Shown: positions 1-39,727 of the stretch, one piece after another
Position numbering within the stretch: position 1 is the stretch's first letter
Layout: each line of letters starts with the position of its first letter
From: Candidatus Cloacimonadota bacterium
GTDB lineage: Bacteria > Cloacimonadota > Cloacimonadia > JGIOTU-2
DNA: 39,727 nt
Reading direction: 5' to 3'
NCBI GenBank assembly: GCA_034722995.1
Contig: JAYEOL010000063.1
Coordinates: 1-39,727 of the forward strand
Notes under the pieces: generated by a model
What the model was told of the DNA's origin: nothing
The model's input: only the letters and a program-made list of their open reading frames with translations
Databases searched by the model: none
Position numbers and translations under genes: made by a program

Positions 1-344
1 GCACATCAGGAATCGTCACTTTGGAAGATGTGCTTGAAGAGATAGTTGGCGAGATTCTGGATGAGACTGATGTTGAAAAGATTGAGATAAAGAAAATCAG
101 CAAAGACGAGTATCTCCTGGATGGTTCAGCTGATATTGATGAATTGAATAAGAGATTTGGCTTAGAAATTGATGATTCGTTTGATAGTTTTTCAGGATTT
201 CTCTATCATCTTTTTGAAGGAATTCCTGAACAGAATGAAACAAAAATTTTTAAAGAGAAGTTTCAGTTCTTTATTGAGAAATTAGACGGACAACGTATAA
301 GTTCTGTCAAAATGAAAATTCTGGGAAATAATGTTGAAGCATAA
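1..344 (+). CDS. CorC/HlyC (CNNM-type) CBS-domain transporter, 3' end only
   Basis: The 5' end lies outside the window. The open frame runs from base 3 as TSGIVTLEDVLEEIVGEI, the hallmark end of the second CBS domain in CorC/HlyC/TlyC proteins. About 90 residues follow that fit the small C-terminal CorC_HlyC domain (DGSADIDELNKRFGLEI, then GFLYHLFEGIPEQNE). A TTG at 21 could be mistaken for a start but lies inside the conserved motif. Family knowledge: inner-membrane proteins with a DUF21 region linked to Mg2+/Co2+ efflux; the membrane part is not visible here. The next gene overlaps its 3' end by 14 bases, which suggests translational coupling. Family assignment is good; transport specificity is unknown. 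Confidence 0.85.
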   Translation, partial: TSGIVTLEDVLEEIVGEILDETDVEKIEIKKISKDEYLLDGSADIDELNKRFGLEIDDSFDSFSGFLYHLFEGIPEQNETKIFKEKFQFFIEKLDGQRISSVKMKILGNNVEA

Positions 345-1074
345 ACTTTTCATCTTACTATTTTTCTTAATTTTTAATAACTGCAAATCAGAAGTTATAG
401 AAAGGTTAAATATAACAATAAGCTATCTATCTTTACCAACAGCTACAGCTGAAATAGATTTAGAAAAAAGAGATTCAACACAAATTATTTCTGCAAACGC
501 TTCTTCTAAGGGCATTGTTAATGCTATCTATAAAATTGATAATAAATATATTTCCATTTGTGATTTGAGTTTTCTGCCCATAACCTATGAAAAGGAGATT
601 TTCCAGAAAAATTTTCAAGGGAATAAAATAGTGGAATTCAAATCCGATAAGTCTGTAGCGAAAATCATTAATTTAATAAATGAGAATGAAATAAGTTATC
701 CAATACCCTGTCATACCTATGACATATTTTCTTTACTTTTTGAAATTAGAGATTTGCTTCCCGTTGAAGATAGCTCTTTTTACTGCCTTGCGAATTACAA
801 TATATGGAATGTACAAATCAAATTATCGGGCAAGGAATTTTTAGCGTTTAAAAATAAGAAAAAAGAATGTTTAAAATATGTAATGAAATTTGAAAAGATA
901 TTTGATAATAATATTAATTCACGGACTGATATTTTAACAGGCAATCTTTTTAAGAAAAAGAGCCGCCTTATCTTTTGGTTTTCTGATGATGAATATCATA
1001 TTCCATTAAAAGCACAATATGTAATGTTTCCCTTTAGTGTTTATTGGCATTTGATAAGTTACTGGCACAAATAA
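331..1074 (+). CDS. DUF3108-type exported protein
   Basis: A 247-residue protein. The N-terminus has a Lys-Lys-free short charged start followed by a hydrophobic stretch (FILLFFLIF) ending at NNC (Cys18), so it is exported or possibly a lipoprotein, although NNC is a poor lipobox. The remaining beta-rich chain resembles DUF3108 proteins of FCB bacteria and Proteobacteria: a YDIFSLLFEIR segment in the middle and a closing FWFSDDEYHIPLKAQY segment, which matches the family's SDD..R.P...e end. The biochemical role of DUF3108 is not known; an envelope function is inferred. The ATG overlaps the CorC-type gene by 14 bases, so the two are probably co-transcribed. It is followed by a hairpin and a terminator-like site. 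Confidence 0.65.
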   Translation: MLKHKLFILLFFLIFNNCKSEVIERLNITISYLSLPTATAEIDLEKRDSTQIISANASSKGIVNAIYKIDNKYISICDLSFLPITYEKEIFQKNFQGNKIVEFKSDKSVAKIINLINENEISYPIPCHTYDIFSLLFEIRDLLPVEDSSFYCLANYNIWNVQIKLSGKEFLAFKNKKKECLKYVMKFEKIFDNNINSRTDILTGNLFKKKSRLIFWFSDDEYHIPLKAQYVMFPFSVYWHLISYWHK

Positions 1075-1155
1075 CATAACAATCATGCGAAGGTTCACAA
1101 TATTTGTGGATTACACGATTATCCCCTAAAAACTTGATATTCAAATTGTAAGGAG

Positions 1156-1221
1156 CCGTCAGGGATTCATCCTTCGCAGTAGCAATTCTACTGCTACGAA
1201 GAATGGACCATTCCCTGACGG
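1156..1221. repeat. Two-tier inverted repeat downstream of the DUF3108 gene
   Basis: Outer arms CCGTCAGGGA (1156-1165) and TCCCTGACGG (1212-1221) are perfectly complementary. Inside them GCAGTAG (1176-1182) pairs with CTACTGC (1188-1194) around a 5-base loop, extended by CTTC (1172-1175 region) with GAAG (1198-1201) past a small bulge. The sequence is richer in G+C than its surroundings and holds no convincing gene. It could be a small mobile-type repeat or a structured 3' untranslated element. Confidence 0.6.
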
Positions 1222-1244
1222 TAGCAGAAGACCTTCTAGGCATT

Positions 1245-1265
1245 AAAACCTTGAAGGTTTTTTTT
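1245..1265 (+). terminator. Possible rho-independent terminator
   Basis: AAAACCT (1245-1251) pairs with AGGTTTT (1255-1261) around a three-base loop and runs into T residues up to 1265. An alternative pairing is ACCTTC (1231-1236) with GAAGGT (1253-1258). It would end transcription from the CorC/DUF3108 genes. The tight loop keeps confidence moderate. Confidence 0.5.
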
Positions 1266-1341
1266 ATGAAGTTAAAATATTTACAACCTGTTGTATTTTA
1301 AAACTTGACATATAAAGTATTTATAAAGTTTTTATAATATT

Positions 1342-1734
1342 ATGAAAATCAAATTCAGAACTCTTCTTATTATTTGGATAGTTGTAATGTTTACAGTTTC
1401 TTCTATTCCAGACTTGCAATTAATTCCCAAATGGCATCTGACATGGAAAGATAAGGTTGCTCATATTGCAGAGTATGCTATTTTAGCTTTGTTATTTCTG
1501 CTTATGTTTAAACAGGAAAATAGGATTGCAAATCGCAAAAGAAGATTATTAACCGTTTTGTGCTTTGGTTTATTGCTATCTGTGATTGATGAACTGCATC
1601 AACTTTTTATTCCAGGTAGGTCAACAGATTTTTTGGATATTGTGGCAGATTTTTTGGGAATAGTTGTAATGGCGTTTATATTTGATAAAATTCAAAATCG
1701 TAGATTGAAATTAGAATTGGAGAGGAATGGATGA
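1342..1734 (+). CDS. VanZ-like membrane protein
   Basis: A 130-residue protein with four predicted membrane helices (about 8-22, 42-57, 69-85, 98-116). It carries the VanZ-domain signature: a KDKVAHIAEYAILALL segment, a DELHQLFIPGR segment, then a DIVADFLG segment (D..aD.lG). VanZ was named for low-level teicoplanin resistance in enterococci, but most chromosomal VanZ-like proteins have no assigned function. The gene overlaps hisS by ATGA (1731-1734), so the two are translationally coupled. A TTGACA at 1305-1310 and a TATAAT at 1333-1338 lie upstream but are 22 bases apart, so they are not a clean promoter pair. No good ribosome-binding site precedes the ATG. Confidence 0.75.
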   Translation: MKIKFRTLLIIWIVVMFTVSSIPDLQLIPKWHLTWKDKVAHIAEYAILALLFLLMFKQENRIANRKRRLLTVLCFGLLLSVIDELHQLFIPGRSTDFLDIVADFLGIVVMAFIFDKIQNRRLKLELERNG

Positions 1735-2993
1735 ATTATCAAGCGCCAAGAGGCACTTACGATATTTTGCCAGATGAAATCTATAAATGGCATTATTTAG
1801 AAGATATTGTTCGCAAGAATGCAAAACTTTTCAATTATAGAGAGATAAGATTTCCTATTTTTGAGCGATTGGAAGTTTTTCAGCGAGGCGTGGGCGAGAG
1901 CACAGATATAGTTGAAAAAGAGATGTATGTTTTTAAGGACAAAAAAGGACGCACCTTTGCCCTTCGTCCTGAAGGAACAGCTTCAATAGTTAGAGCATAC
2001 ATTGAGCACAATTTAAGAGCTTCTCGAAAAAATCCTTCAAGAATTTTCTATTTAGGACCTATGTTTAGATACTCAAGACCCCAGAAAGGTCGTTATAGAC
2101 AGTTCTATCAGTTTGGTTTAGAATACATTGGAAATCCACAACCAATAGCAGATGCTGAGATTATTGCTCTTGGCATGAAAATCTATCAAGATGCAAAAGT
2201 GGCTAATGTAAAGTTAGAAATTAACAGTGTAGGATGCCCGATTTGCAGGAAAGAATATAATATAATCCTTAAGAAATTTTTACTAAGAAATAAAGAGTTA
2301 TATTGTTCTGATTGTCAGTGCAGAATGGAGGTCAATCCTCTGCGTGTTTTTGATTGCAAAAAGGAATCCTGCCAGAATTTGTTAAAGGACGCTCCACGAA
2401 TGATGGATAACCTTTGTCACGATTGTGCTAAACATTTTAAAGATGTGCTTGATTTACTAAAAGAAATGAATGTAAAGTATAAAGTAAATCCTAACATAGT
2501 TAGGGGTTTAGATTACTATACTCGCACAGCATTTGAATACAAAATTGACTATCTCGGGGCTCAGGATGAAATAGGTGGTGGTGGAAGGTATGATAACTTA
2601 ATTGAATACCTTGGCGGGAAGCCAACACCTGCTGTAGGACTGTCTGGCGGTCTGGAAAGAGTTATACTCTCTCTTAATAAAGCAAAGGTGCAGATTCCAA
2701 AAGAAGATAGTCTAGATGTTTTTATTATTCCCCTAGACTTTGAATTTCTTACACAATCAATCCATTTACAGCAAGAACTTCATCAGAAAAATATATCTGT
2801 TATTATTGCAGATACTCAAACCTCATTAAAAAATAATCTGAAATATTGTGATAAGAATGATGTCAAATTTGCCATTATTATTGGAGAAGATGAAATTAAA
2901 TCAGGTAAGTTTGTAGTAAAGGATATCAGCAGGAAAACCCAGGAGATGATTCCATTTGATGAGGTGGTGGAGTTTATATTAAATTGTATATGA
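1731..2993 (+). CDS. hisS: Histidine-tRNA ligase (HisRS)
   Basis: A full-length 420-residue class II synthetase that charges tRNA-His in the cytoplasm. Visible signatures: N-terminal APRGTYDILPDE; motif 2 region FRYSRPQKGRYRQFYQFGLEY; the HisRS-specific RGLDYYTRTAFEY (HisB) and GGGGRYDNLIEYLGG (HisA) boxes; motif 3 GLSGGLERVI; then the C-terminal anticodon-binding domain. Between motif 2 and HisB lie paired cysteines (CPIC, CSDC, a DCKKESC segment, CHDC), the zinc-binding-like insertion seen in many bacterial HisRS. The start is set by a GGAGAGG just upstream and by the 4-base overlap with the VanZ-like gene. The normal partner in such operons is aspS, which lies 739 bases downstream after the inserted MntA/HepT pair. 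It ends with TGA. Confidence 0.97.
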   Translation: MNYQAPRGTYDILPDEIYKWHYLEDIVRKNAKLFNYREIRFPIFERLEVFQRGVGESTDIVEKEMYVFKDKKGRTFALRPEGTASIVRAYIEHNLRASRKNPSRIFYLGPMFRYSRPQKGRYRQFYQFGLEYIGNPQPIADAEIIALGMKIYQDAKVANVKLEINSVGCPICRKEYNIILKKFLLRNKELYCSDCQCRMEVNPLRVFDCKKESCQNLLKDAPRMMDNLCHDCAKHFKDVLDLLKEMNVKYKVNPNIVRGLDYYTRTAFEYKIDYLGAQDEIGGGGRYDNLIEYLGGKPTPAVGLSGGLERVILSLNKAKVQIPKEDSLDVFIIPLDFEFLTQSIHLQQELHQKNISVIIADTQTSLKNNLKYCDKNDVKFAIIIGEDEIKSGKFVVKDISRKTQEMIPFDEVVEFILNCI

Positions 2994-3027
2994 AAGATTA
3001 CTTTTAAAAGTGCTGGCCTGCCTTGGG

Positions 3028-3070
3028 TCCCGATAAATCGCCCGTCTGGGCGTCGAGCCTGAGGAGACGG
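3028..3070. repeat. Palindromic intergenic sequence between hisS and mntA
   Basis: The gap contains TCCCGATAAATCG, a half-preserved copy of the CCCGAT/ATCGGG palindrome found elsewhere in the window. It is followed by CCGTCT (3042-3047), which pairs with AGACGG (3065-3070). CCGTCTGGGCG here is the reverse complement of CGCCCAGACGG near 6075-6085, so the two sites share an element in opposite orientation. The stretch is GC-rich against an AT-rich background. Confidence 0.5.
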
Positions 3071-3085
3071 AAAAGAATGTAAATA

Positions 3086-3376
3086 ATGTTTGATAAAGAT
3101 ATTAAAAGAATAAAGAAGAGAATTATCTCTATACTAAAGCGGTATGATGTTGTGCATGCAGGGATATTTGGCTCATTTGCAAGAGGAGAGATGAGAAAGT
3201 ATAGTGATATAGATATTCTGATAGAGTTCAGAGGAGAAAAAAGTCTGCTTGACCTTGTGGGCCTAAAATTGGAGTTGGAGGAGAATTTGGGGAGACGGGT
3301 GGATGTGGTTGAATATTCTACCATTCATCCTCGTCTAAAAGCCGCAATCTTAAAAGAGCAGATTACAGTGCTATGA
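3086..3376 (+). CDS. mntA: MntA-type nucleotidyltransferase antitoxin
   Basis: A 96-residue minimal nucleotidyltransferase (MNT). It shows the motif GSX10DXD exactly: G29-S30 in GIFGSFARGE, then D41 and D43 in SDIDILIEF, followed by a hydrophobic strand. Established knowledge: in MntA/HepT pairs the MNT protein neutralises the HEPN RNase, in characterised cases by adding AMP to a Tyr in the toxin's RX4HXY motif. Here that Tyr is present in the adjacent gene. The stop overlaps the hepT start by ATGA, the usual arrangement. A GAGGAG lies about 20 bases before the ATG, further than normal. The pair sits between hisS and aspS behind a GC-rich palindromic stretch, which looks like an insertion into a housekeeping operon. 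Confidence 0.85.
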   Translation: MFDKDIKRIKKRIISILKRYDVVHAGIFGSFARGEMRKYSDIDILIEFRGEKSLLDLVGLKLELEENLGRRVDVVEYSTIHPRLKAAILKEQITVL

Positions 3377-3720
3377 AAAAAGAGATACAAATTTTCATTG
3401 AAGATATCTTAGAAAGTATTAAGAAAATTGAAGAATATACCTATAGTATGAAAAAGAAAGAGTTTCTTCTGAATAGTCAGGCTCAGGATTCTGTAATAAG
3501 GAGATTAGAAATTATAGGAGAGGCTGTAAAGAATATATCACAAGATTTCAGAAATGAATATTCAGACATTCCCTGGAAACAAATTGCAGGGATGCGGGAT
3601 GTCTTAATTCATGGATATTTTGGGGTAAATATGGAAAGAGTTTGGGTAGTTGTGAAACGAGACTTACCTCATCTGAAATTTCACATTACAAACATTCTAA
3701 ATAAATTAAGCCAAAGATAA
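3373..3720 (+). CDS. hepT: HepT-type HEPN toxin (DUF86 family)
   Basis: A 115-residue all-helical HEPN protein. The RNase motif RX4HXY is intact: R75, H80 and Y82 in [12 protein letters not shown]. The upstream segment [14 protein letters not shown] is typical of DUF86. Family knowledge: HEPN proteins of this kind are metal-independent endoribonucleases, and the paired MNT enzyme modifies the motif Tyr. Overlap with mntA by four bases implies co-translation. aspS begins 11 bases after its stop, with AGAAGG as ribosome-binding site. AspRS expression may therefore depend partly on transcription through this pair. The RNA target cannot be told from sequence. Confidence 0.87.
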
Positions 3721-3731
3721 AAGAAGGCAAA

Positions 3732-5519
3732 ATGTTTGATTTATTAGAAGATACAAAGAGAACTGATTACTCCGCAGAACTGGATGTAAATGATGCTGGC
3801 AGAGAAGTAACACTTATGGGCTGGGTGCATCGCCGCCGTGATATGGGAAATCTGATTTTTATTGACCTACGCGATGTTTCCGGAATTATACAGGTTGTTT
3901 TCAATCCTATTAATGGGACACAACTTCACGCAAAAGCTCATAGATTGCGAAATGAGTTTGTAATTGCAGTTAAAGGAGAGATTGCTCTTCGGCCCAAAGA
4001 TATGATAAATCCAGAATTGAAAACAGGTGAGATAGAAATCTCTGCACATAAATTAAAAATCCTAAATGACTCACAGCCATTGCCAGTCCAGATAAATGAA
4101 AACATTCTTCCGGATGAGGACCTCAGACTTAAGTATCGTTACCTTGATTTGCGTAGACCAGAACTTCAACAGAAGATTATTTTAAGGCACAAAATTATTT
4201 TAGCAATGAGAAATTTTCTGGCAAAGCATCATTTTTATGAAATAGAAACCCCACTTTTGATGCGTAGTACACCAGAAGGGGCAAGGGACTATTTGGTTCC
4301 AAGCAGAATTTATCCCAGTAAATTTTTCGCACTCCCACAATCCCCTCAGATTTACAAGCAACTTTTGATGATTAGTGGTTTTGACCGATATTTTCAGATT
4401 GCACATTGTTTCCGTGATGAAGATTTGCGAGCTGACCGTCAACCAGAATTTACACAATTAGACCTTGAAATGAGTTTTGCAACTCAGGAAGATATTTTTC
4501 AGATTACTGAAAAAATGTTTAAAGAAATTTTTAAAAAGATGTTGGATATTGAATTATCAATTCCCTTTCCAAGAATAAACTATAAACAAGCTATGCTGAA
4601 ATATGGAACGGACAAACCAGATTTACGATTCGGTCTGGAAATTAAAGATTTATCCGAAATACTTAAAGATTCAAATTTTAAAATATTTTCTAATACAATT
4701 AGTAATGGTGGATGCGTTAGAGCAATTAATGCAAAAGGATGTGGAAATTTTTCAAGAAAAGAGATTAATAAGATGGAAGAACTTGCAAAGCATCTGGGTG
4801 GAAAAGGTCTTGCAACAATGCGATTTGCAGACGGAAAACTTCAATCAAATATTGAAAAATTCTTTTCTGAAGAGACAAAAAAGAAAATCTGTGAAAAAAT
4901 GAAAGCTGAAGAGGAAGATTTGCTGCTCTTTGTGGCTGACAAAGAAAAGATGGTTTGTAAAGTTTTGGGAGGACTTAGAAATTATATGGCTAATAAACTT
5001 AGTCTGATTGTTGAATCAAAATTTAATTTCTTGTGGGTTACTGATTTCCCATTATTTGAATGGAATGAGGAAAAAAATTGTTGGGAAACTGCGCATCATA
5101 TGTTTACAATGCCTAAAGAAGAGCATATAAAGTATCTGGATGAGCCAGAAAATTATGGAAAGATTGTTGGTCAACTTTATGACCTCGTTTGCAATGGAGT
5201 AGAACTTTCTTCTGGAAGTATAAGATGTCATCGTGTAGATATTCAAAAGAAAATTTTCAAAGTGATTGGTATTGAAGGTGAAGAGTTGGAAAAACGATTC
5301 GGATTTTTCCTGAAAGCATTTCAATATGGAACCCCTCCTCACGGCGGTATTGCTCCTGGAATTGACAGAATAGTAATGCTTATGACCGGAGCAGATTCTA
5401 TTCGCGATGTAATTGCATTTCCCAAATCATTAAAAGCAGTTGATTTGATGAGTGAATCCCCTTCTGAAGTGGGTGAGAAGCAGCTAAAAGACCTGGGAAT
5501 TAAATTGCTCAAAGAATAG
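3732..5519 (+). CDS. aspS: Aspartate-tRNA ligase (bacterial-type AspRS)
   Basis: A full-length 595-residue class II synthetase. Modules in order: N-terminal OB-fold anticodon domain ([20 protein letters not shown]); catalytic core with motif 2 [20 protein letters not shown]; an internal GAD-type insertion (about residues 310-420), which marks the bacterial class; motif 3 in [16 protein letters not shown]. It aminoacylates tRNA-Asp in the cytoplasm. Whether it also charges tRNA-Asn cannot be read from the motifs. The ATG follows an AGAAGG at a suitable distance and sits 11 bases after hepT. hisS-aspS adjacency is common in bacteria, which makes the intervening toxin-antitoxin pair stand out. 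Confidence 0.97.
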
Positions 5520-5537
5520 TTTTTTAGCCAAAATTGG

Positions 5538-5927
5538 ATGTATAAATCACCTAAATTCCTAACAATTATATCTTTATTAATTATAACCTCACTTGGCTTT
5601 GCTACAAAATTTTATCACGGTATTTATGCGAATTGGGTAAATAATTCATTAGGTAGTATATTCTACGAGATTTTTTGGTGTCTGATTATCTTTTTTATAT
5701 TCTCCAGACTTTCGCCTTTTAGGATTGCTATAGTCGTTTTTATTGTAACATCTGCTTTAGAGTTTACACAATTATGTAAGGCACCATTTTTAGAGACAAT
5801 TCGTACGAATTTTATTGGTAGAACGCTAATAGGAACGTCGTTTACATGGACTGATTTTCCTTATTATTTAATTGGTTGTATATTGGCTTATTTTTTGATG
5901 AATTCTATTCTGAAGAAAGCGAAGTAG
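5538..5927 (+). CDS. DUF2809 family membrane protein
   Basis: A 129-residue protein with about four membrane helices. It matches the DUF2809 pattern closely: LGFATKFYHGIYANWVNN, LGSIFYEIFWCLIIFF, ALEFTQL, then IRTNFIGRTLIGTSFTW with DFPYYLIGC. The family is distantly reminiscent of VanZ proteins and has no proven function. It starts 18 bases after aspS and may be co-transcribed with it. Its TAG stop (5925-5927) lies inside a 25-base palindromic repeat, so the repeat begins at the end of the gene. The pgk gene converges on it from the right. Confidence 0.75.
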   Translation: MYKSPKFLTIISLLIITSLGFATKFYHGIYANWVNNSLGSIFYEIFWCLIIFFIFSRLSPFRIAIVVFIVTSALEFTQLCKAPFLETIRTNFIGRTLIGTSFTWTDFPYYLIGCILAYFLMNSILKKAK

Positions 5928-5948
5928 CACAGGCTTCCAAGCCTGTGT
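5924..5948. repeat. GTAGCACA...TGTGT palindrome, copy 1
   Basis: CACAGGCTT (5928-5936) pairs perfectly with AAGCCTGTG (5939-5947) around CC. The 25-base unit aligns with the one at 10497-10521. The two differ at the paired positions 9 and 20 by a compensating change (G-C against A-T), which indicates that the hairpin itself is conserved. The unit overlaps the stop codon of the DUF2809 gene. Confidence 0.75.
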
Positions 5949-6031
5949 ATTATTTAACAACCAAGCCTGTGTATTATTTAACAACCAAGCCTGTGTATTA
6001 TTTAACAACCAAGCCTGTGTCATTAACGACC
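5939..6031. repeat. 24-base direct tandem repeat, three perfect units plus a decayed fourth
   Basis: Units at 5939-5962, 5963-5986 and 5987-6010 are identical (each starts AAGCCTGTGTATTATTTAAC and ends AACC). A fourth at 6011-6031 keeps AAGCCTGTGT and then drifts. The unit start is the right arm of the palindrome at 5924-5948, so the array probably grew by slippage from it. Units abut with no spacers, so it is not a CRISPR. It sits between two convergent genes. Confidence 0.9.
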
Positions 6032-6096
6032 TTGGTCGGTCTCGGCCAGTCTTGGCTAGGCCAAGCCTAGACAGGCGCCCAGACGGAAAGGTCGTT
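6025..6096. repeat. Nested hairpin at the pgk 3' end
   Basis: AACGACCTT (6025-6033) pairs perfectly with AAGGTCGTT (6088-6096). Within the arms CTAGGC (6056-6061) pairs with GCCTAG (6065-6070), and CTTGGC (6051-6056) alternatively with GCCAAG (6060-6065). The right arm ends directly against the pgk stop codon (6097-6099 on the minus strand). It may act as a two-way terminator or a 3' stabiliser for the convergent genes. Confidence 0.6.
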
Positions 6097-7281
6097 TTAC
6101 TTTTCAGTGATAGCCGCAATTCCCGGTAGTTTTTTGCCTGCCAAAAATTCTAAGGAAGCACCTCCACCAGTTGAAATATGAGTGATTCTATCTGATAAGC
6201 CAAATTGTTCAATTGCTGATGCGGAATCGCCACCGCCAACAATCGTTGTGCCTTCGCACTTAGCTATCGCTTCAGCAATTCCTCTGGTTCCAGCAGAAAA
6301 ATTTTCCATCTCAAAAACTCCCATCGGACCGTTCCAGACGACTGTTTTTGACTGCAAAGTTATTTTTCTAAAGATTTCAACTGTTCTTTCCCCAATATCC
6401 AAACCGAGCCAATCCTTTGGAATTTCTGATACTAAGACAGTTTTAAATTTAGTGTCATTTTTAAATTCTTTCGCAATAATCGTATCTTTTGGAAGAATAA
6501 ATTGGACTTTTTTTCTTCTCGCCCGTTGCATTAAACGTTTTGCCAGTTCAAGTTTGTCTTCCTCAACTAATGATTTTCCGACAGAAAAACCTTCTGCTTT
6601 CAGAAAGGTGAACATCATCGCACCACCAATGAGGATATTATCCGCTTTATCAAGAAGATTGTTAATCAATTCTATCTTACCCGATACTTTAACCCCCCCA
6701 AGTACTGATGTAAAAGGACGTTCTGGATTTGCCAGAGATTTGCCTAAATATCTAATCTCCTTTTCTATTAGAAATCCAACAGCTGATGGAAGATATTGTG
6801 CAATTCCAACATTTGAAGCGTGAGACCGATGCGCAGTTCCAAAAGCATCGTTAATAAATACTTCTCCAAAACTGGCTAATTCTCTTGCAAATTCAGAGTC
6901 ATTCTTTTTTTCTTCAGGATGAAAACGAGTATTTTCCAAAAGAGTAACATCTCCAGCTTTCATTCTTTTTACCGCATTTTTAACATCATTACCAATACAA
7001 TCATTCATTATTTTTACATCTTTTTGCAACAACTGGGAAAGCCTTTTTGCCACTGGTTTCAGACTTAATTCTGGCACAATTTTTCCCTTGGGCCTACCAA
7101 GATGTGAGAGTAAAATTATACCTGCATTTTTATCTAATAAATATTTAATTGTTGGCAGAACCGCAACTATTCTCGCATCATTTGCAACCTCTAATCTATC
7201 ATTCAATGGAACATTAAAATCAACCCTAACTACAACTTTCTTGTTGGTTACCTCAATCTCTTCTAATCCTATCTTCTTCAT
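6097..7281 (-). CDS. pgk: Phosphoglycerate kinase
   Basis: A 394-residue, full-length glycolytic enzyme that transfers phosphate from 1,3-bisphosphoglycerate to ADP in the cytoplasm. Signatures in order: VVRVDFNVPL, LLSHLGRPKG, LLENTRFHPEE, FINDAFGTAHRSHAS, SVLGGVKVSGKIEL, GGAMMFTFLKAEG, WNGPMGVFE, GGGDSASAIEQFG and HISTGGGASLEFLAGK. All substrate- and nucleotide-binding elements are present. The GGGAG ahead of the ATG is a usable ribosome-binding site, and a promoter candidate lies at 7306-7336. It stands alone on the minus strand between two blocks of plus-strand genes; no other glycolytic gene is next to it. Confidence 0.98.
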   Translation of the reverse strand: MKKIGLEEIEVTNKKVVVRVDFNVPLNDRLEVANDARIVAVLPTIKYLLDKNAGIILLSHLGRPKGKIVPELSLKPVAKRLSQLLQKDVKIMNDCIGNDVKNAVKRMKAGDVTLLENTRFHPEEKKNDSEFARELASFGEVFINDAFGTAHRSHASNVGIAQYLPSAVGFLIEKEIRYLGKSLANPERPFTSVLGGVKVSGKIELINNLLDKADNILIGGAMMFTFLKAEGFSVGKSLVEEDKLELAKRLMQRARRKKVQFILPKDTIIAKEFKNDTKFKTVLVSEIPKDWLGLDIGERTVEIFRKITLQSKTVVWNGPMGVFEMENFSAGTRGIAEAIAKCEGTTIVGGGDSASAIEQFGLSDRITHISTGGGASLEFLAGKKLPGIAAITEK

Positions 7282-7305
7282 CTAAAACTCCCAATAAATT
7301 TTGTT

Positions 7306-7336
7306 TGTATAAAAAAGATAGGTTTATCTGAGTCAA
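7306..7336 (-). promoter_or_regulatory. Candidate pgk promoter
   Basis: Read on the minus strand: TTGACT (7336-7331), a 19-base spacer, then TATACA (7311-7306). The -10 element ends 24 bases before the pgk ATG, a plausible distance. The spacer is long by two bases. Confidence 0.4.
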
Positions 7337-7472
7337 TTTTTTTTGAGGTATAAATGCTTTATTTCAACGAAATCATATATATTGTATCCTAATATTTGAA
7401 TTAACCTAAAAGTTATATGTATTTAGAAAGTTTTTAAACAGTTAATTTAGTATAGGTTAATTTTTAAAAATA

Positions 7473-7501
7473 TTGACAGTTTAATAGAGTATTAGTATTT
7501 T
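7473..7501 (+). promoter_or_regulatory. Candidate promoter of the radical SAM gene
   Basis: TTGACA (7473-7478), a 17-base spacer, then TATTTT (7496-7501). The -35 is perfect and the -10 weak. It would leave a leader of about 125 bases before the ATG at 7630. Confidence 0.35.
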
Positions 7502-7629
7502 TATTAATGAATAAGGCTGAGATAAAAAATCCAAGCAAATTAGTAAATTCTATCAATTTCCTATTCTTTTTCAGCAATCCGCTTTTTTAAAAAGCAAACA
7601 TTTATAAAAAGTTTACGAGGAGATATAAT

Positions 7630-8730
7630 ATGAAATGGCAGAACGAGTTAAGAAATAACATAGCATCAATAGAACAGTTACAAAAGTATATACAAATAAC
7701 TAATAGAAAAAAGAAAAGGTTAAAAAGAGTAATTAAAAGACACCCAATGAGTGTCTCTCAATACTATTTATCACTTATTGATTGGCACAATCCTGAAGAC
7801 CCTTTAAGGAAAATGGTAATCCCCTCAGTTGAAGAATTGAATCTTTCTGGCTCGTATGATACAAGTGGTGAATATGATAATACAAAGCTTATTGGACTTC
7901 AACATAAATACTCTCAAACAGCACTAATCTTGGCTACGAATAGATGTGCTTCATATTGCAGATTTTGCTTTCGAAAAAGAATGATTGGGTTACCTTCAGA
8001 AGAAATACTCCATAAATTTAGCATAGCAGTTAAATATATTGAAGAACATAAGGAAATTAACAATGTGCTTATAAGCGGTGGTGACCCACTTGTATTATCA
8101 ACAAGAATAATAGCAAAATTTTTAGAGAAACTATCTTATATTCCTCATTTGAATTTCATAAGATTTGGCAGTAAGGTGCCTGTATATTTACCTAACCGAA
8201 TTATTGAAGATGAAGAGCTTGGAAAATTATTTAAAAAATATTCATTACCAGATAGAAGAATATATGTAGTCACTCAGATAGACCATCCACGAGAAATTAC
8301 AACTCAATCAATTTTTGCTATAAACAAGTTACTGAAATCTGGAGTTATTTTAAATAACCAAACTGTACTTATGAAAGGTGTTAATGATGCCCCTAATACC
8401 TTAGCTGAGTTGCAAAATAGATTGGTTAGTATAGGTGTCAATCCTTATTATGTCTTTCAATGCAGACCTGTTAAGAGAGTTAAACACTTCTTCCAATTAC
8501 CTTTATACAAAGGGTATAAAATAGTTGAACAAGCTAAAACTATGCTTAACGGGCATAGCAAACGGTTCAAATATGTAATGTCACATAGAACAGGAAAAAT
8601 AGAAATTATTGGTATTATGGGGGACGAAATATACTTTAAATACCACCAAGCAAAAGACCCAAGAAATTATGGAAGATTCTTTAAGAAAAAACTTAATAAA
8701 ACAGCTGGATGGTTAGATGAATTAAATTGA
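7630..8730 (+). CDS. KamA-family radical SAM aminomutase-like protein
   Basis: A 366-residue protein of the lysine 2,3-aminomutase family. The radical SAM cluster motif CX3CX2C is C106, C110 and C113 (NRCASYCRFCFRKRMIG), and SGGDP follows at 149-153. Near the C-terminus, HRTGKIEIIG places K323 where the PLP-binding lysine of KamA sits in its glycine-rich GGKI motif, but the glycines are mostly missing. The length lies between EpmB (about 340) and KamA (about 415). Possible roles are L-lysine to L-beta-lysine conversion, a related amino acid, or lysine on EF-P. The strong GAGGAGAT ahead of the ATG sets the start. No EF-P or other lysine-fermentation gene is adjacent. Family assignment is firm; the substrate is open. 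Confidence 0.85.
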   Translation: MKWQNELRNNIASIEQLQKYIQITNRKKKRLKRVIKRHPMSVSQYYLSLIDWHNPEDPLRKMVIPSVEELNLSGSYDTSGEYDNTKLIGLQHKYSQTALILATNRCASYCRFCFRKRMIGLPSEEILHKFSIAVKYIEEHKEINNVLISGGDPLVLSTRIIAKFLEKLSYIPHLNFIRFGSKVPVYLPNRIIEDEELGKLFKKYSLPDRRIYVVTQIDHPREITTQSIFAINKLLKSGVILNNQTVLMKGVNDAPNTLAELQNRLVSIGVNPYYVFQCRPVKRVKHFFQLPLYKGYKIVEQAKTMLNGHSKRFKYVMSHRTGKIEIIGIMGDEIYFKYHQAKDPRNYGRFFKKKLNKTAGWLDELN

Positions 8731-8945
8731 TTTTTTTGTTGGAAAAAAATAGGGTAAATTCTTGACAATAGAGAGGGAGCATCAAAAAAGAGAAAAAAAT
8801 TAGATCGGAGAATGCAAAATTAATAGAGGATTAATTAGTTTAGTCTTTTATCAGCAGAAATGTAGTAATTATACAATCGTGCTTTACATCTCAAGAAATA
8901 CAATCAATTGTAAGTAAAAAAATAACTGTAATTTGTGGAGGCATA

Positions 8946-10538
8946 ATGTCTATTTCAATTTCACCTGAGGGCAGAAAATTTAAATTTCCAACCCCAGAAG
9001 AAAACAGAAAAGAGATAGAGAAATTAAAGAAAATATCGGAAAAACAGAGAGGACTTGGAAGAAAAATAGTAGTAGTTCAAGGAATGGGATTTGTTGGCTG
9101 CGTTATGGCAGCAGTTGTTGCAGATGCTGAAAATAGCAATGGAAATCCATATTATTTTGTTCACGGTCATCAGCGGGTTTCCAGACGCTCATTTTGGAAA
9201 ATTCCAATTATAAATAATGGTGAGTCACCAGTTCATGCAAAAGACCCTGAGATAAATAAAATCTTTCCAAGATGCGTAAAAGAAAAGAAAACATTGCGAG
9301 CAACATGGAGTAATTATGCATACAAATTAGCTGATATTGTAGTTGTAGATATTCAGTTAGATGCAACCAAACCAGATTTTGGGAATGCTGCCACAGGTTA
9401 TTGTGACTTGTCAGCTTTTAAATCAGGAATGCAAGTAGTTGGAAAGAATATTTCTCCAGAATGTTTAATATTAGTGGAAACTACCGTTCCGCCCGGAACT
9501 TGTGAACAAATTGTAAAGCCAGTAATAGAAGATGAATTCAAGAAAAGAGGAATTAATATTGATAAAAATCCTCCACTTGTTGCACATTCTTACGAAAGAG
9601 TAATGCCTGGTAAAAAATATGTTAAGTCTATCAGGAATTTCTGGCGTACTTTTTCTGGTGTGAATGAAAAAAGTGCTGATATGGCTGAAAATTTTCTAAA
9701 TAATGTTTTAGACACAGAACATTACCCACTTTACCGTCTTGACAACACGAATGCTTCTGAGCTTGCAAAGGTTTTGGAAAATTCCTATCGTGCCACAAAT
9801 ATTGCAATGATGCTTGAATGGGCAAAAATGGCTGAAAAGATAGGAGTTAACCTATTTGAAGTTATAAAATCAATAAAAGTTAGGAAAGGTACGCATGATA
9901 ATATGCGTAGACCCAGTTTGGGTGTTGGAGGATACTGTCTTACAAAGGACCCTGTTTTGGCAAATTGGGCAGCAGGTGATTTGTTTGGATTAGATGAAAA
10001 ACTTCCTATGGCTATTCACTCTGTAGATATTAACGATACAATGCCTACTCATACTATTAAACTGATTGATAAAGTGTTTCCAAGAATATCTGATAAGAGG
10101 ATAACTATTCTTGGTGTATCCTACCTTGAAGATGTGGGTGATACACGTCACTCTCCTTCAAAAATTCTTTGGGAACGATTGATAGCAAAAGATGCTGTTG
10201 TTTCCGTTCATGACCCGTTTGTGGAAACCTGGCATGAAGTAGGAAATATGAGAGTTGAGAAGAATATTAAAAAATCTTTATCTGATGCTGAGATTGTTAT
10301 TTTTGCTGTTGGTCACAAATCTTATCTTGATTTAAAACCAGAAGAAGTTGTAAAAGCATGTGGAAAATCTCCTTTGATAATTGATTGCTCAGATTTTCTC
10401 ACTGACGAAAAAATCATAAATTATCTGAAACTTGGCTGCGAAGTCAAAGGCGTTGGTAAAGGACATATTGAAAGATTAAAGGCAAAAGGTAAAAGTGTAG
10501 CACAAGCGTTCTCGCTTGTGTCTGATATATCTAAATAA
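8946..10538 (+). CDS. UDP-glucose/GDP-mannose dehydrogenase-family nucleotide-sugar dehydrogenase
   Basis: A 530-residue NAD-dependent enzyme that would oxidise a nucleotide sugar at C6 to the uronate. Rossmann motif GMGFVG is at 46-51, VETTVPPGT at 178-186, the ASELAKVLENSYRATNIA helix at 270-287 carries the usual Lys and Asn, and the catalytic Cys is C331 in GGYCLTKDP. The family normally reads GG.C.PKD, so Thr replaces Pro. The C-terminal UDP-binding domain (GVSYLEDVGDTRHSP) follows. It is longer than typical (about 430), with a 40-residue N-terminal extension. The last residues, VAQAFSLV, are encoded by a dispersed palindrome (10497-10521). GGAGG precedes the ATG. Likely product: precursor for the surface polysaccharide made by the cluster at 16-24 kb; exact sugar unknown. 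Confidence 0.85.
   Translation: MSISISPEGRKFKFPTPEENRKEIEKLKKISEKQRGLGRKIVVVQGMGFVGCVMAAVVADAENSNGNPYYFVHGHQRVSRRSFWKIPIINNGESPVHAKDPEINKIFPRCVKEKKTLRATWSNYAYKLADIVVVDIQLDATKPDFGNAATGYCDLSAFKSGMQVVGKNISPECLILVETTVPPGTCEQIVKPVIEDEFKKRGINIDKNPPLVAHSYERVMPGKKYVKSIRNFWRTFSGVNEKSADMAENFLNNVLDTEHYPLYRLDNTNASELAKVLENSYRATNIAMMLEWAKMAEKIGVNLFEVIKSIKVRKGTHDNMRRPSLGVGGYCLTKDPVLANWAAGDLFGLDEKLPMAIHSVDINDTMPTHTIKLIDKVFPRISDKRITILGVSYLEDVGDTRHSPSKILWERLIAKDAVVSVHDPFVETWHEVGNMRVEKNIKKSLSDAEIVIFAVGHKSYLDLKPEEVVKACGKSPLIIDCSDFLTDEKIINYLKLGCEVKGVGKGHIERLKAKGKSVAQAFSLVSDISK
10497..10521. repeat. GTAGCACA...TGTGT palindrome, copy 2, inside a reading frame
   Basis: CACAAGCG (10501-10508) pairs with CGCTTGTG (10513-10520) around a 4-base loop. 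The unit is a 25-base homologue of the copy at 5924-5948. Here it is read through in frame and supplies seven or eight residues of the dehydrogenase C-terminus before TAA. Confidence 0.7.
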
Positions 10539-10574
10539 TCGCCAATAATATAAAGGAAAAAGGAAAAAGGTAAC

Positions 10575-10591
10575 ACGGGACTCTGTCCCGT
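10575..10591. repeat. ACGGGAC-TCT-GTCCCGT hairpin
   Basis: A perfect 7-bp stem with a TCT loop, followed by a second weak hairpin (AACAGG 10608-10613 with CCTGTT 10619-10624). It shares the loop context ACTCTGT with the hairpin at 10681-10697. No T-run follows, so it is not an obvious terminator. Confidence 0.6.
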
Positions 10592-10680
10592 CTGTATTGA
10601 GCACGAAAACAGGCAAATCCTGTTAGATCAGTTGGCAAGTGTATTGGGTAGAATAATGAATAACGGATGTTGAGTGCCTG

Positions 10681-10697
10681 CCCCGACTCTGTCGGGG
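10681..10697. repeat. CCCCGAC-TCT-GTCGGGG hairpin
   Basis: A perfect 7-bp stem with the same TCT loop as the hairpin at 10575-10591, about 65 bases ahead of the next gene. The shared loop with a different but complementary stem suggests related mobile or regulatory repeats. Confidence 0.6.
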
Positions 10698-10761
10698 TGA
10701 GTGATGAAAAGATTGTTAAGGAATTATCTGTGCTATACCACTGAATTCAAATAATATAAAA

Positions 10762-12816
10762 ATGAAACGGATAAAATATCACCCGATTTTAGAGATAAAA
10801 GAAAAGAAGGAAATCCCATTTTACTGGAATGGCAAGAAACTTTTTGCCTATGAAGGTGAGATGATTGCCTCTGCCTTAATAGCAAACGGTATTTATGTTT
10901 TTGGCCATCATCCAAAAGATGATAGTCCGCAGGGAATATTTTGTGCAAATGGACAATGTGCTCAATGCGCTGTTATTGCAAATGGACTTCCTGTGAAATC
11001 TTGTATGACCTCAGTTCAAAAAAATATGATTGTGCAAAGTTGTGAAGGATTACCCAAGTTACCTGATATTACCGAACCCCCAATATTTGAATCTATTAAA
11101 GAGATAGAAACTGAGGTTTTAATTATTGGTGGTGGACCTTCTGGACTATCTGCTGCGATAGAGCTGTCAAAACATAATGTACCATTAATTCTTGTTGATG
11201 ACAAATCAGAATTGGGCGGGAAACTTGTTTTACAGACTCACAAATTTTTTGGGTCAATAAAAGATTGTTATGCAGGAACACGAGGGATTGAAATCGCTAA
11301 GATTTTAGCTAAAGAATTAAAGAATTATCATTCTGCAAAAGTGTGGACAGATAGTATCGTTCTGTTTATATTTAGTGACCAAAAAGTTGGAATTCTAAGA
11401 GATAATAAATATTTTCTTATAGCACCGAAAGTAATATTAAATGCTACTGGGGCAAGAGAAAAAATGCTGGCATTTCCAGGAAACACTTTGCCCGGAGTTT
11501 ATGGTGCTGGTGCTTTTCAAACTTTAGTTAATCGTGATTTAGTTTTGCCATCTGAAAGGATATTCATAATCGGTGGGGGAAATGTTGGACTGATTGCAGG
11601 CTATCATGCCTTCCAAGCAGGAATCGCGGTAGTGGGATTAGCAGAAGCTTTACCACAATGTGGTGGTTACAAAGTTCACGAAGATAAATTAAAGCGTTTA
11701 GGTGTACCCATTTACACATCCCATACCATAATTTCTGCAAATGGCAAAGATAGAGTTGAGTCTGTTACCATTGCCAAAGTTAATAAGGATTTTAATTATT
11801 TGGTAGGAACTGAAAAGACAATAGAATGTGATACAATTCTTATTGCAGTTGGTTTGGATTCTATTAATGAGTTTCAGAAAGAAGCTGAAGAAGCCAACAT
11901 GTCTGTTTATTCAACAGGCGATGCAAAAGAGATTGCAGAAGCATCTTCAGCTATGTTCAATGGAAAAATAGCAGGCATAAAAATTGCTAAAAAGTTAGGC
12001 AAATGTAAAATAGATATTCCGGACGAGTGGACCAGGAAAGCAGAGATTTTAAAAAGTCCGCCTGGGAAAATTCATCCATATATAATTCCTAAAAAAGAAT
12101 CTGGAGTATTTCCAGTATTACATTGTATTCAAGAAATTCCTTGTAATCCCTGTATCTCTGTGTGTCCATTAAATTCTATAAAAATTGAAGGTGATGGCTT
12201 ACTGGGTATTCCAAAATTTAAAGGAGAATGTTCAGGATGTGGACAATGTCTTACAATTTGTCCTGCTCTTGCCATAACATTAGTAGATTATCGTAAAGAT
12301 AAAGAATATCCCAGGGTGTCAATTCCTTATGAAGTTCAGAATCATCCAATAAAAATTGGAGACCAAATAAAAGCCGTTGATATAGAGGGTAATTTATTAG
12401 GCAATCTTGAAGTTGTAAAAATTCGGAATACAAAAACAAAAACTCAGATTATTCAAGTGAAATCGCAAAAAAGTATAGCTAAAAGAATTGCTGGAATAAG
12501 AATTCAAGATTTAGAGATTTCAAAGCCATTGGAAAAACCGATAATTCCCAAGATTGATGATGATGTGATTGTATGCCGTTGTGAACGAGTTACTGCTGGG
12601 GAGATTCGCAAATGGATAAGAAAGGGTGTAACAGATATGAATCAGCTGAAGCAGATAACGCGTGCCGGAATGGGAGCTTGCGGCTCAAAGACCTGCGAAA
12701 GTCTTATTCTAAAAATGTATATAGAAGAAGGTTATAGTTTGGCTCAGATTATGAGAAACACAAAGAGACCTTTATTTATTGAGGTTCCACTTGGAACTTT
12801 TTCAAATATGGAATAG
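10762..12816 (+). CDS. Multi-cofactor FAD/iron-sulfur dehydrogenase, electron-transfer subunit
   Basis: A 684-residue soluble protein. Modules in order: a [2Fe-2S] domain as in HcnA or the sarcosine oxidase alpha N-terminus (C61, C66, C69, C81); an FAD Rossmann motif GGGPSG (123-128) and a second dinucleotide site GGGNVG (271-276); two [4Fe-4S] motifs (C455, C461, C464, C468 and C490, C493, C496, C500); a BFD-like [2Fe-2S] domain (C605, C607, C640, C645). This matches the electron-transfer half of heterodimeric amine/amino-acid dehydrogenases (sarcosine oxidase, HcnABC, dye-linked proline or hydroxyproline dehydrogenase), with subunits that are often separate fused here. The partner flavoprotein follows 84 bases downstream. 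It would pass electrons from the substrate to a ferredoxin, NAD or quinone. Substrate unknown. No clear ribosome-binding site. Confidence 0.85.
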   Translation: MKRIKYHPILEIKEKKEIPFYWNGKKLFAYEGEMIASALIANGIYVFGHHPKDDSPQGIFCANGQCAQCAVIANGLPVKSCMTSVQKNMIVQSCEGLPKLPDITEPPIFESIKEIETEVLIIGGGPSGLSAAIELSKHNVPLILVDDKSELGGKLVLQTHKFFGSIKDCYAGTRGIEIAKILAKELKNYHSAKVWTDSIVLFIFSDQKVGILRDNKYFLIAPKVILNATGAREKMLAFPGNTLPGVYGAGAFQTLVNRDLVLPSERIFIIGGGNVGLIAGYHAFQAGIAVVGLAEALPQCGGYKVHEDKLKRLGVPIYTSHTIISANGKDRVESVTIAKVNKDFNYLVGTEKTIECDTILIAVGLDSINEFQKEAEEANMSVYSTGDAKEIAEASSAMFNGKIAGIKIAKKLGKCKIDIPDEWTRKAEILKSPPGKIHPYIIPKKESGVFPVLHCIQEIPCNPCISVCPLNSIKIEGDGLLGIPKFKGECSGCGQCLTICPALAITLVDYRKDKEYPRVSIPYEVQNHPIKIGDQIKAVDIEGNLLGNLEVVKIRNTKTKTQIIQVKSQKSIAKRIAGIRIQDLEISKPLEKPIIPKIDDDVIVCRCERVTAGEIRKWIRKGVTDMNQLKQITRAGMGACGSKTCESLILKMYIEEGYSLAQIMRNTKRPLFIEVPLGTFSNME

Positions 12817-12900
12817 CACACTGATGACTCTGATAAAACAGATTGACACAGAAAATGAAAAAATGTTTAAATTTTGTGTTTTTTGTAGTGAATAAGAAAT

Positions 12901-14052
12901 ATGAAAAAAAATTATGATGTAATTATTATTGGTGCAGGCTCAGTTGGTGTTCCAATAGCACTATCCCTGGCTGAGGAGAAATTTAGTGTTTTAGTTATTG
13001 ATAAATTACCTTCACCTGGACAGGGACAGAATAAAAAGGCAATTGGTGGAATTCGTGCCACTCATTCTGATAAAGCAAAAATTCATATCTCTTTGGAATC
13101 TATTGAGATTTTTTCTGCATGGAAAGCGAAATATGGCGATGACATAGAGTGGCAGGCAAATGGATATTCCTTTCCTGCTTATACGGATGAGCATGAGAAA
13201 ATGCTTAAAGACCTTCTCAAAATACAAAAAAATTTTGGCTTGAATATAGATTGGATTTCTTCTGATGAATATTTAGAATTAGTGCCAGGAATCTGTAAAG
13301 AAAATCTACACGGTTCAACCTTTTCACCAGAAGATGGAAGTGCATCACCACTTTTATCTTTGAATGCTTTTTATTTCAAAAGCAAAGAATTTGGTGCTGA
13401 ATATCATTTTAATGAAGAGGTTATTAGCACTAAAAATGAAAATAGTAAAATTAGCAGTATTGTGACAAATAGGGGAGAGTACAATTGCGAAATATTAATA
13501 AATGCTGCTGGAAATAACGCTAAAGAAATTGGCGAAATGGCTGGCGTAAAAATTCCAGTTCAACCCGATAGTCATGAAGGAGGCATTACTGAGCCTGTAC
13601 AAAGATTTTTTAAACCAATGGTTGTAGATTTGCGACCGGGTCTGGATTCCCAGAATTATTACTTTTATCAAAATACAGAAGGACAGGTTGTTTTTTGTAT
13701 CACTCCAGAGCCACCAATTGAAGGAACAGACAGCCGTTCTACATCAGTTTATCTGCCACAGGTATCCAGACGAATGATTGAATTATTTCCAAAATTAAAG
13801 AATATAAAAGTAAGACGAACCTGGCGAGGACAATATCCCGCAACACCAGACGGATTTCCAATTATTGGTAAAACAGAAATAGAAGGTTTTGTCCTTGCTG
13901 TAGGAATGTGTGGTCAGGGATTTATGCTTGGTCCTGGAATTGGTAAATTAATTGCAAGGTTAATGACAAACAATCTTTCAAAAGATGATAATGATAATTT
14001 AAATTCATTAAATTTATACAGAAATTTTGGTGAAGAAGAGAAGTTTAAATAA
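12901..14052 (+). CDS. DAO-family FAD oxidoreductase, catalytic subunit
   Basis: A 383-residue flavoprotein of the D-amino acid oxidase/glycine-sarcosine oxidase beta family. FAD motif GAGSVGVP lies near residue 11-18, followed by the acidic VLVID strand end. The C-terminal TPDGFPIIG and GMCGQGFMLGPGIGKLIA segments are typical of SoxB, HcnC and the beta subunit of proline dehydrogenase. It would oxidise the C-N bond of an amino acid or N-methyl amino acid and pass electrons to the iron-sulfur subunit encoded just upstream. Gene order (electron-transfer subunit first) matches known heterodimers. Start is ATG with no strong ribosome-binding site. Substrate not determinable: proline, hydroxyproline, sarcosine and glycine are all possible. 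Confidence 0.85.
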   Translation: MKKNYDVIIIGAGSVGVPIALSLAEEKFSVLVIDKLPSPGQGQNKKAIGGIRATHSDKAKIHISLESIEIFSAWKAKYGDDIEWQANGYSFPAYTDEHEKMLKDLLKIQKNFGLNIDWISSDEYLELVPGICKENLHGSTFSPEDGSASPLLSLNAFYFKSKEFGAEYHFNEEVISTKNENSKISSIVTNRGEYNCEILINAAGNNAKEIGEMAGVKIPVQPDSHEGGITEPVQRFFKPMVVDLRPGLDSQNYYFYQNTEGQVVFCITPEPPIEGTDSRSTSVYLPQVSRRMIELFPKLKNIKVRRTWRGQYPATPDGFPIIGKTEIEGFVLAVGMCGQGFMLGPGIGKLIARLMTNNLSKDDNDNLNSLNLYRNFGEEEKFK

Positions 14053-14146
14053 GTATAAATTTAGAATAATATTTGATAAATAACAGCTCAGAAACAAACC
14101 TTTTTTTTCTAACTAACTGATATTCAATAACTTTCAGAAATTTTAC

Positions 14147-14155
14147 TTATACACT
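14147..14155 (+). promoter_or_regulatory. Weak DnaA-box-like 9-mer
   Basis: TTATACACT, one mismatch from the TTATNCACA consensus, 77 bases ahead of the tandem pair at 14232-14251 and in the same orientation. Confidence 0.3.
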
Positions 14156-14182
14156 TTGTCAAAAAGTAAAGAAATTTAGTAA

Positions 14183-14208
14183 CTTGCGAATATTGTGCAC
14201 ATTACAAG
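14183..14208. repeat. Imperfect palindrome around GTGCAC in the convergent gap
   Basis: CTTG (14183-14186) and AAT pair with ATT and CAAG (14205-14208) around a central GTGCAC. It lies between the convergent gene blocks and near the DnaA-box-like pair. Its arms are only loosely like XerC/XerD arms. Confidence 0.3.
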
Positions 14209-14231
14209 AAATGGAGTCCCGCGAAACACAT

Positions 14232-14251
14232 TTATCCACAAGTTATACACA
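14232..14251 (+). promoter_or_regulatory. Tandem DnaA-box-like pair
   Basis: TTATCCACA (14232-14240) and TTATACACA (14243-14251) both fit the consensus TTATNCACA exactly, are in the same orientation and lie 2 bases apart. They lie just downstream of the minus-strand protease gene, in a gap where plus- and minus-strand blocks converge. No dnaA, dnaN, gyrase or parAB gene is nearby, so a chromosomal origin is not supported by context. Confidence 0.45.
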
Positions 14252-14258
14252 AAAAAAT

Positions 14259-16010
14259 TTATCGTATTATTGCTAATTTTAGAACATCAGTTCTACTGCC
14301 AGTTTTAAGCAGACAGAAGTATATTCCAGAAGCAATATTTACTTCTACAAATTCTATCAAGCAGGTTGAATATTTTTCACAAGAGCATTCTAATTTTTGC
14401 ACAAGTTCACCGCCAAAATTATAGATAAAAATTTCTGCTTTTCCGGAATTAACTGTTGAAAAGATAAATTTTCCGGCTTCAGCATTACTTACAAGATAAG
14501 GATTAGGAAAGAATTTGAAAACAGATTCATCTGAAATAATTGCAGTTTTCCAAACACAAGATTTATTTTCAAATTCATCTATTGCTGTTAATATAAAATT
14601 ATAAGTTCCTGAAGGTAAGGTTGTTATGTAATTTTGAGAATAAATATAAGTTGAATCATGAATCGGTATATATAAACTATCATGACCAGGATTATATTGG
14701 ATTGTGTACTTTATAAACGATGGGTCAATTGCGTGCCATAAAAATTGGACTAAATTTTTTTGCGATATGATTGAAAAATTTGTAATAAACGGAGCTTGAT
14801 TGTCGTCATCAAGGTAAAAGTTTAGAAATCTATCCCAGCGAGTTACTTGCACGAAAGAGAGTTGATAATATCCTCGGTCTAGCCAATTGCTAAAAAATCT
14901 AATTGAAGATTGTGGAAAATAAATTGACATTCTGCCAATGTCTGATACAATTTCGTTATTATATACTGCGATAGAATGAACAATCATGGAATCAATAGCA
15001 GATAACATTTCGTTAGAAGGTTCCTGAAATTCTTCATAATTTTTGAGTTCTGAAAAAAATTGATATATATCAATTGAACTGTTGAAGATATAATCACTAT
15101 CAATATTAGTGAAAATTTCACAATAAATATCATTGTAAAGGGTATCGGAAAAGTTTTTTGTAAAATTTGCTAATCCATTTTGAAATTCGTTGAAATACGA
15201 AGTATTAATAGCAGACATTGAAATATTTCCACCAATTTGGTATCCTAATAAATAAGAATTAATATATTGCTCTACAATTTTGGATGAGAAATCTATAGGA
15301 GAGCAAGTCGGGTTCTCGGCAAGAAAGTTGAAAATTCCACATTGCGGATAAATACTGTCTCCATAGTATAATCCGTCTTCCGGCACCTCTTCTTCTGAGC
15401 CAATTACAAAATCGCAATACTCGTAAACCTCTCCAATTACTTCTGGCATTTGCATAAGGCAGGCGTCAAAAGCAAGAATATTAAGATGATAATTTATATT
15501 GGAAATTGCTTGATTCAACTCTCCATTTGCCACACTAATATTGCTTCCAGCTTGGGTATCGCTGCAGACATATTTTGTGCCTTCATCATCTTTTCGCCAA
15601 CCATTTCCATGGTCCCAGAGAATTAGCATTCTTTTTTTAGATGGATAGGTGGAAAATCCCCAATTGGCAAAGTCTGAGATTTCATCCGGGTTTGCAGAAT
15701 TTATTTCTCCTAAATCGTTCAATAGTATTGAACCTATTGAATTTGGGTTTTCATCATAAGTAATGAGATACCTTCTGGCAGTAGAAAAATTAAAATGTGA
15801 TGATTGTTCGTCTTTTGGGTCAACTTGAACTATTATTTTAACTGAATCGGAATAGTTAACGCTCTCCATTTCGTTTATATCATCAGAAGCAGCATTAAAA
15901 AGGGTATTGTCCGCCGCCATATAGACAAGGACAGTCCATTCAGGAGCTGCGAAAAGCAGAGATGAAAGGAAGATAAAAAATAAACAAATAAATATCCAAA
16001 CCGATTTCAT
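14259..16010 (-). CDS. Secreted clostripain-like (C11) cysteine peptidase with C-terminal sorting-type domain
   Basis: 583 residues from the chosen ATG at 16010. A longer frame reaches 16070, but the 16010 start gives an ideal signal peptide: MKS, hydrophobic WIFICLFFIFLSSLLF, cut near AA-PEW. The peptidase domain begins WTVLVYMAADN. The catalytic pair is H134 (LWDHGNGW) and C184 (AFDACLMQMPE), both intact. A middle Ig-like region (NFILTAIDEFENKS) is followed by a C-terminal domain of about 80 residues starting FFPNPY and ending SGIYFCLLKTGSRTDVLKLAIIR, which resembles type IX secretion/FlgD-like tails of FCB bacteria. Family members cleave after Arg. No type IX machinery lies in the window, so the secretion route is inferred. 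It is the last gene of the minus-strand polysaccharide cluster, 19 bases after a GT9 gene. Confidence 0.85.
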   Translation of the reverse strand: MKSVWIFICLFFIFLSSLLFAAPEWTVLVYMAADNTLFNAASDDINEMESVNYSDSVKIIVQVDPKDEQSSHFNFSTARRYLITYDENPNSIGSILLNDLGEINSANPDEISDFANWGFSTYPSKKRMLILWDHGNGWRKDDEGTKYVCSDTQAGSNISVANGELNQAISNINYHLNILAFDACLMQMPEVIGEVYEYCDFVIGSEEEVPEDGLYYGDSIYPQCGIFNFLAENPTCSPIDFSSKIVEQYINSYLLGYQIGGNISMSAINTSYFNEFQNGLANFTKNFSDTLYNDIYCEIFTNIDSDYIFNSSIDIYQFFSELKNYEEFQEPSNEMLSAIDSMIVHSIAVYNNEIVSDIGRMSIYFPQSSIRFFSNWLDRGYYQLSFVQVTRWDRFLNFYLDDDNQAPFITNFSIISQKNLVQFLWHAIDPSFIKYTIQYNPGHDSLYIPIHDSTYIYSQNYITTLPSGTYNFILTAIDEFENKSCVWKTAIISDESVFKFFPNPYLVSNAEAGKFIFSTVNSGKAEIFIYNFGGELVQKLECSCEKYSTCLIEFVEVNIASGIYFCLLKTGSRTDVLKLAIIR

Positions 16011-16029
16011 TATTATTATTTTTCTGCTG

Positions 16030-16923
16030 TTAGACTCTCTCCAGCATCTCAGTAATTTTTCCAATAACAAATTCAGGAGAGATGCCTTTCATACATTTCA
16101 TACTTGGGCAATCTGTCATTCTTTGATACGAAATATAACAAGGAGAGCAGTCAACTTTGTTGTAAATAGTAATATTTTCTGGATAAGCAGAACTTTCTGG
16201 CAAAATAAATCCTCCATAAATTATAATAGCAGGTGTATGAACAGCATATGCAAGGTGCATAAGTCCACCCTCCAAGCCAAGAAAGAATAAGCTTTGCTTA
16301 ATGATTCCAGCACTTTTACGAATTGGTAATCCTCGTTTATCTATCACATTTTCTAAAAGAGGGGTTTCTCTGCCGCCAATTTGAACAAATTTCATATCTG
16401 AGAAAATATTTACAACTTTCTGAAAATTATCAATACCCCATTCTTTTCTGTTAGCACAGAAGTCCTGCTTCCCAGATGGGCAAATTGAAATGTATTGAAA
16501 ATTAAGGTTTTCTTTTTGCCATCTTATCTCTTCCCCAGAAAAAAATAGGTCTAACTGCAAATCAAATTTTTTAACTTCCAAGCCTGTACTTTTTATAACC
16601 TGCTTAAGAATATGTTCACGATGATTGGAATCAATAATGTAGTATCTTTTAATGTGTCTTTTTGTTTTCATAATATGCTTGTTTACAGCAAAATAAACAT
16701 AAGGATTATTAACAAAAAGTTCTGGATATTTTGTCTCAACCACAATTTTCTTTTGTGGAAATCTGTTTTTTATCAATCTAATTTGAGCAGTGGTCATAAG
16801 AGCATCGCCAATTCCCCCTGTAGTTTTACCCGCAAAAACACAGGAATGTTCAAATAAAAGAAAGAAAAGCTTTAATGTTTGAAAAATGTTGGCTTTTTTA
16901 TTTGCTCTATTTAATTTACTCAT
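16030..16923 (-). CDS. Glycosyltransferase family 9 (heptosyltransferase-like)
   Basis: 297 residues. The GT-B fold signature of GT9 is visible: N-terminal GKTTGGIGDALMTTAQIRLI (donor/acceptor loop, usually G.iGD.....p.i), a central QIGGRETPLL strand, and C-terminal LGLEGGLMHLAYAVHTPAIIIYGG, the family nucleotide-binding end. A late cysteine group (CSPC, CPSMKC) is also typical of some GT9 members. It would add a heptose or other sugar to a lipopolysaccharide-type acceptor at the cytoplasmic face. It overlaps the disrupted pyruvyl transferase gene by 8 bases, so translation was probably coupled. Confidence 0.8.
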   Translation of the reverse strand: MSKLNRANKKANIFQTLKLFFLLFEHSCVFAGKTTGGIGDALMTTAQIRLIKNRFPQKKIVVETKYPELFVNNPYVYFAVNKHIMKTKRHIKRYYIIDSNHREHILKQVIKSTGLEVKKFDLQLDLFFSGEEIRWQKENLNFQYISICPSGKQDFCANRKEWGIDNFQKVVNIFSDMKFVQIGGRETPLLENVIDKRGLPIRKSAGIIKQSLFFLGLEGGLMHLAYAVHTPAIIIYGGFILPESSAYPENITIYNKVDCSPCYISYQRMTDCPSMKCMKGISPEFVIGKITEMLERV

Positions 16924-18058
16924 TTGAAATTCTGTAGTTTATCTCATCGGCTATCTTTTTCATTGATTCATCAAAAACTTCTTTCATTTTGTTTTTAACT
17001 TTCAGGAAGTTATCAAACGGGGATAAGTCACCAGAAAAGACTTTTTCAATTCTTGTGACAATTTTTTCATGGATATTGTTTTCATTATAATCCAGATTCC
17101 AATTTTCTAAAGAGAATGTTCTTGTGAATGACTGACCTCTTAAGTCAACATTTATGTTTAGAAAGGGGGTGCCCACCGATGCAGATAAAAGTGTGCCATG
17201 AAGTCGTGAACCCACAACCATAGTTGCTTGTCTATATAATTTATAGTAATCATCAACATAGTTGGAGAAAAAAATCTGATTTTGGCGGAATAACTCGGAA
17301 GCAATGGGTACATCTCTGTCATCATGGCAGGAGATTACGATTTTCTTATTATTAAAATATTTCATAATTTGGCTGATAATCGTATATAATTTTTTATACC
17401 GTTGAGAAAGTTTCTTTCTATTTACTGGAAAAGGAAAAGTAAGTATGATATTTGAGTCGTCGTTGAAATGCATTTTTTTATTCTCGTCTAAATAAAGGGA
17501 TGGGCATCCAGTCAGAATAGCTTTTGTGACTCCAATGGATTTTAGAAAGTCTAATGTTGCATCATCTCGGAGCGTAGAAACCAAAGCTTTTTTGTTAGTT
17601 TTACAGATGTCTTCTAAATATTTTTTCTTTTCTATTAAAGGTGGCTCATTTAAATTATTAGATGCGATACCAAGCCCTACAAGAAATAAAGGTGGATGTA
17701 ATTTTTGAATCTCTTTTCCATTAATTCTTAATGACCAGTTTTTATAATTATCGCTTCCTCCAACAATTACTGCATCCGCATATTTATTACTAAACCCAAT
17801 GTTTTCTTTTTGAAGACGAAAAGGAGCTCCTCATCCACGATTTATTGCACACGCTTTTGGAATAAAAATCGCATTGGGCAGATATTTTTTTAGATTTTTT
17901 CTAATTGACTGAATTACAAAATGGTCCCCAGCATTAAAAGTATGGGGACAATAGTGATGAATTATTATTGTTTCTCTTTTAAATTTCTTATTAATTCTTG
18001 CTTCTTTTTCATAATAGTTAATCTTTTTTCTAAAAATTTTTTGTACCATATTTTTCAT
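16916..18058 (-). pseudogene. Polysaccharide pyruvyl transferase-family gene interrupted by one in-frame TGA
   Basis: A single frame of 381 codons runs from ATG at 18058 to the stop at 16916, broken only by TGA at 17831-17833 (codon 76). The N-terminal part holds PHTFNAGDHFVIQSI, the usual N.GD..I start of the family. Right after the TGA the frame continues GAPFRLQKENIGFSNKYAD and AVIVGGSDNY, and later VVGSRLHGTLLSASVG, the family's C-terminal signature. I read every codon from 17830 to 17584 and found no other stop. AAGGTGAT before the ATG supports the start. The TGA could come from TGG (Trp) or an Arg codon by one substitution. A second, shorter start (TTG, 17584) would lack the nucleotide-binding half. 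The enzyme class transfers pyruvate ketals or related groups onto surface sugars. It sits 20 bases after a GT4 gene and overlaps the next GT9 gene. Confidence 0.85.
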
Positions 18059-18078
18059 TATAAATCACCTTGGTTTTC

Positions 18079-19230
18079 TTATAATTTTTCCAAAAAATTA
18101 ATTACTTTTTTTCCGCATTTTTCCCATAAGAATCTTTCTGCAGTTTTGTAAACATTTTCAGAAAGTTTTTCATATTTCTGTCTATCTTGTAATATTTTCT
18201 TCATTGCATTGGAGAATTCATTAACAGAATCAGCTGCAACAAGATAGCCGTCTCTACCATTTGTTGTGAAATCACGAATTGATGGAAGGTTTGAAGCAAT
18301 TATCGGTATTCCAAATGAAAGATAGTCAAATAGTTTGGAAGGTGCTGTTAAATATCTGTTGTAAAAAGTGTCTCTTAAGGGCAAAATACCAACTGAAACC
18401 TTAGAAAGATATTTCTTTAATTCAAGATAACTAAGCCAGCCAGTAATTTTACTCTGATTTTCTATCCCATATTTTTTTAATAATTTCTTTGCAAACAGTA
18501 TTTCTTTATCATCTCTTCCACCAATTAGGAGAAGTTGCCAATCTTTTTTTCTCACTTTTGCAAAAGCATTTACTGCCAATTCTACTCCTTTAAAAGCTTG
18601 AAAACTTCCAATATATGCTATCTGCTTTTTTATAAATCTATCTATAGGAGTATTTTGAATCTTAATAAGTCCCGGATGTCCAGCAAATATTGGTATCTTG
18701 AAATATTGCTGATAGAGTTCTTTCTGTGGTTCTTGTAAAGTTAGCATTCCATCCAAAAATGGTATAAATAATCTTTCCAAAATATGATGTTTAATCCTAT
18801 TGGCTGGATTCAGATCAGGTCTCTTTTTTAAATCAACATAAAAGTTATGTGATTGATATACAATTTTTATTCTTGTTAGTATTTTTAGTAAAAAGAGGTA
18901 TGGCAAAAATGCCGGGTCCCGAGTTATTATATAATCAAAATTCAGACTTCTATGTTTTTTGACAATCCAACTTATCGCTCTTAAGTACAAAAACTCGTTG
19001 GATTCATATCTGGAAAATTTTGCTGAGAAAAGTTTAATATGAAAATTGGGAAGTTGCTTTACATCAAAATATTGTTCTAATACTTTTTTAGGAGTTCCGA
19101 TGATATTTTTGCGGGCAATAAAATAAGTTTCAACTCCATTTTGTGCAAAGGCATAAGCATTGAAAGTTGAAAATACAGTTGCTGGCATATTTGAGGGGAA
19201 TTTTATTTTATTCAGATAAATTATTTTCAT
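18079..19230 (-). CDS. Glycosyltransferase family 4
   Basis: 383 residues, GT-B fold. The N-terminal half starts MKIIYLNKIKFPSNMPATVF; the donor half has IAYIGSFQAFKGVELAVNAF, LLIGGRDDKE, ITGWLSYLELKKYLSKVSVGILPL and APSKLFDYLSFGIPIIAS, the GT4 nucleotide-sugar-binding region. The family's EX7E motif is altered here to SKLFDY, as in a subset of GT4 members. It would add one sugar to the growing surface polysaccharide at the cytoplasmic membrane. It belongs to the same minus-strand cluster. The upstream gap to the next GT4 gene (240 bases) holds a large hairpin element, so it may be a separate transcription unit. No good ribosome-binding site. Confidence 0.8.
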   Translation of the reverse strand: MKIIYLNKIKFPSNMPATVFSTFNAYAFAQNGVETYFIARKNIIGTPKKVLEQYFDVKQLPNFHIKLFSAKFSRYESNEFLYLRAISWIVKKHRSLNFDYIITRDPAFLPYLFLLKILTRIKIVYQSHNFYVDLKKRPDLNPANRIKHHILERLFIPFLDGMLTLQEPQKELYQQYFKIPIFAGHPGLIKIQNTPIDRFIKKQIAYIGSFQAFKGVELAVNAFAKVRKKDWQLLLIGGRDDKEILFAKKLLKKYGIENQSKITGWLSYLELKKYLSKVSVGILPLRDTFYNRYLTAPSKLFDYLSFGIPIIASNLPSIRDFTTNGRDGYLVAADSVNEFSNAMKKILQDRQKYEKLSENVYKTAERFLWEKCGKKVINFLEKL

Positions 19231-19250
19231 ATAAAAATAGCACGCAGATT

Positions 19251-19362
19251 ACACACCCCGTCCGCCAGCTGGGGGATAAATCGGGATCCACCCCTCTTAA
19301 GAGGGGATTTTTAGAAATTCCCCTCTATCAAGAGGGGATACGGCTTCAGCCGAGGGGTGTGT
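19251..19362. repeat. 112-base cruciform-type intergenic element
   Basis: Outer arms ACACACCCC (19251-19259) and GGGGTGTGT (19354-19362) are complementary. Inside are three further hairpins: CCCCTCTT/AAGAGGGG (19291-19306, perfect), CCCCTCT (19320-19326) with AGAGGGG (19331-19337), and CGGCTTCAGCCG (19341-19352). A GATAAATCGGGATC fragment of the CCCGAT family lies at 19275-19288. It is GC-rich in an AT-rich region and probably a non-autonomous mobile repeat. Confidence 0.75.
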
Positions 19363-19384
19363 TATTTTCATACTCCTTTGCCTG

Positions 19385-19414
19385 CCCCGTTAAATCTTTT
19401 CCTATTTAATGGGG
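19385..19414. repeat. CCCCGTTAAAT/ATTTAATGGGG hairpin
   Basis: An 11-bp stem (19385-19395 with 19404-19414, one G-T pair) and an 8-base loop, between the 112-base element and the next GT4 gene end. It is followed by a run of T at 19423-19430. It may end plus-strand transcription, or minus-strand transcription of the gene at 19471-20625. Confidence 0.5.
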
Positions 19415-19470
19415 TGGTCCGATTTTTTTTCGGGATATGTATGTTTCATATAATTAAGATTTTTAGTTAA

Positions 19471-20625
19471 TTATAGTTCATATTTTTTTAAAAAGATTGA
19501 TTCCTCCATTTTTTTTGTAATTACATCCCATGTGTAATGCTTTAGAACCCTGCTTCTTCCCTGTCTTCCAATATTATTTGCTAATGATGAATTTTCAAGC
19601 AGTAGAATAAGTTTGTTTGCGATTTCATCAATGTCCATTGGATTGACTAAAAATCCTGTTTTTCCGTCAACAATGGCATCCTCAACACCACCGGATCTAC
19701 CACCAATGACAGGCTTTTCGCAAGCATTTGCTTCTAAATATGTAATTCCAAAACCTTCTGAATCACCTGTCTTTTTATCATATCTACTTGGCATAATGTA
19801 AACATCTGCAAGATTATAGTAAATATTTAACTCTTCATCTGATAGTTTATTTGTAAAAATTACATATTTTTTTAATTTTAATTGATTTATCAATTTCCTT
19901 AACAGTAAATAATATTTTTCGTGCCATGGTCCACATATTAAATATCTAACATTTTGAATTTTTCTGATTACTTGTGGCAAAGCTTTTATTACGGCATCAT
20001 GTCCCTTTCTTTCGATCACACGGGACAAGGTTAATATTACTTTGCAACCTTCTAAATGATGTTTATGTAAATATTCTTTTTCTACTTTTGGATAAAATTT
20101 ATTAATATCCACACCATTAGGAAAAACATAAATCTTTTTTGATGGAATACCTAGCTTTGCCGATAAATAGTTTTTTGTAAACCTACTTACAGCGATTATA
20201 TAATTACTTCTCGTAAGAGTGTATCGCAACCAGAATTTTTTTAAATAAGTCATTTTACGAGTAACATCCAACCCATGAGCTACGGCTATTAAAGGTATCA
20301 TACTTTTCATACAATAATTTACTACTCCTCGTGCACAATTCCATGTTGTGGCAATAATTATACTCGGTTTTTGATTACTCTCTAAGTGACTCTTAAGTGA
20401 AGTGTTCCAATAATAAGACATTAATTTTTTCCAATACTTTTTATCTATATAAATAACTTCAAAATTTACATTAGACAATTTAATTTTTCCATATTTTGGA
20501 AAATAACGAGTCATCAAGGTAACAGTATGTCCAGCTTTAGAAAGACTTTTTGCAACGCCCATTGCCCATTGTACAATACCACCTATATTTGGTGGAAAAT
20601 CTTCAGATAATATAAGAATTTTCAT
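19471..20625 (-). CDS. Glycosyltransferase family 4 (PimB/WbnK-like)
   Basis: 384 residues. The N-terminus MKILILSEDFPPNIGGIVQW is the classic GT4 acceptor loop with the GG(I/V) motif. The donor domain has VFPNGVDINKFYP, ILTLSRVIERKGHDAVIKAL, a YLICGPW strand and the EX7E motif in DSEGFGITYLEANACEKPVIGG followed by GGVEDAIVDGKTGFLV. All elements for an NDP-sugar-using retaining enzyme are present. It acts on a polysaccharide or lipid-linked acceptor at the inner membrane. It is second in a run of glycosyltransferases on this strand, 68 bases after the GT9 gene at 20694-21761. Sugar specificity cannot be told. Confidence 0.85.
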   Translation of the reverse strand: MKILILSEDFPPNIGGIVQWAMGVAKSLSKAGHTVTLMTRYFPKYGKIKLSNVNFEVIYIDKKYWKKLMSYYWNTSLKSHLESNQKPSIIIATTWNCARGVVNYCMKSMIPLIAVAHGLDVTRKMTYLKKFWLRYTLTRSNYIIAVSRFTKNYLSAKLGIPSKKIYVFPNGVDINKFYPKVEKEYLHKHHLEGCKVILTLSRVIERKGHDAVIKALPQVIRKIQNVRYLICGPWHEKYYLLLRKLINQLKLKKYVIFTNKLSDEELNIYYNLADVYIMPSRYDKKTGDSEGFGITYLEANACEKPVIGGRSGGVEDAIVDGKTGFLVNPMDIDEIANKLILLLENSSLANNIGRQGRSRVLKHYTWDVITKKMEESIFLKKYEL

Positions 20626-20693
20626 TTATCTTTCAGCCATACCGCTTATATAAATTATACTTTGCTTCTCATTGAAAGTATTGTTTTTGATTC

Positions 20694-21761
20694 TTAAATA
20701 ATGGTTAATATGTTGTTAATTATAGAACGACATTTTTTTACAACAATGGAATTTGGAATACTGTTAATATCATTAGTTGGACTGGAGATAATATACATTT
20801 TCTTATTTTCTTTATAAAATCTTTTGATATTATCAACATTTTTTTGGAATAACCCTATAGTTGAAATGTTGTTAATATGTGCAAGATGCAAAATGGAGGT
20901 ATCGGGCGTAACCATTAAATCCAGATGAGATATATAGCTATTCAGTTTAATAATATCTCGCACTTTTTTCATTATATATACATTTTTATATCTACTTGAA
21001 ATCCTTTTCATTATATCTTTTTTATCAGGCATCCCAAAGAGCAAGAAGGATGCATCTTGATTTGAAATATTTTCAAAGAATTGCAGCCATTTCTTTTCTT
21101 TCCATTCACGGAATTTGCTTCCTGCTGAAAGATTTATGCCGACTAAAGGCTTCTTAAATCTTTGAAAATATTTTTCAATCTGGTTATTTTTCGGTTTGGG
21201 CAGCTTAGGTATTAAGACTTCCTCGGTAATTCTTATATTGAAAAGTTTACAAATTGAAAGATTTTTTTCCACAATATAAGTATGAAATGGTATATCAAAA
21301 AGATAATCATAAAACTTTTGGTTGTGGAAGCCTTTTAATCCAATTTTATAATTCGCATTAATTATTGCCGTTAAGATTAAAAATGTTCTTGATGAATGGT
21401 CTTTGGGATTGTATAAAATATCAAATTTGCGATGTTTTATTTCCTTATAGAATTGCCAATAGTTTAATTTCGGACAAATGACTTCATCAACATCTGGCAA
21501 TTGAGAGAAAAGTTTATGATTATATTTAGAAGCAAGAACAGTGATATAAATGTTGGGAAAATACTTTTTTAATAATGGAAAAAGAGGTGTCAGTAAGATA
21601 AAATCTCCAATCTTTTCTTGAGCAATAATACAAATTGTTGAGGGGTCCTCTGATAGATGATGTTCCCGACGCGGTTTTACAAAAAATTCCATCAATATGA
21701 AGATGCATTTCTTAAACAGTCGCTTAAAATAAGTTTTGATTTCCTTAAGAAGAAGTCTCAT
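20694..21761 (-). CDS. Glycosyltransferase family 9 (ADP-heptose:LPS heptosyltransferase-like)
   Basis: 355 residues. IIAQEKIGDFILLTPLFPLLKKYFP is the GT9 N-terminal motif (iGD...tP.l..l), followed by a strand FDILYNPKDHSSR, then GINLSAGSKFREWKEKKW, LLFGMPDKKDI, and MVTPDTSILHLAHINNISTIGLF, the donor-binding D(T/S)...H.A motif. Related enzymes (WaaC, WaaF, RfaQ) extend the inner core of lipopolysaccharide with heptose. This supports an outer membrane lipopolysaccharide context, but whether heptose is the donor is unknown. It overlaps the next upstream gene by 17 bases. Confidence 0.85.
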   Translation of the reverse strand: MRLLLKEIKTYFKRLFKKCIFILMEFFVKPRREHHLSEDPSTICIIAQEKIGDFILLTPLFPLLKKYFPNIYITVLASKYNHKLFSQLPDVDEVICPKLNYWQFYKEIKHRKFDILYNPKDHSSRTFLILTAIINANYKIGLKGFHNQKFYDYLFDIPFHTYIVEKNLSICKLFNIRITEEVLIPKLPKPKNNQIEKYFQRFKKPLVGINLSAGSKFREWKEKKWLQFFENISNQDASFLLFGMPDKKDIMKRISSRYKNVYIMKKVRDIIKLNSYISHLDLMVTPDTSILHLAHINNISTIGLFQKNVDNIKRFYKENKKMYIISSPTNDINSIPNSIVVKKCRSIINNILTII

Positions 21762-22812
21762 CTACTACCTCATATAGAAATTCCTCCAGCTGGCATCTCA
21801 TATTCTCTGGGGAGAATAAATTTTTAACTGTTGTGCACCCAGTCTTACCAATTTCAGATAATTTGTTTTGATTTTTGATGATTTCAGCCAAGAGTTTAGC
21901 AATTTTCTCAGGATTAGTTGAATGTGTTAGAAATCCATTTTCCCCATTTTTGATGAATTCGACTGAGCCACCAGCATCAGAAGTTAGAACAGGAACTCCT
22001 ATCATCATTGCCTCAATCAATGCATTAGAGATACCCTCATTTGCGGACAGCAACACAAACAAGTCTGTATCTGCTACAATTTTTAGCGGATTTTCCATAA
22101 ATCCCCAAAATTTAACCTTTTCCTGTAATCCCAAATTTTTTACCTGATTCTTTAGCATTATTTCACTTCTTCCTGAACCAACGATATTTAATTTTATATT
22201 ATTTTTTAATGATTGGGGGAGTTTGGATAGCGATTCAATCAAAAGATGAAAACCTTTTCGCTTTGTTAACATTCCCACACTTGAGATAGAGAATCCATTT
22301 GCAGTTTTTGAGGGTATTTTAGAATTATTTTTTAATTCTATACCATTATAGATAACTTTAATCTTATTCAAATCAATAAATTTATATTTGTTTAAGTTTT
22401 GCCTTATTCTATGGGCATTGACTATAATTCCGTCGCAGAGTATATTATAAACCAATTTATGCCAGATTGGGAAATTCATTTTTCTTACGATTCCCAAACG
22501 CAAAACATTCTTTATTCTGAACAGTTTTGCTAAAATTCCACATATAAAATATTCTTTTTTTTTTGTAGAAATTATAATATCAATTTTTTTCTTTCTGATA
22601 AATCTTGATAGTTTAATATATGTAATTGGGTCAAACAAATTTAAAAAAGGTGCGGTAAATTTGTAGATATTTTTCCCGAACTTATCGCCCAATTCTTTTC
22701 TTCTGTAGCAAAGAAAGACTTTGTGATTTTTGTTTAGCTCTTTCATTGCCATTGATGTCCATTTTTCATTTCCCCCCCAGATTTTTGCTGAACAAACAAA
22801 AAGCAATCTCAT
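21745..22812 (-). CDS. Glycosyltransferase family 4
   Basis: 355 residues. N-terminus MRLLFVCSAKIWGGNEKW (GG loop); mid-region VIYNGIELK; donor domain GFSISSVGMLTKRKGFHLLIESL, LNIVGSGRSE, VKFWGFMENPLKIVADTDLFVLLS and the EX7E motif in NEGISNALIEAMMIGVPVL followed by SDAGGSVEFI. It overlaps the downstream GT9 gene by 17 bases and the upstream GT4 gene by 4 (ATGA), so the three are translationally coupled. It resembles its upstream neighbour in its start (both have IWGG/KWGG followed by NEKW or GEKW), which suggests an old duplication. Confidence 0.85.
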   Translation of the reverse strand: MRLLFVCSAKIWGGNEKWTSMAMKELNKNHKVFLCYRRKELGDKFGKNIYKFTAPFLNLFDPITYIKLSRFIRKKKIDIIISTKKKEYFICGILAKLFRIKNVLRLGIVRKMNFPIWHKLVYNILCDGIIVNAHRIRQNLNKYKFIDLNKIKVIYNGIELKNNSKIPSKTANGFSISSVGMLTKRKGFHLLIESLSKLPQSLKNNIKLNIVGSGRSEIMLKNQVKNLGLQEKVKFWGFMENPLKIVADTDLFVLLSANEGISNALIEAMMIGVPVLTSDAGGSVEFIKNGENGFLTHSTNPEKIAKLLAEIIKNQNKLSEIGKTGCTTVKNLFSPENMRCQLEEFLYEVVDETSS

Positions 22813-23906
22813 TTTGCTTTTTTTTGTAATTTTTCACTTAGAAAAGATTCTAAATTATCTATCATTTTTTTATAAGTAAATTTAGTTTCAACTCTTTTTT
22901 TACCTGCTTTGCCCATTCTTCTACATAATTCTTTATCAGAAAGTAGGATAGACAACTTATTATAGAATGCTTGTGAATTTTTAAGTGGCACAATAAAACC
23001 AGTCTCACCATCTATCATAAGTTCACGAGTGCCATTTACATCCGTGGCTATCACAGGCTTAGCAACAGACATCGCTTCCATTACAACATTTGGCATCCCT
23101 TCAAATAATGATGGAAGTATGAAGATATCTGATATTTTTAATATAGGGAAAAAGTCATCATAAAAGCCTATTAGTCTTACATAATTTTCTAAGCCATCAT
23201 CTTTTATTGCTTGGAGCAAATTATTTTTTAGTTTTCCTTTTCCGGCAATCAAAAAAATCCAATCATTGTTGTGTTTTTTAGCAATCTTTGCTGTTTTGAT
23301 AAGATAGATAAAACCTTTTTGTTTAGATAATCTTCCTGCACTGAGAATAATTTTTTTATTTTTTGTAAAAGGTAATTCTTCTTCAATAGGATAATTAGGA
23401 ATATTTTTATTCGTTTTTATTCCGTTGTAAATTACTTTAACAAAATCATCATTAAACCATCCATATTTCATATAGGCATCTTTAATTGTTTGGCTATTTG
23501 TGATAATTCCATCTGTTAAATTGAGTAATGTGATTTTATGTTTTAATTTCTTACCACAAAGTTGAATCCCATGCCTTGCGAAAATTAGAGGAGTTTTTGC
23601 CAATCTTCCTGCCAATCCTGCTGCTCTGACATCCTTGTTCAAATTGCAAATCAAAACATCAATCTTGTTCGTTAATAAGAATTTTTTTATTTTGTAAGTA
23701 TTTGTAGGGCTAAAATCAGAATGTATATTAACGCCAACAGTTTTTATTCCTTCTTTGCTTGCTTTTTCCATTAAGATGGAGTTTTTTTTGCAACCAAGAA
23801 AGACATTATGATTTCTTTCTGCTAAACCTTTTGCTGCTTTAACCATCCATTTTTCGCCACCACCCCATTTTCTTTTTCCAATAGAATTTGAAAATAATAT
23901 ATTCAT
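22809..23906 (-). CDS. Glycosyltransferase family 4
   Basis: 365 residues. N-terminus MNILFSNSIGKRKWGGGEKW; VIYNGIKTN; ILSAGRLSKQKGFIYLIKTA; FLIAGKGKL; VRLIGFYDDFFPILKISDIFILPSLFEGMPNVVMEAMSV region carries EX7E, then ATDVNGTRELMIDGETGFIV. Complete GT-B enzyme. First gene of the coupled run 16030-23906, preceded by a promoter candidate at 24011-24039. The N-terminal WGGGEKWM motif is shared with the next gene (WGGNEKWT), consistent with duplication. Confidence 0.85.
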   Translation of the reverse strand: MNILFSNSIGKRKWGGGEKWMVKAAKGLAERNHNVFLGCKKNSILMEKASKEGIKTVGVNIHSDFSPTNTYKIKKFLLTNKIDVLICNLNKDVRAAGLAGRLAKTPLIFARHGIQLCGKKLKHKITLLNLTDGIITNSQTIKDAYMKYGWFNDDFVKVIYNGIKTNKNIPNYPIEEELPFTKNKKIILSAGRLSKQKGFIYLIKTAKIAKKHNNDWIFLIAGKGKLKNNLLQAIKDDGLENYVRLIGFYDDFFPILKISDIFILPSLFEGMPNVVMEAMSVAKPVIATDVNGTRELMIDGETGFIVPLKNSQAFYNKLSILLSDKELCRRMGKAGKKRVETKFTYKKMIDNLESFLSEKLQKKAK

Positions 23907-24010
23907 TTTATTATATATCTTTAGTTTTGATTATCTTCATCACCTTTGGCAATGGCAATAATAAATTCATCCACTATCAGCAGGATAGATTTTATCATTT
24001 CAATAACAGG

Positions 24011-24039
24011 ATAATATAATTTAATTCCATTACGGACAA
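24011..24039 (-). promoter_or_regulatory. Candidate promoter of the glycosyltransferase operon
   Basis: Read on the minus strand: TTGTCC (24039-24034), a 17-base spacer, TATTAT (24016-24011). It lies about 105 bases before the ATG at 23906. Confidence 0.35.
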
Positions 24040-24165
24040 AGGAAAATCCACTAATTTTCAATTACTTACCCTTCATATCGCATATCATATATTGTTAAAT
24101 ATTTATGAGTTTACTATAAAAATGTTCAAAAATGCAATATTCTGAAATTTCTTCTAAATTGGATA

Positions 24166-24205
24166 AACTGTTTCATGCCAAAGACAGATCTTTAGGGAAA
24201 CAGTT
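24166..24205 (-). terminator. Inverted repeat after the TagD-like gene
   Basis: AACTGTTTC (24166-24174) pairs with GAAACAGTT (24197-24205), and AAAGA (24080-type arm at 24180-24184) pairs with TCTTT (24189-24193) inside it. It lies 55 bases past the TagD-like stop. No strong T-run follows on that strand, so a terminator role is uncertain. Confidence 0.35.
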
Positions 24206-24259
24206 ACGATTTTTTAACCTATGAGAAGTTAATAAAAACCTATTTTGGCAATAACCATT

Positions 24260-24682
24260 TTAACGGTTTCTCATCATACTGATCTGACTTTTTAGAATGG
24301 ACTCATTCATTTTTTTTACTTCAGTTGTTGAAATGCTATCTGTTCTTTTTAGGTAAAACACCTTGCAATAATGATTAAGAAAATCAAATTTTCCTTCCCA
24401 ATCGTCACCCATTACAAAAACATCAATATCATATTTTTTAATATCTTCTATTTTCTGTTCCCAATTCTCTTCAGGAATAACCTTATCAACATATTTTATT
24501 GCTTTAACAATTTTGGAGCGGTGTTCATAAGGATAGACACATTTTTTCCCTTTTACAGCGTTAAATTCATCTGTTGAAACTGCAACTATCAAATAATCTC
24601 CAAGCTGTTTAGCTCTTTCTAATATTCTTAAATGTCCGTAATGGAACAGGTCAAATGTTCCATAGGTAATTACTTTTTTCAT
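24260..24682 (-). CDS. tagD: Glycerol-3-phosphate cytidylyltransferase-like protein (TagD-type)
   Basis: 140 residues, the usual length for TagD. Signatures: ITYGTFDLFHYGHLRILERAK (with HXGH as HYGH), VSTDEFNAVKGKK, EENWEQKIEDIKKY, FVMGDDWEGKFDFL and RTDSISTTEVKK, the closing STT nucleotide-binding motif. The enzyme makes CDP-glycerol from sn-glycerol 3-phosphate and CTP. In Gram-positives this feeds teichoic acid; in a Gram-negative-type cell it may supply glycerol phosphate for capsule or O-antigen decoration. No CDP-glycerol glycerophosphotransferase is seen in the window. It lies between butyrate kinase (35 bases) and the glycosyltransferase run. Confidence 0.88.
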   Translation of the reverse strand: MKKVITYGTFDLFHYGHLRILERAKQLGDYLIVAVSTDEFNAVKGKKCVYPYEHRSKIVKAIKYVDKVIPEENWEQKIEDIKKYDIDVFVMGDDWEGKFDFLNHYCKVFYLKRTDSISTTEVKKMNESILKSQISMMRNR

Positions 24683-24717
24683 TGACTCTACTTGTATAAT
24701 TTAAGTTCAATCGCTAA

Positions 24718-25794
24718 TTAATATTCCTTAGCCTTTTCTTCTCCTGCAAGAATTCTAATTCCTGCTTCAGCCATTGCTTCCATTTCTCCCTCACCTGGGA
24801 AAATATAAATCGGAGCAATAAATTCAGTTCTCTCTTTCAGCCATCTGGTTAGATGTTTATCATATGCTAAACCGCCTGTTAGGAATATGGCATCTACTTT
24901 GCCTTTTAGAACTGTTGCACATGCTCCTATTTCTTTTGAAATTTGATATGCCATTGCAGAATAAATCTGTTCAAATCTTTTGTCACCTTGTTCAATTTTT
25001 TTTGTAATTTCTATCCCATTATCTGTACCTAAATAAGCAATAAGCCCGCTCTTTTTACAGAATTTCTTTTCTATTTCAGCCTTTGTATATTTTCCAGAGT
25101 AGCATAGATTGACTATTCCTTGTAACGGCAGCGCACCTGCTCTTTGTGGTGAAAATGAGCCCATACCTAAAAGTGCATTATTAACATCTACTACTTTACC
25201 ATTATTCATTGCTGCCACACTAATACCACCTCCCATATGTACTGCAATTAGATTACATTCCTCAAGAGGATTCCCAATTTTTTTTGCTGTTTTTCTCGCT
25301 ATTGATTTTATATTCAATGCATGGAATAAGCTCTGTCTTTCAATTTCTGGTACACCAGATATTCTTGCAATATCTTCCATCTCGTCCACAGTTACAGGGT
25401 CTACAATGAATGAGGGAACACTAATTTCATCAGCAATAGATTTTGCTATAAATGCGCCTAAATTTGAAGCATGTGTTCGTCCCCAAAAGGACTTATCTTT
25501 TAAATCAGCAAGCATTTTTTTATTTATCTTATAGGTTCCACTCAGGACAGGACGAATCAATCCTCCTCTTCCTACAACTGCATGAATAGAAGAGATGTGG
25601 ATATTATTCTCTTCAAGTGATTGTTCCACAATATTTTTTCTAAATTTAAATTGGTTAATTAACTCACCAAATTTTGCAAGTTTTTCCGGGTTATGTTGTA
25701 AGTTCTTCTGAAATACTAACTCACTATCATCAAACACAGCAATTTTAGTTGAAGTGGAACCAGGATTAATTACCAGAATACGATATTTAGGCAT
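24718..25794 (-). CDS. buk: Butyrate kinase (ASKHA acyl kinase)
   Basis: 358 residues, family length. Signatures: ILVINPGSTSTKIAVFDD (ATP-binding start), GRGGLIRPVLSGTY, FWGRTHASNLGAFIAKSIA, FIVDPVTVDEMEDIARISG, HALNIKSIARKTA, AVHMGGGISVAAMNNGKVVDVNNALLG region, and IFLTGGLAYD near the end. It converts butyryl phosphate plus ADP to butyrate plus ATP, or the reverse, and some members use branched-chain acids. The partner phosphotransbutyrylase (ptb), often adjacent, is not in the window. GGAGGAAAT directly precedes the ATG. It is a separate unit from the barrel gene to its right, since a strong terminator lies between. Confidence 0.93.
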   Translation of the reverse strand: MPKYRILVINPGSTSTKIAVFDDSELVFQKNLQHNPEKLAKFGELINQFKFRKNIVEQSLEENNIHISSIHAVVGRGGLIRPVLSGTYKINKKMLADLKDKSFWGRTHASNLGAFIAKSIADEISVPSFIVDPVTVDEMEDIARISGVPEIERQSLFHALNIKSIARKTAKKIGNPLEECNLIAVHMGGGISVAAMNNGKVVDVNNALLGMGSFSPQRAGALPLQGIVNLCYSGKYTKAEIEKKFCKKSGLIAYLGTDNGIEITKKIEQGDKRFEQIYSAMAYQISKEIGACATVLKGKVDAIFLTGGLAYDKHLTRWLKERTEFIAPIYIFPGEGEMEAMAEAGIRILAGEEKAKEY

Positions 25795-25845
25795 ATTTCC
25801 TCCAATTTTTTACATATTTGAAATGATGTAGAAAAATTGGTCAAT

Positions 25846-25877
25846 AAAAAAAAACCCCCGATTTATCGGGGGTTTTT
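25846..25877 (-). terminator. Rho-independent terminator of the outer membrane protein gene
   Basis: CCCCCGA (25855-25861) pairs with TCGGGGG (25866-25872) around TTTA, flanked by A9 on the left and T5 on the right. Read on the minus strand it is a strong hairpin followed by U9, 13 bases after the stop of the barrel gene at 25890. It could also work on the other strand. The core is the same CCCGAT/ATCGGG palindrome found in several gaps. Confidence 0.85.
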
Positions 25878-25889
25878 AATAATAAATGT

Positions 25890-26810
25890 TTAGAATGTAA
25901 AGCCAACCTGTATGGATAAAGCATCACTTGTATTAGTATAACCGACTTCGCCTTTATCAAGAGAATCAAGATTATATTCAAGTTTAACAAATGCATTTTC
26001 TTTAGGTTGAATATTAACTCCAACTATCATATTATACTCTTCCATTCCACTCTTTGAGAAGTACCCTCCATACGGGGTAACTTTGTTTAAGATAGGAGCA
26101 TTAAATCCAGGAACATAAGTGGCAAGAAACCAGAGGTCAAGGTCATCAGTATTATCATCGCCATCATCAAGATTGAAAGTTTGAAAATCTAATTTTACCA
26201 TATCGTTCAAAGTATAACCTATATCAAAACCCCAATCAGTGAGAGCATCATAAGTATCGCTGATTGCATTCCTTATTCTGAGAGAAGCACCAATATCAGC
26301 ACCTTTTATATAGGTTGTGGCTGCACGAAATCCAAAACCCATGCCAGCATCAGAAGTATAAAAACTTAATGGGTCACCCGGGTCAGCCCAGTAAAAGATT
26401 AACTTGTGTGTATTACAGATGTTTCCAGATAGCTTTGCCATTAAGTCACTATCAAAAGTCTTTGGCTGCAGTATGCCTATATTTTTAGAAGCTAAACTTG
26501 ATACATCGCCAAAAGGATATACAATTTTTCCGATTGCTAAATCAATAGATTTCAAAGTAGAAATTCTTGAGTGAAATAAATTAAGACTTTTCCATGCTGC
26601 CTTAACACCTAATGCACCTCCTGCAACAACTGGTGTCAAATCTAAATCAACTGCATAGTCATCACCTGTCCAATAGAGCCTTATCTGGTTAAGATGCCAG
26701 AATTTCTGATGTAATTCTATAGTAGTTGGATAATAAATGCTTGCCTCATGCGCTAATGCTAATGAGCTAAACAAAAGTAAGGAAATTGTTAACAACACTA
26801 ACTTTTTCAT
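25890..26810 (-). CDS. Outer membrane beta-barrel protein
   Basis: 306 residues. A clean signal peptide (MKKLVLLTISLLLFSSLALA, cut before HEASIYY) is followed by alternating-hydrophobicity strands, for example IRLYWTGDDYAVDLDL, GADIGASLRIRN, NMIVGVNIQP and AFVKLEYNLDS. It ends in LSIQVGFTF, with the terminal Phe expected of a BAM-inserted barrel. The length suits a 12- to 16-strand pore. AAAGGAGATAC before the ATG is a very strong ribosome-binding site. The strong Shine-Dalgarno and terminator suggest an abundant protein. Specific substrate unknown; I do not recognise a named family. Confidence 0.7.
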   Translation of the reverse strand: MKKLVLLTISLLLFSSLALAHEASIYYPTTIELHQKFWHLNQIRLYWTGDDYAVDLDLTPVVAGGALGVKAAWKSLNLFHSRISTLKSIDLAIGKIVYPFGDVSSLASKNIGILQPKTFDSDLMAKLSGNICNTHKLIFYWADPGDPLSFYTSDAGMGFGFRAATTYIKGADIGASLRIRNAISDTYDALTDWGFDIGYTLNDMVKLDFQTFNLDDGDDNTDDLDLWFLATYVPGFNAPILNKVTPYGGYFSKSGMEEYNMIVGVNIQPKENAFVKLEYNLDSLDKGEVGYTNTSDALSIQVGFTF

Positions 26811-26823
26811 CAGTATCTCCTTT

Positions 26824-26839
26824 TCCCGATAAATCGGGA
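26824..26839. repeat. TCCCGAT-AA-ATCGGGA palindrome
   Basis: A perfect 7-bp inverted repeat with a 2-base centre, just upstream of the barrel gene's ribosome-binding site. Related palindromes lie at 26887-26898, 28085-28103 and in the terminator at 25855-25872. Confidence 0.65.
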
Positions 26840-26886
26840 TTATTTTTAATATAACCTTTATAAACTATTTACCCATTACTCATACC

Positions 26887-26898
26887 CCGATAAATCGG
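26887..26898. repeat. CCGAT-AA-ATCGG palindrome
   Basis: A second copy, with a shorter perfect stem, in the same gap as the palindrome at 26824-26839. The rest of the gap (26811-27003) has no gene. Confidence 0.6.
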
Positions 26899-27003
26899 AG
26901 TGAAAATGAAAATCACATATATAATCAGAATTAAAGATAATTGAAAGACGAATACATTAATGAAGAACTACAATACCAAAAAAGTATTCATAAAAATTCT
27001 TTG

Positions 27004-28053
27004 TCAATTTTTTATTTTTAAAAATTTTACTACGAGGGAAATACGGTGACAATTGCTTAAATCATTATTATTTTGAAAAGCGTAATTTAAACTAAACTGC
27101 TTATATGAAATTTCAACACCTGCAGTAGGATATTTTCTATCAAATCCAGCATATAATTTTAAGAATTTAGAGAAATTAATTTTTAATCCTGCATGGAAAT
27201 CTGCACTTACATTTTTATAATGCAATTGAGCTGCTGATTTTCTCCCCTCAAAAAATATATCTGATTGAAGAGATAAAGTTGCAGGTTTGACAAGAATCGG
27301 AAAAGCAAAGTCTATTCCCATTCCCGCGAAAATATTTGGGTTCACTCTTTCTGTATTACCATTATTCCACCAGATTGGAGTTCCAAAAATATCTCTTATA
27401 TTTATTCCAAACCTGAAACTCTTACTTGCTTGTAACATCAAACCAATATCTAAACCAAATCCTGATGCAGAAATATTCCCGATATCTTTATAAATGATTT
27501 TGCTACTAACTCCCCACAATACTTTTGATGAGAGCATTGATGAAAATGCAATATATCCGGCATAATCTGCATCGCTTACGTATTTATCTAATTTGGGAGG
27601 ATTTTCTGGAGAGCAGGGTAGTGTGTCATTTTCTAATTTAGTTAATGGAATTCCAGAGATACCCATTCTTGTGAGTAAAAGTCCTATATGTGTATTGTTA
27701 TCAAATGGATATATGAGTGCAAAAGAGTCGTATTTAAGATTGCCAGCATATTCTTCAGAATGTATAATAATAGAACTTATATCTTTTGAGTATTGCATTC
27801 CTGCAGAATTCCAATAAATTGAAGTCGGGTCATCTGCGATTGATACAAATGCATTACCCATACTTCTTGCTTTCACCCCTACACCGAGGTTTAGAAAAGC
27901 ACCTGCATACTTTTCGGCTGAGAGATTTGCAGCAAAAAGAAAAGTTAATACGATAACCAATATTTTGTAGTGATTTTGCCACGAAGTCATAAAGACACTA
28001 AGATTATTAGAAAAATATCTTTTAACACTATTTTTTAAAGATTTAGAATCCAT
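27004..28053 (-). CDS. PorV/UPF0164 family outer membrane protein
   Basis: 349 residues. The family core begins YAGAFLNLGVGVKARSMGNAFVSIADDPTSIYWNSAGM, the standard UPF0164/PorV signature, and continues as an FadL-type barrel. The start chosen (28053) has AAAGGA at good spacing; the signal sequence (ILVIVLTFLFAANLSA) then lies about 30 residues in, behind an unusually long charged N-region. An internal Met at 27990 gives a shorter form (MTSWQNHYKILV) but lacks a ribosome-binding site. The bases coding MTSWQNH resemble a repeat-like stretch at 39515-39535. Characterised PorV serves type IX secretion; other members have unknown roles. The protease at 14259 is a possible client, by inference. 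Confidence 0.78.
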   Translation of the reverse strand: MDSKSLKNSVKRYFSNNLSVFMTSWQNHYKILVIVLTFLFAANLSAEKYAGAFLNLGVGVKARSMGNAFVSIADDPTSIYWNSAGMQYSKDISSIIIHSEEYAGNLKYDSFALIYPFDNNTHIGLLLTRMGISGIPLTKLENDTLPCSPENPPKLDKYVSDADYAGYIAFSSMLSSKVLWGVSSKIIYKDIGNISASGFGLDIGLMLQASKSFRFGINIRDIFGTPIWWNNGNTERVNPNIFAGMGIDFAFPILVKPATLSLQSDIFFEGRKSAAQLHYKNVSADFHAGLKINFSKFLKLYAGFDRKYPTAGVEISYKQFSLNYAFQNNNDLSNCHRISLVVKFLKIKN

Positions 28054-28084
28054 ATTTATCCTTTGTTCCTTTTCACCCTTCGCA

Positions 28085-28103
28085 GTCCCGATTATATCGG
28101 GAC
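28085..28103. repeat. GTCCCGAT-TAT-ATCGGGAC palindrome
   Basis: A perfect 8-bp stem with a 3-base loop, in the gap between pcrA and the PorV-type gene. It is another member of the CCCGAT/ATCGGG set. No T-run follows. Confidence 0.65.
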
Positions 28104-28135
28104 GGAGAACGGGCGTGTCTTGGTAGCTAATTCCT

Positions 28136-30328
28136 TCATAATACTGTTACATAATTTGAAATTATTCTTTTTAACTCACCACTGTCAAAAGATATGGTAA
28201 GTTTTGTCAAATCTCCATCACCTTTAATGGACAAAATCATCCCTTTGCCAAAATCAGGATGTGAAATCCTTTGTCCTACTCTAAATTTAGAATGATTGGT
28301 TTTCCAGTCAACTTTTCTTTTGTTAAATTGATAGAAACTATCCGGATACTCTTTATCTAATTCTGAAGTTAGTATAAATTTCTCAAAATACTCATCACTA
28401 ATTTCATTTAGAAACCGTGATGGAAAATTTGTAATATAAGTATCAAAAAAGCGTCTGGAATTTGCATGCGAAATTGTTAACTCCTTTATAGTTCTGGTCA
28501 TAGCAACATAAAAAAGTCGTCGTTCTTCTTCAATCTGAAAAGTGCTTTCCATTGAATTGCGATGAGGAATAAGTCCATCTTCTACACCAACAATAAATAC
28601 ATAAGGGAATTCTAAGCCTTTAGCATTATGCATTGTCATTAAGAAAACAAGGTCGTCTTTATTGCTTGTCCTATCAATATCAGATATAAGAGAAATATTT
28701 TGCAAATATTCAATAAGGTTAGGCTCAATTCCATATTCTTTTAAATAACTCGCATAAAAATCCTCAGTTGAGGCAATGAATTCTTTTATATTATCGGCTC
28801 TGGTTTCACCTTTTATTAGTTCTTCTTTTTGATAGATATCAATAAGATTCAATTCTTGCACAACTTTTTTAATAAGGTAATTTACTGGTTGAGTCTCTGA
28901 TATTTTTTTGAACTTTCCTAATAAGGAGTAAAAGGAATTTAGTTTATTGCAAAATGAAGAAGACAAATCCTTTATTTTGTCAATTTTTTGAAGAGAATTA
29001 AACAAAGAAATATTTTTATGAGCAGCAAAATCAAGCAGCCTACTTATTGTAGCTTTTCCAATTCCTCTTTTAGGGAAATTGATAATTCTTAAGAGACTCT
29101 CATTATCGTTTGGATTTGCTAACACTTTTAGATAAGCTAAAATATCTTTAATTTCTTTTCTTTGAAAGAAATTAACTCCACCTACAATCTGATAATTGAT
29201 ATGGTCTTTAATAAATTGTGTCTCAAATAGTCTTGATTGAGCATTTGTACGATAGAATACCGTAATATCTTTACACTTAGCTTTTTTACTTTTAACTAAT
29301 TCTTGAATCTTTCTTGATATGAGAATAGCCTCATGCTTTCCATTTTGAACTTCATATAATTTAATTCTTTTCCCCTTCTTTTTAGCGGTCCACAACTCCT
29401 TTTTATGTCGCAATTCATTATGAGAAATTAGTTCGTTAGCTGGAGAGAGTATAAACTCAGGAGAGCGATAATTTTGTGTCATATAGATTTTTTTAGTATT
29501 TTCATAATCATCTTCAAAAGAAAGAATATTTCTAATATCAGCGCCCCGCCAGCTATAAATTGACTGGTCATCATCACCTACAACACAGATATTTTTATGG
29601 GATTTTGCAAGCAAGTATGCAAATTGATATTGTGCAAAGTTTGTATCCTGATACTCATCTATCATAATATAGTGAAATCTATTCTGGTACTTTTTCAAGA
29701 TTTCAGAATGTTTTTGAAAGAGGTCAACCGTGTATAAAAGCAAATCATCAAAATCAAGTCCATTATTATCTAATAGATATTTTTGATAATTTTCATAGAT
29801 TGAAGCAACCACTTTTGAGTAGTAAGAGTTCTCATCAATAGGATAATTTTTAGAATCAATAAGATTATTTTTTTGATTGGAAATAATTTCTAATATCCTT
29901 TTTGCCGGGAAATTCGTGTCAGGCAAGTCTAATTTTTTAATTACATTTTTCATAATATGAAGCTGGTCATCTTCGTCAAAGATAGTAAAGTTTGATGTTA
30001 AAGGAGTCAGTGAATATTCTGCCCGCAAAATTCTTGCACACATAGAATGAAAAGTTCCTATCCAGAGATTGCGAGTTGAAATCTCTCCTGCCAATAGGTG
30101 TATTAACCTTTCCTTCATTTCATTTGCTGCTTTATTTGTGAAAGTTACAGCAAGAATATTATGTGGAATTACTTTTTTTTCTGATATTAAATATGCAATC
30201 CGATGGACAATACATCTGGTTTTGCCACTACCAGCTCCAGCAAGAATCAAAACAGGTCCTTTAGTGCATAAGACAGCTTCTCTCTGTTTGTCATTAAGTG
30301 GTGATAGAATCTTACTTTTTGTAAGCAT
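28136..30328 (-). CDS. pcrA: ATP-dependent DNA helicase of the UvrD/PcrA family
   Basis: 730 residues, full length for PcrA. Superfamily 1 motifs in order: Q-motif and Walker A LILAGAGSGKT (about 27-37); NILAVTFTNKAA (Ia); MIDEYQDTN (II); GDDDQSIYSWRGAD (III); QNYRS (IV); LMTMHNAKGLEFPYVFIVGVEDGLIP (V) and VAMTRT (VI). The C-terminal tail FRVGQRISHPDFGKGMILSI is the tudor-like RNA-polymerase-binding end seen in PcrA. It unwinds DNA 3' to 5' in repair and clears RNA polymerase or recombinase from replicating DNA. It starts one base from the stop of the upstream lipoprotein gene, so it appears to be transcribed with the envelope cassette. Confidence 0.95.
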   Translation of the reverse strand: MLTKSKILSPLNDKQREAVLCTKGPVLILAGAGSGKTRCIVHRIAYLISEKKVIPHNILAVTFTNKAANEMKERLIHLLAGEISTRNLWIGTFHSMCARILRAEYSLTPLTSNFTIFDEDDQLHIMKNVIKKLDLPDTNFPAKRILEIISNQKNNLIDSKNYPIDENSYYSKVVASIYENYQKYLLDNNGLDFDDLLLYTVDLFQKHSEILKKYQNRFHYIMIDEYQDTNFAQYQFAYLLAKSHKNICVVGDDDQSIYSWRGADIRNILSFEDDYENTKKIYMTQNYRSPEFILSPANELISHNELRHKKELWTAKKKGKRIKLYEVQNGKHEAILISRKIQELVKSKKAKCKDITVFYRTNAQSRLFETQFIKDHINYQIVGGVNFFQRKEIKDILAYLKVLANPNDNESLLRIINFPKRGIGKATISRLLDFAAHKNISLFNSLQKIDKIKDLSSSFCNKLNSFYSLLGKFKKISETQPVNYLIKKVVQELNLIDIYQKEELIKGETRADNIKEFIASTEDFYASYLKEYGIEPNLIEYLQNISLISDIDRTSNKDDLVFLMTMHNAKGLEFPYVFIVGVEDGLIPHRNSMESTFQIEEERRLFYVAMTRTIKELTISHANSRRFFDTYITNFPSRFLNEISDEYFEKFILTSELDKEYPDSFYQFNKRKVDWKTNHSKFRVGQRISHPDFGKGMILSIKGDGDLTKLTISFDSGELKRIISNYVTVL

Positions 30329-30329
30329 G

Positions 30330-30734
30330 TTAATATGGGCGAGTTATAGTCTCAGAATAATGTCCTTCTAATGTATCAGAATAGATAATAATATATGAGG
30401 ATACTTTAAACCATATATAATTATAAGTATGCCAAGCTTCATCCACACTGAAAGTAGTATCCTCTTTGCTACAATTTTGTTCGATGCGGTCATATTTCCC
30501 GTAATATTCCTGAGCTGCATAAATATAATATCCATTTGCATAATAAATACTATCGTTTCCTATTGTAGATGCCACATTCCATGTAAGTGTGATTTTATCA
30601 TTTGCAAACCAAAGAGTATCAATATCTGGCGGATATTTGCCAGAAATTACTGGATCTAATGGACTTCTTTCTAAGGAGCACGAAATTAAAATTGATAAAG
30701 CTGCAAAAATTAATAAAAATATTTTATTTTTCAT
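30330..30734 (-). CDS. Small lipoprotein, possibly with a fibronectin-III-like fold
   Basis: 134 residues. MKNKIFLLIFAALSILISC is a signal peptide with a good lipobox (LISC, Cys19). The body reads like a single fibronectin type III domain: KITLTWNVAS, GYYIYAAQEYYGKYDRIE, DTTFSVDEAWHTYNYIWFKVSSY and EGHYSETI, with the usual W and Y positions. Likely anchored to the inner or outer membrane. It is 2 bases from the next gene upstream and 1 base from pcrA. Function unknown. Confidence 0.6.
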   Translation of the reverse strand: MKNKIFLLIFAALSILISCSLERSPLDPVISGKYPPDIDTLWFANDKITLTWNVASTIGNDSIYYANGYYIYAAQEYYGKYDRIEQNCSKEDTTFSVDEAWHTYNYIWFKVSSYIIIYSDTLEGHYSETITRPY

Positions 30735-30736
30735 TT

Positions 30737-31360
30737 TTAAAACTGTATGCTAATTCCCTGTGGAGTCAGGGATAGTTCTACATCTTTATATTCTAATTTT
30801 AGCTTTTCCCAGAGATTCCGATTATAATTTTCTGTTGCTTGAACTACATCTAAAATGGTATATCCCCAAACTATAGCACAGAATCCTATCAGAATCTGAG
30901 AAGTTTTATATGAAGAATTTGCATCTGTATAATATTGGTTCATATCATCTATTTGATTTGCATTTTTATATTTATCATAGAGATCCATAGATTTGTCGTA
31001 GAAGTATAATGAGCTTCCAGCCAGGAATATTTGTAAACCTAATAATACTTCTCCTTTGGTATAGCTTTTAGCTGAGAAATGTCCCCAACCAGGCGCTAAT
31101 ACAGATTTTAGACAATTTGCAAGATGAGATTGTTTTTTCTCTTTATATAATTCATAGATTTTTAATTCATGACGAAATCTTTCTCGTGATTGTTTCCATT
31201 CTAATATTGAATCCCAACCATATTTGTTATCTAATGGTATAATGGAATTTTTTTTATCACTATTTAAGTTAGTATTTTTTTCTAATGCGAAAGTATTATT
31301 TGCAAAAAGTGATATTGTTAAAACCACTAGTACAAAATTGGACAGATAGATTCTTTTCAT
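30737..31360 (-). CDS. DUF5683-like membrane protein
   Basis: 207 residues. An N-terminal signal sequence (MKRIYLSNFVLVVLTISLFANNTFA) is followed by a charged stretch, then KSVLAPGWGHFSAKSYTKGEVLLGLQI, which matches the lPGlGQ.y...y.kG motif of DUF5683 proteins in FCB bacteria. Two hydrophobic segments follow (about 108-124 and 152-170). It ends in QF, a possible outer membrane signal. It overlaps the TPR lipoprotein gene upstream by 4 bases (ATGA) and lies 2 bases before the small lipoprotein. It probably works with them in the envelope; exact role unknown. Confidence 0.6.
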   Translation of the reverse strand: MKRIYLSNFVLVVLTISLFANNTFALEKNTNLNSDKKNSIIPLDNKYGWDSILEWKQSRERFRHELKIYELYKEKKQSHLANCLKSVLAPGWGHFSAKSYTKGEVLLGLQIFLAGSSLYFYDKSMDLYDKYKNANQIDDMNQYYTDANSSYKTSQILIGFCAIVWGYTILDVVQATENYNRNLWEKLKLEYKDVELSLTPQGISIQF

Positions 31361-32751
31361 TTGAGAAAATCCTCAGTTTCTTTATTTAATGCCATAATGT
31401 TACCAGTTTCTAATTTAACAAGCCAGAAAAGAAAATAATTATCCTCTGGAGTGATAATTGAATATCGAACTTCATAGCTATTTTTTGCAGGTGAACGAAA
31501 CACTTGCCAGTGAGTAATTTTAATATCCTTACGAGAAAATTTTTTAAATGCCTCCTTTTCAGCTTCTCCAATTTTCTTTACAATAGCCCCATTATTATAC
31601 TTTTTTATAAGTTCTACAGCATATTTTTCTGGGTCAGTTGTGATTCTTATCCAAGTATATGAATTATTTATCTTTTTTTTTATGGATGAGATTTTGTCTA
31701 ATTGATATGCATTAGTGTAAATATCCATGGCTTTTTGATATTCCTTATCTTCAAAATATCTATCACCCTGGATAACTAATTCATTAGCTTTTTTAATATT
31801 TGCTGCAATGTTTTGTGCATAACTAATTTTTTCTAAAGCCAATTCATAGTTTTCTATAATATTTAAAGTTGCTTTATAAGAATTTATTGCCTCATCAATT
31901 TTTCTTTGTGCTAATAGTTTATCTCCATTTTCAATATGAAATAAGCAAATCTGTTTTAGTTTATCTAATACAGCCTGAGTTAATTGGATATTATATTGTT
32001 CAGATAGCCGAAAATTTTGCTCTGCTCCTATTAATTTACCATTCATTAATAAATTTTCTGCCAATGAGAAGTAAACATTACCAATAAGAAATCTGATCTC
32101 ATTTTTATAATTTGCTGAATACTTTAAATATTCAAATAAACTCTCTAAAGAGGAGCTGAATTCATTATTCTTCCATTTTTTCTTGGCATCTTCAATAAAG
32201 GCTGGCATATACTTATTAACAATTGTTTTAGATAATAGAAAAGGTTCGCTTTCCGGGAAATTGTCTTGCAAAGTTTGGTATATTTTGTATGATTTTTCTG
32301 AATTATTTCTAATTTTAAACTCTATCTTAATTTTTGTATATAGAATTTCGGGGACTAATTCAGAATCCCATAGATTATCAATTATAACATTTAGATAATC
32401 GTAAGCAGAATCATAATCCTTTTTTTGGATATAATTTGTAGCAATTTCATAATAGCAATTATCTAAACCCTTATCTGCCTTATCAGAATTGGCAAGAAAA
32501 AGAAGGTCTGCTGCGGCTTTGTAGTTTTCTTTTTCCATCTCCATTTTTCCCAATTCATAATAACACTCTGAACGGTAAAATTTTGCCTTTACTTTCAAGG
32601 CTGGATTGCCTTCGTGTGAAATAAAACCATCAAATTCTTCAATTGCTGATTTAAAATCTTGATGTCTGTAAGTTTTAAGAGCGGTTTTATATGGAAGATT
32701 AGTACAAGATATGATGACCGAAATAAAAATTATGCTTACATACTTTTTCAT
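31357..32751 (-). CDS. TPR-repeat lipoprotein
   Basis: 464 residues. Signal peptide ending ISC (Cys16) marks a lipoprotein. Most of the chain is helical TPR-like repeats: ALKTYRHQDFKSAIEEFDGF, KAKFYRSECYYELGKMEME, CYYEIATNYIQKKDYDSAYDYL, NSYKATLNIIENYELAL and GDRYFEDKEYQKAMDIYTNAYQ are clear units. The last 90 residues (ITTDPEKYAVELIKKYNNG onward) form a separate domain ending in a VKLETGNIMALN strand. TPR lipoproteins scaffold envelope complexes. It starts 3 bases after the WecA-like gene, so they are probably one operon. Confidence 0.75.
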   Translation of the reverse strand: MKKYVSIIFISVIISCTNLPYKTALKTYRHQDFKSAIEEFDGFISHEGNPALKVKAKFYRSECYYELGKMEMEKENYKAAADLLFLANSDKADKGLDNCYYEIATNYIQKKDYDSAYDYLNVIIDNLWDSELVPEILYTKIKIEFKIRNNSEKSYKIYQTLQDNFPESEPFLLSKTIVNKYMPAFIEDAKKKWKNNEFSSSLESLFEYLKYSANYKNEIRFLIGNVYFSLAENLLMNGKLIGAEQNFRLSEQYNIQLTQAVLDKLKQICLFHIENGDKLLAQRKIDEAINSYKATLNIIENYELALEKISYAQNIAANIKKANELVIQGDRYFEDKEYQKAMDIYTNAYQLDKISSIKKKINNSYTWIRITTDPEKYAVELIKKYNNGAIVKKIGEAEKEAFKKFSRKDIKITHWQVFRSPAKNSYEVRYSIITPEDNYFLFWLVKLETGNIMALNKETEDFLK

Positions 32752-32753
32752 AT

Positions 32754-33827
32754 TTAGCTTTTAGAAAGTAAATTTCTCTGCTTCCTGCGTAATTGATTTT
32801 GTGTGATTATAATTGGAATATTATCTAATTTCCCTCCAAAGAACAGGAAAATTATTGCAAAAATTATCGTTGTTGCTAATGTTAAAAATTGATTATTAAC
32901 TTTAAAGATTATTACAGTTATCAGAACAATTACGATATTAATAAGATATACCATAAGTGCAGTTACCCTTATGGAGCCGGTAGCTGTTCCGATTCTATGG
33001 GTTGAGTGGTCTTTACCACCTTCAAGTATATTTCTACCATCTCTCTGGCGAGTAAAACTTACTAATGAAATATCAAAAATTGCGTAAGAAAGTAATAAAA
33101 TTGGTAATAGTGATGTGAAATTCACTGTGTAATTCATAATAACTATTTGATTTAGTAATGCAATACCCAGAACTGCGAGAGTATAGCCTATTAGCATACT
33201 TCCAGCATCACCAAGAAAGATTTTCGCAGGATGAAAATTATGAAAAAGAAATCCGAGACAAGATCCTATGAAGATTACTGATATAAGTGAAAGAAAATGA
33301 TTATGTGATAAGATTCCTGTTGCAAAATAACCTGCGCCCAGGATAGCAGCCATTCCAGCAGTGATTCCATCCATATTGTCTAAAAAATTAAGAGCATTCA
33401 TTAAACCAACCATCCAAAGTAGTAATATTGGAATAGTAATGAAAGGTGAACCTAAAATATTAGTCAATTTTGTTCCAAATATGAATAACAATGCTATGAA
33501 AGACTGGATAATGAATTTTATGTATGGACTCATCATAGAATAGTCATCATATAGCCCAAGTAGACAAACAAGAAACAATCCAATAAAGAAATAAGATATT
33601 TCTGTAATTGGAGGAATTAAACTATGACAGATATAATAGGAAGCAAGAAAAGAAATAATCATACCAAAAAGGATTGCTATGCCACCCAAGAGAGGTGTGG
33701 GTTTTGTATGAAATTTTCTTTCTTCTGGCTTATCAATAAAGTTAAGCCCGATTGCTATTTTTCTAACATAATAAGTAAAAAAATAAACAAAAAGGAATGC
33801 GAAAAGGAACAAAATAAAATGATGCAT
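32754..33827 (-). CDS. WecA/TagO-type polyprenyl-phosphate glycosyl-1-phosphate transferase
   Basis: 357 residues with about ten membrane helices. Conserved sites of the MraY/WecA family are all visible: EERKFHTKPTPLLGG near the N-terminus, LLGLYDDYSMMSP (the DD pair), NALNFLDNMDGITAG, KIFLGDAGSMLIGY and GGKDHSTHRI (His loop). The last two fit WecA/TagO/Rfe better than MraY, which has other loop residues. It moves GlcNAc-1-P or a similar sugar-1-phosphate onto undecaprenyl phosphate, the first step of O-antigen, enterobacterial common antigen or wall teichoic acid synthesis. That suits the glycosyltransferase cluster about 9 kb away and the TagD-like gene. It heads the operon and faces cmk across a 144-base divergent gap. 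Confidence 0.9.
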   Translation of the reverse strand: MHHFILFLFAFLFVYFFTYYVRKIAIGLNFIDKPEERKFHTKPTPLLGGIAILFGMIISFLASYYICHSLIPPITEISYFFIGLFLVCLLGLYDDYSMMSPYIKFIIQSFIALLFIFGTKLTNILGSPFITIPILLLWMVGLMNALNFLDNMDGITAGMAAILGAGYFATGILSHNHFLSLISVIFIGSCLGFLFHNFHPAKIFLGDAGSMLIGYTLAVLGIALLNQIVIMNYTVNFTSLLPILLLSYAIFDISLVSFTRQRDGRNILEGGKDHSTHRIGTATGSIRVTALMVYLINIVIVLITVIIFKVNNQFLTLATTIIFAIIFLFFGGKLDNIPIIITQNQLRRKQRNLLSKS

Positions 33828-33971
33828 TTAGTTTTTTAAACCTCTTATAATTTATTGTAACTAAAAATACTAATTTTTTATGTCAATTATTTTATCATTA
33901 ATTGTAGATAAATTTTAATTTAAATAAAAGGTTGACGAAAAAAATCATTAAAAAATTTTTTGAAAACTTAT

Positions 33972-34667
33972 ATGAAAGATAAAAGAAAAAAATTCGTAAT
34001 AGCCATTGACGGACCTGCCAGTTCAGGGAAGAGCACAACCGCAAAACTGTTAGCGAAAAAACTGAAATGTGTCTATATTGATAGCGGAGCGATGTATAGA
34101 GCAGTTGCTCTCTTTTTAAAAGATAATAATATTGATTTAGAGAATGAAACTGCACTCAAAGAGATATTAGATAAAATTAATATAGAAATACTTTACAATT
34201 CTGAAAAAGACGAAAACATTATTTTGCTAAATGGAAAAGATGTATCTATGGCAATTCGGAATTCTGAGATTACTAATTATTCTTCAATTATAGCTACGAA
34301 AAAGATTGTTCGTGAAAAAATGGTGCAATTTCAAAGAATGCTCGCTAAAAATCAATCAATTATAATGGATGGGAGAGATATAGGAACAGTTGTATTCCCG
34401 GATGCGGATTTCAAATTCTTTTTAACTGCTTCTTTGAACGAAAGAGCTAAAAGAAGATTTCTTGAAATGAAAAACAAATCCGCAATATGGCCGACTGATA
34501 ACATTTCATTGGAAAGAATTAAAGAAGAACTAAAATGGCGCGATAGGACAGATAGTAATAGAAAGATTTCTCCTCTTAAAAAGGCAAAAGATGCAATTCT
34601 GATTGATACTACTAACCTTACAATTGAGGAGCAGGTAAAAGAAATTTTAAATATTTTAAAAAAATGA
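33972..34667 (+). CDS. cmk: Cytidylate kinase
   Basis: 231 residues from the ATG at 33972. The frame also allows a TTG at 33960, but the ATG form matches the family start. P-loop AIDGPASSGKST (residues 11-22), SGAMYRAVAL, MDGRDIGTVVFPDADFKFFLTAS and RDRTDSNRKISPLKKAKDA are all classical. It phosphorylates CMP and dCMP. It opens a cmk-plsC-ispH-rpsA series whose order is common in bacteria; plsC overlaps its end by 4 bases (ATGA). The upstream gap has a TTGACG at 33932-33937 but no good -10 at the expected distance. Confidence 0.95.
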   Translation: MKDKRKKFVIAIDGPASSGKSTTAKLLAKKLKCVYIDSGAMYRAVALFLKDNNIDLENETALKEILDKINIEILYNSEKDENIILLNGKDVSMAIRNSEITNYSSIIATKKIVREKMVQFQRMLAKNQSIIMDGRDIGTVVFPDADFKFFLTASLNERAKRRFLEMKNKSAIWPTDNISLERIKEELKWRDRTDSNRKISPLKKAKDAILIDTTNLTIEEQVKEILNILKK

Positions 34668-35263
34668 AATTACATTATAGACTTATACATTCATTAATTT
34701 TACTAATAATGAAAGTTTTATGGAATTTAAAAGTTATTGGATTAGAAAAGCTTAGATTTACAGAAGGAGGAATTGTTTGCGCAAATCATCAAAGTGTATT
34801 TGACCCACCTTTTTTAGGCTCGGTTTTGCCAACTGAATCTTATTATCTTGCAAAATCGGAATTATTTAAAAATAAATTTTTGGGGAGCATCCTAAAATCA
34901 ATCAATGCAATACCTATTAGAAGGCATAGATTTTCCGGAAGCAGTATTAAAAAATGTGAGGAGTTACTCAAAAAACAAAAGACCCTTGTAATTTTTCCTG
35001 AAGGGAGCAGGAAATCTTTTACCGCTAAACCAGGTATTGCAAGAATTGCATTAGCATCTAATGCAAAGATTTTTCCTGTTAAGATATTGAATATTACCAG
35101 ATTTAAAGATTGCTTCTTTGGGAGAAATAATTTAACTTTCATATTCAATAAGCCCTTTTTCTTGGAATGGAATAAAGATGTTGCAGACGAGAAGCCGGAT
35201 TATAAAAAATTTGCCCAAAAAATTTTGGATACAATTAATAGCATTAAAGCCAATGAAAATTAA
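34664..35263 (+). CDS. plsC: 1-acyl-sn-glycerol-3-phosphate acyltransferase
   Basis: 199 residues, at the short end for PlsC. The HX4D motif is NHQSVFD, LAKSELFKNKFLG and NAIPIRRH follow (block II), and FPEGSR (block III) is intact. One hydrophobic segment near the N-terminus (LIHSLILLIMKVLW) would anchor it to the inner membrane. It acylates lysophosphatidic acid to phosphatidic acid. Overlaps with cmk (4 bases) and with ispH (11 bases) show strong coupling across the operon. Confidence 0.9.
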   Translation: MKLHYRLIHSLILLIMKVLWNLKVIGLEKLRFTEGGIVCANHQSVFDPPFLGSVLPTESYYLAKSELFKNKFLGSILKSINAIPIRRHRFSGSSIKKCEELLKKQKTLVIFPEGSRKSFTAKPGIARIALASNAKIFPVKILNITRFKDCFFGRNNLTFIFNKPFFLEWNKDVADEKPDYKKFAQKILDTINSIKANEN

Positions 35264-36083
35264 ATTAGCTGAGCATTCAGGGTTTTGCTTTGGAGTAAAA
35301 AGAGCAATTAAAATTGCACTTAAAACCGCTCAACAAAATAGTAAAGCAGCAACATTAGGACCAATTATCCATAATCCACAAATGGTTTCATATTTAGAAA
35401 AGCTGGGGATTGGCTTTATAGATAATATTGATGATATTACTGATGAGACAATAATTATTCGCTCGCATGGTATTACATCTAAAGATTACAAAAAATTATT
35501 AGATAAGAATGTAAATATTGTGGATGCAACTTGTCCATTTGTAAAGTCAGCTCAAGAATATGCCCAAAAATTGACAAAGGAAGGCTTTCAACTTGTCATT
35601 TTAGGTGAAAAAGAGCATCCTGAAGTGGCTGCTCTTCTCAGTTATATTGATGATAACGCTATCATTGTTGAAGATCCTGAAGAAAGTTTTAGCTTGCCCG
35701 TGGATAGAAAAATTGGCTTGATTGCCCAAACTACACAAAGAGAAGATAAATTTGAGAGATTGGCAGTAAAATTACTCAGAAAATGTAAAGGATTATATAT
35801 TGTAAAAACTATCTGCCATGCAACACTACTCAGACAGGAATCAACAAAAAATTTGGCGCAAACTGCTGATATTATGATTGTGATTGGTGGAAAAAATAGT
35901 GCAAATACCGCTCGTCTTGCAGAAATAGCAAAATCAGAGAAATGTAGAACTTATTATATTGAGACTGCCGAAGAGTTGAAAGAAGAATGGTTTAAAAATG
36001 TTGACACTGTTGGAATAACAGCTGGTGCTTCTACACCAGAATGGATAATAAATGAAGTTAAAAAGAGAATTTCCGATATGTAG
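35253..36083 (+). CDS. ispH: 4-hydroxy-3-methylbut-2-enyl diphosphate reductase
   Basis: 276 residues from the ATG at 35253. A longer frame from 35178 exists, but its extra residues overlap plsC and lie outside the family. Three [4Fe-4S] ligands are present: C12 (SGFCFGV), C94 (VDATCPFV) and C188 (KTICHATLLRQ). H40 (PIIHNPQ), H72 (RSHGI) and the EHPEV loop (H122, E124) line the active site. The C-terminal AGASTPEWIINEV ends the family pattern. It is the last step of the MEP isoprenoid pathway. ispH next to rpsA mirrors the ispH-rpsA fusions known in some Firmicutes; here the genes are separate. Confidence 0.96.
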   Translation: MKIKLAEHSGFCFGVKRAIKIALKTAQQNSKAATLGPIIHNPQMVSYLEKLGIGFIDNIDDITDETIIIRSHGITSKDYKKLLDKNVNIVDATCPFVKSAQEYAQKLTKEGFQLVILGEKEHPEVAALLSYIDDNAIIVEDPEESFSLPVDRKIGLIAQTTQREDKFERLAVKLLRKCKGLYIVKTICHATLLRQESTKNLAQTADIMIVIGGKNSANTARLAEIAKSEKCRTYYIETAEELKEEWFKNVDTVGITAGASTPEWIINEVKKRISDM

Positions 36084-36172
36084 TAAAATATTAAAATAAA
36101 AATTAATTTAAGAGGATAAAATTGGAAAGTAAATGTCATAAATAGGCATCCTCAATAAAAATTGGAGGAAGT

Positions 36173-38311
36173 ATGGAAGATAATGTAAAAATAGGAAAAG
36201 CGAAAGAAAAAATAACATCAGAAAATAAAGAGAACAAGGAGAAAAAAAATAAGAAAATTGATAATGATTTGAGAACTAAAAAAGGAAAAAAATTAGAGCC
36301 CAAACTCTCTAAGCAAACACCCAAGAAATCTCAAACATCTAAAGGTAAAACTTTAAGAATAAGTAAAGAAAAAGAAGATGAAAAAGATACCAAAGAATCT
36401 TCTAAAACGGCTGATAATACAGTCAAAAAGACTGTTCAAGAATCTCATATTAAAGAAAAAGAGACAGTTCAAAAAGAAAAAGTCGTTAAAAAATCTAAAG
36501 CTAAAGAAATTGATAAGAAGAATAAAAAAGTTAAAACTAAAAAAGAGAAACCAGAATCAGTTACTGAGTATAAGCAGGAATTAGAAAAAGAAACTATTCA
36601 ATCTGAAAAATTCAAACTATCTGAAACATCCTCTTTTGAAAATCAAATCAAGATGTATGAGAAGACAATGGAAACTGTTAAATCTGGAAATGTTGTTGAA
36701 GGAACTATTATTCGGGTAGATTCAAATGAAGTATTAGTTGATATTGGTTTTAAAGCGGAAGGTATAATCTCAGTTTCAGAATTTAAAGACCCAGAAGAAG
36801 CTAAGATTGGTAATAAAATATGGGTATACATTATACGAAAAGAAGGTAAGCGAGGAAGGCCTTATTTATCAAAGAGAAGAGCTGACCTTCAACGGCATTG
36901 GGAAGGATTAGCGGAGTGCTATAAAAACAGTAAGAAGGTTAGTGGAAAAATCATAAAAAGAGTAAAAGGTGGTATGATTGTTGATTGTAATTCAATAAAT
37001 GCCTTTTTACCTGCTTCTCAAGTCTCAACCAAAATCCTTCCAAATTTTGACCATCTGGTAGGTAAAGATTTTGATTTTAAAATAATAAGCTTTAATCGTA
37101 GAAAAGAGAATATCGTACTTTCAAGAAAATTTGTTATTGAGGAAGAACTAACCAAGAAAAAGACTGGCTTATTAGAGAAATTAAAAGAGGGAATTGAAAT
37201 TGATGGCGTTGTAAAAAATATTATGGAATATGGTGTTTTTGTTGACCTTGGTGGTATAGATGGTCTACTTCATATTTCAGCTATGTCCTGGGGTCATATT
37301 GGACATCCCTCGGAAATGCTTAACATTGGTGATAAGATTAAAGTAAAAGTCCTCTCCTTTGATAAAGAGGCTGGAAAAGTAGCATTAGGACTAAAACAGT
37401 TAGTTCCACATCCCTGGAAAAATATTGAGATTAAATATCCTGAAGGTTCAAAGGTTGCAGGTAAGGTTACGAATATCACCAATTATGGAGCTTTTGTTGA
37501 GCTTGAAAAGGGTGTTGAAGGCCTTATACATATTTCTGAGATGTCCTGGACAAAACAGATATCAAATCCCAGACAACTGCTTAAAGTTGGAGATTCCGTT
37601 GATGCAATTGTGCTTTCGGTAGATAAAGATGAACATCGTATTTCATTAGGACTTAAACAGGTTGAGCCAAATCCATGGCTTACTATTGATGTAAGACATC
37701 CTGTTGGGTCCAAGATAACTGGAAGAATTAAAAACATTACGAATTTTGGTGCCTTTATTGAAGTAGAAAAGGATATTGATGGGTTGATACATATCTCTGA
37801 TCTGTCCTGGACCAAACGAATCTTACATCCATCCGAAGTTCTAAAAAAAGGTCAGAAAGTTGAAGTAGTTATTCTGTCAATTGATAAAGTTATGCAGAGA
37901 ATTGCTCTTGGAATTAAACAGCTTAAACCTGACCCATGGAAAGATATTGAGGAAAATTTTCCAATTAATTCTGAACATACAGTAAAAATTATCATGATAA
38001 TTCCTAAAGGGGCATTGATTTCTACTAAGAGTGAAGTAGAGGGTTTTATCCCGACTTCTCACCTTGGGATTCCCGGATTGGAAAGTTCTGAATTAGCATT
38101 TGATATCGGTGAAGAATTACCTGTAAAAGTGATTGAAGTAGATAGAGAAAATAGAAGATTAATATTTAGTGTGAAAACATTCTTTTTTGGTAGAGAAGAG
38201 AAAGAAATAAATGATTTTGTGAGCGCACATCTTGAAAAGATTAAAGCAAAGCGCAAGGAAATAGAAAAAAAATTAAAAGAACAAAAGGCAACTGAAAAAA
38301 ATAGTAATTAG
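36173..38311 (+). CDS. rpsA: Ribosomal protein S1-like, six S1 domains plus Lys-rich N-terminal extension
   Basis: 712 residues. A 165-residue, low-complexity, highly charged N-terminal region (47 lysines in the first 150 residues) precedes six S1/OB repeats starting near residue 172 (GNVVEGTIIRVDS), then KKVSGKIIKRVKGG, IEIDGVVKNIMEYGVFVDLGG, SKVAGKVTNITNYGAFVEL, SKITGRIKNITNFGAFIEV and a divergent sixth (HTVKIIMIIPKGALIS). Domains three to five carry the canonical IHIS.MSW. S1 helps the 30S subunit bind mRNA. Typical S1 lacks such an extension. TTGGAGGAAG ahead of the ATG is a strong ribosome-binding site and fixes the start. It ends with a K/E-rich tail and a good terminator. Confidence 0.9.
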   Translation: MEDNVKIGKAKEKITSENKENKEKKNKKIDNDLRTKKGKKLEPKLSKQTPKKSQTSKGKTLRISKEKEDEKDTKESSKTADNTVKKTVQESHIKEKETVQKEKVVKKSKAKEIDKKNKKVKTKKEKPESVTEYKQELEKETIQSEKFKLSETSSFENQIKMYEKTMETVKSGNVVEGTIIRVDSNEVLVDIGFKAEGIISVSEFKDPEEAKIGNKIWVYIIRKEGKRGRPYLSKRRADLQRHWEGLAECYKNSKKVSGKIIKRVKGGMIVDCNSINAFLPASQVSTKILPNFDHLVGKDFDFKIISFNRRKENIVLSRKFVIEEELTKKKTGLLEKLKEGIEIDGVVKNIMEYGVFVDLGGIDGLLHISAMSWGHIGHPSEMLNIGDKIKVKVLSFDKEAGKVALGLKQLVPHPWKNIEIKYPEGSKVAGKVTNITNYGAFVELEKGVEGLIHISEMSWTKQISNPRQLLKVGDSVDAIVLSVDKDEHRISLGLKQVEPNPWLTIDVRHPVGSKITGRIKNITNFGAFIEVEKDIDGLIHISDLSWTKRILHPSEVLKKGQKVEVVILSIDKVMQRIALGIKQLKPDPWKDIEENFPINSEHTVKIIMIIPKGALISTKSEVEGFIPTSHLGIPGLESSELAFDIGEELPVKVIEVDRENRRLIFSVKTFFFGREEKEINDFVSAHLEKIKAKRKEIEKKLKEQKATEKNSN

Positions 38312-38337
38312 AGAATTTGAGCGAAGGTCAAATGATT

Positions 38338-38371
38338 GGGGAGAGGTGCTAACTTCTTCCCTTTTCTTTTT
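38338..38371 (+). terminator. Rho-independent terminator after rpsA
   Basis: GGGGAGA (38338-38344) pairs with TCTTCCC (38355-38361, one G-T) around a 10-base loop, then TTTTCTTTTT. It closes the cmk-rpsA operon, 27 bases after the stop. The convergent nuclease gene ends at 38370, so the region serves both. Confidence 0.7.
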
Positions 38372-39284
38372 AAAAAACTGGAAATTTTGCCATTACTGGT
38401 CTGTGGTCTGAAATAATTTGAAAATAGTTAATTATATTATCGTCCAATCTTAATGTTTCTATACTTCCATTATCAAATTCATCAAAACAATCTTTTGAAA
38501 TTAGTATATGGTCAATTAAGCTGTAATAGGGGTAATGAGGCCAGGAAGCATAATATTGATTTCCAGCAAGAGGCCAGGTTAAAAATTTATAATTTGTTGA
38601 ATCAGCAATAAAGACATTAAAAGAATTTTCCTCTTCAGGGTCGTCAATTTCGTCATTCCAATCGCCTGCAACGATGTAATCTTTTTCTTCTTCAATTGCG
38701 ACTTTTCCATCAATATAGTTTTTCAAGGAGCAAGCAGCCGCCCTTCGTCTATCAATCTCTTCCCATCCACTACCTGATTTTAGATGTAAAATTATTAAAT
38801 TAAAATCAAAAAGATTTCCATCCTTTTCTGCTATGATTTCCAGCAACAAAGGAGGTCTTGTAAAAGCATACCAATCTCCCCAAAACAATTGGCTGTAAGA
38901 TGTTATCTCTATCATATCCTTTTTGTAAATTATTCCTGTTTTTAGATAGTAACCATTATAAGTATCTTCAGAATATAAACCATCATATTCAGATAAATTA
39001 GCAATTAATTGATTAAGTGAGGCAGTATCTGTTATTTCTTGAAGAGCAAAAATATCAACATCTGAATCTCTGATAACCTTTTCTACTTTACTGATGGTTG
39101 TCTGCCCTTTTTTCGGAAATTCCTGGATATTCCAGGTAACTATTTCTAAAGTACTTTCTTCGCCAAAAGCAAGTGTATCCTCACCATTAGTATTCTCAAC
39201 AGGATTGTTCTCTCCGCAACTAATAAGGCAAGATAGTAAAAATCCAATTATTAAGAATTTTAAATATTTCCCTTGAAAATCCAT
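38370..39284 (-). CDS. Endonuclease/exonuclease/phosphatase-family lipoprotein
   Basis: 304 residues. Lipobox LISC with Cys23 (hydrophobic run FLIIGFLLSCL before it). The DNase-I-like fold is clear: EIVTWNIQEF (Asn), IFALQEITD (Glu, metal), LIILHLKSGSG, VAGDWNDEI (Asp, Asn), SLIDHILIS and the closing ISDHRPVMAKF (Asp-His). Catalytic residues look intact. Such proteins cut nucleic acid or hydrolyse phosphoesters; here lipid anchoring suggests an outer-surface or periplasmic role. It converges with rpsA and is preceded by alternative hairpins at 39318-39357. The exact substrate is unknown. Confidence 0.82.
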   Translation of the reverse strand: MDFQGKYLKFLIIGFLLSCLISCGENNPVENTNGEDTLAFGEESTLEIVTWNIQEFPKKGQTTISKVEKVIRDSDVDIFALQEITDTASLNQLIANLSEYDGLYSEDTYNGYYLKTGIIYKKDMIEITSYSQLFWGDWYAFTRPPLLLEIIAEKDGNLFDFNLIILHLKSGSGWEEIDRRRAAACSLKNYIDGKVAIEEEKDYIVAGDWNDEIDDPEEENSFNVFIADSTNYKFLTWPLAGNQYYASWPHYPYYSLIDHILISKDCFDEFDNGSIETLRLDDNIINYFQIISDHRPVMAKFPVF

Positions 39285-39727
39285 TTCTCTTTGTTTTGAT
39301 CCGGGGTAAACCCAAATCTACCCTATGTGGGTAGCAACAGGTTTATCCAGTTGCTACAATAAACCGAGATGCACATCTGTTCTTAAAACCATCTTTAACT
39401 TTCATTCTCTTTTCAGGTTTGGCAATCAGACGGTTGCATCACAATTTGTCGGGGTATAAACCTTTCATCCGATTACTCATTTTTTAGTTTTTTAATCTTA
39501 ATATTTTTTTGTGTTTTTTTGTGTGATTTCGTGGCAAATATCAATCACCAATGTTTTCTATCCGAATGCCGAAATTTTAAATCAGGCAATTTCTTTGCAT
39601 TTATCTGAAATCTATATGACCAGTATTCACCCGACTTACTCCAGGTAAATCTTAACTGCCAGCAATGCAAATCTCTATAAATATTTATTCCCTGCGAGAC
39701 TAATTTATGTTCCTTAAAATTATAATA
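39285..39727. other. 443-base terminal stretch without a gene
   Basis: No coding frame of useful length. It holds the paired hairpins at 39318-39357, a short repeat-like TGTGTGATTTCGTGGCAAAT at 39514-39533 that resembles the PorV-type gene's 5' region, and ordinary AT-rich sequence. It continues off the window edge. Confidence 0.5.
39318..39357. repeat. Overlapping alternative hairpins
   Basis: CTACCC (39318-39323) pairs with GGGTAG (39329-39334). GTAGCAAC (39331-39338) pairs with GTTGCTAC (39350-39357). The two stems share GTAG at 39331-39334, so only one can form at a time. The site lies about 34 bases ahead of the nuclease-fold lipoprotein gene (minus strand). Confidence 0.55.

Follow-up and report, generated by a model that had tools for sequence, protein, structure and literature searches.

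Cloacimonadota is among the phyla in which tRNA-Trp with a 4-bp anticodon stem is prominent (PMC13092985). In the Blastocrithidia-like tRNA-Trp(CCA) described there, positions 27 and 43 are unpaired, and the 7-nt loop, the CCA anticodon, A9, and G24 are kept. Overexpression of an unpinned E. coli tRNA-Trp (i.e., C27A) raised UGA readthrough about 2.5-fold; the effect of 4-bp tRNA-Trp at native levels was untested, and RF2 seems to win where UGA stays a stop codon (PMC13092985). When E. coli reads through UGA, the residue inserted is mainly Trp; readthrough averages 0.5% to 5.6% depending on temperature in minimal medium and is favored by a G before and a G directly after the stop (PMC11126739). 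Young bacterial pseudogenes with a single nonsense mutation carry one substitution-derived stop, the rest of the gene being intact and the family dispensable. The locus reported here resembles such pseudogenes, with a disabling stop in a homologous frame that is otherwise intact. Unlike in the usual young pseudogene, the codon affected is one for Trp, and the tRNA-Trp of the lineage is possibly a weak UGA suppressor.

We analyzed a window of 39,727 nucleotides (the whole stretch of DNA, i.e., contig 63 of the draft genome, 1.89 Mb in 75 contigs, of an uncultured Candidatus Cloacimonadota bacterium; genome G000), in which a polysaccharide pyruvyl transferase gene contains one in-frame TGA. The features of this region are as follows.

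16030..16923, minus strand: downstream gene with a weak GT9 match (ORF list, Pfam)
16916..18058, minus strand: polysaccharide pyruvyl transferase gene (PF04230) with a single interruption, 380 codons plus TAA (translation, profile match, homologue alignment)
16916..17830, minus strand: 3' piece of the transferase gene, 304 codons, lacking a good start of its own; motifs CHDDRDV and GSRLHG
17831..17833, minus strand: in-frame TGA at codon 76, context CGTGGA-TGA-GGAG, facing an invariant Trp (TGG) of the homologues
17834..18058, minus strand: 5' piece of the transferase gene, 75 codons, covering just the beginning of the N-terminal Rossmann domain; signature NAGDHF
18079..19230, minus strand: upstream glycosyltransferase, GT1/GT4-type, intact (Pfam)
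19471-20625, 20694-21761, 21745-22812, and 22809-23906, minus strand: more intact glycosyltransferases of the same cluster (ORF list, Pfam)

An earlier note, made from the letters of the window, had described an otherwise intact transferase gene split by a single TGA, with family signatures on both sides and an undecayed downstream half. Each of these observations is borne out. Translation of the frame gave exactly one internal stop, within INRG*GAPF, and in a profile search of the whole genome PF04230 matched across it (E = 8.8e-27; profile positions 1 to 279 of 280; 94.3 bits against a curated cut-off of 25.3); the interrupted gene is the only PF04230 gene of the genome. NAGDHF lies in the 5' piece and GSRLHG in the 3' piece, which alone still matches the family (E = 1.1e-22). 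Neither the frame nor the homologue alignment contained a further stop or frameshift downstream of the TGA. Its 3' piece scores 54.6 bits, far under the cut-off of 213.1 for the CsaB equivalog (TIGR03609). Literature searches found no previous report on this gene.

An AlphaFold2 model (pLDDT, 81; pTM, 0.83) predicts two Rossmann domains in a GT-B-like fold, as expected of CsaB/WcaK-like PF04230 enzymes, which the gene also resembles in its place among glycosyltransferases. A profile search by sequence found no relatives among solved structures; the best PDB matches of the model were GT-B enzymes, such as UDP-GlcNAc 2-epimerases (TM about 0.5 to 0.6). In the model, the TGA position falls in a loop of low pLDDT that links strand 2 of the N-terminal Rossmann domain to the helix after it, so that the 75-residue product would be without the rest of the fold.

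Six homologues (records from Cloacimonadota, Calditrichales, Kapaibacterium, Bacteroidetes, and Ignavibacteriales; two of the six from Cloacimonadota) were obtained by an alignment search, a scan of genome contigs with the 3' piece alone having given no match. Since all of them (one partly masked) align over their full length without a stop at 48 to 54% identity, the frame is not due to chance. The closest, JAGMCF010000272 (same genus) and JAUSOT010000053 (same class), are about 50% identical over full-length alignments (53% for the homologue in the same-genus genome G001) and share the invariant motifs HHY.PHTFNAGDHF, NRG.G, GSD.Y..WS.RI, CHDDRDV, and G.RLH with the transferase. They differ from it at codon 76, which is TGG in both. 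The earlier note had expected Trp or Arg at this codon; the residue is Trp, encoded by TGG, in all six homologues, inside an invariant NRGWG motif. Therefore, one G-to-A transition accounts for the TGA.

In this genome, UGA does function as a stop. The RF2 gene is full length and intact, and TGA terminates 88 of the 396 frames of at least 300 codons (21.6% of the frames of at least 200 codons). When ORFs of relatives were compared with 0.98 Mb of the genome, the 308 kb covered held 716 TGG codons at Trp columns and one TGA, i.e., codon 76 of the transferase (a smaller run gave 637 TGG in 282 kb). These counts bear out the earlier remark that normal genes here end in TGA and use TGG for Trp. 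Most ribosomes would therefore be expected to terminate at codon 76.

On this evidence, we judge, with a probability of roughly 0.6, that a single-copy, dispensable gene has very recently acquired a nonsense mutation and that any suppression, which would restore the ancestral Trp, is weak at most. According to this reading, a single G-to-A change would have turned the Trp codon TGG into TGA at codon 76 of an accessory gene, and most ribosomes would stop there, releasing a 75-residue fragment without the active site, presumably with loss of function. A small share of ribosomes would probably insert Trp through the near-cognate tRNA-Trp, helped by the 4-bp anticodon stem that this tRNA has throughout the order, and yield a trace of normal enzyme. 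The remainder of the gene shows no decay, which makes the change look recent. Some 4.3% of random substitutions would produce a stop, and with no second one present, a neutral age of more than roughly 0.06 substitutions per site is improbable at the 95% level. Loss of the transferase appears tolerable, since PF04230 is patchy among relatives (above cut-off in 12 of 60 genomes). The gene departs from 5 of 64 columns that are invariant in the other homologues, a count above that of most homologues and below that of one; downstream of the TGA it departs from four otherwise invariant columns, slightly more than most homologues. These counts give no clear sign of either relaxation or constraint. 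The G-rich context (GTGGA-TGA-G) and the 4-bp tRNA-Trp count against this reading, as they are what would be expected of a leaky UGA. The three options named in the earlier note (i.e., a recent mutation, a base error, or readthrough) stand as the serious ones, and we rank them in that order.

The main rival is a sequencing or consensus error in the draft assembly, according to which the true codon would be TGG and the gene intact. We regard it as unlikely, yet as the alternative to be taken most seriously. It would explain a single-base difference from a conserved codon in a gene without other damage, in an assembly that is a draft of 75 contigs. Against it, inspection of the sequence at the TGA revealed no homopolymer or low-complexity run. 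Our preferred reading takes the base to be real. Other interrupted genes of the assembly do not settle the choice, since a TAG-interrupted gene and a second TGA-interrupted one are equally compatible with true nonsense alleles and with a general rate of error.

These other genes were found with an in-frame dicodon coding model combined with homology over 0.98 of the 1.89 Mb (about half of the genome), a simple codon-usage score having proved too weak to detect interruptions. Most stops inside tblastn alignments were rejected as shadow-frame or low-complexity artefacts or because they preceded the true start. Clear continuation beyond a single stop was seen in three genes. In addition to the transferase, there is a TGA on contig C51 (L081, positions 715-717, minus strand) in an otherwise intact gene for a secreted repeat protein with a Por_Secre_tail domain, and a TAG on contig C37 (L067, positions 6864-6866, plus strand) in an HNH-endonuclease-like gene in which coding continues for 173 codons. 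With these two genes in the same genome, the transferase stop resembles background gene decay, and the TAG in particular argues for ordinary decay. Of the new stops that mutation supplies, about 25% should be TGA, and against this expectation two out of three is not remarkable (binomial p about 0.16).

A further alternative, less probable than a base error and in our view doubtful, is functional readthrough maintained by selection, in which the 4-bp tRNA-Trp would read UGA as Trp at a rate sufficient for a functioning enzyme, and the TGA would be nearly silent or act as a throttle. The sole tRNA-Trp(CCA) of the genome (G000:C48:8682-8757; L078 8682-8757) has a G27xA43 mismatch and hence a 4-bp anticodon stem, and it keeps the 7-nt loop CUCCAAA, A9, and G24, all in the manner of the Blastocrithidia-like tRNA-Trp(CCA). 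As in the standard-code cases of PMC13092985, the 4-bp form is the only tRNA-Trp of the genome, and the standard code is retained. Positions 27 and 43 are mismatched in all 16 genomes of the family and order (A27xA43 in one) and paired in all 34 genomes from other families of the class. The fixation of the mismatch across one order and the one in-frame UGA at a Trp position, both seen in the sequence, go beyond PMC13092985. Because the only tRNA-Trp has this unpinned stem, partial readthrough is more plausible here than usual, and the context adds to this. A G directly follows the stop, and none of the 156 TGA ends of long frames has at least three Gs among the 5 nt before the stop together with a G behind it, as GTGGA-TGA-G does. 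Judging from the tRNA and the context, some Trp is likely inserted at codon 76; this would restore the ancestral residue, and the sequence downstream is undamaged.

Selected readthrough would go further than such a trace, and several observations count against it. With one UGA against the 716 TGG codons at Trp positions, UGA is not generally tolerated there, and none of roughly 150 listed GT1 domains in the 16 genomes of the order is interrupted by UGA. The TGA on C51, which also follows a GGA codon, stands at a position that is Gly in nearly all homologues (Glu in one) and is followed by a T, i.e., a strong terminator context. The TAG-interrupted gene and the unexceptional share of TGA among the three stops also argue against selected readthrough, as do the four downstream departures from invariant columns. 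A related idea, that the fixed 4-bp tRNA-Trp of the order suppresses UGA strongly enough to make Trp-to-UGA mutations nearly silent in leaky G-rich contexts, seems to us more doubtful still.

Taken alone, the recent nonsense allele would be another freshly broken (or mis-sequenced) surface-sugar gene. Its position makes it a natural test, since the UGA occupies precisely a codon that ancestrally encoded Trp, and the 4-bp tRNA-Trp is fixed in this lineage; PMC13092985 left open how much readthrough such tRNAs give at native levels in standard-code bacteria, and the transferase locus is a place to look. If the suppression reading were true, the gene would still work despite its stop, by readthrough in a standard-code bacterium, an early step toward UGA reassignment. 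In a separate comparison of two genomes with similar G+C content (37%), TGA ended 15.6% of the long frames in G006, which has a 4-bp tRNA-Trp, versus 30.7% in G018, which has a 5-bp one; the samples are small, and the contrast agrees with the trend in PMC13092985.

The remaining explanations were each tested and rejected. Other kinds of recoding are very improbable. Selenocysteine insertion would be in keeping with a tRNA-Sec above cut-off in relatives, yet the residue aligned with codon 76 is Trp and not Cys, the Rfam search found no tRNA-Sec over cut-off in this genome, and the fold of the RNA on either side of the codon does not surpass those of shuffled sequences (z = -0.5 and -1.1) and includes no hairpin of the SECIS type. 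As an observation on the group, tRNA-Sec exceeded the Rfam cut-off in 12 of 15 relatives; in this genome, selenocysteine use may have been lost or may be encoded in missing sequence. A-to-I editing by TadA at the last base would yield a Trp codon from UGA. TadA requires a UACG motif in a loop (PMC12255301), and the site reads GGAUGAGG, which has no UACG, with the A in a predicted stem.

Translation of the two halves as separate working genes is even less credible. The GGAG right after the TGA could be a ribosome-binding site for reinitiation, but within a usable distance the frame offers no ATG, GTG, or TTG. A TTG 82 codons downstream is the first usable start, and the first ATG lies 119 codons downstream; thus, the 3' half is no separate gene. 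The stop also falls, according to the model, inside a single domain.

Genome- or lineage-wide reassignment of UGA to Trp, which the UGA at a conserved Trp codon and the 4-bp tRNA-Trp might suggest and which the earlier note had thought unlikely, is excluded by the intact RF2, the roughly 22% TGA ends, and the ratio of 716 TGG to one TGA; UGA is thus not common at Trp positions, RF2 has not been lost, and ARAGORN found no UCA-anticodon tRNA in the stretches and tRNA loci scanned, which were selected so as to include the 43 tRNAs from the Rfam search.

The nonsense allele may also affect its neighbor. The downstream gene (16030..16923) begins, with its ATG, within the final 8 bases of the transferase gene (ATGAGTAA), and because of this overlap the two genes look translationally coupled; the TGA could therefore uncouple translation of the downstream gene, which may lose its coupled initiation. 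On the other side, the gene before the transferase encodes a glycosyltransferase, an order likewise seen at the homologous genes of G001 and G094. No Rfam families were found within the window. Beyond the upstream glycosyltransferase, positions 19231-19480 contain an intergenic repeat element of about 250 bases, itself without an Rfam match, which occurs in many copies in the same genome and in relatives of the family; the copies are 70 to 96% identical over parts of their length.
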